From: Fodinibius sp. Rm-B-1B1-1
GTDB lineage: Bacteria > Bacteroidota > Rhodothermia > Balneolales > Balneolaceae
Reading direction: 5' to 3'
NCBI RefSeq assembly: GCF_038594945.1
Contig: NZ_JBCFYD010000002.1
Coordinates: 930,001-994,000 of the forward strand
DNA length: 64,000 nucleotides
Shown: positions 1-64,000 of the stretch, in pieces
Layout of the letters: each line of letters opens with the position of its first letter
How positions within the stretch are numbered: position 1 is the stretch's first letter
The notes under the pieces: model-generated
The model's input: the letters and a program-made list of their open reading frames with translations, nothing else
What the model was told of the DNA's origin: nothing
The model's database searches: none
Program-made: the position numbers and the translations under genes

Positions 1-552
1 CATACTTATCCCCTTGAACTGCCGTTCTTTGTTTTGGCTACACAAAATCCTATTGAACAGGAAGGAACGTATCCCCTGCCCGAGGCACAGCTCGATCGTT
101 TTATGTTTAACCTGTGGCTCGACTATCCATCGCTCCAGGAAGAGCAGGATATTGTAAGTCAGACAACATCGTTGGGGGAAGCTGAAATCAATCCCGTTTT
201 AAATGCAGAGCAAATTATTGAGCTGCAAGACCTTGTCAGGGAAGTACCTGTGCCCGAAGGCGTTCTGCAGTCGGCTGTAGAACTGGTTACAAAAACACGT
301 CCACAATCGGATATTGCCCCAGAGTTCATAAAAAAATACATGAGTTGGGGAGCTGGGCCAAGAGCATCGCAATATTTAATCTTGGGAAGCAAAGCACGGG
401 CTCTTTCACGTGGACGTTATAATGTTTCGGAAGAAGATATTCGAGCTTTGGCCAAACCGGTACTTCGTCATCGCATTGTAAATAATTATGCGGCCGAAGC
501 CGAGGGATTAACCGTAGACAAGCTGATTGGAATGTTGCTCGAGGAAATGTAA
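1..552 (+). CDS. MoxR-family AAA+ ATPase, C-terminal part (5' end outside window)
   Basis: The frame is open from base 1, so the start lies to the left. The visible part begins inside the ATPase core: a sensor-1 type motif (LATQNP), then the MoxR signature GTYPLPEAQLDRF, then the helical lid (about residues 90-180) ending in KPVLRHRIVNNY. MoxR ATPases act as chaperones that mature complexes containing von Willebrand A (VWA) proteins, which fits the VWA membrane protein starting 11 bases downstream. Motif and context agree, so the family call is firm. The exact substrate is unknown. The ATP-binding Walker motifs lie outside the window. Confidence 0.93.
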   Translation, partial: HTYPLELPFFVLATQNPIEQEGTYPLPEAQLDRFMFNLWLDYPSLQEEQDIVSQTTSLGEAEINPVLNAEQIIELQDLVREVPVPEGVLQSAVELVTKTRPQSDIAPEFIKKYMSWGAGPRASQYLILGSKARALSRGRYNVSEEDIRALAKPVLRHRIVNNYAAEAEGLTVDKLIGMLLEEM

Positions 553-563
553 AGACAACCGCT

Positions 564-2687
564 GTGGACTTCATTTTTCAAGGATTTCAAGCCTCTCTGC
601 CCCTTTGGGTATATATCCTGATTTTTATCAGTACTACAGTCTTATCGTGGTGGTCATATTCAACTATTCAGAGTGTTCCAAAAAAGTTTCGCTATACCCT
701 GATTACGTTGCGTGCATTGGTTTTTGGAATTCTCTTGCTGGTACTGATTAATCCGTTCATAAAGACAGAAACATCCTACTTAGAACCAGCTAATATTTTA
801 GTATTACTGGATAATTCAGCGAGCACTAATATTCAAAAAGCTGATTATCAAGGCCGTGACAGTTATAACGAAGTCCTAAACACATTACGTTTTCCAGAGT
901 CTGATGCGGTTAATCTAAATCCTTTATCTTTTGGGAATCGCGTAAACCCCACTTCCTTTGATAGCTTAACATTTAATGACGACCAGACAGACCTTTCTGC
1001 CGCAGTAGAAGCCATCCAAGGTCAAGAAAATGATATTAATGCAGCTATTTTGGTTAGTGATGGTATTTATACAATGGGCAGAAATCCTATTTATGAGACA
1101 TCTGACTTGGAGATACCTGTTTTTACGATCGGAGTGGGTGATACGACCATTCAGGAGGATGTGTTGGTTTCTTCAATATCAACAAACTCGAGTGGTTACC
1201 TGAATACTACACAATCTGTTACTGTAACAATTAATAGTCAGGGGTTTCAGGGAGCTTCAATACCGGTTGAGCTTAGAAAGGGGGACGAAATTTTATCAAC
1301 GAAGACCGTTGTACCAGAAATAGAGAATAGTAGCTCAGAAATAAATTTTGAGCTTTTGCTTAATCAGGAAGGATTACAGCAGTACGAAATTCATATCCCT
1401 ACCCTGGAAGGAGAATGGACTGCCGAAAATAATACGCAACGGTTTAGTATTGATGTCCAGGATACTAAGCAGCGTATTTTATCTTTGGCTCTCGAAGTTC
1501 ATCCTGATGTTCGATTTGTACGATCACTATTGCTTTCGGATGAAAATACCAGCCTCACAAACCGAACATGGTTGCAAGGTAATCGTTTTATTGAAGGAGA
1601 TTTTGATGTTGATCCCGATTCGCTTGACTTAGTAATTATTCATGGATATCCCCAAACAGGATTATCTGCCGATATAGAAACGAGGCTAAAGTTAATAATC
1701 GAAGAAGTGCCCTATATTGTGGCAGCTACTCCGCAATTTGGGGCCGGACGATTTGAAGAAGAGATTGCACAGCTGCCGGTTAATGCAGGTGATCTCAGGA
1801 ATTATTCACCTGTAACGTTACATTTAAACATCGAGAATACTGACCATCCTATTCTTGAGTTAACCCCTGTAACTTTTAATCGGCTCCCGCCTTTGGCATT
1901 TCCAACTGATAATATAATGCCCGTAACGGGGACACAGGTATTATTTCAAAGTGTACATCAGGGAGAACCCACTGGGCAACCTGTAATTACGGTTCAAGAG
2001 CTTGGTAATAGACGTCAAGCGATGATAGCTGCTTTTAACTGGTATCGATATCAACAAAATCCGAATGCCGAGGTTCAGCAATTTGTACGACAGCTATGGC
2101 AAAATATAATTAGCTGGACTGCTACTGATCCTGATAATGAATTGCTCGATATGCAGCCACAGAAATCATCGTTTTCAGGATCTGAAAATGTGATGTTTAA
2201 TGCCAGCTTGGTGAATGAGCGCGGTGAAAGTGAGCCGGATGCAAACATTATGGTTACCATTCAGTCGGACTCAATGGAGAGCCGTACCTATTCGATGGAG
2301 CATGTCAATAACGGAAATTATCGACTGAATCTTACGCCGTTGCCGGAAGGTTTGTATTCATTCGAGGGTTCGGCACAAAAGGGAGATCGGGTTTTAGATA
2401 CCCAAAAAGGTAAGTTTTCAGTGAGTGCTTCGAATGCTGAGTTTATTAATACAACCAGGAATGATCAGCTGCTACGTCAGCTTGCCCAGCGTACCGATGG
2501 AGAATATATTCCTTTTGATTCACTGGCCAATTTTTGGGATCGTTTGAATGGCCGTGAACTGTTGAATTCACAGGAGAAAACAGAAACCGATTTCTTTTAT
2601 TTACATCAACATTTGGGGTGGTTTCTTCTTATGATTCTCCTATTGTGTGCAGAATGGATTATCCGAAAGTATCTCTCCCTACCCTGA
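564..2687 (+). CDS. VWA-domain membrane protein with GATase-like middle region
   Basis: This is a 707-residue protein starting at GTG, 11 bases after the MoxR stop, so translational coupling is likely. Two N-terminal membrane helices (about residues 12-33 and 43-65) precede a VWA domain whose MIDAS motif DNSAS is at residues 83-87, with the later Asp in LVSDGIYT. The middle contains a glutamine-amidotransferase-like stretch (DLVIIHGYP). A beta-rich segment and a final membrane helix with a short basic tail (WIIRKYLSLP) follow. Such proteins occur in MoxR-DUF58-BatA type clusters linked to envelope or aerotolerance functions. The job of this one is inferred only from that context. It converges on the LD-carboxypeptidase gene, whose stop lies one base beyond. 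Confidence 0.85.
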   Translation: MDFIFQGFQASLPLWVYILIFISTTVLSWWSYSTIQSVPKKFRYTLITLRALVFGILLLVLINPFIKTETSYLEPANILVLLDNSASTNIQKADYQGRDSYNEVLNTLRFPESDAVNLNPLSFGNRVNPTSFDSLTFNDDQTDLSAAVEAIQGQENDINAAILVSDGIYTMGRNPIYETSDLEIPVFTIGVGDTTIQEDVLVSSISTNSSGYLNTTQSVTVTINSQGFQGASIPVELRKGDEILSTKTVVPEIENSSSEINFELLLNQEGLQQYEIHIPTLEGEWTAENNTQRFSIDVQDTKQRILSLALEVHPDVRFVRSLLLSDENTSLTNRTWLQGNRFIEGDFDVDPDSLDLVIIHGYPQTGLSADIETRLKLIIEEVPYIVAATPQFGAGRFEEEIAQLPVNAGDLRNYSPVTLHLNIENTDHPILELTPVTFNRLPPLAFPTDNIMPVTGTQVLFQSVHQGEPTGQPVITVQELGNRRQAMIAAFNWYRYQQNPNAEVQQFVRQLWQNIISWTATDPDNELLDMQPQKSSFSGSENVMFNASLVNERGESEPDANIMVTIQSDSMESRTYSMEHVNNGNYRLNLTPLPEGLYSFEGSAQKGDRVLDTQKGKFSVSASNAEFINTTRNDQLLRQLAQRTDGEYIPFDSLANFWDRLNGRELLNSQEKTETDFFYLHQHLGWFLLMILLLCAEWIIRKYLSLP

Positions 2688-2688
2688 T

Positions 2689-3717
2689 TTATAATACAGC
2701 TGATTCTCCAATTGATATTGTTCCCTTACCAGCATCTATTGAAGCTTGTAAACCAACGGGAAGAGTTGTCATGTTTTCGATATGCCCTATTAACGCTCCC
2801 GAAAATGCCGGGATACCAAGGGGCTTAATATGGTCATTTAGTACGTCATGTAATGATTGACTGTATGAATTTGAGGGATCACAGCTGTTACATTGTCCTA
2901 ATACAAAGCCTGATATTTGGTCGAGTACGCCATTTAACTTAAGCTGTGTTAACATGCGATCAATGCGATATACGGCTTCACCCACATCTTCAATAAACAG
3001 GATATTGTCTTGCCATTGGGGCAAGTAATCTGATCCCATCATGGCTGATAGTACGGTTAAATTCCCGCCTAAAAGACGTCCCGAAACTTGGCCGGGGGTA
3101 ATCACCGATAATGAATTGCAGTCGTCACACAACTTGCCTTCAGGTATTTCAGCTATATAATCGTTGGTTCCATGTAATACATCTCGGAAATGCTGGACAG
3201 TAAAATCTGTCCAATCCGATTTTCCTACGGGACCATGAAAAGTAATTAATCCGGTTTTAGCATAAATTGCCAGTAGCAATGTAGTAATGTCACTGAATCC
3301 CACAATTATTTTGGGATTATTTTGAATCAGATCAAAATCAATAAGTGGCAACAGGCGATTACAGCCCCAGCCGCCTCTAAAAGGCAAGATGGCACCTACT
3401 GAATCATCAGCAAACATGGCATGCAGGTCAGCGACTCGCTCTTTATCAGTTCCGGCCAGATAGCCGTTGGTGTTACGCGCATTGGGGCCTTCTTTAACGG
3501 TATAACCCAGTTTTTGTATTTGATCTACAATCTTATCGTACTGCTTGCGCTCAGGTAAGATAAACCCCGGACTTATGAGTCCAATCGTATCGCCTTTTTT
3601 TAGTGCTGTAGGCTTGATCGTTGGGTTTTTAGTGCCGTTAGAATGTATACTTGACCCAAATAGCGATCCTAATCCACCAGCAGATATCAGTCGTAGAAAT
3701 CCTTTGCGATCCATCAT
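2689..3717 (-). CDS. LD-carboxypeptidase (peptidase S66)
   Basis: A 342-residue serine peptidase of the S66 family, which removes the terminal D-alanine from murein tetrapeptides during peptidoglycan recycling. The nucleophile elbow is VGFSDITTLL, with the catalytic Ser in GFSD. The Glu is in LFIEDVGEA and the His in ALIGHIENMTTLPVG, which completes the Ser-Glu-His triad known for LdcA. The first 25 residues (RKGFLRLISAGGLGSLFG) look like an export signal, possibly Tat-like but with only one arginine, so a periplasmic location is inferred. The start overlaps the nadD stop as TAATG, and it is the last gene of the leftward run. Confidence 0.9.
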   Translation of the reverse strand: MMDRKGFLRLISAGGLGSLFGSSIHSNGTKNPTIKPTALKKGDTIGLISPGFILPERKQYDKIVDQIQKLGYTVKEGPNARNTNGYLAGTDKERVADLHAMFADDSVGAILPFRGGWGCNRLLPLIDFDLIQNNPKIIVGFSDITTLLLAIYAKTGLITFHGPVGKSDWTDFTVQHFRDVLHGTNDYIAEIPEGKLCDDCNSLSVITPGQVSGRLLGGNLTVLSAMMGSDYLPQWQDNILFIEDVGEAVYRIDRMLTQLKLNGVLDQISGFVLGQCNSCDPSNSYSQSLHDVLNDHIKPLGIPAFSGALIGHIENMTTLPVGLQASIDAGKGTISIGESAVL

Positions 3718-4319
3718 TAATCAATAGAGTTATATAGGTTATTTGTTTCAATGATTTGTTCAACCTCTTTCGGAACCAGGTTGGAAATATCGTTGCCGGT
3801 TCGTACCAACTCTCTAACTTCGGTTGAAGAGACAGCTATGGGATGGTGATTGATGAAATAAGTATTTTTCAGGATAGAGTCATCCATGTTTTTTGTATTG
3901 GTTCCCGGCCGTTTGGCTACCAGAAGGTTACAGTGTGCAAGAATTTGTTGCCAATCTTTCCAGCTTTTAAAATCCTGAAAAGAGTCTCCTCCAATACAAA
4001 GAAAGAACTTGTGCTGCGGATAGGTTTCGTATAAGTATTTAAGGGTTTGAATAGTATATGAAGGTTGAGAGAGCTTATTCTCAAGGTCGCTAACGTTAAC
4101 TCCTTCAATATCTCCAAATGCCGCTTGCAGCATTTTTAACCGATAACGATAGTCAGCAAGCGAAGTTTCTGTTTTATGAGGTGGGTCGGGGGTTAAAAGA
4201 ACCCATAACTCATCAATATAATCAGATTCCAGAAATGATTTTGCAATAGAAATATGCCCCTTGTGTACAGGGTCAAAACTCCCCCCTAATATTCCTATGC
4301 TCTTCCCGGGGGGTGACAT
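3717..4319 (-). CDS. nadD: Nicotinate-nucleotide adenylyltransferase
   Basis: 200 residues. NadD adenylates nicotinate mononucleotide to deamido-NAD in NAD synthesis. The nucleotidyltransferase signature GGSFDPVHKGH is at residues 12-22, FLCIGGDSFQDFKSWKDW is in the middle, and the second nucleotide-binding motif SSTEVRELV is near the C-terminus. The length is normal for NadD. Start and stop both overlap neighbours by one base (TAATG at each end), so it is translationally coupled between bamD and the LD-carboxypeptidase gene. Confidence 0.95.
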   Translation of the reverse strand: MSPPGKSIGILGGSFDPVHKGHISIAKSFLESDYIDELWVLLTPDPPHKTETSLADYRYRLKMLQAAFGDIEGVNVSDLENKLSQPSYTIQTLKYLYETYPQHKFFLCIGGDSFQDFKSWKDWQQILAHCNLLVAKRPGTNTKNMDDSILKNTYFINHHPIAVSSTEVRELVRTGNDISNLVPKEVEQIIETNNLYNSID

Positions 4320-5212
4320 TAATTTGTATTTGTTGTTTGTGTATTCTGTTCAGCTTGCTGGACCTCCTCCTCCTCTTCTTCTTCAACAACAGGAATATCA
4401 TCAGGGAGCTCAGCTATTGCTGATCGTGCTTCATCAACAAGCTCTTCAGCCTCTTCGCGATGTTCCCCATTTGGGAATAACTGAATAAACGTTTCGTAAG
4501 ATTCTATTGCCTTTTGATAACGTTCTTTTTGCCGTGGAAGAATACTACGACTTGCATACGTATTATAGGTTTCTATTTCATCCACTAAAGCACGTTGCGC
4601 CCATTTGGTCTCGGGATATTTGTCAATCGTTAAATCGTAATAAATGATAGCTGCTTCATAGCGATCAGTCCGCATATACATATTTGCTGAATGATACAGC
4701 TTCTTAGCCAGCTTAGATCGCATTTCGGATATATATATTCCTACCTCATCAGCCCGTTCCGAGTTTGGGAAACGAGAAGTGTAAAGCTGAAATTTTTCAA
4801 TGGCCGTACGGGTATATTTTTGATCTAATCTATACCGTGGGCTGAGTTTGTAATAACAATATGCTTCTTTGAATTGAACTTCTTGCCGACGTTCTTCTCG
4901 GGGGAACAGGGAAATAAACCGTTCATATTCCGAAGCCGCCAACAAATAGCGACCGTCATTATAATATGATTCAGCAAGATAGAATTGAGCATCTTGTCCA
5001 TATTCAGTACCGCGGGCAATTTGTACTACCGTTTCAAAAGCCTCGGCAGCCTCAGTGTAATCCTCTTTTTCATAAAAGGCCATTGCCTTGTCATAAGCAA
5101 CCTCCAAAGAGTCTCCCCTTTGAATAAGGGCATCATTTTTACAGGATATAAAAACGAATGCTAATAGTAAGAGACAAGAAAACTTATGGGTTAGGGTAGA
5201 AATCTTATACAT
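4319..5212 (-). CDS. bamD: Outer-membrane assembly lipoprotein BamD
   Basis: A TPR lipoprotein of the BAM complex, which inserts beta-barrels into the outer membrane. A lipoprotein signal peptide (LLLLAFVFISC) is followed by repeated TPR units (AMAFYEKEDYTEAAEAF, AQFYLAESYYNDGRYLLAASEYERF and further copies) up to about residue 260, and by an acidic, low-complexity C-terminal tail (VEEEEEEEV). I chose the ATG at 5212. A GTG at 5236 would add eight residues and overlap the prenyl-synthase stop. The length is slightly above the roughly 250 residues of E. coli BamD because of the acidic tail. Confidence 0.92.
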   Translation of the reverse strand: MYKISTLTHKFSCLLLLAFVFISCKNDALIQRGDSLEVAYDKAMAFYEKEDYTEAAEAFETVVQIARGTEYGQDAQFYLAESYYNDGRYLLAASEYERFISLFPREERRQEVQFKEAYCYYKLSPRYRLDQKYTRTAIEKFQLYTSRFPNSERADEVGIYISEMRSKLAKKLYHSANMYMRTDRYEAAIIYYDLTIDKYPETKWAQRALVDEIETYNTYASRSILPRQKERYQKAIESYETFIQLFPNGEHREEAEELVDEARSAIAELPDDIPVVEEEEEEEVQQAEQNTQTTNTN

Positions 5213-5225
5213 TATTTTTTGTGAT

Positions 5226-6251
5226 TTAATATTCACGAGAGATCAAACGATTAAAAAAACTAAAAATTTCTGTTTTGTATGCTGAATCTTCAAATGCTTC
5301 AAGATGAGTTAAAGCTTCTTGGTAATGGTATTGCACCGCCTTTTTAGTGTCTTGGATAATATCCAAATCCTCATAAATGCCAATAACACGATTTATCTGT
5401 TCAATTTCAGATTCAGGATCACCTAATATAGCCTTCAGTTCGGCTTCTTGTTTTGTATTACAGCGATCAAGCGCAAGCAGGGTGAGATATGTCTTTTTAC
5501 CTTCAATGATATCCCCTCCCTTTTTCTTGCCAAACTTATCGGGGTCAGCGGTCGCATCCAATAAATCATCTTGAATTTGAAATGCAATACCTGCTTTTTT
5601 TCCGACATATTGTAACTCTTCGAGAACATCAGATGAAACGCCTGCAACAGCCCCACCCATGGCAAGAGCACCGCTTATTAAGGCCGCGGTTTTTCCTTCA
5701 ATCATCCGAATATATTCCTCAATGCTAACATCAGGCTGATTTTCAAACATCAAATCAAAAGCCTGCCCTTCACACACCGTTTCGGCACTGTCCAGGAAAA
5801 GGTCTAAGATCGTTTTATACTGATTTTTTGAATATGAATCTTCTTCCCCATAATATTGAAGCTGCTTAAAGGCTTTGGCATACATGGCATCACCAGATAA
5901 AATCGCGGTGTTAGAGTTCCACTTTTTAAATACACTGGGTTCCCCGCGACGAGTCTCAGCTCGGTCCATAATGTCGTCATGCAAGAGGGTGAAATTATGA
6001 AGCAACTCAATAGATATTGCTGCAGGAAGTGCTTCTTCAAGATCTCCACCACACATACCACAGCCGATGAGCGTTAAATAAGGACGCACACGCTTGCCAG
6101 ACAATGATAGTGTATATCGAACCGGGTCATAGAGTAACGACGGCTCTTCTGGCAAATCTAATGCTTCCAGTTGCTCTTCAATTTGTTCAGATATTTGCTG
6201 CTGTTGATCTGTTATTTCCAAGTTCTTGTAGCTGAGTTTACAAAAGGCCAA
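5226..6251 (-). CDS. Short-chain polyprenyl diphosphate synthase (FPP/GGPP type)
   Basis: 341 residues. It condenses isopentenyl diphosphate with allylic diphosphates. GKRVRP (52-57) binds substrate, the first Asp-rich motif is DDIMD (92-96) and the second is FQIQDDLLD near residue 225. The first motif has no insertion and Phe87 sits five residues before it, a pattern that in characterised type I enzymes limits the product to about C15-C20. That product assignment is inference. It lies 33 bases after idi2, which supplies its substrate isomers, so the two form an isoprenoid pair within the leftward operon. Confidence 0.9.
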   Translation of the reverse strand: MAFCKLSYKNLEITDQQQQISEQIEEQLEALDLPEEPSLLYDPVRYTLSLSGKRVRPYLTLIGCGMCGGDLEEALPAAISIELLHNFTLLHDDIMDRAETRRGEPSVFKKWNSNTAILSGDAMYAKAFKQLQYYGEEDSYSKNQYKTILDLFLDSAETVCEGQAFDLMFENQPDVSIEEYIRMIEGKTAALISGALAMGGAVAGVSSDVLEELQYVGKKAGIAFQIQDDLLDATADPDKFGKKKGGDIIEGKKTYLTLLALDRCNTKQEAELKAILGDPESEIEQINRVIGIYEDLDIIQDTKKAVQYHYQEALTHLEAFEDSAYKTEIFSFFNRLISREY

Positions 6252-6284
6252 ATATAAGTAATTTACAACAACATTTTGGAGATG

Positions 6285-7307
6285 TTATTGCTTCAGTTTT
6301 AGGTGGTTGGGATTTAATTCTGAAGGCGACTCGCACCCCAAAAGTGTAAGAATAGTAATCAACTGTTTTTTCCATTTTAGAAATAACCCTTCAAGTCCTT
6401 CGTAGCCATTATCTACAATCGCTTTAATAATAGGTTGTGCAGAAGCAGCAAAATCAGCACCCAAACAAAGCGATTTTGCAATATCATGACTTGATCGGAT
6501 ACCCCCTGAGGCAATGAGTTCAAAGTTATGGGTCGACTTCAGTTTTGTAAGCTGTGTAACACATTCTAACGTAGGAATCCCCCAGTTATTGAAATCAGTA
6601 TCAGGATTTTTATTTGAAGCTCGTTCATTCTCCACTTTGGCCCAGCTGGTCCCTCCTGCACCGGCGACATCAATGATGTTCACACCAGCTTCCAATAATC
6701 GCTGACCAACGGATCCGGAAATTCCAGCTCCCGTTTCTTTAACAATGACAGGCAAATTAGTATCTGAACAAAGCTGTTGGATTCCTTCTTCAATGCCTTT
6801 GAAGTTACGATCTCCTTCAGGCTGCATCAGTTCTTGGAGGGGATTCAAATGTACGATAACGGCATCAGCTTCTATAGATTCTATCAAAAGTTGCAGGCCA
6901 TCCGGAGATAAGCCTCCTACCAGCTGTGCACCACCAATATTGGCAGCAATAAATGCATCGGGGGCTTTTTCTCTCACCACAGAAAATGAAGCTTCAGCAT
7001 CATTATCTTCAAGCATAATGCGTTGACTACCAACCCCAAACGGTAGATTATAATCAGCGCAAAATTCGGCAATAATAGCATTAACAGCACCAGCATCGGT
7101 ATACCCGCCGGTCATTGATGAAATGAACAGTGGAAATGAAAATGAGCGTCCCAATAAAGTTGTCTGCGTGGATACATCATCAATATTAATTTCCGGCAGT
7201 GCGTTATGAGCAAAATAGTACTGTTCAAATCCGGTAGGAACTTGATAGCTCATATCTCCCGCCGCTGTTAAATCAACATGATCTTTTTTGCGGTCTTTAA
7301 TACTCAT
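6285..7307 (-). CDS. fni: Type 2 isopentenyl-diphosphate delta-isomerase (FMN-dependent)
   Basis: 340 residues, the usual length. It interconverts IPP and DMAPP using reduced FMN. Diagnostic segments are the N-terminal RKKDHVDL, the SSMTGGY loop, AANIGGAQL, VIVKETGAGIS, DVAGAGGTSW and the flavin phosphate-binding ASGGIRSSHDIAKSL. It is the type 2 enzyme, unrelated to the Nudix-type Idi. Only two bases separate it from the upstream SDR gene, and the prenyl synthase follows. Confidence 0.95.
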   Translation of the reverse strand: MSIKDRKKDHVDLTAAGDMSYQVPTGFEQYYFAHNALPEINIDDVSTQTTLLGRSFSFPLFISSMTGGYTDAGAVNAIIAEFCADYNLPFGVGSQRIMLEDNDAEASFSVVREKAPDAFIAANIGGAQLVGGLSPDGLQLLIESIEADAVIVHLNPLQELMQPEGDRNFKGIEEGIQQLCSDTNLPVIVKETGAGISGSVGQRLLEAGVNIIDVAGAGGTSWAKVENERASNKNPDTDFNNWGIPTLECVTQLTKLKSTHNFELIASGGIRSSHDIAKSLCLGADFAASAQPIIKAIVDNGYEGLEGLFLKWKKQLITILTLLGCESPSELNPNHLKLKQ

Positions 7308-7309
7308 AA

Positions 7310-8038
7310 TTAAATCATGTAGCTTCCACCGTTAATATGGAACGTCGATCCTGTCATGTGTGGCACTTTTCCGCTTGCAAGAAATGCCACAAGTTCGCCT
7401 ACTTCATCGGGAGAAGTGATCTCATCAAAAGCCATGCCTTGGGTCAAATATTCTTCGCCGTATACATCGATAGAATCCATTGCCATATCTGTTTTGATAA
7501 AGCCTGGCGCTATAGAATAGGCCGAAATACCCTGTTCTCCGAAATCGCGGGCCACGCTTTTAGTAAAAGCGACTAATCCGCCCTTAGAGGCCGCATAAGC
7601 TGAATACTCTTGCGTATCACCGCGATAAGCAGCTCGAGACGATACGTTAATCAGATATCCCTCCCCTTCTTTGGTCCATCGATTTAAGGCCCATTTTGAT
7701 ATAAGTGCTGGAGCACGAAGATTTACTTGCATTGTTTGATCCCACTGCTCCAGCCAAAATTCATCACCTTTATCAAAGCCAGATTCCTTGAAAATTCCAG
7801 CATTATTGATGAGCACATTTGGAGCTTCTTCCCTTTCAAATATCGGCTTGATCTTTTTTTCTACAGCGATCGGGTCGGACAGATCTACATATAGAGATTG
7901 AAAACGATTGTTCTGAGTAAACTCATTAGGGAATTCAGAAGATCGGGCCGTACCTATTATCCGAAAGTCATCTCTTAGTAATGCTTTTGTAATGCTCTTT
8001 CCAATGCCGCGGGATGCTCCGGTGACTAATGCGTACAC
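7310..8038 (-). CDS. SDR-family oxidoreductase (FabG-like)
   Basis: 242 residues of classical short-chain dehydrogenase. The NAD(P)-binding TGASRGIG motif is at residues 6-13, NNAG appears near residue 87, and the catalytic Ser and YAASK follow. The C-terminal DEVGELVAFLAS...HMTGSTFHINGGSYM block is typical of 3-oxoacyl-ACP reductase-like members. The substrate cannot be read from sequence. It is coupled to idi2 with a two-base gap but may not belong to isoprenoid metabolism. Confidence 0.88.
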   Translation of the reverse strand: MYALVTGASRGIGKSITKALLRDDFRIIGTARSSEFPNEFTQNNRFQSLYVDLSDPIAVEKKIKPIFEREEAPNVLINNAGIFKESGFDKGDEFWLEQWDQTMQVNLRAPALISKWALNRWTKEGEGYLINVSSRAAYRGDTQEYSAYAASKGGLVAFTKSVARDFGEQGISAYSIAPGFIKTDMAMDSIDVYGEEYLTQGMAFDEITSPDEVGELVAFLASGKVPHMTGSTFHINGGSYMI

Positions 8039-8116
8039 AGTTAATAGATTGGTTAAAATTTGTCCTGCTTGAAAGTAAGAATCGGACGGTGGGCATCCAA
8101 GTAAATGATAAAGCTG

Positions 8117-8641
8117 TTAATCGCGATACACCGGAACGTTCGAGCAAGCTTCTCCATACATTAACTTTTTTACGTACGGCACGAGCTTTTGAGTAGCATG
8201 TAAATATACGCTCTCGGGCACGGGCTTTTCCTTGCTTGAACATCCTTTGAGGATTACAAACTTATCTTCGTATGCTGACCAATCGAGACCTTCCAGATTA
8301 CGGCGATATAATTCGAAAAGCATATCCTCTTTTTGCCCCTTGAAAATATCTTTTGCATGACCTGCAAGATGCTGTCCCACAAGCATATATGCCCATTTAG
8401 ATATAATAGCATCAGTAGAACAAAATACGCCCACATACTGCCCATCATATTGACTCCAATCGTGTTCTTCAAGCGAATCGCGGAATTCCTGCTCCTTGAG
8501 AATCATCCCTTTAAAAAGAAATTGTTTTAGATCTAACTCAGTTCTGGGGGTCTCATCGAAATACTTTTGTAGATCGATGGTAATCAGTTTATCAGACTGT
8601 TTGACCTTATTGACAATTTCTCCTTGTGTATCTGTAGCCAT
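8117..8641 (-). CDS. DUF2480 family protein in the SUF cluster
   Basis: 174 residues, recognised as DUF2480, a family common in Bacteroidota-type genomes and often next to Fe-S assembly genes. Visible conserved stretches are DLKQFLFKGMILKEQEFR, GVFCSTDAIISKWAYM and GCSSKEKPVPESVYL. No signal peptide or membrane segment is present, so it is probably cytosolic. It starts three bases after the A-type carrier. The function is unknown, and the context suggests a SUF accessory role. Confidence 0.85.
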   Translation of the reverse strand: MATDTQGEIVNKVKQSDKLITIDLQKYFDETPRTELDLKQFLFKGMILKEQEFRDSLEEHDWSQYDGQYVGVFCSTDAIISKWAYMLVGQHLAGHAKDIFKGQKEDMLFELYRRNLEGLDWSAYEDKFVILKGCSSKEKPVPESVYLHATQKLVPYVKKLMYGEACSNVPVYRD

Positions 8642-8644
8642 AGC

Positions 8645-8980
8645 TTAGATCGAAAATGATTCTCCGCACGAGCATGTGCGATTGGCATTCGGATTATGAA
8701 AGTGAAACCCTTCACCATTTAATCCATCGGTGTAGTCGAGCTTTGTACCAGAGAGATACAGAAAGCTGCGCATATCTACGATGAGCCTAATCCCCTTGTC
8801 CTCAAACTGCTGCTCTTCCTCATCAGGATTTTCTTTGGTATCAAATTCAAGATCATAGGTAAGCCCTGAGCAACCTCCACTGACGACGCCAACACGAAGG
8901 AGTGCATCTTCACCGATTTGCTGCTCTTCTCGAATCTGCTTGATACGTTCCGCAGCGCGTTCTGTAATAGAAATTGACAT
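8645..8980 (-). CDS. A-type Fe-S cluster carrier (SufA/IscA/HesB family)
   Basis: 111 residues. The three invariant cysteines are present: Cys37 in GGCSG and Cys103/Cys105 in the C-terminal TCSCG. These proteins pass Fe-S clusters from the scaffold to target enzymes. It follows nfu after 21 bases and precedes DUF2480. Given the operon, SufA is the likely role, although A-type carriers cannot be subtyped reliably by sequence alone. Confidence 0.93.
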   Translation of the reverse strand: MSISITERAAERIKQIREEQQIGEDALLRVGVVSGGCSGLTYDLEFDTKENPDEEEQQFEDKGIRLIVDMRSFLYLSGTKLDYTDGLNGEGFHFHNPNANRTCSCGESFSI

Positions 8981-9001
8981 AAAATACCCCTTCCTGTTTA
9001 A

Positions 9002-9553
9002 TTAAACAGAGACAACCTGTATCTCGGGATCAATGCGTTTAACCATGCTCTCGATAGCATAAAGTGTTCCGCTGGTAGCCGTTGGGCAAGTCCCACAGGC
9101 TCCCTGGTAGTGGACTTTCAAACGGTTGCCGTCAAGACCCAAGATCTTAAGCCCACCTCCATCAGCAAGCAAATATGGTCGAACCTGCTCATCAAGTAGC
9201 TGGTTAATTTCTTGAAGTCGAGGATCATCCGTTTCCTGAACCTCTTTCGTAGCATGTACTTCCTCATCTTCCTCGGCATCTGTTTGCTGCTTCGCCTCAC
9301 GAATGGGGGGAGCGAGTTGACGAAGAAGCTCTGACCAAACCGCATCACCGTCTTGGGTTACCGTCACATATTTATCAACGTAATACACATTAATTACGTG
9401 ATCGATATCGAAAAGTGCTGACGCCAATTCATCATGTTCGGCGTCTGAAGCATCTTCAAATGATTTTGTAACTCCATTGGTCAGGGGATCTCCCAATACA
9501 AAACGCATGGCATCGGGATTTGGGGTGCGTTCAATTTCTTTGATCTTTGGCAT
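9002..9553 (-). CDS. Nfu-type Fe-S scaffold/carrier protein
   Basis: 183 residues in two domains. The N-terminal Nfu domain (about 1-90) contains ERTPNPDAMRFVLG. A charged linker rich in E, D and K follows, then a NifU C-terminal domain carrying the cluster-binding pair Cys153/Cys156 in ACGTCPTAT. Nfu proteins deliver 4Fe-4S clusters to clients. It lies 93 bases downstream of sufS, and that gap holds a hairpin, so expression may be partly uncoupled from sufBCDS. Confidence 0.92.
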   Translation of the reverse strand: MPKIKEIERTPNPDAMRFVLGDPLTNGVTKSFEDASDAEHDELASALFDIDHVINVYYVDKYVTVTQDGDAVWSELLRQLAPPIREAKQQTDAEEDEEVHATKEVQETDDPRLQEINQLLDEQVRPYLLADGGGLKILGLDGNRLKVHYQGACGTCPTATSGTLYAIESMVKRIDPEIQVVSV

Positions 9554-9621
9554 AGTAAGTTTGGTCTAATAGCTTTTAAAATTTCACTATTTAGAACGAA
9601 TATAAATATAAAATAGTTCAA

Positions 9622-9646
9622 TTCACAGCTTCGACTTAAGCTGGAA
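9622..9646 (-). repeat. Inverted repeat in the sufS-nfu gap
   Basis: CAGCTT (9626-9631) and AAGCTG (9638-9643) form a six-base-pair stem with a six-base loop, extended by TTC/GAA around one bulged base. On the transcribed (minus) strand no uninterrupted T-tract follows directly, so this looks like a processing or attenuation element rather than a full terminator. The role is inference. Confidence 0.35.
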
Positions 9647-10900
9647 TTATGAGTCGTTAAAAATAGATATCGCTTTTTTAATTCCTTCGATTAAACGGTC
9701 GATATCATCCTTAGTGTTATAGAATGAGAGTGACGCTCGTGCTGTAGCGGGTACATTAAATCGACGCATCGTCGGTTGTGCACAATGGTGGCCAGTACGA
9801 ATGGCTATGCCCTGCTGATCTAAAATTGTACCAATGTCAGCGGCATGAATATTATTATGTACAAAAGAAAGCACAGAGGCTTTTTCTTGAGATGTACCGA
9901 TGATACGAATACCATCTATCGACTGTAGCTGCTTTGTACCATATGAAAGTAACTGGTGTTCTTTGTCAGCAATATTTTGCATCCCAACTTCTTCCAAGAA
10001 TGAGATCGTTTCACCAAAGCCAATGCCCGCTGCAATGGGCGGCGTGCCTGCCTCAAATTTATGAGGGGTAATATTATACGTAGTTTCTTCAAACGAAACT
10101 TTGTCAATCATATCTCCTCCACCGCGATATGGAGGCATCTTATCAAGATATTGCTTCTTGCCATAGAGAATGCCAAAGCCGGTAGGACCACACATCTTAT
10201 GCGCTGAAAAAGCGTAAAAGTCGGCGCTCAAATCTTGAACATCGACAGGCGTATGTGGTACGGCTTGGGCTCCATCCACCAATACGGGGATCTCATATTC
10301 ATGAGCTTTGGCAATCATCTTTTTAACGGGATGAACGGTGCCTAAAGCATTTGAAACGTGTCCGACAGCGACAATTGCAGTTTTTTCATTAAGTAGATTC
10401 ACATACTCATCCCAGATGATATCACCATCATCGTTAACAGGGATAACTTGTACCTTGGCTCCCTTTCGTTCGGCAACCATCTGCCAGGGAACAATATTTG
10501 CGTGATGCTCAATTTCTGAGATTAAAATCTCGTCCCCTTCATCAATAAACCGGTCACCAAAACTATGGGCTACCAAATTTATTGAATCGGTTGTCCCAGT
10601 GGTATAGATGATTTCCTCTTGGTGCTCAGCATTGATGAACTGCTGCACCTTTTTACGAGTCTCCTCATAAGCATCAGTCGCTTTTTGGCTGAGCGTATGA
10701 ATACCACGGTGTACATTTGCATGCTCGTTGCGATGATAGGCATCGATACGATCTGCTACCCGCGTAGGCATCTGGCTTGAAGCTGCATTATCAAGGTATA
10801 CCAAGGGCTGTCCCTTGACCTCTTGCGAAAGGACAGGAAACTGTTCTCGAATGCGAGAAAAATCTACATTTTGCTTGGTTTTTGTTGCAGCTTCAGCCAT
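9647..10900 (-). CDS. sufS: Cysteine desulfurase SufS
   Basis: 417 residues, class V aminotransferase fold, group II cysteine desulfurase. It supplies persulfide sulfur for cluster assembly. The PLP Schiff-base lysine is in SAHKMCGPTGFG (near 234), and the catalytic Cys is in RTGHHCAQPTMRRF (near 373). Other landmarks are YLDNAASSQMPTRV and NVHRGIHTLSQKAT. It lies 12 bases downstream of sufD. No sufE or sufU is visible in the window. Confidence 0.96.
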   Translation of the reverse strand: MAEAATKTKQNVDFSRIREQFPVLSQEVKGQPLVYLDNAASSQMPTRVADRIDAYHRNEHANVHRGIHTLSQKATDAYEETRKKVQQFINAEHQEEIIYTTGTTDSINLVAHSFGDRFIDEGDEILISEIEHHANIVPWQMVAERKGAKVQVIPVNDDGDIIWDEYVNLLNEKTAIVAVGHVSNALGTVHPVKKMIAKAHEYEIPVLVDGAQAVPHTPVDVQDLSADFYAFSAHKMCGPTGFGILYGKKQYLDKMPPYRGGGDMIDKVSFEETTYNITPHKFEAGTPPIAAGIGFGETISFLEEVGMQNIADKEHQLLSYGTKQLQSIDGIRIIGTSQEKASVLSFVHNNIHAADIGTILDQQGIAIRTGHHCAQPTMRRFNVPATARASLSFYNTKDDIDRLIEGIKKAISIFNDS

Positions 10901-10912
10901 TGCTAACCTTTA

Positions 10913-12253
10913 TTATACTGTAAGTTTAGAATCGAGTTGATTCTCAGTGAATTTGTGGACTTCATCTACCAGTAGTTCTTGCACAGAGTCGACTGTAATA
11001 TTTTCGATGGTTTCGAGTGCGAAAGCGTAAATAAGCATTTCGCGTGCCTGCTGGTCATTCAACCCGCGGCTTTTAAGGTAGAATAGCTCATCTTCTTCAA
11101 GCTGTCCTACAGTAGCACCGTGTGTACAGACTACATCATCAGCAAAAATCTCAAGTTGAGGTTTGGTGTTGACCAATCCCTTGCGAGAAAGCAACAGGTT
11201 CCGGTTCTCTTGGAAAGAATCGATCTTTTGCGCGTCTTTACGGACAAAAATCTTTCCATTAAATACGGAGTGTGCCTTACCCGTGATCACACATTTGTGC
11301 AACTGGTGACTTTCGCAGTGCGAGAAACGGTGATCCATCACGGAGTGCGTATCAGAAACCTGGTCGCCATCAATAAGTACAAGTCCATCTACCGTAAACT
11401 CAACTTCTTCATCACGTTGCGAAATACGAGGCTCGTTACGTGAAAGCTTGGCACCTCGTGTAATTGTATATGACTCGTAATCAGCATGATGATGTACAAA
11501 AGCAGCCGTTCGTGCAATGTGGATAGCCTCCTTGCTATCGCGCTGAATCTTAGTGTGTTTCACATATGACTCTTCTTCAGCATTAACTTCTACAACAGGC
11601 AAATTGAAATACTTGTTGTCGCCAAGTCCGATATGATCTTCAACAATTGTTACTTCTGATTCTTTATCGGCAACAACGACACTGCGTGACGTTGTAAAGT
11701 ACTTCTCATCGGCATCCGTTTGAACAAAAAGCATGTGCAACGGTACATCAACCGTAAGTCCTTCAGGGACATAGACAAACACACCGTCAGTTAAAAAGGC
11801 CTTATTAAATGAAGAGAAAATATCTTCCTCAAAATTATTCTCAAGATATTTGTTGAGGTGTCCTTTGAGAAGCTCGTTATCCTCTTCGGCCAGTTTAGCG
11901 ATATTTCCTATAACGACCTCATCGGGAATATCATCCGTAGAAGAATGCTCCGCAGAAAATGTTCCATTGACGAATACCATGCGTGCGCCTTCACTTTCCG
12001 GCAGGTAATGCTCGCTGATATCTGGGAGTTCAACATCCACGTCCGAGGCCAAAGTATATGAATCTTTATATAGATCTCGGAGACTGATAAACTTCCATTC
12101 TTCAATCTTCTTTGTAGGAAATGGAATATTGCGAACTTCCTCTGCCCCTTTGAGGCGTACTTCGTCTAAGAATTTAGACTTGCCATTCAGTGAACCCTGA
12201 AAGTTAAGTAAGTCTTGTAAAAACGTTCGTTCTTGTTTTTTCACGTTACCCAT
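10913..12253 (-). CDS. sufD: Fe-S assembly scaffold protein SufD
   Basis: 446 residues of the SufBD beta-helix family, the partner of SufB in the SufBC2D scaffold. Family landmarks are NGTFSAEHSS, the SRNEPRISQRDE segment and the strongly conserved C-terminal SFQENRNLLLSRKGLVNTKP and CTHGATVGQLEEDELFYLKSRG. It starts five bases after the sufC stop in the operon order sufB-sufC-sufD-sufS. Confidence 0.96.
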   Translation of the reverse strand: MGNVKKQERTFLQDLLNFQGSLNGKSKFLDEVRLKGAEEVRNIPFPTKKIEEWKFISLRDLYKDSYTLASDVDVELPDISEHYLPESEGARMVFVNGTFSAEHSSTDDIPDEVVIGNIAKLAEEDNELLKGHLNKYLENNFEEDIFSSFNKAFLTDGVFVYVPEGLTVDVPLHMLFVQTDADEKYFTTSRSVVVADKESEVTIVEDHIGLGDNKYFNLPVVEVNAEEESYVKHTKIQRDSKEAIHIARTAAFVHHHADYESYTITRGAKLSRNEPRISQRDEEVEFTVDGLVLIDGDQVSDTHSVMDHRFSHCESHQLHKCVITGKAHSVFNGKIFVRKDAQKIDSFQENRNLLLSRKGLVNTKPQLEIFADDVVCTHGATVGQLEEDELFYLKSRGLNDQQAREMLIYAFALETIENITVDSVQELLVDEVHKFTENQLDSKLTV

Positions 12254-12258
12254 GTTAA

Positions 12259-13035
12259 TTATTGCTGTTCACCATTTACAGATACTGCGTCAGTTATCCA
12301 ATCATAGCCTTGCTCTTCAAGCTTAATGGCCAGATCTTTATCGCCGGACTTGGCAATCTTGCCGTCGATCATTACGTGCACGTGATCGGGCGTTACGTAA
12401 TCCAAAATGCGCTGGTAGTGTGTTACTAGAACAACGGCGTTATCTTCACTTGAGATCTGATTAATGCCATTGGCAACAATCTTCAGGGCATCAATATCCA
12501 ATCCAGAGTCCGTTTCATCGAGGAACGAGAGCTTGGGATTGAGTACTGCCATCTGGAAAATCTCATTACGTTTCTTCTCACCACCACTGAATCCGGCATT
12601 GACACTACGATCCAAAAATGCGGGATCCATGTCAACGAGTTCCAGCTTCTCATGGGCATAATCCTCAAACTGAAGGGGATCCAGCTCTTCACGTCCCTGT
12701 TCTTGAGCAATGGTATTGTATGCCTGGCGAAGCAAATTCTTATTTGTTACGCCGGGCACTTCAACAGGATATTGGAAAGCGAGAAAAATACCTAAATGAG
12801 CACGTTCATCAGCCTCAAGTTCTAAAATACTTTCTCCGTTATACAGGATATCGCCTTGTGTAACTTCGTAGGCCTCATGTCCTGCTACAACTTTAGAAAG
12901 AGTACTTTTACCACTCCCATTGGGACCCATAATTGCATGGATCTCACCGTCATTAATAGTCAAGTTAACTCCTTTAAGGATCTCTTCTGATGGATCCTCT
13001 TCAACACAAACATGTAAATCTTTGATTTCTAACAC
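12259..13035 (-). CDS. sufC: Fe-S assembly ATPase SufC
   Basis: 258 residues of ABC-type ATPase. Walker A is GPNGSGKST, the signature loop is [12 protein letters not shown], Walker B runs into [16 protein letters not shown], and the switch His is in [10 protein letters not shown]. SufC powers conformational change of the SufBCD scaffold. Its length and motifs are ordinary for the family. Confidence 0.97.
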
Positions 13036-13089
13036 GTTACCTTATTCCTCTAATATTTTTGATTAAAAAGTTTTCTGATCTATATAAGA

Positions 13090-14541
13090 TTAACCTACAC
13101 TGCCTTCGAGCTTAATACCGAGCAATTTGTCAGCTTCAACGGCAAACTCCATCGGCAGTTCTTGTAATACTTCTTTAGCAAAACCATTAACGATAAGCGA
13201 AATTGCATCATCTTCATCCATACCACGTTGTTGCAGATAAAAGATCTGATCTTCACCTACGCGGCTGGTCGATGCCTCATGTTCTACTTTTGCTGTCGGG
13301 TTAGCCGATTCGATATATGGGAAGGTATGCGCCCCACAAGTCTGCCCAATAAGCATTGAGTCACAAACCGAGTAATTCTGTGCTCCCTCAGCTCGAGGAC
13401 TGATTTTAACAAGTCCGCGGTAGCTGTTATGAGATTTACCCGCAGAAATGCCCTTCGAAATGATAGTGCTCTTCGTGTTTTTACCGACGTGAATCATCTT
13501 CGTGCCGGTATCTGCCTGCTGACGATTATTTGTTACCGCCACAGAATAAAACTCACCAACAGAGTTATCTCCCTGCATAATTACGCTTGGATACTTCCAC
13601 GTAATGGCAGATCCTGTTTCTACCTGCGTCCAGGAAATCTTGGAATTGTCTCCACGGCAATGTCCTCGCTTCGTCACAAAGTTAAAGATTCCGCCCTGCC
13701 CTTCTTCATCACCGGAATACCAGTTCTGAATGGTTGAGTATTTAATCTCAGCATCTTCAAGGGCAACTAATTCAACAACAGCTGCGTGCAACTGGTTTTG
13801 TTGGTATTGCGGTGCCGTACACCCTTCGAGGTAACTTACGTGACTATTATCCTCACAGATAATAAGTGTACGCTCAAACTGTCCCGATTGCATGTTATTA
13901 ATACGGAAATACGTAGAAAGCTCCATTGGACAAACCGTATCTTCGGGAACGTATACAAATGATCCATCTGAAAATACAGCCGAGTTCAATGCGGCATAAA
14001 AGTTATCACCCTTGGGAACAACCGATCCCATATATTCTTTCACCAGCTCGGGGTGGTCCTGAATAGCTTCAGAGATAGAGCAGAAAATAACGCCCGCATC
14101 AGCAAGCTTTTCCTTAAAAGTGGTAAAAATAGACTCACTGTCGAAAACAGCATCAACAGCGATACCTTGCAGCTGCTTCTGCTCTTCAAGGGGAATCCCT
14201 AACTTTTCATAGGTCTCCAAAATTTGCGGATCAACATCATCCAGACTATCCGGATTCTTCTTGCCATCCTTCTTTTTTGTTGAAGAATAATACTGGATGT
14301 TATCAAAGTCCGGCTTCTCGTACTCTACATTCGGCCAGTCGGGCTCTTCCATCTGCTTCCATTTTTCAAAAGCTTCCAGACGGAATTCAAGTACCCATTC
14401 CGGCTCATCTTTGCGACGAGAAATTTCGCGGATGATATCCTCATTGATACCCTTGGGAAAATCTTCATATTCCACATCGGTGGTAAAACCATACTTATAC
14501 TCACCACCAACCATGGATTCTAACGCTTCAGTTTCACTCAT
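13090..14541 (-). CDS. sufB: Fe-S assembly scaffold protein SufB
   Basis: 483 residues, the principal cluster scaffold. Conserved features include [20 protein letters not shown] in the N-terminal half, the [20 protein letters not shown] block, and the C-terminal region with the scaffold cysteine in [19 protein letters not shown]. It is the first gene of the suf operon; 308 bases separate it from the next upstream gene (pta, same strand), so its promoter should lie there. Confidence 0.97.
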
Positions 14542-14849
14542 AAGAAATTATTGCGGTAAATTTTACGATTTCGTCAATTTAATTCTAAAACAGTAATTAA
14601 TGCTGCGACGTTCGAGACTGGATTTGGATTAATTCTAATTAGACCCAATCGAACTATTGATAGAACTCGCTTTCACAGAGCCTCAAATATAAGGATTATT
14701 GGCTGTAACTTAAACTTAATTCAGACGGAAATATTACCTCCCTTCAATACTTCATTTTAGTGTGTAAAGATCGGATAGCATCTTCCCGATTACTAATCGA
14801 AAAATGCTATTATGGAGATAGGTAGTATTTATGGGCGGACATTTTTGTA
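14542..14849 (-). promoter_or_regulatory. Leader region of the suf operon with a TCTAATTAGA palindrome
   Basis: This 308-base gap between pta and sufB contains no credible gene. A perfect ten-base palindrome TCTAATTAGA at 14634-14643, about 95 bases upstream of the sufB start, could be an operator. No iscR or sufR gene is in the window. A second small inverted repeat, CGATT-ACT-AATCG, lies near 14788-14800. I see no convincing promoter boxes. Calling this the suf promoter region rests on gene order only. Confidence 0.4.
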
Positions 14850-15842
14850 CTATTCTCCCATTAAAATAGCAACGCAGGCAGCGTTAACAATATCTTGCCA
14901 GTGGCAACCCCGTGAAAGATCCATCATAGGTTTAGCCAGCCCCTGCAGAATAGGGCCCGTTGCCGATGCCCCGGCCAACCGTTCGGTAATTTTATAAGCG
15001 ATGTTACCAGCATCTAAGTTAGGAAAAACAAACACGTTACCCTGCCCTTTTATAGGAGAGCCAGGTGCTTTGCGCTGAGCGATTTCGGGGACAAAAGCAG
15101 CATCAAACTGTAGTTCACCATCAACAGTTAGCTGTGGGGCTTTTTGTTGGATACGTTTTGTAGCTTTTACTACAAGCTCTGTTCGTTCGTGTTGAGCACT
15201 GCCTTTGGTCGAAAAGGAAAGCATTGCCACCTTGGATTCTTCTCGGGTCAACAATTTATGAGTACGGGCCGATTCAATAGCAATATCGGCCAGCTGTTCG
15301 ACATCCGGATATGGTACTACTCCACAATCGGCGTATGTTAGTGGCGGCTGTCCTTCGAGAGCCATCAAAAAAGTACTGGAAACCGTATTATTTCCTTGCC
15401 GAAGCCCAATGCTGTGAATGGCTGCACGGATAACGTCTCCAGTCGTGGCCATCGATCCAGCCACACAACCATCCGCCCTGTTGGTAGCCACCAGCGTCGC
15501 CCCCAAATACAATGGGTCGTTAAGTGCTTGCATAGCCTCATCTTTCGTAACCCCTTTATGCTTCCGCCGTTGATACAGGTAATCGATTAGCTCATCTTTG
15601 TCTTGCACAGTATTAGAGTTCAAATAACTGATTTCATCAGGAAGCACTACTCCTGACCGATGTGCTATATCGGCTATCTCCCTGTTGCTTCCGATGAGTT
15701 GGACATTACAAATCTGGTTCTGAATTAAAAAAACAGTGGCTTGTAATACTCGTGAATCACTCGACTCGGGGAATACAATGGTCTTGTTTTGTTTGGAAGC
15801 CCGTTCTCTGATCTGTTGAATAATATTAGTATTGGCACTCAT
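14850..15842 (-). CDS. pta: Phosphate acetyltransferase (PTA/PTB domain)
   Basis: A PTA/PTB catalytic domain of about 330 residues, starting at an ATG that overlaps the stop of the upstream EamA gene as ATGA. I prefer this start to an upstream in-frame ATG inside that gene. It interconverts acetyl-CoA and acetyl phosphate. Recognisable segments are TIVFPESSDSRVLQA, YLGATLVATNRADGCVAGS, the SSTFLMA stretch, AMLSFSTKGSA and the C-terminal GNVFVFPNLDAGNIAYK. It is the short form without the N-terminal regulatory domains. No ackA is visible, and its pairing with a DMT transporter is unusual. Confidence 0.92.
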   Translation of the reverse strand: MSANTNIIQQIRERASKQNKTIVFPESSDSRVLQATVFLIQNQICNVQLIGSNREIADIAHRSGVVLPDEISYLNSNTVQDKDELIDYLYQRRKHKGVTKDEAMQALNDPLYLGATLVATNRADGCVAGSMATTGDVIRAAIHSIGLRQGNNTVSSTFLMALEGQPPLTYADCGVVPYPDVEQLADIAIESARTHKLLTREESKVAMLSFSTKGSAQHERTELVVKATKRIQQKAPQLTVDGELQFDAAFVPEIAQRKAPGSPIKGQGNVFVFPNLDAGNIAYKITERLAGASATGPILQGLAKPMMDLSRGCHWQDIVNAACVAILMGE

Positions 15843-16696
15843 AATAATAGCGTTATGGCTATGATGGCAGCTCCGATGCCGGCCCATTGTTTCCTTGTTA
15901 CGGTATCATCCCAAATAAATAAGCCGAGCAGTGTGCCACCTAAAACATTTAAAATATTTACGACAGGATAAGCAACCGATCCGCTGATACCTCCCAATGC
16001 ATAAATTAAAAAAATAGAACTATACAAATTGGGGATTCCTATAGCTGTCCCTAAAATGGCTTCTTGCCTGGTGATAAGTTTTCCTTTTTGGAAAAGACTG
16101 ATCACCAATCCAATTACAAAAGCAGCCGTAAAAACTAAGCCCATAAACGTGAGTTCATTGAGGTTCGTACTAAACTCCTCCTCATAGATTTTTAGCGAAG
16201 CATCGGCAAAACCGGTAAGTACAAAAATACCAACCAATAACCACGAGGCACTTATAGATCCTATTTTGATATTATTTTTCTTGGGGATGAGTAATATCAT
16301 GGCACCAAAAACACCTATGATACCTATAATTTTGATGGCATTAAGATACTCGGCATACCAATAGATGGAAATGACAACGGGTACCAAAAGCGACAAGCGC
16401 ATAGCAGCAATAGTGATGCCGACCCCATTTGCATGGACTGATTTGCTGTAGGCTACAAAATTCCCGATAAAAAAGGCACCCACAACGGCACAGAATATAA
16501 GAAGTACAGTTATATGGGACGAGAGCGTTGCACTAAGCGCACCAGTGTATCCTACAAATAATGCAAAAACACCCGCCACCAAATAGTTGACAGTGAGTGT
16601 GTTGAGGGTTCGCAAGTTTCTACTTTCGGTAACTTTGAGCAGATGGGCAATAGTCAGAGAGCATATAGAACTTAACAGCAAGTACAAATATGCCAT
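15839..16696 (-). CDS. EamA/DMT-superfamily transporter
   Basis: 285 residues with about ten hydrophobic segments in two repeated halves, the pattern of drug/metabolite (DMT) transporters. Examples are the helix starting at residue 1, FCAVVGAFFIGNFVAYS, and the late helices around VAYPVVNILNVLGGTLLGLFIW. The C-terminus (KQWAGIGAAIIAITLLL) is typical for the family. Substrate unknown. The start overlaps the upstream gene as TAATG and the stop overlaps pta as ATGA, so it is tightly coupled on both sides. Confidence 0.85.
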   Translation of the reverse strand: MAYLYLLLSSICSLTIAHLLKVTESRNLRTLNTLTVNYLVAGVFALFVGYTGALSATLSSHITVLLIFCAVVGAFFIGNFVAYSKSVHANGVGITIAAMRLSLLVPVVISIYWYAEYLNAIKIIGIIGVFGAMILLIPKKNNIKIGSISASWLLVGIFVLTGFADASLKIYEEEFSTNLNELTFMGLVFTAAFVIGLVISLFQKGKLITRQEAILGTAIGIPNLYSSIFLIYALGGISGSVAYPVVNILNVLGGTLLGLFIWDDTVTRKQWAGIGAAIIAITLLL

Positions 16697-18447
16697 TATT
16701 CACTGACTATATTAAGTTGAGTATTGCCGAATAGCAGCGGTGATTGAGGGCGGTCGTAAAGTTTGCGTGATGTGTACGAGACATTTCGCTCAAGGTATTG
16801 ATAGATATCAGAAATAGTCGTTCGGCGTTCTTGCAGGGCTCGGGCAAAGAAATATGGGAAAATATGATGCATTTTTTCCACACCTTGCGACATATACAAG
16901 CCAGACACGTTGTTGAGTCGGGCTCCAAACAGAATAGAACTATTCGGATGGGCATCAGTTAATGGCGAAACCGTATACTCCATGATTTTCTGTTGCTGAT
17001 TTTCTGGTGTTCTACCCTTCTGATTGCTTGCCGAGAAATCGATGTCGCTAAGGACAATAGTCTTCGCTGATGATACCTTTCCAATTTCGCTAAATATACT
17101 ACGCAGCGATATGGTTGAGTCAGTTTTGGCTTCTGACGGAACAGTTAACAGCTGCAGTTCATTAGCACTATTTTGTGTTTCGATGGTTCCATACCCACTG
17201 AAATAGACAAAGAATTCGGTGCTGTCATTAGCACTTTCTTGGATGGATGAAAGTACCGTATTAAGCGTATCACTGTCGGGGATATCAGCTAACTGGTGAA
17301 TATCTTCTTCCTTATATCCCAAAGCATTTTCCAAGTAACTTCGAATGAGTCGGCCATCCCGAAAGGCAAAATTGCGTGTGTTTAGCGGCTCTTCGTAATT
17401 TTGATTTACAACCAGTAATGCCTTAGCATTATTATTCTGCTGATTTAGTACAGGGATATTGCTTTCAACATCCACATTGCCAAAAGGTACGCGGGGTACG
17501 GCAACCTGATCTTCTATCGTATAATCTTCGGATCGCCAGATGATATCAGCAGAAGATTTTTTGATATAGGTTTCTGATATGCCATACAATACTTGATACC
17601 ATTCGTCATTAATGTTATTGATCTTCAATTCGCTGCCCTCTACAAGATCTGCCAGTACATTATCGTCATTCTCATTAGCACTGCTTCGTAAGGCTGTTAG
17701 TTGATCATTAACTACAGCATAAGGCTGCAAGACAGATTCTATAGGATATTCATATTGATAAAGGGAATCGGCAAACAAAACCTCAACCGTTACACTACCG
17801 GGGTTAGCACCGGATAAATTTAGATCCTCAAGAGCATCTCCTACAGGAATATTGAGCTTGCCGTTTGATAATTGTTGATTGTTATCTTCAAAAATAATCA
17901 GATCATTGTAGAGCATATAAACCGATGCCGTAGTATCAATAGAACTATTGGCTGGCATGGTATCAATTTCTGTTGTAGTACCAGTACTCCGAAGGTACCG
18001 TTCTTCACCGGTGGGTTGTGGATCACCTACGGCTTTCATATTTAAAAAGCCTGAAGCAAGCATTAATGCGCCCATTCCATTTAAGGTCCATCTTTTGGTA
18101 GAGGTGTCATGACCAAAATCAGTTGCATTGGCCAGATAAAATGCCATGGTGGCCCCTCCTATCCCTAAAGCAACCGATCCCCATCGCAATTGATAATCTT
18201 GTATGGTTCGCTGTACCAAAACCCGTTGCGGATATTCATATTCCGTTTTAGTAAATAATTCAAGACTCAGGACAGGATTTCCAGAATTTATTTCTCCACT
18301 TTGCTGTAAGAAATAATTTTCCCGAACAATTTCAGATTCTGAATGGTCGACAGACTGTTTTTCCTGCACAGTCCATCGAGCACTGGTACACGAACCCAAA
18401 AAGCCCGATAACATACATATGATCGCTATGTAAAAATATGCTTTCAA
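16696..18447 (-). CDS. Lipoprotein with SH3-like and caspase-like domain lacking the catalytic dyad
   Basis: 583 residues. A lipoprotein signal (MLSGFLGSC, Cys near residue 20) is followed by a beta-rich region, an SH3-like segment (about 250-305, with EWYQVLYG) and a C-terminal caspase-fold region from about 335. Its landmarks align with C14-type peptidases: KALLVVNQNYEEPL, FAFRDGRLIRSYLENALGY, FFVYFSGYG and the tail PYFFARALQERRTTISDIYQYL...RPQSPLLFGN. The catalytic His of the usual SGHG is Tyr here (SGYG, near 418), and the Cys of DACFSG is Asp (DIDFSAS, near 469). The domain is therefore predicted to be proteolytically dead. It sits five bases after the Omp85-like barrel gene, so a shared envelope role is inferred. 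Confidence 0.8.
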   Translation of the reverse strand: MKAYFYIAIICMLSGFLGSCTSARWTVQEKQSVDHSESEIVRENYFLQQSGEINSGNPVLSLELFTKTEYEYPQRVLVQRTIQDYQLRWGSVALGIGGATMAFYLANATDFGHDTSTKRWTLNGMGALMLASGFLNMKAVGDPQPTGEERYLRSTGTTTEIDTMPANSSIDTTASVYMLYNDLIIFEDNNQQLSNGKLNIPVGDALEDLNLSGANPGSVTVEVLFADSLYQYEYPIESVLQPYAVVNDQLTALRSSANENDDNVLADLVEGSELKINNINDEWYQVLYGISETYIKKSSADIIWRSEDYTIEDQVAVPRVPFGNVDVESNIPVLNQQNNNAKALLVVNQNYEEPLNTRNFAFRDGRLIRSYLENALGYKEEDIHQLADIPDSDTLNTVLSSIQESANDSTEFFVYFSGYGTIETQNSANELQLLTVPSEAKTDSTISLRSIFSEIGKVSSAKTIVLSDIDFSASNQKGRTPENQQQKIMEYTVSPLTDAHPNSSILFGARLNNVSGLYMSQGVEKMHHIFPYFFARALQERRTTISDIYQYLERNVSYTSRKLYDRPQSPLLFGNTQLNIVSE

Positions 18448-18452
18448 CCTTC

Positions 18453-19697
18453 TTAAAGTGATATTGTTGCGCCAATGCCAAAGAGCTGACGAAATTTGAA
18501 TGATTCTTCATTTCCGGGATGCGAAAGCCAAAGAGGTAAGTCATATCGCAACACCAGACCTCGGCTTTTACCTAAATAATCAGGAATATCCACCGAAAAT
18601 AAAAAGCCCAGTCCAGAATCAGAGAGTACCCTGCTCTCTTCAAAGCGGCTTATACCTAAGGATGTTCCGGCATCGAAAAATACATACGAGCGAAGATCAA
18701 TAAGTCCGCCTATAACCGGGATATTTTTTAACGCTTTTGCAGCAGGATTTGGATAATTGAGTTCCATATTAACAGTCGAAAGTGATGTGTAAAGCGGTGC
18801 TGTACCATTATTCAGGGACTGAATATCATTCTTTAGATAGCCTCGCAAGTTAGGGCCACCGGTAACCTGTATGTTTCCAATTTGCATCCAAGATGGTGGT
18901 ATCGTACCTCGTGCCCTTGTTAATCCACTGTTCATCCATTTTCGTGGAGAACGAAAGCTACGGGTGAAAAGGTATTCCGGTGCAGTATTATTACTGGCAA
19001 TGCCAGTGTATAGTCGCCCAAATAACGAAAAACGTTCTGATAGGTTAACTTGCTGTCGAAGTATAGCGGCACTCCGCAAAAAGGAATCGGCTTCTCCTCC
19101 TAAGTTAATATCAGCAGAAAAAGAGAGTGCATATCGTCCAAGCCCATTCACATTGGTGAGATCTAAGGTGGCATTGGCCAAATATAACCATTGGTTTTGC
19201 CACAGTTGTTGGTATAGCAAATAGTCAGAGTTAAAGCGATCTTCTGCTCGAACTCCTATTGCTAACTCCTTGTAGTTCAATTCATTAAATCCGGTTTGCC
19301 AACGTTTATTAAAGGTGATGCCATGTTGTTGAAATCCAGTTCGGTATAGGCTCTCTAATGAGATGCTTCCTTCGCTCCCAAAATCTGAAATAGAGGGAAT
19401 GGGTTCGGTAAAGCGCAGGTAATATGATACAGGATGAGTGGGAATATTTGTGCCCAGCCAAAGTCCAGCATTAAGTCGATGGGGACCATCGCCAAACGTG
19501 CCGGGAATCTGCCCTCGGACTCGTACTCCTGTCCTAACCCCATCCACGCTATTGTACCAAATATCAGGAGCTGGAAGAAGTTCATACGAGGAATCTTCTT
19601 GGGCTAAGGATTCATTGGGGACTGTAAATCCAATAAACAATAATATAATAGCTATTGCCCAGTGGCGATAAAAGTTTGCTACGATGCTATGATCCAC
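18453..19697 (-). CDS. Omp85-like outer-membrane beta-barrel protein without POTRA domains
   Basis: About 414 residues. A signal peptide (HWAIAIILLFIGFTVPNESLAQ) leads directly into amphipathic beta-strands. The segment GPNLRGYLKND matches the conserved RGY/RGF loop-6 motif of Omp85 barrels. The end of the protein has the family-like VNMELNYPN...YVFFDAGTSLG and a final strand ending in GATISL. No POTRA repeats are visible. I chose GTG at 19697, which overlaps the nudix stop by 19 bases and gives a clean signal peptide. An ATG at 19766 would put 23 unlikely residues in front. Its downstream partner is the inactive caspase-like lipoprotein. Confidence 0.7.
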   Translation of the reverse strand: MDHSIVANFYRHWAIAIILLFIGFTVPNESLAQEDSSYELLPAPDIWYNSVDGVRTGVRVRGQIPGTFGDGPHRLNAGLWLGTNIPTHPVSYYLRFTEPIPSISDFGSEGSISLESLYRTGFQQHGITFNKRWQTGFNELNYKELAIGVRAEDRFNSDYLLYQQLWQNQWLYLANATLDLTNVNGLGRYALSFSADINLGGEADSFLRSAAILRQQVNLSERFSLFGRLYTGIASNNTAPEYLFTRSFRSPRKWMNSGLTRARGTIPPSWMQIGNIQVTGGPNLRGYLKNDIQSLNNGTAPLYTSLSTVNMELNYPNPAAKALKNIPVIGGLIDLRSYVFFDAGTSLGISRFEESRVLSDSGLGFLFSVDIPDYLGKSRGLVLRYDLPLWLSHPGNEESFKFRQLFGIGATISL

Positions 19698-20128
19698 TCC
19701 TCTAAAATTTGATTTGATGTTACAATATCTGCTAATAAGTTCATCAGCCGTTTCTGTTCCGGCCATTGAATATAGGTATCTATCTTATCTTGGGAAATCC
19801 ATTTCCAATCTTCATGCTCGTGATTTAATACGATGTTAGCATTTTTGTCGACTTCTGCTCCAAAAGCAGGAATCTGCTTTACGGCATCGCTTTTCATATC
19901 ATAAAATTGATTTATGGATGGAAGCACCCAAAATAGTGTAGGTTTTAAATTCGTTTCTTCGCAAAGTTCCCGAACCCCTGCTTCAAAAGCTGTTTCATCT
20001 TGTTGAACTTTTCCTCCAACCATCCGCCATTGTCCGCCGTATATAACATTATGAGTACGTTTTAAAATAAGGAATTTCACCTCATTACTTACGTAGCTAT
20101 AGGGATAAACATCAATAAGGCGTTTCAT
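19679..20128 (-). CDS. Nudix hydrolase
   Basis: 149 residues. The Nudix box spans about residues 39-60 and follows GX5EX7REUXEE: Gly39, Glu45, Arg53, Glu54, Glu57 and Glu58 are all present. The position usually occupied by the last Gly is Asn60. The preceding HNVIYGGQWRMVGGKV and following VLPSINQFYDM resemble NTP or dihydroneopterin-triphosphate pyrophosphohydrolases, but the substrate is not assignable. It follows the UDP-xylose synthase gene by 12 bases. Confidence 0.88.
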   Translation of the reverse strand: MKRLIDVYPYSYVSNEVKFLILKRTHNVIYGGQWRMVGGKVQQDETAFEAGVRELCEETNLKPTLFWVLPSINQFYDMKSDAVKQIPAFGAEVDKNANIVLNHEHEDWKWISQDKIDTYIQWPEQKRLMNLLADIVTSNQILEEWIIAS

Positions 20129-20140
20129 GAGATGATCTGG

Positions 20141-21103
20141 CTACGTATCTATGACTTGGGCTTTAAAATAGCTCAGAGCCTCCGCTAATCCTTCCTTCCG
20201 GTCTACCGTTGGCTCCCAATTTAATACTTCTTTGGCCCGACCAATATCCGGCTGACGTACCTGGGGATCGTCTTTTGGAAGTTCTTTGAAGATAATATCG
20301 CTATCCGAACCGGTCAGTTCGATTATCTCTTTAGCAAATTCCAGGATGGTTATTTCCTCGGGGTTTCCAATGTTTATAGGTTCTACAAAATCAGATTTAG
20401 AAAGTCTCCAAACTCCTTCTACAAGATCATCTACATACATAAACGAGCGCGTTTGCGAACCATCCCCATAGACCGTCAATGGTTCGCCACTTAATGCCTG
20501 TCGCATAAATGTTGGTAGTGCCCGGCCATCGTGCAAACGCATGCGCGAGCCGTAGGTGTTGAATATCCGTACAACACGCGTATCAATTCCATGATAGCGG
20601 TGGTATCCCATCGTCATTGCTTCTGCAAAACGTTTGGCCTCGTCATATACTCCACGGTGTCCAATGGGATTTACATTGCCCCAATAAGTTTCTTTCTGAG
20701 GATGTGTGAGCGGGTCGCCATAGACTTCGCTTGTAGAAGCCAGCAAAAACCGAGCATCCTTCTCTTTCGCCAGTCCCAGTGCTTTATGCGTTCCAAGTGA
20801 GCCTACCTTCAATGTCTGAATAGGCATTTCCAGATAATCTACAGGAGATGCCGGGGATGCAAAATGCAGGATGAGATCTAAATTCCCTTTTACATGGATA
20901 AAGTTTGTAACATCGTGATTGATAAACTTAAACGAGTTATTACCCATAAGATGAGCAATATTATCGGCACTACCCGTTAGAAGGTTATCCATGCAGATAA
21001 CATCGTACCCTTCTTTAAGGTAGCGATCACAGAGATGTGAACCTAAAAACCCTGCTCCTCCTGTAATGAGAACACGTTTTTTTTGCGATGTGGAATCTGC
21101 CAA
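20141..21103 (-). CDS. uxs: UDP-glucuronate decarboxylase (UDP-xylose synthase)
   Basis: 320 residues of extended SDR. The NAD motif [10 protein letters not shown] starts at residue 14. [22 protein letters not shown], the catalytic YDEAKR (Tyr near 153) and [16 protein letters not shown] are characteristic of UXS rather than of generic epimerases. The enzyme converts UDP-glucuronate to UDP-xylose for cell-surface glycans. UDP-glucose dehydrogenase, which makes its substrate, is encoded 75 bases upstream, so the pair forms a UDP-glucose to UDP-xylose route. Confidence 0.92.
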
Positions 21104-21178
21104 AGTGTAGTAATATTAAGGTTATAGCCGAAAGATATCATTGAGGTCTATTTCTGATTGAAATAGACCTCAGAAAAA

Positions 21179-22543
21179 TTATTCTTCAGCTTCTTCAACA
21201 ATCTTATTTTTCTCCACGCCAATTGCTGGCCGACCCACACTGATATAAGTAATACCGGCTTTTTCGGCTCGTTTAAGGTCATAGAGGTTGCGTCCGTCAA
21301 AAATAACCGGAGTTTTCATCTCGTCGCCAAAGTTATCGATGGTCGGCCGGCGAAACTCATTCCACTCCGTGCAGATCACCAGCGCGTCGGCGCCGTTGAG
21401 GGCGGCTTTTTGGTCGTGGACAAAGGTCGTGTTGTCCAGCACCGCTTGGCTCGTCGCTTGCTTGAACGTGCCGATTGCTTCGGGGTCGTAAGCCAGCAGT
21501 TTCGCGCCTCGCTTAACGAGCTCTTCAGCAATATACAGCGCCGGGGCTTCGCGGATGTCGTCGGTTTCGGGCTTAAAGGACAGTCCCCAGATCCCGAAGG
21601 TCATCCCGCTGAAGTCGTCGGTGTCGTAGTAGGCTTCCATCTTTCGGACGATAGAGACCTTCTGGGCGTTGTTCACCTGCATCACTGAATCTACAATCTT
21701 GAAGTCGTAGCCGTGCTGGGCGGCCGTATGGTGGATGGCCTGCACATCTTTGGGGAAGCAACTGCCCCCGTAGCCGATGCCGGCAAACAGAAAGCGCTTG
21801 CCGATACGGGAGTCGGTGCCGATGCCGCGGCGGATATGGTCAACGTTGGCGCCCACCTTCTCGCAGATGTTGGCCATTTCGTTCATAAAAGTAATCTTGG
21901 TCGCCAGCATGGCGTTGGCCGCGTACTTGGTCAGCTCGGCGCTGCGGCGGTCCATCGTAATAATGGGGTTGCCGGAGCGGACAAACGGCTCATAGAGGGT
22001 AGTCATAATCTCGGCGGCCTGCTCGCTTTCGGTGCCGATCACCACGCGTTCGGGATATTTAAAATCTTCGACGGCGGCCCCTTCCCGCAGGAACTCCGGG
22101 TTGGAGACCACATCAAACAGCTCCGGGTCCACGTGGTCGGCAATAATATTCTCCACACGGTCGCCGGTCCCCACCGGCACGGTGGATTTGTTGACAATCA
22201 CCGTATAGTGGTCGACAATGGGACCAAGCTGTTTGGCCACGGCCATCACCGCGCTCAGGTCGGCTTGCCCGTCGCCGCCCGGCGGGGTCGGCAGGCACAG
22301 AAAGACGATGTCGGCGGTGGGCACTGCCTCGGCGATATCGGTGGTAAACTGCAGCCGCCCCTCCCGCTGGCTGCGGGCAAAGATGGTTTCCAGGCCCGGC
22401 TCGTAAATCGGAATCTGGCCATCGTTAAGCTGGTCAATTTTGCTTTCATCAATATCCACGCACGTTACGTTGTTGCCGGAATCGGCAAAGCAGGTCCCGC
22501 TGACCAGCCCCACATATCCCGTTCCTATCACTGCTATATTCAT
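21179..22543 (-). CDS. ugd: UDP-glucose 6-dehydrogenase
   Basis: 454 residues. The NAD-binding GTGYVGLVSGTCFADSG is at the N-terminus, the catalytic Cys is in GYGGSCFPKD (near 261), and the C-terminal domain contains WGLSFKPETDDIREAPA. It oxidises UDP-glucose to UDP-glucuronate, the substrate of the next gene. Base composition is strikingly different from its neighbours: GC is about 75% in 22261-22320, while flanking genes are clearly AT-rich. The high-GC stretch begins near 21290 and ends near 22530, so it nearly matches the gene. That suggests replacement by a high-GC homologue. It starts four bases after the greA stop. Confidence 0.95.
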   Translation of the reverse strand: MNIAVIGTGYVGLVSGTCFADSGNNVTCVDIDESKIDQLNDGQIPIYEPGLETIFARSQREGRLQFTTDIAEAVPTADIVFLCLPTPPGGDGQADLSAVMAVAKQLGPIVDHYTVIVNKSTVPVGTGDRVENIIADHVDPELFDVVSNPEFLREGAAVEDFKYPERVVIGTESEQAAEIMTTLYEPFVRSGNPIITMDRRSAELTKYAANAMLATKITFMNEMANICEKVGANVDHIRRGIGTDSRIGKRFLFAGIGYGGSCFPKDVQAIHHTAAQHGYDFKIVDSVMQVNNAQKVSIVRKMEAYYDTDDFSGMTFGIWGLSFKPETDDIREAPALYIAEELVKRGAKLLAYDPEAIGTFKQATSQAVLDNTTFVHDQKAALNGADALVICTEWNEFRRPTIDNFGDEMKTPVIFDGRNLYDLKRAEKAGITYISVGRPAIGVEKNKIVEEAEE

Positions 22544-22547
22544 TTAT

Positions 22548-23018
22548 CTATCGCTCAATATTTTTAATTTCCAGTTTTAATGTTCCTGCCGGTACATCTA
22601 CATCAATTGTTTCACCTATTTCGCTACCCAGAATAGCCTGGCCAATTGGAGATTCGACAGAAATTTTATTCTTCTTAAAATTTGCTTCGTCTTTGGAGAC
22701 GAGCGTGTATTTAACTTCTTTTTCTACCGTATGGTTATATATTGTAACCGTTGAAAGCAAATATGCTTTATCGGTTTTGATATCCTCTTCATCTAATATA
22801 CGGGCATTGGCCAAGGCATTCTCGAGTTCAGCGATACGTTTTTCAAGCATGCCCTGGGCTTCTTTAGCTGCATCATATTCTGCATTCTCACTCAAATCGC
22901 CCTTTGCCCGAGCTTCGGCAATTTCTTCAGCGATCTCTTGTCGACCACGGGTTTTTAAGTCTTTTAACTCTGCTTCAAGCTTTTCATAACCTTCTCGTGA
23001 TAGATAATTCTTGTCCAC
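22548..23018 (-). CDS. greA: Transcription elongation factor GreA
   Basis: 156 residues, the normal GreA length. The N-terminal coiled coil contains LSREGYEKLEAELKDL, RPQ-like GRQEIAEEIAEARAKGDLSENAEYDAAKE (the acidic tip that enters the RNA polymerase channel), and the C-terminal FKBP-like domain has VESPIGQAILGSEIGETIDV. GreA rescues backtracked polymerase by stimulating transcript cleavage. It heads the leftward run that continues into ugd. Confidence 0.96.
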   Translation of the reverse strand: MDKNYLSREGYEKLEAELKDLKTRGRQEIAEEIAEARAKGDLSENAEYDAAKEAQGMLEKRIAELENALANARILDEEDIKTDKAYLLSTVTIYNHTVEKEVKYTLVSKDEANFKKNKISVESPIGQAILGSEIGETIDVDVPAGTLKLEIKNIER

Positions 23019-23328
23019 GGTGCTTTTTCTTTGATTTAAATCCTTGTTTATGCAAGTCCTACAAATAATAAATGCCAGCTATCAAAGCTGACACTTTTTG
23101 CAGGCACCTTAAAATACCATGATTTGTCCTCTGTTTCCAAATATAAAATATCATCTAAATTACTGACAAAATTCTTACACAATCATATACTGAGGAGTTT
23201 TAACTAAGCGTATTTTTTATTGCAATTACTGTCAGGCGTGGATATATATTAGATTAAAGAATCACGAAGATATAGATATGGTAAAAAGGTAATCGAGGTA
23301 ATTTTTTTAATCCCTAAATCAGTGAAAA
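23019..23328. promoter_or_regulatory. Divergent intergenic region between greA and the YqaE gene
   Basis: About 310 AT-rich bases separate greA (leftward) from a small rightward gene. Promoters for both must lie here or close by. I found no repeat, RNA gene or credible peptide in it. Weak A/T tracts are present but no promoter boxes I would defend. Confidence 0.35.
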
Positions 23329-23487
23329 ATGGATCTACTAAAAATAATATTTGCCGTTATCCTTCCTCCCCTTGGTGTATTTTTAGAAGTAGGCTTAAAA
23401 GGCGCATTCTGGTTAAATATTTTGCTTACAGTATTGGGATATATTCCCGGAATTGTCCATGCTATTTGGATCATTGCCCGAAAGTAA
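23329..23487 (+). CDS. YqaE/Pmp3-family small membrane protein
   Basis: A 52-residue peptide starting MDLLKIIFAVILPPLGVF and ending GIVHAIWIIARK. It has two hydrophobic helices and the family hallmark ILPPLGVFLE..G, followed by ILLTVLGYIPGIVHA. Pmp3/YqaE proteins are tiny inner-membrane proteins linked in yeast and bacteria to membrane potential and salt or stress tolerance. The gene stands alone with 229 non-coding bases after it, so it probably has its own promoter. Confidence 0.9.
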   Translation: MDLLKIIFAVILPPLGVFLEVGLKGAFWLNILLTVLGYIPGIVHAIWIIARK

Positions 23488-23716
23488 TTGCGTACTGATT
23501 TAGAGCACTTTGCCCGTATTCTTACTTATTTAGATTGAATGGCGATTATTTCGACAAAAAGGACGCCCTCTTCCTTTGAAATGTAAAGAGCAAAGATTTA
23601 AACAAGATGGTGATCAAATCTAATACTTAATTTGTCTTCTCTAAATTTCACCAATCAAAATTTGTACTTTGTGCCTACTTGTAAGTAAAAGAGAATATTC
23701 AAATCGTTAGTCTTAG

Positions 23717-24244
23717 ATGAAGAAACTAAGTACCAAAGAAATTCTGGAACAAAACTTAGACCGTGATACCCCTCAGGAGTTGGGAAATCTTAAAATATGG
23801 CTCCATAACGTTCGTAGTATGCATAATGTGGGGGCTGCTTTTAGAAGTGCCGATGCTTTTGGGATTGATAGTATTTTGCTATCGGGATATAGCCCTACCC
23901 CGCCTCGGCCGGAAATTTCCAAGACTGCTATTGGAGCAGAAAAGTATGTGAATTGGGATCATACAAATGACGTTGAGTTAACCGTCGAGGAATTACAAAA
24001 AGATAATTATACCATCATTGGGCTGGAACAAACGACTGAAAGTATTTTATTGCCGGATTACAGTATCCCTGAAAAAAATAATGTATGCCTCGTTTTCGGT
24101 AACGAGGTTACCGGCATTGATGATGAACTAATACCGTTTATTGATGATTTTGTGGAAATTCCTCAATATGGACATAAGCATTCTCTAAATGTATCCGTTA
24201 CAGTAGGGGTCGCCCTATATGCATTTTTAGAAAAATATTGGTAA
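23717..24244 (+). CDS. SpoU/TrmH-family RNA 2'-O-methyltransferase
   Basis: 175 residues with the three SPOUT knot motifs: motif 1 NVRSMHNVGAAFRSADAFG, motif 2 VFGNEVTGIDD, and motif 3 IPQYGHKHSLNVSVTVGVAL. Motif 1 provides the catalytic Arg/Asn and motifs 2-3 bind S-adenosylmethionine. The compact length without an extra N-terminal domain fits TrmL- or TrmH-like tRNA methyltransferases. The target nucleotide is not assignable. Confidence 0.9.
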   Translation: MKKLSTKEILEQNLDRDTPQELGNLKIWLHNVRSMHNVGAAFRSADAFGIDSILLSGYSPTPPRPEISKTAIGAEKYVNWDHTNDVELTVEELQKDNYTIIGLEQTTESILLPDYSIPEKNNVCLVFGNEVTGIDDELIPFIDDFVEIPQYGHKHSLNVSVTVGVALYAFLEKYW

Positions 24245-24330
24245 CTCCTATTGTTAATTGATCCCCCTTGTTGTAAATTTATTAGATCCTATTTGCATAT
24301 GTTATATAAAAAATCAGAATTGAGGACGGT

Positions 24331-24588
24331 TTGAATACAAGTAAAAGTTTGAGAGAATATTATATCACCGGTAAATACAAAGGATATTATAAGCTGAGAG
24401 AACGACATTATAAACTATCGGGCAAGGTTCATATGACGTTTTCTAATGGAAAAAAGGAGTTATTTGCCATAGGTAAGTTTAAAGAAGAAGCCTTAAACAA
24501 TATTTTTGCTCAGATTGACGTGATTGCAGACAATACCAACACTACCTCTGCTTCGGGAAATAGTGGGGGAAATATCTGCTTGTTTTAA
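24331..24588 (+). CDS. Small hypothetical protein
   Basis: 85 residues with a TTG start, preceded by a weak AGGA at a suitable distance. The N-terminal two thirds are rich in Lys and Tyr (GKYKGYYKLRERHYKLSGK), with alternating strand-like pattern (VHMTFSNGKKELFAIGKF). The tail is Asn/Ser/Gly rich. No signal peptide or membrane segment is visible. I do not recognise the family. Moderate coding look only; it could be a small nucleic-acid-binding beta protein, but that is speculation. Confidence 0.55.
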   Translation: MNTSKSLREYYITGKYKGYYKLRERHYKLSGKVHMTFSNGKKELFAIGKFKEEALNNIFAQIDVIADNTNTTSASGNSGGNICLF

Positions 24589-24646
24589 ACATGGTATTAT
24601 CCAGGGTTACAAAATTTTTGTCAATGCATTTTAGCTTTAAATATTA

Positions 24647-24677
24647 GTAGCATTGATATTAAAAATAACAATGCTAC
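24647..24677. repeat. Inverted repeat between convergent genes
   Basis: GTAGCATTG (24647-24655) and CAATGCTAC (24669-24677) form a perfect nine-base-pair stem around a 13-base A/T loop, centred in the gap between two converging genes. No T-tract follows on either strand, so it is not a classical intrinsic terminator. Its position still suggests a role at both 3' ends. Confidence 0.5.
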
Positions 24678-24730
24678 GATCATTAAAGGGCAAACTAATC
24701 AAGCATCAATTAATTGCACTAATGGTAACT

Positions 24731-25879
24731 TCATTGCATTGCAGGTCTTCCCGGTGGATTGGGTAACTCTGATTCTCCACTGCCTGTTAATAACAGGGTG
24801 CCAACGCTAATTGCTGCTGAAGCCCCGGCCCCTAACAGTAGCCAGCGTTTATTGGTTGCCAAAAATCCTTTGTGCTTAGTTTTAGAAGTAGAATTAGGGA
24901 GGTCAAAAGAAATTCCCGTTTGGTTATACAGGTTGCTGTTGAGCAGAGGCACCGTCATTTTCGTAATGGGTGATAATTGGCTTTCCAAATGCCCAGTTTC
25001 AAATTCCCCATCCTGCCACACTCTAACTGGTACCTCAACGCCATCCCGGAGATCTATAACCATTGCAACATATCCCTCATCCGAATAGGCCCTATCTTGC
25101 CATTTTTGATGAAAGGTAGTTACAAATACATCCTGCAATTGGGGAAATTGATATACACTAATATCATCATATGTAATTACCTTTTGGGAGTTTTCTGAAT
25201 CGTTAATTGATGCCGCAAACTCATCCGCAGATATAGCCGTATACCTGAAATACGGACCCATGGTATCCTGGTAAAAGTATCGCACAATATCTCCCTTTAC
25301 GATATGGGCATTTGAGGCTAAGCTTGATGAAACTTTCTGCGGGTCCTCATTTGTGAGTGCATTCTGGAAGGTCTGGAGTGTTTTAACTACCTCTGCCCTT
25401 TTTCGTGAACTGGCCTCGATCTTACGGTCCAACGCTAATTGATAATTATGGAGATGATCCACCAGCTTAACACCAATTAGTTGGGCATCACTGTTGAACT
25501 GTAAGGATAATGCCCGATGTTCAAGCGTATCCGTCTGAGCCGTTTTTACATAGATATCACGTATCTCATATGTCCCGTCAGGATGGGATAGTACATGTAA
25601 CGGTTCAGCTGTTCTCATAGCTGTTATCCCTTTGGTATCCATTACATTATTCAGTAATCCAATAGCGGGATGATTTCCTGGCAGCGTTATGCCTTTCCAA
25701 CTTTTGGGATGATTGATCCCCTGCTTGATTTTGCTAATATATATCTTCATTGAATCAGCAGCCCCATTTGCAGGATCCACCGAAAGTTTAATATTTGATT
25801 GCTGCGCAATGCCATGGCTGATTATGGCAGTTATCAGAACGAATGCAAGGCCAATTATACGGACTACTTTCCAGTTCAT
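24731..25879 (-). CDS. Secreted hypothetical protein encoded after the giant T9SS cargo
   Basis: About 382 residues from an ATG giving MNWKVVRIIGLAFVLITAI...GIAQQ, a good signal peptide. An ATG at 25912 would add 11 residues and lie three bases after the upstream stop. The middle (near 170-280) resembles a short NTF2/SnoaL-like alpha-beta fold: VKTLQTFQNALTNEDPQKVSS, then strands ending in GYVAMVIDLRDG. A late hydrophobic segment (WLLLGAGASAAISVGTLLLTG) could anchor it. It has no T9SS sorting domain. The family is not recognised. It probably shares a transcript with the 2591-residue protein. Confidence 0.65.
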   Translation of the reverse strand: MNWKVVRIIGLAFVLITAIISHGIAQQSNIKLSVDPANGAADSMKIYISKIKQGINHPKSWKGITLPGNHPAIGLLNNVMDTKGITAMRTAEPLHVLSHPDGTYEIRDIYVKTAQTDTLEHRALSLQFNSDAQLIGVKLVDHLHNYQLALDRKIEASSRKRAEVVKTLQTFQNALTNEDPQKVSSSLASNAHIVKGDIVRYFYQDTMGPYFRYTAISADEFAASINDSENSQKVITYDDISVYQFPQLQDVFVTTFHQKWQDRAYSDEGYVAMVIDLRDGVEVPVRVWQDGEFETGHLESQLSPITKMTVPLLNSNLYNQTGISFDLPNSTSKTKHKGFLATNKRWLLLGAGASAAISVGTLLLTGSGESELPNPPGRPAMQ

Positions 25880-25915
25880 CGTTGATTGTTTTGTATCTTT
25901 ATTTATAAGCATTCT

Positions 25916-28900
25916 CTATTTAATGAGTACCATTTTTTTTGTTTGGACCTTCTGCCCCACAATTAATCGATAAAAATAGGTACCACTGGCTAACCGGCTA
26001 CCATTAAATCTTATTTTGTGCCATCCGGCTTTCATCGATCCATTGACAAGCGTTTGAACCTTTTGTCCCAGAATATTATACACTTCCAGGATCACATCAC
26101 TCTGCTTTTCAATGCCAAACTGTATTGTCGTGGTGAGATTAAAAGGATTTGGATAATTCTTATTGAGCTTAACTTGTTCTGGAAGCATATTCTCCTGAAC
26201 CTCTTTGAGTTCGTCAACCGATCCGGTGTAAACCTCAAATTGTTTACGACCCTTTGCGGCCATAAAGGTATAGGACTCCCCATCGCTGAGTATTTTGGAG
26301 CGTCCCTTGTCTGGCTCGATAACTAATACCGCCATCTCTGTAGTAAATCCTGATATGTTGGGTGACCATTCAATTTTCTTGCGTGTGGTAGCTTTTATTT
26401 CCACAGTGTATTGTTTACGGTCACGGTCATAGGTATCTCCTATAGTATGCAGCATCTTTTCACGTGCTGATTTCTGCTCATCCACAATTGTGGCACCGAA
26501 CTTGCTCAGCTTTAATGGTGGCATATACTGCGTATAGGCTTTCCGCTGATCAACATCCTGGTCATATATCATATGTACCCGGGCTGGTTGCTTACTATCT
26601 TCAATGTGGATATCCAGTGCTATCTCCCCTGACAGTGATTTTGATTTAGCAAGCTGTTTCTGCTCTTCATTGTTTGTTCGTTTTTCGAGACTGGTATAGG
26701 GTATTTCGAGCTCCAGATTTTGGTCATTATCATTGTGCACGTAGTAGGCATGGAATGGAGCCAGTTCATCACTTTCAAAGAAGCTTTCCTCATACCCGAA
26801 GAGCATAATATTTTGCTGGTTATAGATCTGCACCTGTTCCCATTTGATGACGCTTCCAAAAGGATTGGTGATAATATTCCATCCCGGTTTTAAGTTAAGG
26901 GAGTAAGTATCTTCTTCTGAAATTTGAACGGGATCAATATTTCCCCCCAACGTAATCGGCTTTTCGCTTAGCACCCAATAGCCCCTACCTTCAGTAAAGC
27001 TGAAGGGGTTGTCACTGGAGTATTCTTCAAGATAATTTTTAGCATTGCCATTATCCGAAAAAACTTTCCAATCAGTACCATATTCCCCGTCAAAAAGTTC
27101 GTCAACTGATACTTCTTTACGACCGGGTAACCCTACTAACCGATAATCATTAGCACGTAAACTACGTTCATTGCCGGAATTATTCCCGTCCCCAAAAGTA
27201 ATTTGTTCTTCTTGTATATTGTTTTTGGGTGGAATGCGTGTCATGAATGTTCGAACCTTGCTATAGGGACTTGTAGTAAGATTATTTTCAATTCGAACCT
27301 GCCAAAAATATTCGGTCTCAGTATCAAGTCCCTGGAGGTTTAGTGATACTCCTTCTACAAGAGTATCCAGCACAATTGATTGTAGCTGATTATCGGTACC
27401 CAGCTGGACACGATATGTACTCTTTTCTTGCTGAGATTGCCAAGAGAGTTCCGGAGCAATACTTATCTGTTCTTCATTGTTAGCGGGAAATGATAACTCA
27501 GGAGCAGCAGCGGTAGTTACAAAACGCCATGACTCGGCCCATGGCCCACTACCAGCGCTATTGATTCCACGAACCCGCCAATAGTAGACTCTATTGTTAT
27601 TGAGGTAGCCATCCAGGGAAAAGTCAGCGGAGGTAAGTCCCTTCTCTTGAACTTTGATTTCAGAAAAATGTTCATCGGTAGCAATTTCGATTTCATAAGA
27701 ATCGGCTTCATCCAGTGATTCCCATGTAAGTGTTCCATCAAGAGTAATACTGCCACTTTCATTACTGGGACTACTAAGCGTAACTTGTGGTGGAAGAACG
27801 GGGAGAGTCGCAAACTGATACTTTGACGACCACTCCCCATTTCCACCCGCGTTTGTACCACGTACACGCCAGTAGTAGCTGGCCTCTCTGTCTAATTTTT
27901 CATCAATCTGTAGATTGGGTTTGGTAATACTGGTTTTACTAATAATGATTTCATCCTTCTCAAAGGAGTTTTCAGTAGCCAACTGTATTTCGTAGGTATC
28001 AATGTCTGATTGTGACTTCCACTCCAAGGTGGGCGTTACCGAAACATCTTCGGTCTTATCTTTGGGGGCAGTTAGTACAATCTTTTCAGGAACCTTAATA
28101 TCAACAGTAACATCAAACGTTAAATGATATCGTTTACTACCATCACTTGCTACTAAGGTAACCGTAGCTGTACCGTTTTTACCGGGGTTGGGCTGAAGCT
28201 CAATAGTACGGTCAGAACCACTTCCTGTTAATGCAAGATTTTGATCTGGAAACAATGATTGATTATCGGATGTTGCCGTGACATCTATCTTTGAAAGGTC
28301 GGTATTGGGATCGCTGACGGAGTAGCTTACCGAAAGAGAAGCCCCATCTTTGGTAACCGTTTGATCATCAATGTCAGAAAGAATGGGGCCGTCATTGGTG
28401 AGGAAACGAGTTCTGGTATCTTGTTTTTCATCCTGGACATCGATGTACACATCCTTAATACCATCCGCTTTAATGATGATATCATCAGATCCCCCAAAGC
28501 CGTTTTGAGAAACATCGATTTCGAGCTGACCATTATTTTTACGTACAGTGCCGGGATAAGACAAGCCGGTATAACCTTTGAGCAATACTGAATTTCCTTC
28601 AGCTATATCCGTAATGGTATCTCCGTTTAATTCAGATTCGGAACCAATAACCTCATCAGCACCATCACCCAGCGTGATCGTATCGACACCTTCGCCCGGA
28701 CGAATAATATCATCACCAAGGCCGCCGTCTAACTCCTCGTCAGCATTACGTCCATTGAGAATATCATTCCCTGCTCCACCCTCAATAATACCGGTAATTA
28801 TCCCTGATTCAGCGGTAAAGGTATCATCTCCATCGCCCAGGTTAACAGCTATACCGCTGCCTCCGGTAATATCGCCCCTGTTAGTTACCGTATGATTGGC

Positions 28901-31900
28901 ACTGCCCAGCTGTAAGGCAACATTAGCTGAACTTTCGAGCGTACCGCCGGACTCATTGACCAGCGTACCGCTGATGGTTCCATCAATACGCAGGGCATTT
29001 CCTACAGAGGTCATGGTTCCCGAATTGGTGACATCTCCATCAACCTCTTGTGCAAGATAAACCCCGTAACTGTCGGCGGAAATGGTACCGCTGTTTATAA
29101 AGTTACCGTCTACAGACGTCCTGATATCGAAACCCACAGCCGCTCCCGCCATAGTACCAGTATTAATAATATCTCCAGCAATAGTAGAAGCATTATCTAT
29201 AAGAATGAGCTGATTTTTCGGCGCTCCGTAGTCGTTCCTAATGAGTCCGTTGTTTTCAAAGCCGTTGGCAAGGGTGGTATTTTGAATGTAGAAAGCCAGC
29301 GTCGGATCAACGGAACTACCCTGCCCCTGCTTCAAATCACCGTTATTGATAATTTTCTCAAATGAGCTGCCGTCAGCACTGAAAATATAGGCCCCGTTGG
29401 TACCCGTGCGTGTTACACCGGATGCCACTTCCAGCACAGCATTGACCTGCCGCGGCTTGCCGGATACAAAGATCTGTTCCGAGGATGTTTGCGGCTCTTC
29501 TATGCGGATGGTATCACGGCTGCTGGATTCCACTTGTGCCAGCCCAATGGCCTCATATACATCCAGTCCGCCGCCATCAGCTCGTTCTTCTGCTTCCGAT
29601 TTACCGTCAAACGAGTCCTGCGAATCCCCGTCTACGACGAATGTTTCCGCAATATCATTGATCGTAACATCGGCTGATTCACTGGCCGTAAGTCCGACAT
29701 CATCGGTGGCCTCAATTGTCAGCGTTACCGAATTACCACCCTCATAATCAACATCGGCCGCGTCATCCACCGTAATTTCTCCAGTGTTAGAATCGATGGC
29801 AAAAGCGGCAGTGCCATCGCTGTTATAATCGGGATTGCCGCCCGTAATATCGAAGGTAACGTTATTATCGGCTGCACCGCCATCTCCGTCGGTGGCATCG
29901 ATATCTGCAATAGCTGTTCCGGCAGAGCTATGTTCATCAATACTTACCGAAATAGGACCGGAAACAAAAGACGGCGGACCGTTGGGTGTTGCCTCATACA
30001 CCCCCATGTCTACCGTGCCACCACGGGTGCGGGCATTGCCGGCAATATCGGTAGAAATGCCCGAAAAAATAGCATCGTTATCTCCGGCGTCTATAGCAGG
30101 TGAAACAGGCTGCAAAACGAGTCCATCATCAGCGGTAAACCAGGTACCATCAGCCCCGGCAGGATTAGAGGCATCTACAAACTGAGGATTAGCGTCGATG
30201 TTGGTGCTATTCGCAAAAGACACCGAATTGCCATTTTCATCGAGATAGGTTGTTTCATCTCCTAAAAAGTTATATACACCTGCTGTACCACTTTCAATGA
30301 GCGAATGGTGGACAGAGAGTGAAATCTCTTGATTATGAATGTGATTCCCATTCCTCTCAGCATGATTGTCGTAAAAAATGGTGTTAGAAATTGCAGTGTT
30401 TGTGTCTGTACCTTGATTTGAAATAGCTCCACCATCTCCATTTGGCCCAGAGGCTCGGTTGTTAATAAATACGCTATTTATGATCAATAGCTCAACAGAC
30501 GCATCTCCACCACTCATTTTAATTGCACCACCTTCACTATATTCTTCTGATACATTATTACTATAAAAAATGGTATTACTGATAATAGAACTACTTGTCC
30601 TATTTATATAAATGGCTCCACCATGACCATATGATCCAATAGCAGTATTCCCCTTAAAGATGAGTCTGTTTAATGTAGGACTACATTCACTACCAGATCC
30701 CACACCCTCACAAAAAAGTCCACCACCGTGTTTTTCGGGATCATTCCCCTTCGCCTGTCCCGCGGTTACGGTAAGCCCGTCAAAAAGCGTGGTATTGGTT
30801 ATAGAACCATTGCTATCACCATCTATAAACAGCACATGATTGCTATTGGTGCCATTAATATGGTCCGTTCCACTAAAGGTATTGGAGTCGCCATCACTAT
30901 CAGTATTGGGGGCAAAGGGATCATCATCCTGGGCAATATCACCAGACAGAATAGTACGATGGCCCGAAATGTCGCGGTCGCTCAGCTGGGTTTCCGTTCC
31001 GTCGAAGCCGCCGTATATTTTGAGTCCATCCTGATCGCCGGTAATAGTGAAATAGGCTGTTTCGTCATTGGCAGTCACATTAGTGCCCTCATCGGGGTAA
31101 TAGATACCCTCGGCGATCCAGATTTGGTCTTCGCCGCCGGCGGCAGCTAAGGCATCCTGTAGATACTGAAAGGCGTTATTCCACGAAGAGCCGTTGTTGG
31201 AACCCGTGGCATTTCTATTCACATAAAAAGTTTCGGCTACCGGGTTTACCGTTATAGTAAAGGAATCGTCCATGGTCTGGTCGCCGCTATCTTCGGCACG
31301 GATAGTGATATTAGCCGTCCCAGACTGGTTGGAGTGATAATCGAGGGTGAGCTGATCCGTGCTGTTATCCACAGAGGCATTGACCAGGCCGCTGTTATCA
31401 TTGCCCTGCACCGAGAAGGTGAGATCGGAGCTGTTGTCTTCGGGATCAGAAAAAACATTAGTCAGATCATAAGTTTCATTAGCGGCGTCTTCATCTACGG
31501 TAAGATCGGAGATAGCATTGGCGACCGTGGGTGATTCATTCACATCAGTCACGGTGATGGTAATATGTTGATCTGTGTAGCCGTCTCCGTCGCCAGCTGT
31601 TACCTCCAGCTCATAATTGTTATCAGCATTATTGTCATTGGGATTTTCAAAATCGCCCGGCACATCCAAGGAAATTTCGCCGGTCGTAGAATTAATTTGG
31701 AATAATGGCGCATCGCCTCCACCGGTAAAGTTGTAATTGATATTGACATCATTGCCCCCACCGTCGCCATCATTGGCATTAACATCCAGCACAATGCCTG
31801 TGAAATTTTCATCAACGGTTGCGGATGAACTTGAAGTAAAAACCGGCGGATTGCTTGCGACCGTACTTTCATATACGCCCATATCAACGGTGTTGCCCCG

Positions 31901-33691
31901 GATACGGGTATTTCCGGCAATATCGGTGTTTATTCCCGATGGAATTGCATCATTGTCTCCGGCATTGATAGCAGGGGAACTTGCTTGAAGGCTAAACCCA
32001 TCGTCATCAGTAAACCACATTCCGTCAACTCCGCCGGGATTGGAGGTATTTACAAACTGGGGATTGGCATCAATATTTCCGCCCCCATCGGTACCCAAAT
32101 CACTATTCCAGTTTGAACTACCGCCCGAGCCCTCGATAAGAGAATGGCTAATAGTGGCAGTAGCCATGGTCATGTTGTAAATATTATTATTCCCTCCGTT
32201 GGCAACGTTTTCATAGAAAATAGTATTGGTGATGACAGGTTTAGCATTTAGGCCGTCGTTAAAGATGGCTCCCCCATTACCATTTTGCCCTGATACCCGG
32301 TTGGCGACAAATATCGTATTTGTGACCGTCGGATTATTTTCGGAAAAATTGGTCATAGCTCCCCCCTTTCCATATTCTCCCGATGTACTATTTCTATAAA
32401 AAATAGTGTTATTGATAATTAAATTTTTTGCACCTGAATTATATATTGCTCCACCATTCCCATAGGGTTCAATTGCAGTATTTCCTACAAAAATGAGCCT
32501 GTTTAAGGTGGGACTGCATTCGCTGCTTGCCCCTTCCCCCCAACAAAGAAGCCCCCCACCGTGTTTTTCGGGATCATTACCCTTCGCCTGTCCCGCGGTC
32601 ACGGTAAGCCCGTCAAAAAGCGTAGCATTCGTTATAGAATCGTTGCTATCACCATCAATAAATAATACATGGTTGCTGTTGGTACCGTTAATATGATCGG
32701 TGCCACTAAACGTATCAGGATCACCATCGCTGTCTGTATTGGGGGCAAAAGGATCATCATCCTGGGCAATATCACCAGATAAAATGGTACGGTGGCCCGA
32801 AATATCGCGCTGGTCGAGTTGGCTTTCCGTGCCGTCAAATCCGCCATAAATCTTGAGTCCGTCCTGATCACCGGTGATGGTAAAACTGGCGTTTTGATCT
32901 CCCTCGGACACATTGGTACCCTCATCGGGATAATAGGTGCCTTCGGCGATCCAGATTTGATCGTTATCGGTGGCTTGGTCCAGAGCATTTTGCAGAGAGG
33001 TGTAGGCGTTGGCCCAAGAAGTGCCGTTGTTGGCGCCGGTGGCATCGGTATCCACATAAATAGTAGTGGGACCCGCATTAGCATCTTGTATAATCAGTGA
33101 CATATTGTCAAAAAACACATTATGGAAAGTCGCATCCCCGCTGTCATTTTGATCTTCGTTTTGGGAATGAAGGCGTAGCCGTACTGAACGGGTGCCGGAA
33201 GGCACCGTACGCGAATCACTCACCTGTTGCCATGCTCCGTCGGATTCGAGAAAACCGGAATCAAAACTCTCTATATCCGTATTACTGCCATCCAAAAATG
33301 TAACGGTAAACTTGCCTTTATCGGCATCTAAAGAGTTGGTCCGAAGCCAGCCACTGAAATCAACAGTTGCATCGCCCGCATCTATACTGCCAGCCCAACC
33401 CGATACATCTACTGTCTGTTCTATATAGGTAGCCAAATTATTGGATGAGTTTTCAAAAAACATGATACTCCCGCTCTGGGCATCCGGGGTAAAGCTTTTT
33501 GTTTGACTCACCTCATCGAAAGCTCCGCCTGTCGAATTTATCCAATCTCCTTCAAGAGTCCCGTCTAAAGAACCACTACCATCTTCGGCCCCTCTGTTCG
33601 TCAGCAGTTGGGTTTGGCCCCAGGCCGAAATAGGAAGTAGAAGGACAATGAAAAGGACATATTTTAGGATGTGGTTTCCCATGAATTTCAT
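25916..33691 (-). CDS. Giant mosaic secreted protein, adhesin-like, with T9SS type A sorting domain
   Basis: 2591 residues. Signal peptide (1-25), jelly-roll-like region (to about 205), Pmp-like beta-helix module 1 (about 210-612) with GGAI/GGAM and FxxN motifs, two cadherin-like domains (to about 815), beta-helix module 2 (about 818-1235), another cadherin-like domain, and a Gly/Asn-rich beta-solenoid. An RTX-type calcium-binding stretch (GGAGNDIL, GGLGDDII; near 1620-1685) follows, then an Ig-like domain. Three fibronectin III-like domains (about 1867-2155) each contain YYWRV/YFWQV. A C-terminal type A sorting domain from about 2510 has NYPNPFN, VYNILGQKV, SGTYFYRL and a final KKMVLIK. The sorting domain predicts export through the type 9 system to the surface. 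Adhesion is inferred from the domains. Modules 1 and 2 are a recent internal duplication at DNA level. Confidence 0.85.
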   Translation of the reverse strand: MKFMGNHILKYVLFIVLLLPISAWGQTQLLTNRGAEDGSGSLDGTLEGDWINSTGGAFDEVSQTKSFTPDAQSGSIMFFENSSNNLATYIEQTVDVSGWAGSIDAGDATVDFSGWLRTNSLDADKGKFTVTFLDGSNTDIESFDSGFLESDGAWQQVSDSRTVPSGTRSVRLRLHSQNEDQNDSGDATFHNVFFDNMSLIIQDANAGPTTIYVDTDATGANNGTSWANAYTSLQNALDQATDNDQIWIAEGTYYPDEGTNVSEGDQNASFTITGDQDGLKIYGGFDGTESQLDQRDISGHRTILSGDIAQDDDPFAPNTDSDGDPDTFSGTDHINGTNSNHVLFIDGDSNDSITNATLFDGLTVTAGQAKGNDPEKHGGGLLCWGEGASSECSPTLNRLIFVGNTAIEPYGNGGAIYNSGAKNLIINNTIFYRNSTSGEYGKGGAMTNFSENNPTVTNTIFVANRVSGQNGNGGAIFNDGLNAKPVITNTIFYENVANGGNNNIYNMTMATATISHSLIEGSGGSSNWNSDLGTDGGGNIDANPQFVNTSNPGGVDGMWFTDDDGFSLQASSPAINAGDNDAIPSGINTDIAGNTRIRGNTVDMGVYESTVASNPPVFTSSSSATVDENFTGIVLDVNANDGDGGGNDVNINYNFTGGGDAPLFQINSTTGEISLDVPGDFENPNDNNADNNYELEVTAGDGDGYTDQHITITVTDVNESPTVANAISDLTVDEDAANETYDLTNVFSDPEDNSSDLTFSVQGNDNSGLVNASVDNSTDQLTLDYHSNQSGTANITIRAEDSGDQTMDDSFTITVNPVAETFYVNRNATGSNNGSSWNNAFQYLQDALAAAGGEDQIWIAEGIYYPDEGTNVTANDETAYFTITGDQDGLKIYGGFDGTETQLSDRDISGHRTILSGDIAQDDDPFAPNTDSDGDSNTFSGTDHINGTNSNHVLFIDGDSNGSITNTTLFDGLTVTAGQAKGNDPEKHGGGLFCEGVGSGSECSPTLNRLIFKGNTAIGSYGHGGAIYINRTSSSIISNTIFYSNNVSEEYSEGGAIKMSGGDASVELLIINSVFINNRASGPNGDGGAISNQGTDTNTAISNTIFYDNHAERNGNHIHNQEISLSVHHSLIESGTAGVYNFLGDETTYLDENGNSVSFANSTNIDANPQFVDASNPAGADGTWFTADDGLVLQPVSPAIDAGDNDAIFSGISTDIAGNARTRGGTVDMGVYEATPNGPPSFVSGPISVSIDEHSSAGTAIADIDATDGDGGAADNNVTFDITGGNPDYNSDGTAAFAIDSNTGEITVDDAADVDYEGGNSVTLTIEATDDVGLTASESADVTINDIAETFVVDGDSQDSFDGKSEAEERADGGGLDVYEAIGLAQVESSSRDTIRIEEPQTSSEQIFVSGKPRQVNAVLEVASGVTRTGTNGAYIFSADGSSFEKIINNGDLKQGQGSSVDPTLAFYIQNTTLANGFENNGLIRNDYGAPKNQLILIDNASTIAGDIINTGTMAGAAVGFDIRTSVDGNFINSGTISADSYGVYLAQEVDGDVTNSGTMTSVGNALRIDGTISGTLVNESGGTLESSANVALQLGSANHTVTNRGDITGGSGIAVNLGDGDDTFTAESGIITGIIEGGAGNDILNGRNADEELDGGLGDDIIRPGEGVDTITLGDGADEVIGSESELNGDTITDIAEGNSVLLKGYTGLSYPGTVRKNNGQLEIDVSQNGFGGSDDIIIKADGIKDVYIDVQDEKQDTRTRFLTNDGPILSDIDDQTVTKDGASLSVSYSVSDPNTDLSKIDVTATSDNQSLFPDQNLALTGSGSDRTIELQPNPGKNGTATVTLVASDGSKRYHLTFDVTVDIKVPEKIVLTAPKDKTEDVSVTPTLEWKSQSDIDTYEIQLATENSFEKDEIIISKTSITKPNLQIDEKLDREASYYWRVRGTNAGGNGEWSSKYQFATLPVLPPQVTLSSPSNESGSITLDGTLTWESLDEADSYEIEIATDEHFSEIKVQEKGLTSADFSLDGYLNNNRVYYWRVRGINSAGSGPWAESWRFVTTAAAPELSFPANNEEQISIAPELSWQSQQEKSTYRVQLGTDNQLQSIVLDTLVEGVSLNLQGLDTETEYFWQVRIENNLTTSPYSKVRTFMTRIPPKNNIQEEQITFGDGNNSGNERSLRANDYRLVGLPGRKEVSVDELFDGEYGTDWKVFSDNGNAKNYLEEYSSDNPFSFTEGRGYWVLSEKPITLGGNIDPVQISEEDTYSLNLKPGWNIITNPFGSVIKWEQVQIYNQQNIMLFGYEESFFESDELAPFHAYYVHNDNDQNLELEIPYTSLEKRTNNEEQKQLAKSKSLSGEIALDIHIEDSKQPARVHMIYDQDVDQRKAYTQYMPPLKLSKFGATIVDEQKSAREKMLHTIGDTYDRDRKQYTVEIKATTRKKIEWSPNISGFTTEMAVLVIEPDKGRSKILSDGESYTFMAAKGRKQFEVYTGSVDELKEVQENMLPEQVKLNKNYPNPFNLTTTIQFGIEKQSDVILEVYNILGQKVQTLVNGSMKAGWHKIRFNGSRLASGTYFYRLIVGQKVQTKKMVLIK
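29985..31235 (-). repeat. Beta-helix module, second copy of a duplicated block
   Basis: This block encodes residues about 818-1235 of the giant protein and repeats the block at 31855-33061 in the same orientation. The most similar part is about 30725-31120 against 32559-32940, nearly identical by eye. Shared peptide landmarks are DISGHRTILSGDIAQDDDPF and TLFDGLTVTAGQAKGNDPEK. Both copies encode three GGA(I/M) and four FxxN motifs. Confidence 0.8.
31855..33061 (-). repeat. Beta-helix module, first copy of a duplicated block
   Basis: This block encodes residues about 210-612 and is the partner of the repeat at 29985-31235. The start-to-start offset is roughly 1.83 kb, with two cadherin-like domains between the copies. 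The flanks of the two copies diverge much more than the core, consistent with duplication followed by exchange of the variable GGA(I/M) rungs. Confidence 0.8.
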
Positions 33692-33713
33692 GAGCAGGTA
33701 ATGGCTATAGAAT

Positions 33714-34313
33714 TTATTGGTCTTTTTGTGCCGAAGGGTAATGCCCTCTAAAACAGATGATATAGTTTAGTCCCTGGTAGGGTTGTCGGTTAGGAATAGG
33801 TTCACTTTTCCCCGTCTGACCAATGGTTACTTCAATTGAACCCGAAATACTATCGTTGTTCAGTGTTGAATTGCCGGAACTGCTGTGATAGGCTCTCACA
33901 TCATGCGTTGTCTCTCGGCTTTCCTGAAAGTAGTTCTTGGCTAAATAATTGTCTTTGGGATTTATTTGATTGCCTTGTTCTTCATTTACGGTAATTTGTA
34001 GCTTAGAGGTAGCTGTGGCGCCATGAGTATGGGGCGGAAGTTGTGGAGGCGTTAGCCGGTTTTGTTCTTTACCACCGGTTTGCCCAAGCTTTATTTGATC
34101 GAAGTCTGATCCTTTTCCTACCCCTACTGGAACCCTTCCTCGTAAGTCCGGTAGTTTAAAATTCTTCTCTCCGTCTCCCCCATACGTACTTCCTACTACA
34201 GCAAAAAGGGATTCGTAATTGCTTATCTGTAATGTTTGTCCATGGCAAGGGGCCCAATTTTTAGGGATATCTTTGCCTGCAAAAAGTCGTATTTCTCCTA
34301 CAGTTCCGTCCAT
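33714..34313 (-). CDS. Tail-collar domain protein (microcystin-dependent/phage tail fibre tip family)
   Basis: 199 residues. The N-terminal tail-collar domain shows GEIRLFAGKDIPKNWAPCHG, an SNYESLFAVVGSTYGGDG core and FKLPDLRGRVPVGVG. The middle has PPHTHGATA, and the C-terminus ends PYQGLNYIICFRG, as in phage tail-fibre tips and MdpB-type proteins. No signal peptide or phage neighbours are present. It starts the three-gene unit, 22 bases before the giant protein. Whether it is a trimeric fibre tip, a chaperone or a domesticated lectin cannot be told from sequence. Confidence 0.85.
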   Translation of the reverse strand: MDGTVGEIRLFAGKDIPKNWAPCHGQTLQISNYESLFAVVGSTYGGDGEKNFKLPDLRGRVPVGVGKGSDFDQIKLGQTGGKEQNRLTPPQLPPHTHGATATSKLQITVNEEQGNQINPKDNYLAKNYFQESRETTHDVRAYHSSSGNSTLNNDSISGSIEVTIGQTGKSEPIPNRQPYQGLNYIICFRGHYPSAQKDQ

Positions 34314-34655
34314 AATCGTCTATTGGTTTAAATTGATATGTTTGTAGATGAAATGATCGGGTGAATCCAAATTGTTTAAGCCAAGACAGGAATTCATAAA
34401 CCGAATTGGGTAGCAAGATTAATAGAGCAAAGCCTTTGCGTACAACAGTAGTCTTTATGGTTGCCAACGTAATCTGAACTTTTCCTCAAAAACCATAATT
34501 TCTTTTTTCCATTTCTAAAGAAAAGAAATTCCTTCTTGGCAGGTATATTCAGATATGGTCAAATAAAATAATCAGATAAGCCCAATCGGTGCTTAATACG
34601 ACAAAAAGTCAAAACATTTGCCATATCACGTTATCCTGACCTGTGTGGTCTTACT

Positions 34656-34674
34656 TACGTAATCGGATTACGTA
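34656..34674. repeat. Perfect inverted repeat, candidate operator
   Basis: TACGTAAT and ATTACGTA flank CGG with no mismatch. The site lies about 340 bases upstream of the tail-collar start and 290 bases beyond the araC stop. Regulator-binding palindromes of this size are common, but the protein that binds it is unknown. Confidence 0.5.
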
Positions 34675-34812
34675 GTACTATGCAGACCAATCATATAGTA
34701 CTGTGTGCACTCTCTACATCGTACTATACGCAACCACTACATAGTAAAGGGCAGCTTCTGGGTAGTGCATGAGACTACTTGAGGGTAGTGAAACAGGGTA
34801 CTTGTGGGTGGG

Positions 34813-34833
34813 GAGACCATATAAATAGGTCTC
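34813..34833. repeat. Inverted repeat GAGACC/GGTCTC with A/T-only spacer
   Basis: Six-base perfect arms flank ATATAAATA. The A/T spacer could be a -10 type element overlapped by an operator, or the arms could form a small transcript hairpin. Its function is not shown by sequence alone. Confidence 0.4.
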
Positions 34834-34963
34834 ATAGTTAAATACCTTTTGTGGTGTTCCTTTTATTTTGAGGTTATACTATTCCTTTTTTTGTAATCAA
34901 AAAACGAATCAAAACAGTTCTTTAACTGAGGTATTTAAGTAAACCTTATTACCTTTTTGCCCT

Positions 34964-35977
34964 TTACTCTTTTTGGTATTGTCCGGGCGTAATATTGAAT
35001 TCTCCTTTAAACGCCCGAATAAAATTGGAGGGATTGTCAAAACCCAGTTGGTAAGCGACTTCCGAAACACTGTTGTCATTTTCTTCCAGCTTTTGGCGGG
35101 CCAGCTGCATTTGTTGCTGCCGGTAGTATTGAAAGGGGGTGATATTCAGTTCTTGTTTAAAGTTTCGTTTTAAACCCGACACAGATACCCCGAAAGTGGA
35201 CGCAAGAAAATCCATGCCCGGGAATGATATGGAAAGGCGCTCATCCAAATAAGCTGTAACCTGGTGGGCTACATTTTGAGTCAAAGCAGAGGGACTGATC
35301 GTTTCTTCGTTTTGGGATACCTGTAGTCGAAAAAGCGTATCAAGCGTATTACTGATATGGGTAAGAAGATGAAGTTTATTAGGAGCGGACGATGAGGAGT
35401 CTAAAACTGTTTGAGCTAACTGTTTAACCTTTGCTTTAACGGGAGCTGGCCATTGCGGAATAACAAACATGCAATCAGTGGGTTCGTTAATAATGCGCTG
35501 CATACGAGGATGAGATATATGTTGCCTGTTGATGTACTCATCGATAAAGTTATGACTAATCACAATTTGCAGGTTTTCTTCATAATAACCAGCGGGCAGT
35601 TCCGTAATATAATTGGCGTAATTACTAAAAAACGCAATAGTGCCTTGGTGCATATCGTAATGCTTGTCACCGTTAATTAGGCGGGCTGGTTTATTTTGAT
35701 CGAGCAGACATTTGAGCGTATAGAATTTACCTTCTTCTCGCGGAAGAAGCTCCATCCGGTGTTTTACATGGCACTCGGTCTTTTGGTGTAAAATTAATAC
35801 ATCATCAGCCAGCAGCTGATAAGCGAACTCAAAATTGTGGTAATCGTTGTCAGCGGTATAAACATTACGGTTGGGATCATGATCAAGCAGATCGCTCCAT
35901 TTGTCCATCACAGCATGGAAAGTCGAAATGGGGAAAAACTGTTGCTGCAGTTCAACCGTATCTGATTCTTCTTTCAT
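34964..35977 (-). CDS. AraC-family transcriptional regulator
   Basis: 337 residues. The C-terminal 100 residues form a double helix-turn-helix of AraC/XylS type: MDFLASTFGVSVSGLKRNFKQ for the first and SVSEVAYQLGFDNPSNFIRAFKGEF for the second, ending in ITPGQYQKE. The N-terminal 220 residues are a sensor-like region with no family I can name. It is transcribed towards the repeat-rich leader and the giant-protein unit, which makes it a plausible regulator of that unit. The gap to metG on the right is divergent. Confidence 0.9.
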   Translation of the reverse strand: MKEESDTVELQQQFFPISTFHAVMDKWSDLLDHDPNRNVYTADNDYHNFEFAYQLLADDVLILHQKTECHVKHRMELLPREEGKFYTLKCLLDQNKPARLINGDKHYDMHQGTIAFFSNYANYITELPAGYYEENLQIVISHNFIDEYINRQHISHPRMQRIINEPTDCMFVIPQWPAPVKAKVKQLAQTVLDSSSSAPNKLHLLTHISNTLDTLFRLQVSQNEETISPSALTQNVAHQVTAYLDERLSISFPGMDFLASTFGVSVSGLKRNFKQELNITPFQYYRQQQMQLARQKLEENDNSVSEVAYQLGFDNPSNFIRAFKGEFNITPGQYQKE

Positions 35978-36221
35978 AAAATATGTTGGGGTACCCTGTT
36001 AAGCCTTGTACATTTTCGCCGTCTGCTCAAGAGTAATAAAAAGTATGCAAAAATGCAGTTCATATTCTGGGGCTTCGTTATTGCTCAATAATGATTTGGT
36101 CTTACTTGTTATTCATTGTTTAATCACTCAGTCTACGTAAAAAAACCAATACCATATTGTCATTTTAGGACCGATACTCTTATTTTCGACTTCTGGAAAT
36201 CCAATTTCAAAAATCTGATTC

Positions 36222-38255
36222 ATGTCCAAACGTACGCTTGTTACTTCTGCCCTCCCCTATGCCAATGGTCCCATACATTTAGGTCATCTTGCCGGCGCTT
36301 ATTTACCGGCCGATTTGTATGTCCGTTATAAGCGGTTACGGGGAGAAGATATCGTTCATATTTGTGGATCAGATGAACATGGTGTCCCCATTACTATAGC
36401 AGCCGAAAAAGAAGGCGTTAGTCCGCAGGATATTGTGGATAAATTCCATGAGCAGAACAAACAGATTTTTGATGATTTTGGTATTGATTTTGACTACTAC
36501 GGACGTACCAGTTCAGAAGTTCATCATAAAACATCCCAAGAGTTTTTTACGAAACTATATGAGGATGGGGTTTTTGTACAAAAGACCGAGGAGCAGCTTT
36601 ATGATCCCAAAGCCCAAATGTTTCTTCCCGATCGGTATGTGAAGGGCACTTGTCCGAATTGTGGATATGAAGAGGCCTATGGCGATCAATGTGAAAGTTG
36701 TGGAACCTCCCTCTCTCCTACGGAGCTTAAAAATCCCAAGAGTGCCATTACCGGCGATACGCCCGAGACTAAAGAAACTACCCACTGGTATTTGCCGCTT
36801 GGTGATTTCCAGGAGCGGCTCGAAAAATGGCTGGAGACCCGAGAAAACTGGAAACCTAATGTGATGGGCCAAGTAAAAAGCTGGCTGAATGATGGCTTGG
36901 CGGATCGAGCAGTAACCCGTGATCTTACTTGGGGCGTTCCGGTTCCGCTTGAGGATGCCGACGGCAAAGTGCTGTATGTCTGGTTTGATGCGCCCATCGG
37001 TTATATTTCTGCTACGAAAGAATGGGCGGCTCAGCAAGGTGAGCCTGAGAAATGGAAAACCTATTGGCAGGACGAAGAAACAGATCTTATTCACTTCATT
37101 GGAAAAGATAATATTGTTTTTCACTGTATTATGTTTCCTGCCACGCTGATGGCGCATGGCGATTATGTATTGCCTAAAAATGTACCAGCTAATGAATTCC
37201 TAAACTTAGAAGGCAACAAGCTCTCTACCTCTCGTGGCTGGGCTGTGTGGCTGGATGAATACTTGGAGGATTTTGATGCCGACTTGATGCGATATGTATT
37301 GGGTACAAATCTCCCTGAAACAAAAGACTCCGACTTTTCCTGGGAAGATTTTCAGAATAAGGTAAATAGTGAGCTTGCAGATGTGCTTGGTAACTTTATT
37401 TACCGTACCACTTCTTTTACAGAGAACTATTTCGATGGGAAAGTTCCGGAGCTCGATAATCCTACCGATAAAGACCTGGATACGCTTAAGGAAATCACCA
37501 AGCAGAAAGAAAAAATAAGCAAAGCATACGAAAACTTTAAGCTTCGCGAGGCTATAACTCAAACGATGAATTTGGCTCGTATTGGTAATAAATACTTTAC
37601 CGAAATGGAGCCGTGGCAAACACGAAAAAATGACCGCACAACCTGTGGCAATACGCTGCATGTTTGCCTGCAGATTACAGCGGCATTGAGCGTGTTGTTT
37701 GATCCCATCTTGCCAAACAAGATGGCCGAACTACGGAAAGAGCTTAATATCGATGATGGCTCCTCATGGGATGCTATTTCTGATTCCATCTTGGAAAGCA
37801 ATTCCTCAATTAATAAGGGGGCAATACTATTCGAAAAAATTGAAGATGAACAAATAGAAGAACAACTTAATAAATTGAAAGAACGAGCAGCAGATAACGA
37901 AGACAGCGCGAAAGAAAACTACGAACCACTTAAGGAGAATATGGAGTTTGAGGATTTCATGAAGATGGATCTTCGGGCCGGAGAAATTATTGCCGCCTCT
38001 GCCATTGAAAAAGCTGATAAGCTTCTGAAGATAACGGTCGACCTTGGTTTTGAAGAGCGGATCATTGTCTCAGGAATTGCAAATGATTTTGATCCCGATG
38101 AGATAGTAGGCCAAAAAGTGTCTGTGGTAGCAAATTTGGCACCTAAAAAGTTGATGGGGGTCGAAAGCAATGGGATGATTTTGATGGCCGAAGAGGAAGA
38201 TGGATCACTAAAATTTGTGGACACTGACGCCAAACCAGGCAGTGTTATAAAATAG
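36222..38255 (+). CDS. metG: Methionyl-tRNA synthetase
   Basis: 677 residues. The class I signature is in PYANGPIHLGHLAGAY. A zinc knuckle CPNC...CESC follows near residues 145-165. The KMSKS loop reads KLSTS, a variant seen in this MetG type. An anticodon-binding helical region and a C-terminal tRNA-binding OB domain (MDLRAGEIIAASAIEKADKLL, VVANLAPKKLMGVESNGMIL) complete the long, dimerising form. It charges tRNA-Met. It is preceded by a 244-base divergent gap with araC and followed by a REP-like pair of repeats. Confidence 0.97.
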   Translation: MSKRTLVTSALPYANGPIHLGHLAGAYLPADLYVRYKRLRGEDIVHICGSDEHGVPITIAAEKEGVSPQDIVDKFHEQNKQIFDDFGIDFDYYGRTSSEVHHKTSQEFFTKLYEDGVFVQKTEEQLYDPKAQMFLPDRYVKGTCPNCGYEEAYGDQCESCGTSLSPTELKNPKSAITGDTPETKETTHWYLPLGDFQERLEKWLETRENWKPNVMGQVKSWLNDGLADRAVTRDLTWGVPVPLEDADGKVLYVWFDAPIGYISATKEWAAQQGEPEKWKTYWQDEETDLIHFIGKDNIVFHCIMFPATLMAHGDYVLPKNVPANEFLNLEGNKLSTSRGWAVWLDEYLEDFDADLMRYVLGTNLPETKDSDFSWEDFQNKVNSELADVLGNFIYRTTSFTENYFDGKVPELDNPTDKDLDTLKEITKQKEKISKAYENFKLREAITQTMNLARIGNKYFTEMEPWQTRKNDRTTCGNTLHVCLQITAALSVLFDPILPNKMAELRKELNIDDGSSWDAISDSILESNSSINKGAILFEKIEDEQIEEQLNKLKERAADNEDSAKENYEPLKENMEFEDFMKMDLRAGEIIAASAIEKADKLLKITVDLGFEERIIVSGIANDFDPDEIVGQKVSVVANLAPKKLMGVESNGMILMAEEEDGSLKFVDTDAKPGSVIK

Positions 38256-38299
38256 TTTTATTTAAATCCGCAGGGTTTTGGTAACAACGATCAGTGCTG

Positions 38300-38392
38300 T
38301 GTCACCCTGAACTTGTTTCAGGGTCTATAAAAAAATCACCTTTTTTATTACGATATGAGTTACAGATGCTTAACCAAGTTCAGCGTAACATT
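38300..38392. repeat. Inverted pair of REP-like elements
   Basis: Copy 1 (38300-38330) contains the perfect hairpin ACCCTGAA (38304-38311)/TTCAGGGT (38317-38324) with loop CTTGT. Copy 2 (about 38360-38392) is an inverted, diverged relative: read on the minus strand it gives GTTACGCTGAACTTGGTTAA, sharing the CTGAACTTG core with copy 1. An inverted doublet with one good hairpin is typical of repetitive extragenic palindromes. I noticed no further copies elsewhere in this window. Confidence 0.6.
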
Positions 38393-38507
38393 AATAGATT
38401 AACATCTTTTCAAAAATTTGACTTGTAAGTAAGCATCTTGCATTACATTTTACGGCGACTTTTATTTTAATGCTTATAAACCAAAATTAACGACGGGGAT
38501 CTGACTT

Positions 38508-39866
38508 TTGGCTGATTCGACAACAACTTCACGGGGAAATTGGAATTCGAAACTGGGATTTATATTAGCAGCTGCGGGCTCAGCTGTTGGACTGGGTAAC
38601 ATTTGGGGATTTCCTACTCAGGTCGCTGAAAATGGTGGTGCCGCCTTTCTCTTCATTTATCTGTTATGTGCTTTTGCAATCGGCTTTCCGGTGATGGTGG
38701 CCGAATTGACTATGGGACGTAAGACTGGGCGAAATCCCGTGGGGGCTTTTAAAGCTCTCGGCGATAATAAGTTAATGTATTCCGCTATTGGAATGTGGGG
38801 GATCTTATGTGGTGTCATGATCCTTGCCTTTTATACCGTCATTGCCGGCTGGACAGTCAGCTATGTGTTCGAAGAATTCTTCTTTTACTTTGGGATGTCT
38901 GAATGGGCTACGTGGATATCAGACACCGGAAATGGTCCCATAAACGCTGTCTTTGCAACCGTTTTTATGGGGGGCACAGTCTCGATTATTTTGGGAGGCG
39001 TCAGTGACGGTATCGAGCGAGCTACTAAACTAATGATGCCACTCCTTATTGCTATTCTTGTCATTATGATTGGCTACGTTCTTACCCAGCCTGGTGCAGG
39101 TGTTGGAATAAAAGAATATCTCTTCCCAGACTTTTCCATGGTAACTCCGGGGCTAATATTTTCAGCGATGGGACAAGCTTTCTTCTCCCTTTCCCTTGGG
39201 ATGGGCGCTTTAATTACATATGGCTCCTATCTCAGCAAGAAAGAAAATATTCCCGAAGCCGCTGCATATGTTACCTTGACAGATGCTACAATTGCCTTTT
39301 TAGCCGGACTTCTGATCATTCCCACAATGTATATGGCCCAGGCTCAAGGAGTGCCCATTTTTGATGAAAGTGGCAACTTGTTAGCCAGCGTCGCCTTGAT
39401 CTTCCAGGTGCTTCCGGAACTTTTTCACGAAATTGGAGGCTTGTTGGGACTAATTTTCGGAGCCAGTTTCTTCTTTTTACTTAGCCTTGCAGCCCTTACA
39501 TCCACAATTTCACTGCTGGAGGTTCCTGTCTCCTATGCCATTGACGAGCACGATATGAGTCGTAACAAAGCGGCTAAACTTATTGGAGGTGGTGTTCTTA
39601 TTATTTCGCTAATTATCTCTTTCGATACCTCCCTCATTGATGTATTTGTCGTTATTTTTAACGAGGTGGGTCTCCCCCTCGGTGGGTTCTTAATTTGTAT
39701 CTTCTTGGGATACTATTGGAAAACAGATAATGCTCTTAAAGAAATGGAGAATGGTTACCCAGGTATCATGACAAGTATCTTTGCCAAGGTATGGCCAATC
39801 TTTATTAAGGTGATTGCTCCCCTGGCTATCCTTTATAACTTACTGTCTGGTCTGGATATAATTTAA
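38508..39866 (+). CDS. Sodium-dependent neurotransmitter:sodium symporter (SNF/NSS) family transporter
   Basis: 452 residues starting at TTG. The NSS hallmark AAAGSAVGLGNIWGFPTQVAENGGAAF in the first helix carries the substrate and sodium site (split here in description: SAVGLGNIWGFP). About eleven to twelve hydrophobic helices follow, ending in the short C-terminus of prokaryotic members. Such symporters (LeuT-like) import amino acids or related solutes with sodium, and the family is abundant in halophiles. The substrate is not assignable. A GGGG about nine bases before the TTG may serve as ribosome-binding site. Confidence 0.9.
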   Translation: MADSTTTSRGNWNSKLGFILAAAGSAVGLGNIWGFPTQVAENGGAAFLFIYLLCAFAIGFPVMVAELTMGRKTGRNPVGAFKALGDNKLMYSAIGMWGILCGVMILAFYTVIAGWTVSYVFEEFFFYFGMSEWATWISDTGNGPINAVFATVFMGGTVSIILGGVSDGIERATKLMMPLLIAILVIMIGYVLTQPGAGVGIKEYLFPDFSMVTPGLIFSAMGQAFFSLSLGMGALITYGSYLSKKENIPEAAAYVTLTDATIAFLAGLLIIPTMYMAQAQGVPIFDESGNLLASVALIFQVLPELFHEIGGLLGLIFGASFFFLLSLAALTSTISLLEVPVSYAIDEHDMSRNKAAKLIGGGVLIISLIISFDTSLIDVFVVIFNEVGLPLGGFLICIFLGYYWKTDNALKEMENGYPGIMTSIFAKVWPIFIKVIAPLAILYNLLSGLDII

Positions 39867-39933
39867 GGCTTGTTATCCTTCTCGGCTCCTCGTATTTTTC
39901 GGCACTAATTTTTGAAGATTATTAATACAACTT

Positions 39934-40509
39934 ATGGCAAAAGTTTCGACATCAAATTTTAGAACTGGAATGGTAATACAGCTTAATAATGAGCTGTACG
40001 AAATTGTGGACTACCAGCATGTTAAACCTGGTAAAGGCGGTGCTTTTTTACGCACAAAATTAAAAGGGGTAGTCAACGAAAAGAATATTGAGAAGAAATT
40101 CCGTTCCGGCGAAGATGTGGAAGAGATTCGGGTTGAGCATCAGCCGTACCAATTTCTCTATAAGGATGGGAATCTGCACTATTTTATGCACGGCGAAACA
40201 TACCGGCAGCTCCCTGTATCTGGAGAAAATGTAAAAAAAGCAGAATTTATAGCCGAAGGACAGGAATGTACGTTGGTTATTGACGTTGATAACGAAGAGG
40301 TACTGTATGCACAGCCGCCAGATCATATCACAGTAAAAGTAGCTAAAACGCGTCCGGGTCTTAAAGGCGATACTGCTACCGGAGGAAGTAAACCTGCTAC
40401 GTTAGAATCGGGTGCTACCGTACAAGTTCCGCTATTTATTAATGAAGGTGAAGAAATAAAAGTAGATACCCGAACATCAGAATATATTGAACGAGTAACA
40501 TCAAATTAA
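39934..40509 (+). CDS. efp: Elongation factor P
   Basis: 191 residues in three beta-barrel domains. It relieves ribosome stalling at polyproline. The residue to be modified is Lys34 in VKPGKGGAF, the lysine type rather than the arginine type. The C-terminal VQVPLFINEGEEIKVDTRTSEYIERV is canonical. It begins an operon with accB, accC and gcvH (gaps of 16, 17 and 14 bases). No epm modification gene is visible. Confidence 0.97.
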   Translation: MAKVSTSNFRTGMVIQLNNELYEIVDYQHVKPGKGGAFLRTKLKGVVNEKNIEKKFRSGEDVEEIRVEHQPYQFLYKDGNLHYFMHGETYRQLPVSGENVKKAEFIAEGQECTLVIDVDNEEVLYAQPPDHITVKVAKTRPGLKGDTATGGSKPATLESGATVQVPLFINEGEEIKVDTRTSEYIERVTSN

Positions 40510-40525
40510 CTACTCATAAACTATT

Positions 40526-41035
40526 ATGGATTTAAAAGTCATTGAAAATCTTCTGGATCTCATTGCAGAAAGTGAAGTCAATGAAGTGTCTATTGAAGAA
40601 GGGGATTTTAAGATTAAGGTAAAGAAGAAACCGGATATCAAGGAATCATCGGCCCCACAAATGCCGGTGCAGTATCAGGTTCCGGCTCAGCCTCAACCTC
40701 AACAACAGGCGGTACAGCAACCCCCTCAGCAGCCCCAACAGGCGCCAGCTGGTGGAGGTGGTGAGTCTGCTGAAGAATCTGGAGGTGGCGATGAACCTTC
40801 GGGCGATGTCGTTAAGTCTCCTATAGTAGGTACTTTTTATCGATCCCCCTCTCCTGACGATGACCCGTTTGTAAAAGTTGGTGATTCTGTGGAGAAAGGT
40901 GAGACCTTGTGTATCGTTGAGGCTATGAAGATTATGAATGAAATTGAATCTGAATACTCCGGTGAAGTCAAGAAAATCCTTGTTGAGGATGGCGAAGCCG
41001 TAGAATTCGATCAACCGCTCTTTATCATCGGGTAA
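40526..41035 (+). CDS. accB: Biotin carboxyl carrier protein of acetyl-CoA carboxylase
   Basis: 169 residues. The N-terminal domain ([21 protein letters not shown]) is followed by a Pro/Gln/Ala linker (about 50-85) and a biotinyl domain with the attachment lysine in [11 protein letters not shown]. It carries carboxybiotin between AccC and the carboxyltransferase in the first step of fatty acid synthesis. accA and accD are not in the window. Directly followed by accC. Confidence 0.96.
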
Positions 41036-41052
41036 AATCAGTAGATAAATTC

Positions 41053-42399
41053 ATGTTTAATAAAATTCTTATCGCCAACAGAGGCGAAATTGCACTTCGT
41101 ATTATTCGTACTTGCAAAGAAATGGGAATTCCAACGGTGGCTGTATTTTCTACAGCCGACCGTGACAGTCTGCATGTGAAGTTTGCTGACGAGGCTGTTT
41201 GTATTGGACCCGCTCCGAGCAAGGATAGTTATCTTAAAATTCCAAATATTTTAGCTGCTGCAGAAATTACTAACGCAGACGCCATTCACCCCGGATATGG
41301 TTTTCTATCCGAAAAAGGTGAGTTCTCACGCATTTGTAAAGAGCACGACCTTAAGTTTATTGGTCCTGCTGCTGAAAGTATTGATGCTATGGGAAATAAA
41401 TCAATGGCTAAGGAAACTATGGAAGACAGTGGTGTTCCAACGGTGCCGGGTAGTGAGGGCGTTGTTGAGAGCTTGGAAGAGGCTCGGGAGATCTGCCAAG
41501 AAATTGGCTATCCCTGTATTATCAAGGCTTCTTCCGGCGGCGGCGGTCGTGGTATGCGTGTGGTGCACGAAGAAGCCAACCTCAAAAATGCATACAGCAT
41601 GTGTAAAAATGAGGCTGAAACGGCTTTTGATGATCCCGACGTCTATATCGAAAAGTTTGTCGAAGATCCACACCATGTTGAGATCCAGATTATGGCCGAT
41701 CAGCATGGTAATGTTATTCATTTAGGTGAACGTGATTGCTCTCTGCAACGGCGGCACCAAAAGATTTTAGAAGAAGCGCCCTCTCCCCTAATGACACCAG
41801 AACTGCGCGAAGAAATGGGAACGGCTGCTATTAATGCAGCGAAAGCGGTAGATTATGAAGGAGCCGGGACGGTAGAATTCTTGGTCGACAAAGACAAGAA
41901 TTTCTATTTCATGGAGATGAATACACGAATCCAGGTTGAGCACCCGGTGACGGAAGAAATTACCAACTATGATCTCGTTGCTGAGCAAATTAAAGCGGCT
42001 GCGGGACATGAGCTTGAGCAAAAGGAGCTTAAAATGCGTGGACATGCTATTGAGTGCCGTATCAATGCAGAAGATCCTGAACATAACTTCCGTCCTTCTG
42101 CTGGAAAAATTGAAGTGTTTCACACTCCTGGCGGTCATAGTGTTCGGGTTGATACCCATGCTTATGCTGGATACCGAATTCCGCCCAATTACGACTCAAT
42201 GATTGGTAAGTTGATTGTAAGCGCTCCAACCCGCGAAGATGCTATAAAACGCATGAAGCGTTCGCTTGAAGAGTTTATCATCGAAGGAGTTAAAACCACT
42301 ATTCCTTATCATATCCAACTGATGGATGATGAAAACTTCAAAAACGGTACTTTCAATACGAAGTACTTGGAAGAGTTTAAATATAACCCTGTAAACTGA
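41053..42399 (+). CDS. accC: Biotin carboxylase subunit of acetyl-CoA carboxylase
   Basis: 448 residues. ATP-grasp enzyme that carboxylates biotin on AccB. Landmarks are the N-terminal [18 protein letters not shown], the glycine-rich ATP loop [12 protein letters not shown], catalytic [14 protein letters not shown] and the C-terminal domain with [16 protein letters not shown]. Normal length. It starts 17 bases after accB. Confidence 0.97.
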
Positions 42400-42413
42400 T
42401 TTAACCTACTAAT

Positions 42414-42794
42414 ATGAGCTATCCCACTGATCTGAAATACACCAAAGAACACGAATGGATTAAAGATAATGGCGACGGTACGGCTACGGTTGGCATTACT
42501 GATTTTGCCCAGAGTGAGCTTGGTGATATTGTATTTGTCGAAATTGAACCGGAAGGCTTCGAGTTTGATCAGGATGAAGTGTTTGGAACGGTTGAAGCAG
42601 TGAAAACGGTTTCTGAACTCTTCGCTCCTATCGGTGGAGAAATTGTGGAAATCAATGAGCAACTCGAAATGGAACCAGAACTCGTTAACGACGATCCCTA
42701 CGGGGATGGCTGGATGGTTAAAATTTCGATAGCTGATGAGTCACAGCTCGATGAGCTGATGTCGGCCGAAGAATACGAAGAAATCGTCGCTTAA
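42414..42794 (+). CDS. gcvH: Glycine cleavage system H protein
   Basis: 126 residues. The lipoyl attachment lysine is Lys64 in GTVEAVKTVSEL, and the fold-defining IGITDFAQ-like segment and DPYGDGWMVKI are present. H protein shuttles the aminomethyl group in glycine cleavage and can be an entry point for lipoate in some bacteria. No gcvT or gcvP is in the window. It sits 14 bases after accC, so it is co-transcribed with biotin-dependent fatty acid synthesis genes. Confidence 0.95.
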   Translation: MSYPTDLKYTKEHEWIKDNGDGTATVGITDFAQSELGDIVFVEIEPEGFEFDQDEVFGTVEAVKTVSELFAPIGGEIVEINEQLEMEPELVNDDPYGDGWMVKISIADESQLDELMSAEEYEEIVA

Positions 42795-42802
42795 ATGTTA
42801 AT

Positions 42803-42826
42803 GGCACCCCTCGAGGGTGCCTTTTT
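42803..42826 (+). terminator. Rho-independent terminator after gcvH
   Basis: GGCACCC (42803-42809) and GGGTGCC (42815-42821) form a seven-base-pair GC-rich stem with loop CTCGA, followed at once by TTTTT (42822-42826). It lies nine bases after the gcvH stop and closes the efp-accB-accC-gcvH operon. The guaA ATG follows 19 bases beyond the T-run. Confidence 0.9.
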
Positions 42827-42845
42827 ATTTTCTCCTTATCTGATT

Positions 42846-44396
42846 ATGCAACACCGTCCCCAAGACTGGATTCTAATACTCGATTTCGGATCACAATATA
42901 CACAACTTATTGCCCGTAGAGTTCGCGAATTTAATGTCTATTGCGAAATCCATCCTTTTAATAAAGATCTTTCTAACTTTTCGGATAATCCGCCCCGTGG
43001 TGTGATTTTATCGGGTGGCCCCAGTAGTGTTAACGATGAAAATGCTCCTGGTCTCAATGAGGATATTTTTGACTGGGATGTTCCTACCCTTGGTATCTGT
43101 TATGGGCTTCAAATTTTGGCACATAGCGAAATTCCAGGTAGCGTGGAAAAAGCTGAACGCCGAGAATTTGGACGTTCAGAGCTTATTGTTGACGACAGTT
43201 CCGACCTTTTGAAAGGGATTCCCGAAGAATCCGTTGTTTGGATGAGTCACGGAGATCATATAAAGGAATTGCCTGATCAATACACTATTATTGGTCATAC
43301 CGATAATGCCCAAGTGGCCGCTGTACGACATATCGAACACCCAATTTATGGAGTACAATTCCACCCCGAGGTTGTCCATACCGTACATGGCAAGCAGATC
43401 TTTAAAAATTTTGTATATGGTATCTGCAACCTCAAAGGTAGCTGGACGGCCCATTCATTTATAGAGTCAACCATCGAAGAAATTCGTGAAAAGGTTGGGG
43501 ATGATCGTGTAATTTGTGGCCTTAGTGGTGGTGTTGATTCTACGGTTGTGGCAACACTTGTTCACAAAGCTATTGGCGATCAGCTGCAGTGTATTTTTGT
43601 TGACAACGGTGTGCTTCGCAAGAATGAGTTTGAAAATGTATTGGAACTCTATGAAGAGCAGTTGCACCTACCTGTTAAAGGTATTGATGCCAGTGACAAA
43701 TTTTTAGAACGTCTTAAAGGCATTGTAGATCCCGAAGAGAAACGTACGATTATTGGGGAGACATTTATTGAAGTTTTTGATGATGCGATCGCTCACGATA
43801 ATTCGTATAAATATTTGGCGCAGGGTACACTCTATCCAGATGTAATCGAAAGTATCTCCTTTAAAGGGCCTTCGGCCACAATCAAATCACATCACAACGT
43901 AGGTGGTTTACCTGAGGAGATGAACCTTGACCTTATTGAACCGGTTCGCGAACTTTTTAAGGATGAAGTCCGCAATGTGGGGCGAGAGTTGGGAATTCCC
44001 GAAAACTTTATCAAGCGTCATCCCTTCCCCGGGCCGGGTTTAGCCATTCGGGTTATTTCGGACGTAGATCGTCCCAAATTGGATATTCTTCGTGAGGCTG
44101 ATGATATTTTTATCAGTGAACTCCGTAAAAATGATCTCTATGATGAAGTATGGCAGGCTCTTGCTGTGCTATTGCCAGTGCAAAGTGTAGGTGTTATGGG
44201 AGATGAGCGTACCTATGAATTTACTATTGGGTTGCGGGCCGTTACCAGCGTTGATGGTATGACGGCCGACTGGGCCCATCTGCCCCACCCATTTTTGGCA
44301 CATGTCTCTAACAGGATTATCAATGAAGTTCGAGGCATCAATCGCGTGGTGTATGATGTGAGCTCAAAGCCACCGTCAACCATCGAATGGGAATAA
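42846..44396 (+). CDS. guaA: GMP synthase (glutamine-hydrolysing)
   Basis: 516 residues from the ATG giving [20 protein letters not shown]. An upstream in-frame ATG would translate the terminator hairpin and is rejected. The class I amidotransferase domain has the nucleophile in LGICYGLQ and the His-Glu in QFHPEV. The PP-loop ATPase has [10 protein letters not shown]. The dimerisation domain ends with the typical [11 protein letters not shown]. It converts XMP to GMP. Transcription probably starts within or just after the terminator region. Confidence 0.97.
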
Positions 44397-44470
44397 TCTA
44401 TGAACAAAAATGGATCAAGAGAGTTAGTATAATGCATACTGCTTATAAAACTATTAGCTGACAGATTATT

Positions 44471-46234
44471 ATGAACACTTCGATTCGAAACTTTTTCTAT
44501 GCATTCTTTTTTGTGATCATCGCGATCTTAACGGTATGGCCTGCAGTAACTTTGGCTCAATCTTTTGATGAAGGTGTAGAATATTATCAACAGGGGCAGT
44601 TTGAAGATGCGGTACAAGTTTTTAACAGTCTGGAAACTCCTGAAGCACGACTGTATTCGGGGAAAGCATATTATAGCCTCGGACAATACCTAACAGCTAA
44701 AACATATTTAAATCAGGTTGATCAGCAATCAAATGACGATATTTATCTGGAAGCGCAATTTACCTCAGCCTTGGTTAACTTCCAGCTTGGACTTTATGGC
44801 GATGCATTAAATCAGCTTTACGACTTGCAGCAGAACGAAGTTCAAACACAGGTGGTAAACGATGGACGTCAGCTTTATAATGAAATTCTTGCCTTTTTAA
44901 CGCTCGATCAACGTAAAAAGGCATTTCAACAAGCAAAATCACCTCAAACAAAGTTCGATCTGATCGAATCAGTTATTGGGAAAGTTCCACTTAAAGATGC
45001 ACGCACGCTGTACGATCAGCTGGTTAAAACAAAGATTGATACCGCCAGTAATGCCATGCGAGAGTTGCGTGAAGTTATTTCTGATTCAGTAAATTATGCT
45101 ACAGAACAACGGTATGGTCGACGGACTGAAACTCCACAAGGAATTATCTATGATATCGGGGCCGCCCTTCCTGCGCATGAAAATGCTGGTTCTGAGTTGC
45201 AGGTTGCCCAAGGGCTTCATTTTGGATACGTATTAGCCGCTGAGGAATTCAATCGACAACATGCTGATAAAAAAGCCTTTATTCGGCATCAGAATACGGC
45301 AGCAAACATGGATTCAGCAGGACATGCAATGACTAACTTAGCCTGGAATTATAATGTAGATGCCATTTTGGGTCCCTTGTTTTCTGAACCCGCCCAGGTA
45401 ATGGCAGGCTTGGCCGAACAATATCAAATTCCGCTTATTGCTCCTCTGGCAAACTCTGATACGTTGAACGTCGACAATCCGTATGTTTATCAAGTAAATC
45501 CTACCTTTACTTCTCACGGACGGAAAATGGCAGAATATGCGGTGCAGAGCCTTAGCATGGATACCTTAGCCGTATTGGCAGAGAAAAACTCTTTAGGGGA
45601 AGCCTCGGCTTTTGCTTTCCGTGAACGAGCTGAAAAGCTGGGAGCAAAGGTTTCGTATTTTTTTGTTGAGGATTTAAAATCTCAAGGATTCGACCTTACT
45701 GATTATACCAAATACTTTACCACTGACAGTACAAAAATTGATAGCTTGGGCAATTACCATTATCTGGATGGTATCTATGCGCCATTTACAGGACAGGCTG
45801 CCTCTACCCTTGCGGAGTTATTGTTAGTCGATTTAGAGGCTATGGGTAGCAATATACCTGTTTTGGGTTCCCAGGAATGGGGCAATTTTGATATCCCGGA
45901 AATCCAGCTTGAAAATCAGCCTATCTACTTTTCGGAAAGTTACTATGTCAACCAAAAAAATGAAGCTGTTACACAGTTTAAAAAACGGTATAAACAGCGG
46001 TTTGACACTGAGCCTGATCGCTTTGCCATGATTGGGTATGACGTTGCCAGTTATGTGTTGCAAACACTTAATCGCATTGGTAATCCCGTTTATTTAAAAA
46101 ATGCATTAAAACAACAGGGAAAATACGAAGGCTTGATTAGCAATATTGATTTTAAAGGAACACACATCAATCAAGAAGTTAAAATATTCGAGATCTCTAA
46201 AGGTGGGATACGGCCTGTTTTAAAACAGGATTAA
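44471..46234 (+). CDS. TPR plus periplasmic-binding-protein domain (LpoA/branched-chain binding-like)
   Basis: 587 residues. Signal peptide (IAILTVWPAVTLAQ), then TPR-like helices (GVEYYQQGQFEDAVQVFNSL, YSLGQYLTAKTYLNQV) to about residue 170. A receptor-family ligand-binding (Peripla_BP_6) domain follows with LGPLFSEPAQVMAGLAEQY, IPLIAPLANSD and YVYQVNPTFTSHG. This TPR plus type 1 binding fold combination is that of LpoA-like activators of penicillin-binding proteins. Location next to mltG supports a cell-wall link. Ligand binding is not proven. Its stop overlaps that of mltG on the other strand. Confidence 0.82.
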   Translation: MNTSIRNFFYAFFFVIIAILTVWPAVTLAQSFDEGVEYYQQGQFEDAVQVFNSLETPEARLYSGKAYYSLGQYLTAKTYLNQVDQQSNDDIYLEAQFTSALVNFQLGLYGDALNQLYDLQQNEVQTQVVNDGRQLYNEILAFLTLDQRKKAFQQAKSPQTKFDLIESVIGKVPLKDARTLYDQLVKTKIDTASNAMRELREVISDSVNYATEQRYGRRTETPQGIIYDIGAALPAHENAGSELQVAQGLHFGYVLAAEEFNRQHADKKAFIRHQNTAANMDSAGHAMTNLAWNYNVDAILGPLFSEPAQVMAGLAEQYQIPLIAPLANSDTLNVDNPYVYQVNPTFTSHGRKMAEYAVQSLSMDTLAVLAEKNSLGEASAFAFRERAEKLGAKVSYFFVEDLKSQGFDLTDYTKYFTTDSTKIDSLGNYHYLDGIYAPFTGQAASTLAELLLVDLEAMGSNIPVLGSQEWGNFDIPEIQLENQPIYFSESYYVNQKNEAVTQFKKRYKQRFDTEPDRFAMIGYDVASYVLQTLNRIGNPVYLKNALKQQGKYEGLISNIDFKGTHINQEVKIFEISKGGIRPVLKQD

Positions 46235-47295
46235 TCTGAATTTTGCTCCTTCATACGCTTAATGCGGTATTGTTCCTGTAGCCATTGCCGCCACTTAGCA
46301 CTTTTCTGTTTGTGCTCTTCAAAGGTCTTCGAAAAGGCGTGTTCCCCATCAGGTGTAGCCACCATGTAAAGGTAGTCATGGTCTTCGGGATATAAGGCTG
46401 CTTTTATAGATTCAGCATCGGGATTAGTAATAGGTCCCGGGGGCAAACCCCGGTACTGATATGTATTATAGGGATGGTCAATGCGGTAATCGTCATATAA
46501 CAAACGACGACGTTCCCCTACAGCAAAGTTCACTGTCGGATCGGCCTGCAGACGCATTCCCCTGTTCAGTCGATTCCAGTATAAGCCACTGATAGTCTTC
46601 TTCTCTTCCCGGTTTTGGGCTTCCCATTCAACGATTGAGGCCAACGTCACAATTTCATCAACAGATCGGTCCAATTCACTAAATTGCTGTTGGTGCTTTT
46701 CAATTATGGCTTTATTAAACTCCCTGTAGATACGTTTGAAGAAATCATTAGGAGTAATGGTCCAATATACGGAATAGGTGTTGGGATAAAGTCGGCCGAT
46801 AACATCTTTAGGGGCTAAATTGAGTTCTGCTAAAAGGCTCGAATCTCGAACAGTTTGATGAAAAGATAGGGAGTCAAATTTGAGTTGATTAGCTACGCGT
46901 TGGACAATATCTCCCTCGGGTCGACCTGGTAATATTGTAACATTGACGGGATCTTGAATGCCGCGTGCTAATTTTGAAAGGAATTCCTCGTATCCATATG
47001 GTTTATCAATTAAGTAGTGGCCGCTTTGAAACGTTCTCCATCCCAGCAAGTTCGCGGCCCATTTTAGCTCCTCCTCACTGGTGATGTAGGATGGGTCAGC
47101 CAGTATACTCGATAATTCCCCGAGATCAGTTGTTTCTTCTAAATATAGATGGGCTGTTCCTTTTGGTGAAATAGCTTCGCCATTATACAATACAGCCCAT
47201 CGCAATCCAGCAACTAAAAAAGTAACTATCAACAATAACAGAAGGCCGCCGATAAATTCACTTCGGGATAGAGGTATAAATCTATTCTTAAACAA
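46231..47295 (-). CDS. mltG: Endolytic murein transglycosylase MltG
   Basis: 354 residues. One N-terminal membrane helix (GGLLLLLIVTFLVAGLRW), a LysM-like region, and the YceG domain with catalytic Glu in LASIVEWEAQ. Typical landmarks are GLYWNRLNRGMRLQADPTVNFAVG, YNTYQYRGLPPGPITNPD and YLYMVATPDGEHAFSKTFEEH. MltG cuts nascent glycan strands and sets their length. It converges with the TPR protein gene, overlapping by four bases, and lies 21 bases after the Bax-inhibitor-1 gene. Confidence 0.95.
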   Translation of the reverse strand: MFKNRFIPLSRSEFIGGLLLLLIVTFLVAGLRWAVLYNGEAISPKGTAHLYLEETTDLGELSSILADPSYITSEEELKWAANLLGWRTFQSGHYLIDKPYGYEEFLSKLARGIQDPVNVTILPGRPEGDIVQRVANQLKFDSLSFHQTVRDSSLLAELNLAPKDVIGRLYPNTYSVYWTITPNDFFKRIYREFNKAIIEKHQQQFSELDRSVDEIVTLASIVEWEAQNREEKKTISGLYWNRLNRGMRLQADPTVNFAVGERRRLLYDDYRIDHPYNTYQYRGLPPGPITNPDAESIKAALYPEDHDYLYMVATPDGEHAFSKTFEEHKQKSAKWRQWLQEQYRIKRMKEQNSD

Positions 47296-47316
47296 AATGA
47301 GTAACTCCTAAAGTAA

Positions 47317-48039
47317 TTAACGCTGCTGTATTTTAGACAACAGTCGAAGCATTTCGATATAAAGCCAGACAAGTGTAATCATGAGTCCAAATGAAGTATA
47401 CCATTCGAAATATTTAGGAGCTCGAGCTTCTGCCCCTTTTTCAATCATATCAAAATCAAGTGCCAGGTTAAGCGCTGCTACTCCAACGATAATTAAGCTA
47501 AACCCAATACCCATAAGCCCATTACCGTGGATTAAGCTGATGTTAATTCCGAAAAAGCTTAAGACAAAACTGGCAATATATACTAAAAAGATGCCCCCGG
47601 TTGCTGCCATAACTCCTGTTCGGAATTTCTGTGTAACGTTGATCCAACCCGAGCGATAGGCAATAAGCATAGCAGCAAAAACGCCGAGTGTTAATAAGAT
47701 GGCGTTATAAACAATTCCTGAATATGCTGCTTCGTACATGACGGAAATGCCGCCCAAAAATAAGCCTTCAAGCCCGGCGTAAGCAGGAGCTGTAAACGGT
47801 GACCATTCTTTTTTGAAGATGGTAACCATTGCCAAAATAAAACCTCCGATGGCGCCGCCCCATATAAATAGCTGTGAAGGTTGATACCAGCTAATAGTGG
47901 CACCTATTAATAAAACGAGGAAAAGCATGCCTGTTTTATTAATTGTACCGCTGACCGTCATGGCTCCTTCAGAAGTACTGGTTGTGCTATCAATATTTTG
48001 GAATGTCTTTTCGCTAAGCGTTGGATTTCCGGATCTCAT
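47317..48039 (-). CDS. Bax inhibitor-1/YccA family membrane protein
   Basis: 240 residues with about seven hydrophobic helices. The family pattern includes FTAPAYAGLEGLFLGGIS (UPF0005 signature-like), VTQKFRTGVMAATGGIF, GIGFSLIIVGVAALNLALDFDMIEKG and the C-terminal WYTSFGLMITLVWLYIEMLRLL. Bacterial relatives of this family (YetJ, YccA) include a pH-sensitive calcium leak channel and an FtsH modulator. Function here unknown. It is divergent from an ECF sigma factor gene across a 303-base gap. Confidence 0.93.
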   Translation of the reverse strand: MRSGNPTLSEKTFQNIDSTTSTSEGAMTVSGTINKTGMLFLVLLIGATISWYQPSQLFIWGGAIGGFILAMVTIFKKEWSPFTAPAYAGLEGLFLGGISVMYEAAYSGIVYNAILLTLGVFAAMLIAYRSGWINVTQKFRTGVMAATGGIFLVYIASFVLSFFGINISLIHGNGLMGIGFSLIIVGVAALNLALDFDMIEKGAEARAPKYFEWYTSFGLMITLVWLYIEMLRLLSKIQQR

Positions 48040-48342
48040 AAAAACGATTATGTTAAAATTTTTGAGTGCTCAATATACGGTCTCCGTATTAGGAATAACA
48101 ATATCTGAAGTTAAAAATTTTATGATGATTCTGGTGTAACAAAACCGTTTGGTAATCGTAGTAGCCGAGTGGAAGAGCAACAATTTGGAGTTTCTAAGCT
48201 CCAAATGCCCTAAAGAAAAAGCTCCCAGCCTTGACCGGTTGGGAGCTTCTTATTTTACCCATCCCTCCTTAGTGTCCTACTCCCGTTTAAAATTAATTTC
48301 ATTTCCGAGGCAACCATTTGTCTAAAATCCTTGTATCATTAA
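48040..48342. promoter_or_regulatory. Divergent gap with two tandem hairpins
   Basis: 303 bases between the Bax-inhibitor-1 gene (leftward) and the ECF sigma gene (rightward). On the plus strand TTTGGAG (48184-48190)/CTCCAAA (48199-48205) forms hairpin 1. AAGCTCCCA (48219-48227)/TGGGAGCTT (48240-48248), extended by GCC/GG pairing around a six-base loop, forms hairpin 2, followed by a T-rich CTTCTTATTTTA. The second unit looks like an intrinsic terminator of a short upstream transcript, so a small leader or regulatory RNA is possible. No tRNA or peptide is credible here. Confidence 0.5.
48219..48258 (+). terminator. Terminator-like hairpin with T-rich tail
   Basis: Nine-base-pair perfect stem AAGCTCCCA/TGGGAGCTT plus three inner pairs, then CTTCTTATTTTACCC. 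On the plus strand it would end a transcript that begins between about 48050 and 48180. No gene precedes it on that strand, which is the odd point. Confidence 0.55.
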
Positions 48343-48906
48343 TTGAGAGCGGAAAATTATAACGGGATAGGTTCAATCTTGATTGACGATATCATAAAAG
48401 GCTGTCGTAAGAGGCAGCGGAAAAGTCAAAAGGAGCTTTACAAAACGTTTTATGCCTATGGCATGAGCATTACGCTGAGGTATACCAACTCGAGAGAAGA
48501 AGCTGTTGAAGTACTTAATGATGCGTTTATGAAAGTTTATTCTAACATCGACAAATATGATATAAACCGTCCTTTTAAACCTTGGCTACGCAGAGTTATT
48601 GTTAACACCGCGATCAATCATTACCACAAAACACAAAGTGAGGTTGAAAAAACAGATTTCGAATCGGTTGAACATAAACAAGCTAAAAAAGAGGAAATCC
48701 TAAGTGGTATATCGTATGATGAAATCATTGGGATGGTTCAACAGTTGTCACCTGCATACCGGACGGTTTTTAATCTCTATGTAATTGAAGGATTTAAACA
48801 TAAAGAAATTGCTAAAATGCTTGGTATTGCTGTTGGGACGTCTAAATCAAACCTATCCAAAGCCAAGAAAAATCTGCAGGCAATAATAGAGAAAAGTTTT
48901 ATCTAA
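48343..48906 (+). CDS. ECF-type RNA polymerase sigma factor
   Basis: Up to 187 residues. Region 2 includes YTNSREEAVEVLNDAFMKVYSNIDKY and KPWLRRVIVNTAINHYHK. Region 4 includes LSPAYRTVFNLYVIEGFKHKEIAKMLGIAVGTSKSNLSKAKKNL. The start is uncertain: TTG at 48343 or TTG at 48379 fit; no ATG is available before region 2. It is followed after four bases by a TM/beta-barrel protein whose N-terminus resembles anti-sigma domains, so the two probably act as a sigma/sensor pair. Confidence 0.93.
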   Translation: MRAENYNGIGSILIDDIIKGCRKRQRKSQKELYKTFYAYGMSITLRYTNSREEAVEVLNDAFMKVYSNIDKYDINRPFKPWLRRVIVNTAINHYHKTQSEVEKTDFESVEHKQAKKEEILSGISYDEIIGMVQQLSPAYRTVFNLYVIEGFKHKEIAKMLGIAVGTSKSNLSKAKKNLQAIIEKSFI

Positions 48907-48910
48907 CGTT

Positions 48911-50203
48911 ATGGCAAACAAAAAACATAATGATCCTTTGGAAGAGTTTTTCGAAAAGAAGCTCCAGGATTATGACATACAATACCGGGAAGAAGATTGG
49001 CTCAAGCTTGAGGGTCAGCTCGATGCAATTGATCATAGTAAAAAGAGCTTTTGGAAACGTTATGCAGTTGCTGCAGCACTGGTATTTCTATTTTCGATAT
49101 TAGCTTATGTTACTTATCAACAGCAGCAAAAGATCAATCAACTAAATGAACGATTAACAACCAATGAGCGGGTCACGAATCCAGAAAATCCTCCATTTAA
49201 TATTTTAGTTGATGACCTTTTTGATTTTTCAACTCCGGGTAACGAATCTCAATCGGCTTCTGATGAAGGGGCTAATGATAACCAAGAGTCGGATGGGTTC
49301 GTAGATCACTTTCAAAATAGTACCTCAGATGATGCTGGTACGTCAGAAAATGAGGGGGCAACCTCTCCACGTGTACAACAGACAATAGGTTTGGCGGACC
49401 TATCAGAACCTCCTCCTCTAATCACAGGCAGCTTACTTGCTTATACATCTGAAATTGATGTAGATAGAGAAGCTCTCAATCATTCTGCCAAGAGTTTAGA
49501 GTCGGTTTATAATCAACGTGATTTTTCCTCAAATAAAGGTATTAGTACTAATGAAAATCGTGCTCCGGGCGGTTTAAATAGCCAAACAGAGTTGGCCCCA
49601 CGTTCACAATCTAAATTTACGGTTGGTATCATGGGGGGACCTGATATAAGTACTGTTGGAGGAATTTCTAACTTCCACAATCCGGGTTATAAGCTGGGGC
49701 TTTCGGTTGAATACGCTATTTCCCGGAATCTTTCTCTATCAGCTGGAGCTATCCATTCAAAAGTACAGTACACAGCTCGTGGAAATGATTATAGTCCGCC
49801 CGAAGGCTACTGGTCGTATGGTGCTGTTCCTGATGAGACGATCGCTCAGTGTTTGATTATAGACATCCCCATCAGCTTAAAATATAACGTTCTACATTTT
49901 GACCATTCCCGATTATATGCCTCAGGCGGGGTCTCGTCTTACATTATGCTGAATGAAGAATATCAATTTAAATACAGTGGTTATAACAGTTCTGGTCAGC
50001 CAGACCGTTGGCAAGAGCGCACTGGTACTCGTCACTGGATGAGTAATGCTATGGTTTCAGTGGGATTTGAACAGGATATCAGTAACAATATGAGCATTCG
50101 TATAGAACCCTTTTTAAAAGTACCCATCCAGGAAGTGGGTTGGGGTAATGTAAAGCTATACTCCATGGGATCACTTTTTTCAGTTAACTACAATCTTCCC
50201 TAA
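48911..50203 (+). CDS. Putative anti-sigma-like protein with TM helix and outer-membrane-type beta-barrel domain
   Basis: 430 residues. A short N-terminal cytoplasmic-type segment (DPLEEFFEKKLQDYDIQYREEDWLKLEGQL) precedes a membrane helix (YAVAAALVFLFSILAYVTY, about 46-66). An acidic disordered stretch (about 90-200) and a C-terminal outer-membrane beta-barrel domain (about 235-430, amphipathic strands from FTVGIMGGPDISTVGG to SLFSVNYNLP) follow. This layout occurs beside ECF sigma genes in Bacteroidota-type genomes. An inner-membrane helix joined to a barrel fold implies either a barrel-like domain kept in the periplasm or an envelope-spanning protein. Which is correct cannot be read from sequence. 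Confidence 0.78.
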   Translation: MANKKHNDPLEEFFEKKLQDYDIQYREEDWLKLEGQLDAIDHSKKSFWKRYAVAAALVFLFSILAYVTYQQQQKINQLNERLTTNERVTNPENPPFNILVDDLFDFSTPGNESQSASDEGANDNQESDGFVDHFQNSTSDDAGTSENEGATSPRVQQTIGLADLSEPPPLITGSLLAYTSEIDVDREALNHSAKSLESVYNQRDFSSNKGISTNENRAPGGLNSQTELAPRSQSKFTVGIMGGPDISTVGGISNFHNPGYKLGLSVEYAISRNLSLSAGAIHSKVQYTARGNDYSPPEGYWSYGAVPDETIAQCLIIDIPISLKYNVLHFDHSRLYASGGVSSYIMLNEEYQFKYSGYNSSGQPDRWQERTGTRHWMSNAMVSVGFEQDISNNMSIRIEPFLKVPIQEVGWGNVKLYSMGSLFSVNYNLP

Positions 50204-50242
50204 TCGAGCGGCATAAATGTAAATTAAAATCAGGGCACAATT

Positions 50243-50728
50243 ATGAGTACAACAATATTCTCAAAAAAAGATAATAGGTTTTGTACTATTAGCCGACGAA
50301 GTTATAAAGCATTCTTTGGGACATTAATTATTTCGTTTGGGTTACTGCTATCGGGATGTGGTGGAGATTCCAGCACCGGACCGGACCCCGATCCTGATCC
50401 AGACCCTGATCCAAATCGAAATGTTAGTTATTCTCAGGATATAGAGCTTATCTTTCAAGGCAATTGTGCTACAAGTGGTTGTCACGACTCCGGCACGCAG
50501 GAAAGTGGTGTTAATTTGAGTTCGTATCAAAATGCTGTTAACAGTGAGGGCAACCAATATCAGGAGCTGGTTATCAATCCCGATAACCCTGATGAAAGTC
50601 CGCTTATTGATAAAATTGAACCCAGTCCTGAAAGAGGTGAACGTATGCCCTACCAACGTGACCCGTTATCTCAGGCAGATATTGATTCTATCAGGGCCTG
50701 GATTGAAGATGGGGCTCCTGACAACTAA
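50243..50728 (+). CDS. Lipoprotein with CX4CH c-type cytochrome-like domain
   Basis: 161 residues. The lipobox is LLSGC (Cys near 40), a DP-repeat linker (PDPDPDPDP) follows, then a domain with CATSGCH near residue 75. That is a CX4CH variant of the CXXCH heme motif, as in planctomycete-type cytochrome domains. A downstream GERMPY and QADIDSIRAWIEDGAP are typical of this family, with the Met as possible axial ligand. It is therefore a probable outer-membrane or periplasmic heme lipoprotein. Downstream YceI and DUF5777 genes complete the cluster. Heme attachment through CX4CH is inferred. Confidence 0.8.
   Translation: MSTTIFSKKDNRFCTISRRSYKAFFGTLIISFGLLLSGCGGDSSTGPDPDPDPDPDPNRNVSYSQDIELIFQGNCATSGCHDSGTQESGVNLSSYQNAVNSEGNQYQELVINPDNPDESPLIDKIEPSPERGERMPYQRDPLSQADIDSIRAWIEDGAPDN
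50383..50412 (+). repeat. Six-base tandem repeat encoding an Asp-Pro linker
   Basis: Short repeats of the GA(T/C)CC(N) type encode the DPDPDPDPDP linker of the cytochrome lipoprotein. Such repeats can change length by slippage. Variation between strains would change only linker length. Confidence 0.6.
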
Positions 50729-50756
50729 TCCCAAAACTCACCAATAACAGAAATTT

Positions 50757-51314
50757 ATGATGAATAAATTGACTTTCATATTGATCATATTTATTGGCCT
50801 GTTATGCTCTCCAACTGTGGCATCTGGACAATCGCAAAGCTATATGACTGAAAAAGGACATGTTGAATTTGATTCTTCAGTTCCCCTGCATTCCTTTACC
50901 GGAGAGTCAGATCATTTGGTAGGTAAAATTACTTTCTCCGATAGTATCGTAGATTTTTATGTAGACGTGAACACGTTAAAAACCGGAATTAATAAACGTG
51001 ATAATGATATGTTACGAACTCTGGAAGCTGAGAAACACCCTTTTGCTGAGTTCTATGGCAAAATTAATTCAGAAATTGATTTGGAAAATACTGATCCGCA
51101 AGACGTAACGGTAGAAGGAGAATTTACGGTTCACGGGGTTTCGAACAAGACTTCTATTACTGGCACGCTTAAAAAGACTCCCAATGGCCTGAAAATAAAC
51201 GCTTCGTGGACCCTCAACATGGAGGATTATAATATTGAACCACCCGGTATTTTATTTTATCGTGTTAGCGAAATGATAGATGTGTCGATATCAGCGACCT
51301 TAACCCCTGTTTAA
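50757..51314 (+). CDS. YceI family periplasmic protein
   Basis: 185 residues. Signal peptide ending SGQSQS, then the YceI lipocalin-like barrel: HVEFDSSVPLHSFTGESDHLVGKITFSDS, GINKRDNDMLRTLEAEKHPFAEF, VEGEFTVHGVSNKTSITGTL. YceI proteins bind polyisoprenoid-type lipids such as quinones in the periplasm. Placed between a heme lipoprotein and a DUF5777 barrel, it suggests an envelope electron-transfer or lipid module. That link is inference. Confidence 0.92.
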   Translation: MMNKLTFILIIFIGLLCSPTVASGQSQSYMTEKGHVEFDSSVPLHSFTGESDHLVGKITFSDSIVDFYVDVNTLKTGINKRDNDMLRTLEAEKHPFAEFYGKINSEIDLENTDPQDVTVEGEFTVHGVSNKTSITGTLKKTPNGLKINASWTLNMEDYNIEPPGILFYRVSEMIDVSISATLTPV

Positions 51315-51324
51315 TCTATTTGCT

Positions 51325-52167
51325 ATGACTTCAAAGAAATCAACCGTACTCCTTTTATTCTTTTTGCTCGTATCTATTGTGCCAAGCAAAGCTCAAATGG
51401 AAAGGGAGCGGGCCAGAGTCGTAGAACCTGTAGAAACATTTTGGACTCCTACCCTTGTTTCTCAAGCCACTACTGAACAGCTCGAAGGCGGTAATTTAAA
51501 TGTAACGATCATGCACAGTTTTGGGATTGCTACGACGAGACCCATCCAAAATTTCTTTGGGTTAGATAATATTCAAAATGTGCGTCTTGGGATTGATATT
51601 GGGCTTTCTGATAAATGGTCGGTTGGGATTGGTCGTTCTTCCCTGTTTAACGTTGTTGATTTACGAACTAAATACGCCTTGTTACGCCAAAATACCAATG
51701 GTGAAGTGCCACTAAGTATATCACTCAAGGGGGATCTGGGAATCATAACACAAGAAAATCGTCAACCTTTCGAAGATGATATCAGCACGTTGGTATCGGC
51801 TATAGTATCCAAAAAACTAAATGAACAGCTACGTCTGCAGCTGTCGCCCATGTATGGACATTTTAGTACCGTAGCGGCAGGAAATGTAAACAACCTATTT
51901 GCCGTGGGAATGGGTGCCCAGATTAATCTATCAGAACGTTATTCGTTAATTACAGAATATTATCCAGTACTGGGAGATAAAAATCCCGATACAAATAACG
52001 CATTTTCGCTTGGACTTAATATCCAAACTGGTGGACATGTTTTTCAGATGTTCTTTACCTCTACCCGCTGGCATTTGGAACAATATGTAATGGCCCAAAA
52101 TCGAGAACAATTCTGGGCCGGTGATTTCCGGTTTGGATTTAATGTAAATCGGATATTTGGTCTGTAA
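51325..52167 (+). CDS. DUF5777 family outer-membrane beta-barrel protein
   Basis: 280 residues. Signal peptide ending SKAQ, then amphipathic strands with family-like segments: FWTPTLVSQATTEQLEGGNLNVTIMHSFG, GLSDKWSVGIGRSS and a C-terminal WAGDFRFGFNVNRIFGL. This matches DUF5777, often next to cytochrome c and YceI genes in Bacteroidota-type genomes. The function is unknown. It starts 11 bases after yceI and converges on the TM2 gene. Confidence 0.85.
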   Translation: MTSKKSTVLLLFFLLVSIVPSKAQMERERARVVEPVETFWTPTLVSQATTEQLEGGNLNVTIMHSFGIATTRPIQNFFGLDNIQNVRLGIDIGLSDKWSVGIGRSSLFNVVDLRTKYALLRQNTNGEVPLSISLKGDLGIITQENRQPFEDDISTLVSAIVSKKLNEQLRLQLSPMYGHFSTVAAGNVNNLFAVGMGAQINLSERYSLITEYYPVLGDKNPDTNNAFSLGLNIQTGGHVFQMFFTSTRWHLEQYVMAQNREQFWAGDFRFGFNVNRIFGL

Positions 52168-52180
52168 CCCCTGATGCTTG

Positions 52181-52525
52181 TTATTGAATTAATGAGACAG
52201 CATCGCGGGCCACTTCTCGGTTATACTCAAAGGCCAAGTTCTTGTAATTGATGACATCCACAATGGTTCCGATAAAGCAGAGTCCTGCAGTAAAGAGATA
52301 CAATAGTCCCATCCCCAATTGGCCAACGATAAATCGATGGATACCGGCTACGCCAAAAAATCCAACAAGTGCTGTTAATAAAACAGTTTGTGGATCTTTT
52401 CTCCGCGCTCGATACACCCTGGTAAAGCGATCAGCTGTCTTCTCATCCATCGATTCCATCACCTTGGAAATATAGGCGGCTTCATCCCCTTCAAGCTCTG
52501 GTAAATAATCAATTACATTAGCCAT
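52181..52525 (-). CDS. TM2 domain-containing membrane protein
   Basis: 114 residues. A soluble N-terminal helix region (ELEGDEAAYISKVMESMDEKTADRFTRVY) precedes two membrane helices of the TM2 domain (TALVGFFGVAGIHRFIVGQ, LGMGLLYLFTAGLCFIGTIVD) with its characteristic GxxGxHRF. Function unknown. It follows the DUF2752 gene by five bases. Confidence 0.9.
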   Translation of the reverse strand: MANVIDYLPELEGDEAAYISKVMESMDEKTADRFTRVYRARRKDPQTVLLTALVGFFGVAGIHRFIVGQLGMGLLYLFTAGLCFIGTIVDVINYKNLAFEYNREVARDAVSLIQ

Positions 52526-52530
52526 AATAC

Positions 52531-52845
52531 TTATAATATTTTGTTATGATTTAAACTGTTTTTATATACTATATATATAATTCTTCCACCTATAATAAAT
52601 ACGGCAAAAGGTCCTAATATATTGGATTGCAATGCATTACTAAACTCACCTCGAAAGAAAAATGATATGGAATGCCCCAATCCATCTCCCGGACAATATT
52701 GAAATCCCAAGTTTTCCAACAGACATAATCCCGGACCTGTTGTCGTATTAGGATCCATGAAAGCCAGCAAGATCAGGCCTATGCTAAAAGCCGCAACTTC
52801 GAAGTAGTTTTTATGCAGATGTTTAATAATATTTCTCATCACCAT
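52531..52845 (-). CDS. DUF2752 membrane protein
   Basis: 104 residues. Hydrophobic first segment, then the family motif reads CPGDGLGHSISFFFRGEF. The usual DUF2752 motif is CPxCGLTR, so the second Cys is replaced by Asp. A last helix follows (ILGPFAVFIIGGRIIYIVY). DUF2752 function is unknown. A start two codons later is also possible. Confidence 0.8.
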   Translation of the reverse strand: MVMRNIIKHLHKNYFEVAAFSIGLILLAFMDPNTTTGPGLCLLENLGFQYCPGDGLGHSISFFFRGEFSNALQSNILGPFAVFIIGGRIIYIVYKNSLNHNKIL

Positions 52846-53009
52846 ACAAGTACGTCATTTCCCCTATCTGTGTTACATGAAAGAAGTAAATATTTGTCGA
52901 AAATGTAAGAAAATTTATTGCTGACATTACCCTTTAAAAGGAATGCCTTTTTATTTCCCTTTGTTGTCACCACTGAATTCGCTGATGTTTTAAACCTTTG
53001 ACCATAGTT

Positions 53010-55088
53010 ATGATCAATCAACTTTTACCATTTTGCCTTAATAAAAGAACAGATAGCAACAACTCTTTTTTAGTTCTATTATTTTTTTGTTTCCTCTTGA
53101 GCCCTGCGGCTATTATTGCCCAAGAAGTCGATGATAGTTTAAAGGTGGATCTGGATCCTATCGAAGTTACCGCGATGCACTCCGTGGTAACTTCGGCAGA
53201 AGCCCCTGTAGCATTGAGCACCCTATCAAAAGATCTGAATGAAATTAATGGCAGTGCTACCCTCTCACTCGAAGATATAAGTCAGCAAATGCCGGGCATT
53301 TGGGTTAGTGATCGACAAAATTATGCCTTAGGAGAACGACTAACAATTCGAGGGGTGGGATGGCGTGCTGCTTTTGGCGTTCGGGGCGTACAGGTGGTAT
53401 TAAACGACATGCCACTTACCGTTGCCGATGGACAAACGATGCTCAATATCGTTGATCCGGCCTTTATTCGTCGGGCCGAATTACTACGGGGGCCTGCGGC
53501 TACTTATTGGGGAAACAGCAGTGGTGGCGTATTATATCTGTCAACAAACCCTCCATCTAATGAAGGGAGTAATCTTAGATTGAAAACGATGGCGGGATCC
53601 TATGGCACCCAGAAAGTTGAGGGACAATTTTCCGTTTCGGGCTCCAACCACCAGGTTAATGGATACACAAGCTATTTAAACACGGATGGTTTTCGGGATT
53701 ACAGTGCTGCCCAGGTATTTCGGTCAGGCATTACCGGATCTGTCAACCTCACTTCCAAGAGCCGGCTCCAATACCAGGCAGCCACTATCAATATGCCCAA
53801 AGCTCAGCATCCGAGCGCCCTAACGGCCCAGGATGCTCAAAATAATCCTACCAATGCGGTATCTTCTTTTGTAGATGCAGGAGCCGGTAAGCAGATAGCC
53901 CAACAGCAAGCAGGTGTTTCATATATGCTTGAAACCGATACTGGCACCCTCGATATTACCGGTTATGGCATTTATCGTGATTTATCGAATCCCCTGCCCT
54001 TTGGAATTATTACCGTTCAACGTTCGGCGGGTGGATTGCGAACGACTTTTGATAAAGATTGGGAACAACTCAAAGTTAAAGTAGGTGTCGAAACCAAGTT
54101 TCAACATGATGATCGTGAAGAGTTTGAAAATGTAGGTGATGCCAGACGAGGGGCTACAACCGTCGATCAGGTTGAGCAGGTTTGGAATCAGGCGTTGTTT
54201 TCAACAGCCACCTATTCTATCAACAACTTTAATATCCTGGGCGGATTACGCTACGACCGTATCACTTTTAATACCGATGCCCCTACCGCCGACCAATCCG
54301 GAAGTCGTACGTTTGAGTCGTTAAGTCCCAATGTAGGCATAAACTATCAGCCGGGGAATCAAAACATATTTATCAATCTAAGCACCTCATTTGAAGCACC
54401 CACTACCACTGAATTAGTTAATCGTCCGAGTGGTGGCAATGGTTTTAATCCCAACTTAAAGCCCGAGCAAACAGTCGGTATTGAAACAGGCATCAGAGGC
54501 AGCATTCTTCCACAAAACTTAACCTACGACCTCACGTTTTACCGACTTTGGATCGACGATTTGCTGTTCCCCTATCAGCTCCAAACCGATGGCCCCACCT
54601 ATTATCGAAACCAGGGAAAAACCCATCATACCGGGCTGGAAGCAACCCTCAGCTGGAACGTACATCGAGATATAACCCTATCAGGAAATACAACCATCAC
54701 CGAGGCTACATTTAAAGAAGCGCAAACTCCTCAAGGGGAATCACTATCAGACAATGAAGTGCCTGGCATTGCTCCCTTTCGATTCAATAGCCAATTCCAC
54801 TGGACACCCGGGAACTTTTCGTTGTCTCTAACCTATAAGCATATAAGTAGTTATATGGCCGATAATCTCAACACAGCCGAAAATGAAGCCTATAACGTTT
54901 TTGATGCTTCATTTAGCTTTCAAGAAATATTTCGCTCCCAAAGCGTTGAAGTGCAGCCGTTTATGAATATTGATAATATTTTTGATACTCGATATAACGG
55001 TTCTGTTTCGGTAAATGCTTTTGGCGGAAGATATTTTGAGCCAGCTCCCGGAAGGAGTTGGCAGGCAGGGATTTCGGTCAATTTTTAG
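53010..55088 (+). CDS. TonB-dependent receptor
   Basis: 692 residues from the ATG giving MINQLLPFC; a TTG twelve bases earlier is less likely. Signal peptide ending IIAQ, TonB box-like segment PIEVTAMH, plug domain (IWVSDRQNYALGERLTIRGVGWRAAFGVRGVQVVLNDMPL) and a 22-strand-type barrel ending in RSWQAGISVNF. The C-terminal Phe is typical. Ligand unknown. No SusD, siderophore gene or TonB is adjacent. Confidence 0.94.
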   Translation: MINQLLPFCLNKRTDSNNSFLVLLFFCFLLSPAAIIAQEVDDSLKVDLDPIEVTAMHSVVTSAEAPVALSTLSKDLNEINGSATLSLEDISQQMPGIWVSDRQNYALGERLTIRGVGWRAAFGVRGVQVVLNDMPLTVADGQTMLNIVDPAFIRRAELLRGPAATYWGNSSGGVLYLSTNPPSNEGSNLRLKTMAGSYGTQKVEGQFSVSGSNHQVNGYTSYLNTDGFRDYSAAQVFRSGITGSVNLTSKSRLQYQAATINMPKAQHPSALTAQDAQNNPTNAVSSFVDAGAGKQIAQQQAGVSYMLETDTGTLDITGYGIYRDLSNPLPFGIITVQRSAGGLRTTFDKDWEQLKVKVGVETKFQHDDREEFENVGDARRGATTVDQVEQVWNQALFSTATYSINNFNILGGLRYDRITFNTDAPTADQSGSRTFESLSPNVGINYQPGNQNIFINLSTSFEAPTTTELVNRPSGGNGFNPNLKPEQTVGIETGIRGSILPQNLTYDLTFYRLWIDDLLFPYQLQTDGPTYYRNQGKTHHTGLEATLSWNVHRDITLSGNTTITEATFKEAQTPQGESLSDNEVPGIAPFRFNSQFHWTPGNFSLSLTYKHISSYMADNLNTAENEAYNVFDASFSFQEIFRSQSVEVQPFMNIDNIFDTRYNGSVSVNAFGGRYFEPAPGRSWQAGISVNF

Positions 55089-55181
55089 AAAGGCCTAACC
55101 TTCTTAAAGCCATTTTAACTTGTAACAAACAGCGATTGTACTATCTTGAGTATGTAAACATGATAGAAATGGGACACTATT

Positions 55182-55772
55182 ATGATTAAACATTTACTTT
55201 TTATTGTATTGCTGATAGGCGGCATCTATTATTACTGGGATACGCGACCGGTTGAGCATGGACCGGGTGTAGTAGCTCCTGAAACTCCGGTTCAGGAAGC
55301 CACATATAATGCAGATACATTTGCCTATAAAGGATTTAAGATTACTCCTAAAGCAACCATCAATCTTGAGGCCCGCGTACTTTCCATTAAAAACTACTAC
55401 TTTGATAAGTATGCTGATCTTATCCCTACCGATGTTGTGGTAGGCTGGGGACCGATGTCTGATGAACGGAATTTAAGTTCTCTGCTGGTCCGACAATCCG
55501 ACCGCTCGTTCTACTGGGAAATGGCAGCCCCTCCCCTCGAAAAACAGCAGATGTGGCAACATGCTTCAAATATGCATCTCATTGGCTCAACTAAGGCTGT
55601 TCGTGACAAGATAAATGATCTTCGAGAAGGACATATTATTCATATCGAAGGGTATCTCGTTAATGCAACTTCCCCCAAAGACGGGTGGACCCTAAAGAGT
55701 TCGATGCGCAGAGATGATATCGGAAAAAGTTCCAGTGAATTAGTTTGGATAAAGAGTCTTACTATTCTTTAA
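55182..55772 (+). CDS. Conserved membrane-anchored protein of unknown function
   Basis: 196 residues. A single N-terminal hydrophobic helix (HLLFIVLLIGGIYYYW) anchors a soluble domain. Conserved-looking blocks are LEARVLSIKNYYFDKYADLIPTDVVVGWGPMSD, ASNMHLIGS, IIHIEGYLVNATSPKDGWTLKSS and RDDIGKSSSELVWIKSL. I remember similar uncharacterised proteins in gammaproteobacteria with VGWGPMSD, SANMHLI and GYLV motifs, so it belongs to a widespread family, but no function is known to me. It lies before the accessory array. Confidence 0.75.
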   Translation: MIKHLLFIVLLIGGIYYYWDTRPVEHGPGVVAPETPVQEATYNADTFAYKGFKITPKATINLEARVLSIKNYYFDKYADLIPTDVVVGWGPMSDERNLSSLLVRQSDRSFYWEMAAPPLEKQQMWQHASNMHLIGSTKAVRDKINDLREGHIIHIEGYLVNATSPKDGWTLKSSMRRDDIGKSSSELVWIKSLTIL

Positions 55773-55814
55773 TTGGATGCTTTAGAATTACCATCTAACA
55801 AAGGATAGTTTCTT

Positions 55815-56141
55815 ATGTCTTGGCTTAAAGATGTGATCGTTGACCTTCTTGCAACAGGCGTAATTGTTGCTGCCGTTCTTACATCTAACACCATTTTAAG
55901 TGGTCTTGTATGGGGATATACGGGATTACTGCTGTTTACAAAACTCTTGGTCTATTTTGGTGATGGGTTTATGAATATGATGAATAAAACCCAAACATCA
56001 GCCCCTGACTGGTTTACACACCTGCTTTATGCCATAAATACGGCTACCCTCCTGGGTTTTCAATGGTGGTATGCGGGCGTTGGCTGGGCAATTATATGGA
56101 TGATTTCTTTCCTAACACAGCGTAAGCTGGATCAAAAGTAA
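55815..56141 (+). CDS. Small membrane protein of unknown function
   Basis: 108 residues with three to four hydrophobic stretches (ATGVIVAAVLTSNTILSGLVWGYTGLLLFTKLLVYFG and NTATLLGFQWWYAGVGWAIIWMISFL) and a positively charged end (TQRKLDQK). No recognisable family. It follows the previous gene by 42 bases and may be co-transcribed. Confidence 0.65.
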   Translation: MSWLKDVIVDLLATGVIVAAVLTSNTILSGLVWGYTGLLLFTKLLVYFGDGFMNMMNKTQTSAPDWFTHLLYAINTATLLGFQWWYAGVGWAIIWMISFLTQRKLDQK

Positions 56142-56393
56142 TTAAACTCTCCATCCTATTGTTGGATATTTCATCGGATGTGATATAGATACTCTGCCTA
56201 AAACATACTACTGAGTAACTCTTCCCTTTTTGGATCTCAGGATTCAAATACCTGCCATGATTTCTATATGGAGTAAACAAAGCTTATAGCTCTTCATATG
56301 TATTAACTCATAAAATCCTTCTGGCATGTATATGCAACAACGTAAAATATTATTCCGTAGAGGCTTTTAATCAAAGAACTAAGCATTCATTAA
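56142..56393. other. Non-coding gap of 252 bases
   Basis: AT-rich and without a credible gene. Phrases such as GATATAGATACT near 56180 weakly recall the TTTAGATATCTACTAT elements found further on, but this is not convincing. GTTGGAT occurs at about 56161, far from the next start codon. Confidence 0.3.
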
Positions 56394-57113
56394 ATGGTAA
56401 AAATAGACGACAGAACCATTAGTAAGAAAAAAGCCCTTGTTATTTTTATTTCTACTATAGTTGCAGGATTTATTCTATTTGCACTCCCAAACTTATTTTT
56501 TGGAATCACAAAAATTAACGGTGGTCTTACAGGAGTAAACTTATTGTTTATCGCACTTTTCCAACTTATTGCTGTTGGTTCATTAATCTATTTTTCACTC
56601 GGATTATTAAATAAAGATTTCCATTATATCGGTTGGTCTGGCAAGCATTGGCAAACCGATAGCCTCCTTGGATTATTAGTCGGGTTGATCTGGACAGCTT
56701 TGCAATTCGGATGGATCATCCCCAATACAGGTGGAGCAGAAAGGGCAGATATCACTCAAATGCTCTCAATGTTTGATGGTACATTAGTAGGTACGTTTTC
56801 GTTTATAGCCTTGGGTGTCATTGGGGGTGGTATCACCGAAGAAATTTTTAACCGAGGTTACTTCATTAATGTACTAAAAGACCTATTTAAGAATCCAAAG
56901 ACTGGACTATATACTGCTGCCGTATTATCAATTGCATTTTTTGCTATCGGACATTTACCGTCAGATACGTTGGGATGGGTTGACATTTTAATTCCAACTA
57001 TTGCTTATACCGTGTTATTCTTATATACCAAACGGTTAACGGCATCGATAATAGCTCATGGGACATACAACATGTTAGCAATCTTACTAACCTACTACAT
57101 GTATTATCATTAA
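56394..57113 (+). CDS. CPBP-family intramembrane metalloprotease
   Basis: 239 residues with about seven to eight hydrophobic helices. The metal-binding motifs of the CPBP (Abi) family are present: EEIFNRGYF, then the His motif in FFAIGHLPSD and IIAHGTYNM. Family members include eukaryotic Rce1 and bacterial bacteriocin-immunity proteins. The substrate is unknown. Two such proteases occur in this region (the other at 60643). Confidence 0.92.
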   Translation: MVKIDDRTISKKKALVIFISTIVAGFILFALPNLFFGITKINGGLTGVNLLFIALFQLIAVGSLIYFSLGLLNKDFHYIGWSGKHWQTDSLLGLLVGLIWTALQFGWIIPNTGGAERADITQMLSMFDGTLVGTFSFIALGVIGGGITEEIFNRGYFINVLKDLFKNPKTGLYTAAVLSIAFFAIGHLPSDTLGWVDILIPTIAYTVLFLYTKRLTASIIAHGTYNMLAILLTYYMYYH

Positions 57114-57166
57114 ATTCATCAGCAGTTCTTCGATGACACTTTGCAGCCACTAACATTTTATGCAAG

Positions 57167-57233
57167 GTTTAACGAACTATAACAGCCTTATATTTGTAAA
57201 GACCTCCAAGGCATTATCTATATTGGGTTAAAC
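57167..57233 (+). other. Inverted-repeat site GTTTAAC ... GTTAAAC before the TlpA-like gene
   Basis: GTTTAAC (57167-57173) is the exact complement of GTTAAAC (57227-57233). Inside, GCCTT and AAGGC make a second inverted pair, and the whole is 67 bases. Spacing between the outer and inner arms is 11-14 bases, which is wider than typical integron attC sites (about 5-6). It is listed as attC-like because of arm order and position at a gene boundary only. Confidence 0.3.
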
Positions 57234-57295
57234 ATGGAATAGGTGTGCACTTTTGTTGGCTGAATCAATTTCTAATATCATATAATCAATATATC

Positions 57296-58426
57296 GTGAT
57301 TTCCAAGACGTCTCTCATACCACTGGTGGCTTCAATAATACTATGTTTCTCCTGTACTACGGAACAAAATGAAACGGTATTTTCTGTGGAAGGAACCCTA
57401 AATAACATCGATACCGAGCATGTGCTGCTGCAACAAGCAAAGGGGTTAAACGCAAATCAGTTTGATATCGTGGATACCTTGTTGGTAGATGCCGACCGTT
57501 CGTTTTCAGCATCCTATAGTCTTGAGCCTCATTATTACCGATTGCGTATTCATGACTCCCTGCAAATACCCTTCATTGCTGATTCTGGGCAACACATTAC
57601 AATGAATATTCCCTCTGAAAGGGAATATGACGTATCTGGTTCGCCGGACACAGAACTTTTTGAAGAATATGAGGCGTTCAGAATGGAGGTTTTGGAAGAA
57701 ACAGTGTACCCCATAAGAGGACAATTAGACGATTTGCTTGCTGAAGATAACCCGGAAGATGCTGAACAAATTGAAAATCTTGGGGACCGGGTATTGAAGG
57801 CAGAAGCAGCTTATCGTGATACCCTAATACATCCGGTTAAGAAGATGGGAACTTCAATCGCGATCTATCCGACTATGGTTCGCTGGAATGGTGATAAACA
57901 TTTGGATTACTATGAACAGCTGGCCGCTGATTTTGCTGAAGAGCATAAAGGGCTTGAGGTTGCAGAACTGGTATCAGAGAAAGTTAGAATTTTAAAGCAG
58001 GTTTCCCTCGGCGGCGAAGTTTCAGAAATAGTCGCCCCCGATACATCTGGCATGGAGCGGTCTCTTTATGATAATCTTGGCAAGTACACCCTAATAGATT
58101 TTTTTGGTAGTTGGTGTGGTCCCTGTCGGTCAGAAAGTGATCACTTAATAAGAATGTATGAACAGTACCACCCCTCCGGGTTCGAAATTTTCGGCTTTGG
58201 TATTGAGTATCAAAAAGACCGATGGGTTCGAGCGATTAACGAGGACAACAGAATCTGGATCAATGTATCTACAGTCGATGGGTATTCCAACAAAATTGCC
58301 CAAGAGTACTCCATCACGGCAATCCCTAAAAACTTTCTTGTGGATGAGGACGGTGTCATCATTGCGAAAGACATTCATGGTCATGAGCTCGAAGAGAAGC
58401 TTAAGGAGTTGTTCGCAGAACAATGA
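57296..58426 (+). CDS. TlpA-like thioredoxin-domain lipoprotein with DUF4369-like N-terminal region
   Basis: About 376 residues from a GTG; a GTG at 57245 would add 17 residues. An N-terminal hydrophobic stretch with LCFSCTTE looks like a lipoprotein signal although the box is imperfect. The first 100 residues are strand-rich (DUF4369-like, SVEGTLNNIDTEHVLLQQA). The C-terminal thioredoxin domain has FFGSWCGPCRSESDHLIRMY with the redox CGPC near 273-277, and the cis-Pro loop ITAIPKNFLVD. Such proteins act in periplasmic disulfide or cytochrome maturation. Confidence 0.88.
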   Translation: MISKTSLIPLVASIILCFSCTTEQNETVFSVEGTLNNIDTEHVLLQQAKGLNANQFDIVDTLLVDADRSFSASYSLEPHYYRLRIHDSLQIPFIADSGQHITMNIPSEREYDVSGSPDTELFEEYEAFRMEVLEETVYPIRGQLDDLLAEDNPEDAEQIENLGDRVLKAEAAYRDTLIHPVKKMGTSIAIYPTMVRWNGDKHLDYYEQLAADFAEEHKGLEVAELVSEKVRILKQVSLGGEVSEIVAPDTSGMERSLYDNLGKYTLIDFFGSWCGPCRSESDHLIRMYEQYHPSGFEIFGFGIEYQKDRWVRAINEDNRIWINVSTVDGYSNKIAQEYSITAIPKNFLVDEDGVIIAKDIHGHELEEKLKELFAEQ

Positions 58427-58486
58427 CAATAGCTGTTGACCCAAACAGTACAGGTGTCTCGCCCCTCTACTTCCTTTGATTATTAA

Positions 58487-58532
58487 GGTTTAAATATCTA
58501 CTATGAGTCTAATATGAGTAAACTAAGGGTAG
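58487..58532 (+). repeat. Intergenic repeat element, copy A
   Basis: Contains TTTAAATATCTACTATGAGT followed by a further TAATATGAGTAAACTA-like stretch, ending near AGGGTAGGT. It shares at least 16 positions with copies B (59592) and C (60526) and lies in the gap after the TlpA-like gene, before an 87-residue membrane protein. Confidence 0.6.
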
Positions 58533-58568
58533 GTATACAACTATAAATTAGAGAACCACAAATTAGGT

Positions 58569-58832
58569 ATGATCAAGAATAAATATTTTTGGCCTACAAT
58601 TGTTTTTCTAAGCTTAGCCATAAGTATTTTTATAGAATTTAGGTTAGAGTCATTCAATGTTGGAAATTGGCTTCTTAGAACAACCGGAATAATTATTTTT
58701 CCTGGCATAGCATCATTACTCATTGCAGGTGCTACAAAGCTTATTGAGAAGGAATTAGATAAATCAACATTTAATCAGGTGTTCGCCATATGTTGGGTAC
58801 TTGGTTTATTTTTACTCTTATTCTCTTTCTAA
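58569..58832 (+). CDS. Small membrane protein of unknown function
   Basis: 87 residues and three hydrophobic segments (YFWPTIVFLSLAISIFIEF, LLRTTGIIIFPGIASLLIAG and FAICWVLGLFLLLFSF). No family recognised. ATG start, with repeat copy A about 40 bases before. It could be a cassette-type orphan. Confidence 0.6.
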   Translation: MIKNKYFWPTIVFLSLAISIFIEFRLESFNVGNWLLRTTGIIIFPGIASLLIAGATKLIEKELDKSTFNQVFAICWVLGLFLLLFSF

Positions 58833-58971
58833 AAGGTCTTATTCAAAAAAACTATAACGTTCTATTGTCTTCTGGGGACGCCGAGGCGTTCCACACCTTC
58901 TTACATTAAGGTTTTAGTGATTGGGTTAGCTGTCGTTTTCTGGCCTTTAACTCTCCACTCATTATTTAGCA

Positions 58972-59016
58972 ATCCAACAATTTGATCGTGGCCGGTTTTG
59001 CGCAATATCGTTGGAC
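58972..59016 (+). other. attC-like inverted repeat TCCAAC ... GTTGGAC before the 153-residue gene
   Basis: TCCAAC (58973-58978) and GTTGGA (59010-59015) are complementary; GTTGGAC matches the GTTRRRY core of integron sites and the next ATG lies 23 bases beyond it. A larger fold is also possible between AACG (58855-58858...) with TATTG and CAATATCGTT near 59003-59012. The gap also holds GACGCC/GGCGTT pairing near 58878-58893. These sizes (45 or about 165 bases) do not match standard attC, so the call is tentative. Confidence 0.3.
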
Positions 59017-59038
59017 GTTTTAAAATAATTCATCAATC

Positions 59039-59500
59039 ATGAAGAATACTCAAAAACTTTCAAACAGCTTTTTAGTTTACAACGTAGTTTTCTTATCTGT
59101 TCTTGTTTACATATTTGGAATTTTTGCTGTTGTCCATTTTATCAAAGAGTCCAGCCAAATAGGTTTTGTTGAAGCATTTTCGGAAAACATTATTTCTGTC
59201 AGCTTAGGAATCATCAGCCTTTTTCTCATCTTGCCAATTTATCGATTTACGAAATCCCTGAGAATATTAGATTTAATTGACCAGGAAAATGGGGCTTCAT
59301 TTCTTAGGCTTTATTCTCCCTTTTTTATAAGTGATATGCCACAGGCCGATAGCAAAATAATTATCCAGAATATCAACGGGGTTAGTCAAAATAACTATTT
59401 CGGCAGGTTGGTTGAATTAAGCTTTGAAGAGAATGGCACAGAAAGAATTATTAAAAGCTTTGTTAGTCCCGAATCACTACAAAGATTAAAAAACACCTGA
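59039..59500 (+). CDS. Small membrane protein of unknown function
   Basis: 153 residues. Two hydrophobic segments (VVFLSVLVYIFGIFAVVHFI and IISVSLGIISLFLILPIYRF) are followed by a soluble C-terminal domain with strands (KIIIQNINGVSQNNYFGRLVELSF). No family recognised. ATG start, shortly after the GTTGGAC motif at 59010. Confidence 0.6.
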   Translation: MKNTQKLSNSFLVYNVVFLSVLVYIFGIFAVVHFIKESSQIGFVEAFSENIISVSLGIISLFLILPIYRFTKSLRILDLIDQENGASFLRLYSPFFISDMPQADSKIIIQNINGVSQNNYFGRLVELSFEENGTERIIKSFVSPESLQRLKNT

Positions 59501-59591
59501 TCCCTGATTGATTCCGGCAAATATCTCTATCCTATTGCCCCCCTTTCATTTATTGGTATAGCATTCCTTTTTCTTCTTTTGCATTTAATGC

Positions 59592-59607
59592 TTTAGATAT
59601 CTACTAT
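59592..59607 (+). repeat. Intergenic repeat element, copy B
   Basis: TTTAGATATCTACTAT, identical to copy C across all 16 bases, preceded by TTTTGCAT and an A/T stretch also found in copy C. It lies about 60 bases before a 140-residue gene. Confidence 0.6.
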
Positions 59608-59665
59608 TTATTTTATTAAAGGATACCCCAAGATTAGCTATTCTTGCAAATTTAATCATTTACAT

Positions 59666-60088
59666 ATGAATGAATTGGTTTTAAATCGCCCCAAAGAACA
59701 AATCTATAGATTTCGATCCTACTCTATTATTGTTGATGATAAACACATTGCTGATTTACAGAATGATAGCCAACAAACACTATCGCTGGATAGCAATGAA
59801 ATTACCATTCAAGCCAAGGTTGGTCGGCTTAGCAGTAATGCTAAAAACTTTGAATTCAATGATAAGAAGAATCTTAAACTTAACATTCAAGGCAATCGGT
59901 ATTATAGCAAAGCATTTACCCTCTTCGGTCTATTATTAATTGCAGAGATTGGGTCAGAATATCTTTTGGACAGTTTTCAAACAACAATATCTATCATCCA
60001 TTTGTTGACCTTGCTGGTGGCCTTCTATGTTATTTACACCATAACCTTTGGGAAGGACTCATGGATTACGATCTCTAAAACATCATAA
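59666..60088 (+). CDS. Small protein with beta-rich N-terminal domain and two membrane helices, unknown function
   Basis: 140 residues. The first 85 residues are strand-like (IDDKHIADLQNDSQQTLSLDS, EITIQAKVGRLSS). Two membrane helices follow (AFTLFGLLLIAEIGSEYLL and SIIHLLTLLVAFYVIYTITF). The end SKTS is immediately followed by a TAACAGCC stretch. No family recognised. Confidence 0.6.
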   Translation: MNELVLNRPKEQIYRFRSYSIIVDDKHIADLQNDSQQTLSLDSNEITIQAKVGRLSSNAKNFEFNDKKNLKLNIQGNRYYSKAFTLFGLLLIAEIGSEYLLDSFQTTISIIHLLTLLVAFYVIYTITFGKDSWITISKTS

Positions 60089-60151
60089 CAGCCACTTAAC
60101 CTGTATATTAAGGGGCTCAATGGTGGGGAATATTAAAGTCGTTAGGTACAC
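60086..60151 (+). other. attC-like boundary TAAC ... GTTAGGT before the 78-residue gene
   Basis: The stop codon TAA of the 140-residue gene is followed by C (TAAC), then ACTTAA. Near 60145 GTTAGGT matches GTTRRRY, and the ATG at 60165 lies just beyond. TAAC-ACTTAA and TTAAAGT-CGTTA can pair. This boundary arrangement is what gene-cassette recombination sites produce, but the length and pairing are only suggestive. Confidence 0.3.
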
Positions 60152-60164
60152 TTTAGAAATCATT

Positions 60165-60398
60165 ATGACTAAGGATTCATTTTCATTACAGGTTTTATCA
60201 TTAAACTTTAATTGGCAATCCCTTCAATATATTATATTTGGTTTCTTCCTCTTAGGGATATTACTTGGTTTTTTAAGCATCGTTCATATTGATAATCCCA
60301 ATCTCTCTTCTATTGTTACCACTCCTTTATTTTGGACTTCAATTATTCCTATTGGTATTATTATCAAAGGTTTCCGAAAAGCAGAATCCCAAAAATAA
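60165..60398 (+). CDS. Small membrane protein of unknown function
   Basis: About 77 residues from ATG (MTKDSFSLQ). An upstream ATG at 60120 would add 15 residues but reads through the GTTAGGT boundary. One or two hydrophobic segments (WQSLQYIIFGFFLLGILLGFLSIV and FWTSIIPIGIIIKGFRK). No family recognised. Confidence 0.55.
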   Translation: MTKDSFSLQVLSLNFNWQSLQYIIFGFFLLGILLGFLSIVHIDNPNLSSIVTTPLFWTSIIPIGIIIKGFRKAESQK

Positions 60399-60642
60399 TC
60401 CCAATGGCATTTAACTCGTACTACCCCATTAAAACACTTAATAGATCGGAGCATGGCACATTCCCTGGTATCTTTACCCTTTTATGAGTAACATAATATC
60501 CCTTCCCACTTTTGCATATTATGGTTTAGATATCTACTATGAGTTTTAGTATGAATAACTAATCGTAGGTGATTTAACAGGCTTGTCTTCACAAATAATC
60601 ATCGACCAACAGTTAGACGTATAACTCTATCAAGATATAAAA
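60399..60642. other. Intergenic region of 244 bases with repeat C and a GTTAGAC site
   Basis: No credible gene. It contains repeat copy C (60526-60541 core) and, further on, ATTTAAC (60572-60578) and GTTAGAC (60612-60618), 24 bases before the next start codon. ATTTAAC and GTTAGAC are partly complementary (TAAC against GTTA). Confidence 0.4.
60523..60571 (+). repeat. Intergenic repeat element, copy C
   Basis: Core TTTAGATATCTACTATGAGT is shared with copy A over nearly the same length; copy B shares the first 16 bases. The segment before the core (TTTTGCATATTATGG) also resembles that before copy B. All three copies are in the same orientation as the genes. Confidence 0.6.
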
Positions 60643-61539
60643 ATGAAAAATTCAGGTAATCAAGGGATCAGGAGAATTCGAAAACGTTTTAGCAGAATCT
60701 CACTTAAAAAAGGATTCTTTTCGATTCTCTTCTTTATTATTCTTTCGGTTATTGGATCCTATCTTGTCGTGAATGAATTTGACCTCGATAGCTCTTGGCA
60801 AAATATCATCATTAGTTATGCTGTTTATGTAACTCCCTTTTTACTCATTATTTGGGTACTACGGGAAACTAATCAGCCTTTCAGCTTTATTGTCAAAGGA
60901 GACTCAGACGAACTTTCGCAAGTATTTATTGCTATTCCCTTAATAATCATTTCAATTGGAGTGGCATGGATGGTTATTCTTGTTTTGAATGAAATAAGTG
61001 CGGGAGCTGCAGATAATTATTTAAACTGGCTCAGTAATACTGAACTATTTAAATTTGGCCCTGAGACTACATTGCTTCAATATGTACTCTTTTTGGGAAT
61101 GATCACGGTTGTTGCACCAGTAGTGGAAGAAATAATTTTCAGGGGTATTATGATTGAACGTATAGGTGCTAAATACAACTATAGCTGGGCAATAGTTATC
61201 TCTTCTGTTATCTTTGGCATTCTACACTCGGAGCCGGTGGGCGCATTTATTTCTGGTGTTGTCCTCAGCCTTGTATATCTAAAAACAAGATCCTTAATCA
61301 TTCCAATTTTGATTCATATTGCCAACAATAGTATTGCTTCGTTTTTTATCATTGCTGATGAAACGTTTGTTTTTAGCAATAGCAGATGGGAAACAACTGA
61401 ACCGTACATTTCAAATGCTTGGGTTGGGATATTACTTTTTACTGCTGGTATTGGTTGGCTTAGCTGGTATCTAAAACATAACTGGAAAAATGTAGTTGAA
61501 CAGCAGGGGTTTAAATTGAAAGCAGAAAAAAATGAATAG
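60643..61539 (+). CDS. CPBP-family intramembrane metalloprotease
   Basis: 298 residues, about eight hydrophobic helices. Metal motif VVAPVVEEIIFRGIMI, then FGILHSEPVGAFISG and the final HIANNSIASFF (His and Asn). The N-terminus is basic (KNSGNQGIRRIRKRFSRI). Same family as the 56394 gene but not a close copy. Its stop overlaps the Crp-family start by eight bases, suggesting coupling. Confidence 0.92.
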   Translation: MKNSGNQGIRRIRKRFSRISLKKGFFSILFFIILSVIGSYLVVNEFDLDSSWQNIIISYAVYVTPFLLIIWVLRETNQPFSFIVKGDSDELSQVFIAIPLIIISIGVAWMVILVLNEISAGAADNYLNWLSNTELFKFGPETTLLQYVLFLGMITVVAPVVEEIIFRGIMIERIGAKYNYSWAIVISSVIFGILHSEPVGAFISGVVLSLVYLKTRSLIIPILIHIANNSIASFFIIADETFVFSNSRWETTEPYISNAWVGILLFTAGIGWLSWYLKHNWKNVVEQQGFKLKAEKNE

Positions 61540-62104
61540 AGAAAGTGAATTTATAACGTTTATCAAAACAATTACGGACCTTCCTGCTGAACAGGAAAAC
61601 AAATTTCGCGATCTTCTTTCCGTAAAACATATTGAAAAGGGAGATTTCTTTGTCCGGGCTGGGCGGATTTCCAGAAACATTGCCTTTGTAAAGCAGGGAC
61701 TATTCAGGTATTTCTATACCACCGAGGATGGAATGCAATTCACCAAGGGGTTCTTTGATGTTAACTCGGTGCTAAGTGCTTATGATGCGATTATTGAAAA
61801 CAGTCCGGCCCACTACTCTATTGAGGCACTCGAGGATGCTGTTATTGAGACCGTAGATTATGATAAATTTCGCCAACTGTTTCCAGAAGATCCCTGTTGG
61901 AATAATTTTTTGGTCACTCTTCTGCAGAAAGGATACCTGGCCAAAGTACAGCGGGAACGCCAATTTTTATTAATGAATGCCGAGCAGCGGTATCACGCTT
62001 TTTTGAAGCGATATCCCGATCTTGAAAAAAGAATTAAACAGCACATTATCGCCTCTTACATAGGCATCGCTCCCGAATCTCTTAGCAGGATTAGAAAAAA
62101 ATAA
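61532..62104 (+). CDS. Crp/Fnr-family transcriptional regulator
   Basis: 190 residues. The cyclic-nucleotide-type jelly roll (about 15-115) contains KHIEKGDFFVRAGRISRNIAFVKQGLFRYFY. The C-terminal winged helix is compact: AEQRYHAFLKRYPDL, then IASYIGIAPESLSRIRKK as turn and recognition helix. Short Crp-like regulators of this kind are common in Bacteroidota-type genomes. It likely controls the preceding protease or the following SDR/ICMT genes. Confidence 0.9.
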   Translation: MNRESEFITFIKTITDLPAEQENKFRDLLSVKHIEKGDFFVRAGRISRNIAFVKQGLFRYFYTTEDGMQFTKGFFDVNSVLSAYDAIIENSPAHYSIEALEDAVIETVDYDKFRQLFPEDPCWNNFLVTLLQKGYLAKVQRERQFLLMNAEQRYHAFLKRYPDLEKRIKQHIIASYIGIAPESLSRIRKK

Positions 62105-62182
62105 GATCTCTTAACATAGATCAATGACTGCCCACCTGGGGATCCATACGTTATACCATAATCAAAAACGGATACAACGATT

Positions 62183-62920
62183 ATGGTACTTCAAAACAAT
62201 ACTATTCTTATAACCGGGGGAAGTTCTGGCATTGGCTTAGAGCTGACCAAAAAACTCCTCGAAAGAAAAAACAAGGTACTCATTTGCGGGCGAACCCTGA
62301 AAAAGCTGCAACGAGCTAAGCAAAAACTACCTTCCCTTCATTACCTGCAATGTGATATATCTAAGCCGTCGGATTGTAAACAATTGCGTAACTGGGTTCT
62401 TGAGAACCATCCCCATTGCAATGTATTGATTAACAATGCTGCTATCGTCCACGTCGAAAATTTTTACCGGGATGACGACATCCTTAAAAAAGCTGATGCA
62501 GAGGTCCAGACCAACCTGATGGCTCCTATCAGACTTTCAAAGCTGTTTGCCCCCATCCTGAACAACAACAAAAATCCCGGTATTATAAACATCACAACCG
62601 GACTCGTATATGTACCGCGCACGATCTATCCGTTCTATAACGCTACTAAGTCGGCGCTACATTCGTTCACCCAGGTTTTGAGATCGCAATCCACCGATTC
62701 ACCAATTGATATTGTTGAAGTCCAATTTCCAGCGGTTGATACCCCCTGGCATCAAGGCAACCCACCTGATATTGCTATTCCAACGGAAGAAGCAGTTAGG
62801 AAAATGATCGAAGGGATTGAAAAGGGACATAAAGAGGTGCAAGTGGGTAAGGTTAAACTACTCTATCTACTTTCCCGTCTGGCACCCAATTTTGCCTTCC
62901 GAAAATTAAATAGCTTATAA
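62183..62920 (+). CDS. SDR-family oxidoreductase (DltE-like)
   Basis: 245 residues. NAD(P) motif TGGSSGIG (11-18), NNAA in VLINNAAIVH, and catalytic YNATK (Tyr near 152). The segments FFAP-like KLFAPIL and VEVQFPAVDTPWHQG suit the DltE subgroup. Substrate unknown. The ICMT-like gene follows after four bases. Confidence 0.9.
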   Translation: MVLQNNTILITGGSSGIGLELTKKLLERKNKVLICGRTLKKLQRAKQKLPSLHYLQCDISKPSDCKQLRNWVLENHPHCNVLINNAAIVHVENFYRDDDILKKADAEVQTNLMAPIRLSKLFAPILNNNKNPGIINITTGLVYVPRTIYPFYNATKSALHSFTQVLRSQSTDSPIDIVEVQFPAVDTPWHQGNPPDIAIPTEEAVRKMIEGIEKGHKEVQVGKVKLLYLLSRLAPNFAFRKLNSL

Positions 62921-62924
62921 CCAT

Positions 62925-63587
62925 ATGCAACAAGAAAATAATCATCGAACGACCAACGCTACAAAAAGTGCTTTTTGGGCAAGCCTACTGTTCTATGGTC
63001 TCATCGCCTTCGAATTCTTTTACATGTTCAGCCCATTTGCGGCATATATTTACAGCATCTATGGACCCGGACTTGAGGCGCTAACCCTTTCCGGATCTAC
63101 AAGCTGGCTTATCAGCTTTTTTATGCCACACATTGCCCGTGTAACGCAATCATTGTTTATCACTTGGCACGAAGTAATCGGGATGACTCTTTTCTTGGGA
63201 GGGTTCGGGGCATTCTTAGCAGGCGCGGCACAAATTTACTGGAACAAGCTGATGAAGAGTGGAGCTGTTTTCGGTGGCATCTATCACTACATTCGGCATC
63301 CGCAATACCTTGCCCTCATGATTTCCAGTTTTGGGATGGTGCTGGTCTGGCCCCGTTATCTCGTGTTGTTTGGATTTGTTACAGTATGTTTTGCCTACTT
63401 CTTTCTGGCACGGTTAGAAGAGCGTAAATGCAAGCAGAGATTTGCTGGATATGAAGAGTATTGCTCGCAAACCGGCATGTTTTTTCCGCCTGCTATTGAA
63501 CAGTTATTTTATTATTTGCCGCGGCCCCAAAAGAAGATGAGTAAGATCGTTGGGTCCATAGGATTTATATTCTTGTTATGCTTGTAA
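62925..63587 (+). CDS. ICMT/PEMT-like integral membrane methyltransferase, C-terminus interrupted
   Basis: 220 residues. Hydrophobic helices, then the methyltransferase signature GGIYHYIRHPQYLALMISSFG and the EERKC and FAGYEEYCSQTGMF motifs near the end. The reading frame stops at 63587 inside a hydrophobic stretch (VGSIGFIFLLCL), and the next frame continues that stretch from 63578. The stop therefore looks like the result of a one-base shift or an overlapping gene. The substrate is not assignable (isoprenylcysteine or lipid amine). Confidence 0.82.
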   Translation: MQQENNHRTTNATKSAFWASLLFYGLIAFEFFYMFSPFAAYIYSIYGPGLEALTLSGSTSWLISFFMPHIARVTQSLFITWHEVIGMTLFLGGFGAFLAGAAQIYWNKLMKSGAVFGGIYHYIRHPQYLALMISSFGMVLVWPRYLVLFGFVTVCFAYFFLARLEERKCKQRFAGYEEYCSQTGMFFPPAIEQLFYYLPRPQKKMSKIVGSIGFIFLLCL

Positions 63588-64000
63588 CTTTTGCTGTAGC
63601 AAGGGGAATCCATAGCTATGCAGTTAATAACCTCTATACCTACACCACCGAGCATGAGGTCTACCTTTCGCTTGGCCAAATTGATGCCAATGATATAGCC
63701 GAAATGGTCTATATTGTAAACGCAGATTCGTCGGTAATAACCCATTTGGAAGAGTATCGAGATCAGAACAAACGGTTTATCAACTATGTAATGCCCGCTT
63801 CTCTTTTTGTATCAGAGGTACCAATGCATATACCTGACGGAAAGGTGCCTACCCATGAGTGGCCAAGTAATAAAGACCAAAGTCGCTATAAAATTATTTT
63901 TTCGTTGGTCCATTTTGGACCTGATGGTCAAGCTAAAGATCAAGACATATTGCTTAAGGCGGTGAATAAAACACCAGTTCTGGAAGTCTGGATTGATCGT
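63578..64000 (+). CDS. Orphan frame continuing the ICMT-like protein, right edge open
   Basis: Open from ATG at 63578 to the window edge, at least 141 residues, beginning MLVTFAVARGIHSYAVNNLYTY. It overlaps the ICMT stop by ten bases. Joining the two frames after LLCL gives a continuous helix FLLCLVTFAVARG. The soluble part (EHEVYLSLGQIDANDIAEMVYIV, SSVITHLEEYRDQNKRF) shows no known domain. Either a separate overlapping gene or a C-terminal domain of the previous gene split by a frameshift. Confidence 0.6.
   Translation, partial: MLVTFAVARGIHSYAVNNLYTYTTEHEVYLSLGQIDANDIAEMVYIVNADSSVITHLEEYRDQNKRFINYVMPASLFVSEVPMHIPDGKVPTHEWPSNKDQSRYKIIFSLVHFGPDGQAKDQDILLKAVNKTPVLEVWIDR

Follow-up and report, generated by a model that had tools for sequence, protein, structure and literature searches.

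Background

The closest described relatives of the protein analysed here are the pseudo-orthocaspases, prokaryotic caspase homologues that have p20 homology and in which one or both catalytic residues are replaced. In the survey of Klemencic et al. 2019 (PMC6426788), 858 of 9,994 bacterial orthocaspases were such pseudo-variants, with 10 of 1078 in Bacteroidetes; 90% of the pseudo-orthocaspases came from Alphaproteobacteria and Cyanobacteria, and the main groups were tied to phototrophs. According to the same source these proteins retain both Asp residues of the S1 pocket, which in a type I metacaspase accommodate basic residues, and the dyad pairs named in the available part of it are YS, YN, YA, FS, YY, QC and HA. 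One pseudo-orthocaspase is SyOC of Synechocystis, whose knock-out tolerates more oxidative stress (PMC7889975). Sequences without the dyad were discarded during the profile building of Asplund-Samuelsson et al. (PMC3501461).

The window, which is the whole stretch of 64,000 nucleotides that was analysed, comes from Fodinibius sp. Rm-B-1B1-1; the genus Fodinibius is placed in the Balneolaceae, Balneolota (PMC9909488). The first-pass annotation of this DNA had read one of its genes as a lipoprotein with a caspase fold in which both catalytic residues are replaced. We refer to this protein as the pseudocaspase. It shows p20 homology with the catalytic residues replaced, and it has counterparts of the two S1-pocket Asp residues, specifically Asp468 and, through a weak pairwise alignment to metacaspase 9, Asp364. 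It resembles the pseudo-orthocaspases (PMC6426788) in being prokaryotic, in its replaced dyad, in the Tyr at the His site, which is common among them, and in the S1 Asp residues that are kept. However, the Asp at its Cys site is not among the dyad pairs named in the part of that survey considered here, and a lipid-anchor signal, a stalk and an SH3b-like domain precede its caspase domain. SyOC is described as lacking p10, whereas the fold predicted for the pseudocaspase spans the p10-equivalent part, and the available description of SyOC (PMC7889975) mentions no lipid anchor, in contrast to the lipobox found here.

Regarding other known groups, the pseudocaspase shares with the active C14 peptidases the caspase fold, on the predicted model, but not the His-Cys dyad. 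The only NCBIfam match was the EACC1-associated caspase (NF047832), with 30.3 bits, far under the cut-off of 140 bits. Some homologues of the same phylum (L047, L137, L188-L194) form the nearest outgroup on the tree and their caspase domain can be aligned; nevertheless, their His-Cys dyad is intact, and their matches to the family profile begin only at about residue 312, so that they have no such stalk. A literature search on caspases and Balneolota gave no paper on the pseudocaspase among the matches listed. As far as these searches reach, the pseudocaspase represents a new lineage and a new architecture of the pseudo-orthocaspase kind.

Results and discussion

Gene and domain organisation

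The features of the locus are collected in Table 1. The TTG start lies five bases past the stop of the barrel gene, and TTG was also the start chosen by a script rule for the close relatives L002-L004. The lipobox was recognised by eye; it agrees with the lipoprotein assignment of the first-pass annotation, and lipidation of the protein is expected at its Cys.

Table 1. Features of the pseudocaspase locus, in window positions
Feature	Position	Strand	Basis or remark
Phosphate acetyltransferase Pta	14850..15887	-	profile matches
EamA-type transporter	15839..16696	-	Pfam EamA, 39.9 bits
Pseudo-caspase lipoprotein CDS	16696..18447	-	TTG start, 583 aa
Caspase-fold domain, residues 335-583	16699..17445	-	Pfam, AlphaFold, Foldseek, VIA
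Asp470 at the catalytic Cys site	17038..17040	-	alignment of 94 orthologues
Asp468, in the place of the S1-pocket Asp that precedes the Cys by two residues	17044..17046	-	D 92/94, E 2/94
Tyr419 at the catalytic His site	17191..17193	-	alignment of 94 orthologues
Asp364, which probably corresponds to the second Asp of the S1 pocket	17356..17358	-	weak metacaspase 9 alignment (E 0.26); D 31/44
SH3b-like domain, residues 241-305	17533..17727	-	Pfam SH3_3 in 6/44 orthologues; strands in model
Stalk at the N-terminus, residues 22-240, with a long beta-hairpin and a beta domain that is at best Ig-like	17728..18384	-	AlphaFold model 1-240, pLDDT 91.1
Weakly hydrophobic helix 116-135, second of the hairpin	18043..18102	-	model; best Kyte-Doolittle window 1.07
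Weakly hydrophobic helix 89-107, first of the hairpin	18127..18183	-	model; Kyte-Doolittle maximum 1.16 (19-residue window)
Signal peptide with lipobox FLGSC, Cys20 putatively lipidated	18388..18447	-	Cys20 in 44/44 rows
Barrel protein, putatively of the outer membrane and with no POTRA found	18453..19766	-	437 aa, profile comparison
NUDIX hydrolase	19679..20128	-	Pfam NUDIX, 54.1 bits

In the alignment of 44 orthologues 11 residues are invariant. Six of them belong to the anchor and the stalk (Cys20, Trp25, Arg80, Gln83, Tyr85 and Glu148), Trp283 lies in the SH3b-like domain, Glu328 in the linker, and Asp468, Arg561 and Gln568 in the caspase domain. Thus, the old active site holds few invariant residues and, Asp468 excepted, most of them are found elsewhere.

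Predicted fold of the caspase domain and the stalk

Pfam Peptidase_C14 matched the pseudocaspase with 24.3 bits, above its gathering score of 21.4. This match covers only positions 3-87 of the 233 of the profile and reaches no further than the SGYG motif; 25 of the 44 orthologues were matched at E<=0.01. A comparison of the sequence with the PDB gave no significant chain, the best being metacaspase-9 with E 0.26. The full-length AlphaFold model, built from the 44-row alignment, had a mean pLDDT of 88.9 and a pTM of 0.52, and because of this pTM the mutual placement of the domains is uncertain. Nevertheless, the model of residues 335-583 matches caspases across the whole domain: Foldseek gave E 5.1e-10 to MALT1, and VIA aligned 221 residues with Arabidopsis metacaspase 4 at 3.0 A (Z 21.8). 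The alignment with caspases extends over both the p20 and the p10 ranges, this being a structure match. On the model, therefore, residues 335-583 are a complete caspase fold; the first-pass annotation had proposed a caspase fold from the recognisable fold-defining regions.

The stalk, modelled as residues 1-240, consists in part of two very long predicted strands (59-87 and 137-165) linked by the two helices of Table 1. No PDB chain was found for it at E<=0.001, and the best VIA match was Ig/MG-like, with a Z of 7.9 that falls in the range which the tool calls uninformative. Long-hairpin pore proteins stood at the top of the Foldseek list, but with E 0.006 and TM 0.11, and we give no weight to them as relatives of the stalk. 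The usual Kyte-Doolittle threshold for a membrane helix is 1.6, and the best windows of both helices fall below this value; since the helices are so weakly hydrophobic, we consider insertion of the helix hairpin into the membrane as possible and no more. Residues 241-305 we take to be an SH3b-like domain, although SH3_3 was detected in some of the orthologues and not in the window protein itself.

The PADLOC models for anti-phage defence gave only Csx19, with E 0.017 over residues 21-77, and we rejected a role as a defence caspase or as part of a defence system, there being no further match.

State and history of the catalytic dyad

The SGHG motif of active homologues is SGYG here (residues 417-420) and DACFSG is DIDFSAS (from residue 468), so that both members of the dyad are replaced, as had been noticed from the sequence at first, and the distance between the two sites is 51 residues. 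We aligned 95 orthologous caspase domains, after dropping L001 and L031, which are the same gene as that of the window, and the fragments of genomes G074 and G082. A further fragment with a gap at both sites (L045) was left out of the counts, which leaves 94 rows. The Cys site was D in 60 rows, E in 18, Q in 6, S in 4, F in 2 and I, H, N and M in one each, and Cys was found in none. The His site was Y in 49 rows, F in 23, H in 12, S in 5, and five single others, which include K, Q, I, V and D. All the 12 rows with His belong to the family f3, and every f3 row with letters at this site has His. Thus, an intact His-Cys dyad was found in 0 of the 94 orthologues. The suggestion that both substitutions are fixed stands for the Cys, which is absent throughout, but not for the His, which f3 keeps.

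Among caspase homologues outside the family, the dyad was intact in all 21 that were checked, specifically 11 of the 15 non-family matches in the class and 10 of the 44 outside it, two of the 21 (L137 and L138) being nearly the same sequence. Because these homologues show His and Cys in the same kind of alignment, the motif columns are correctly placed. We see no substitute dyad either, because no His or Cys is conserved at >=80% in the caspase domain of the 44 orthologues. Regarding the S1 pocket, the Asp364 column has Thr or Ser in 12 of the 44 rows.

The careful tree had 71 rows, among them 61 of the 95 rows of the family, with a nearer outgroup and the two catalytic columns removed. In it the pseudocaspase family forms a single clade with support 100/100, in which Cys changed once and His twice, and the long-branched L046 of f2 joins the family on a branch of 3.06. 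In the quick tree, with 105 rows and a more distant outgroup, L046 falls among the outgroup and the family is not one clade; the counts there were three His changes and two Cys changes. The simplest story would be that the Cys was lost first and the His later, in at least two lineages. By tree counts, a single loss of His with regain in f3 has the same cost as its retention. Nevertheless, retention is favoured, because f3 keeps the GHG or GHA context and the outgroup has His. Extant relatives thus show an intermediate state, with His kept and Cys gone, and a finished state with both gone, and therefore proteins that exist today allow the passage from a protease to a binding protein to be tested.

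Some relatives (L047:556-3132, L137 and L138) have a separate caspase with an intact dyad, whose domain is close to that of the pseudocaspase family. Elsewhere in the phylum, L188, L189, L190 and L193 bear homologues with an intact dyad that are about 590 aa long and differ in their N-terminal region, and L188 has two caspase genes within one stretch.

Distribution and selection

We searched 217 genomes of the class and 392 genomes drawn from the phylum. Profile matches were found in 102 of the 217 class genomes, 97 of them inside the order surveyed, which we infer to be the Balneolales. An orthologue was present in 96 of the 112 genomes of this order, including the two fragments of G074 and G082, and this is therefore another order, one where a lipoprotein that contains a dead caspase is widely kept. 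None of these 96 genomes has a second full-length copy. Outside the order, neither the class nor the phylum search gave full-length matches, and those obtained there start at about query residue 312. The nearest named record was that of Aliifodinibius salipaludis, with 67% identity; MAGs and species of Fodinibius came next.

The pseudocaspase is missing in all 11 f4 genomes, in the small f1 genomes G025, G031 and G106, in G110 and in G013, which has a caspase-domain match elsewhere only that was not counted as an orthologue. Because it is absent from all the f4 genomes and missing at the G013 locus, it is dispensable in some lineages.

Regarding selection, in 20 close pairs (dS 0.02-1.2) the median dN/dS was 0.10 for the stalk, 0.05 for the SH3b-like domain and around 0.12 for the caspase domain, and in 19 pairs it was 0.20 for the catalytic loops; the pairs are not independent, and the medians include the pair L014-L042, with ratios from 0.78 to 1.71 that are probably due to saturation. 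No listed match of the pseudocaspase has internal stops. These ratios point to strong purifying selection, which, the caspase domain included, argues for a pseudoenzyme that is kept, and they indicate that, within a retained domain, the former active site is less constrained than the rest. In this respect the initial idea of an inactive homologue has held up, and the inactive form is conserved.

Proposed function

The reading that we find the most convincing as a whole, and consider reasonably probable, is that the pseudocaspase is a membrane-tethered and proteolytically dead pseudoenzyme which acts by binding or as a scaffold. Binding rather than cutting is probable because most of the order keeps the dead form. 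With the lipid on Cys20 and the hairpin-bearing stalk as its anchor, the protein would present both its SH3b-like domain and its dead caspase domain at the envelope of the cell. The latter domain would keep, together with its fold, an acidic pocket of S1 type formed by Asp364 and Asp468, plus Asp470 in the place of the nucleophile, and it would bind a peptide or protein partner instead of cleaving it. Such a partner might present a basic residue to the pocket. Such a basic ligand, though possible, would not be general, because Asp364 is kept in only 31 of the 44 orthologues, and the idea of a reader of basic residues as the general function is weakened by the same count.

Gene neighbourhood and the barrel protein

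The main alternative is an obligate envelope complex of the pseudocaspase with the adjacent barrel protein; an envelope complex had been suggested by the first-pass annotation from the lipid anchor and the position of the two genes. We examined the gene order at 95 loci, looking for eight kinds of genes, although some loci are limited by contig ends. The barrel gene is directly 5' of the pseudocaspase in 45 loci and one gene off, in the order barrel-ackA-pseudocaspase, in 31; in 10 loci ackA is directly 5' without the barrel, and 9 have other arrangements. EamA was found at 73 loci and pta at 76, whereas the complete set nudix-barrel-ackA-pseudocaspase-EamA-pta was found at 18 of the 95, and this set may be ancestral. 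Full-length matches of the barrel family, like those of the pseudocaspase, were found in the order only.

This shared neighbourhood is what speaks for a complex. However, the genes also occur separately: over the 112 genomes, both were present in 86, the pseudocaspase alone in 10, the barrel alone in 12 and neither in 4 (Fisher p 0.11), where the test counts by genome and ignores kinship and where one of the ten, G082, has only a fragment of the pseudocaspase. Specifically, none of the six g5 genomes searched has the barrel, although each has the pseudocaspase, 10 of the 11 f4 genomes have the barrel alone, and the G013 locus keeps nudix-barrel-EamA-pta with the pseudocaspase missing. Since the genes of the neighbourhood are lost independently, an obligate complex is not supported and we regard it as unlikely. 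The common neighbourhood is real, but these counts show no common fate of the pseudocaspase and its neighbours.

The barrel protein had been called Omp85-like at first sight. Against pooled Omp85 barrels, hhalign gave a probability of 93.5%, with 0.6% for the control; against three Omp85 subgroups taken singly it gave 0.2%, 20.3% and 4.0%, and all these Omp85 profiles were built from the Omp85 proteins of this same order. Among 36 members of the barrel family Pfam gave no Omp85 match, only one marginal and unrelated match; the barrel protein of the window had no Pfam match whatever, and no POTRA domains were found in it. Comparison of the family sequence with the PDB gave no chain. At the profile level, therefore, the barrel can be called Omp85-like but not Omp85, because the pooled profiles come from the same order and the scores of the subgroups are low.

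In genome G023 (L155:7766-10454) the barrel gene occurs twice in tandem, the second copy being more diverged. Six f4 loci (L147-L150, L156 and L157) keep nudix-barrel and have there no pseudocaspase, ackA or pta; L148 and L157 also keep EamA, and some f4 genomes have ackA beside pta elsewhere.

Other explanations

A more elaborate reading, distinctly improbable in our opinion, takes the pseudocaspase as the periplasmic head of an outer-membrane assembly with multiple subunits. In such an assembly the Gly/Ala-rich helix hairpins, standing on the long conserved beta-hairpins, would form a helical ring in the membrane, and the dead caspase and SH3b-like domains would recruit cargo or cell wall beneath it. 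If this were true, the caspase fold would serve as a building element in a machine of the envelope.

Caspase domains pair, and c-FLIP modulates caspase-8. The pseudocaspase could in the same way modulate an active caspase in its own cell, and the VIA matches include one chain of the entry for the caspase-8:c-FLIP complex. However, the window genome has no second Peptidase_C14 match even at E<=10, and other caspase homologues were found in at least 10 of the 112 order genomes, with one more in G022, this being a lower bound as the search missed known orthologues, including the window's own gene. Because the window genome has no other match and few genomes of the order have one, we consider such a role very unlikely as a general function. 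It also follows that a phenotype in the window genome would hardly come from the regulation of an active partner.

Little can be said for a caspase domain with retained enzymatic activity, in which Tyr or His together with Asp would form a substitute for the catalytic pair. The Cys site is acidic (D or E) in 78 of the 94 orthologues, and f3 keeps its His; nevertheless, neither site is conserved, as the Cys site may also be Q, S, F, I, H, N or M and the His site F, S, K, Q, I, V or D, and dN/dS is higher in the catalytic loops than in the rest. We think that this is highly improbable.

We give as little credit to a function in acetate or acetyl-phosphate metabolism through AckA-Pta. It is suggested by the gene order, as the pseudocaspase sits between ackA and pta in many relatives (ackA is next 5' in 41 of the 95 loci, and pta was present in the 76 loci mentioned above). 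However, over the 112 genomes the pseudocaspase and Pta were both present in 81, the pseudocaspase alone in 15, Pta alone in 12 and neither in 4 (Fisher p 0.47, again counted by genome with kinship ignored). Furthermore, Pta was not matched in four genomes of the genus to which the window belongs, and the window genome has no AckA. The co-occurrence counts thus removed this functional tie. With pta kept and no ackA match, the window genome (G000; window 14850-16696) has an orphan Pta.

Finally, that the caspase domain is a decaying relic would agree with the lost dyad and the lesser constraint on the loops, but it is contradicted by its low dN/dS and by the lack of stops inside any listed match, and is the least credible reading of all.

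Regarding the rest of the window, no RNA elements were found at the gathering score between 13000 and 22000, and the promoter and terminator scan gave counts close to those of shuffles. At 25916-33691 a gene encodes a 2591-aa protein with cadherin and fn3 domains and a type IX secretion sorting tail, and the adjoining gene, at 33714-34313, encodes a phage tail collar domain.
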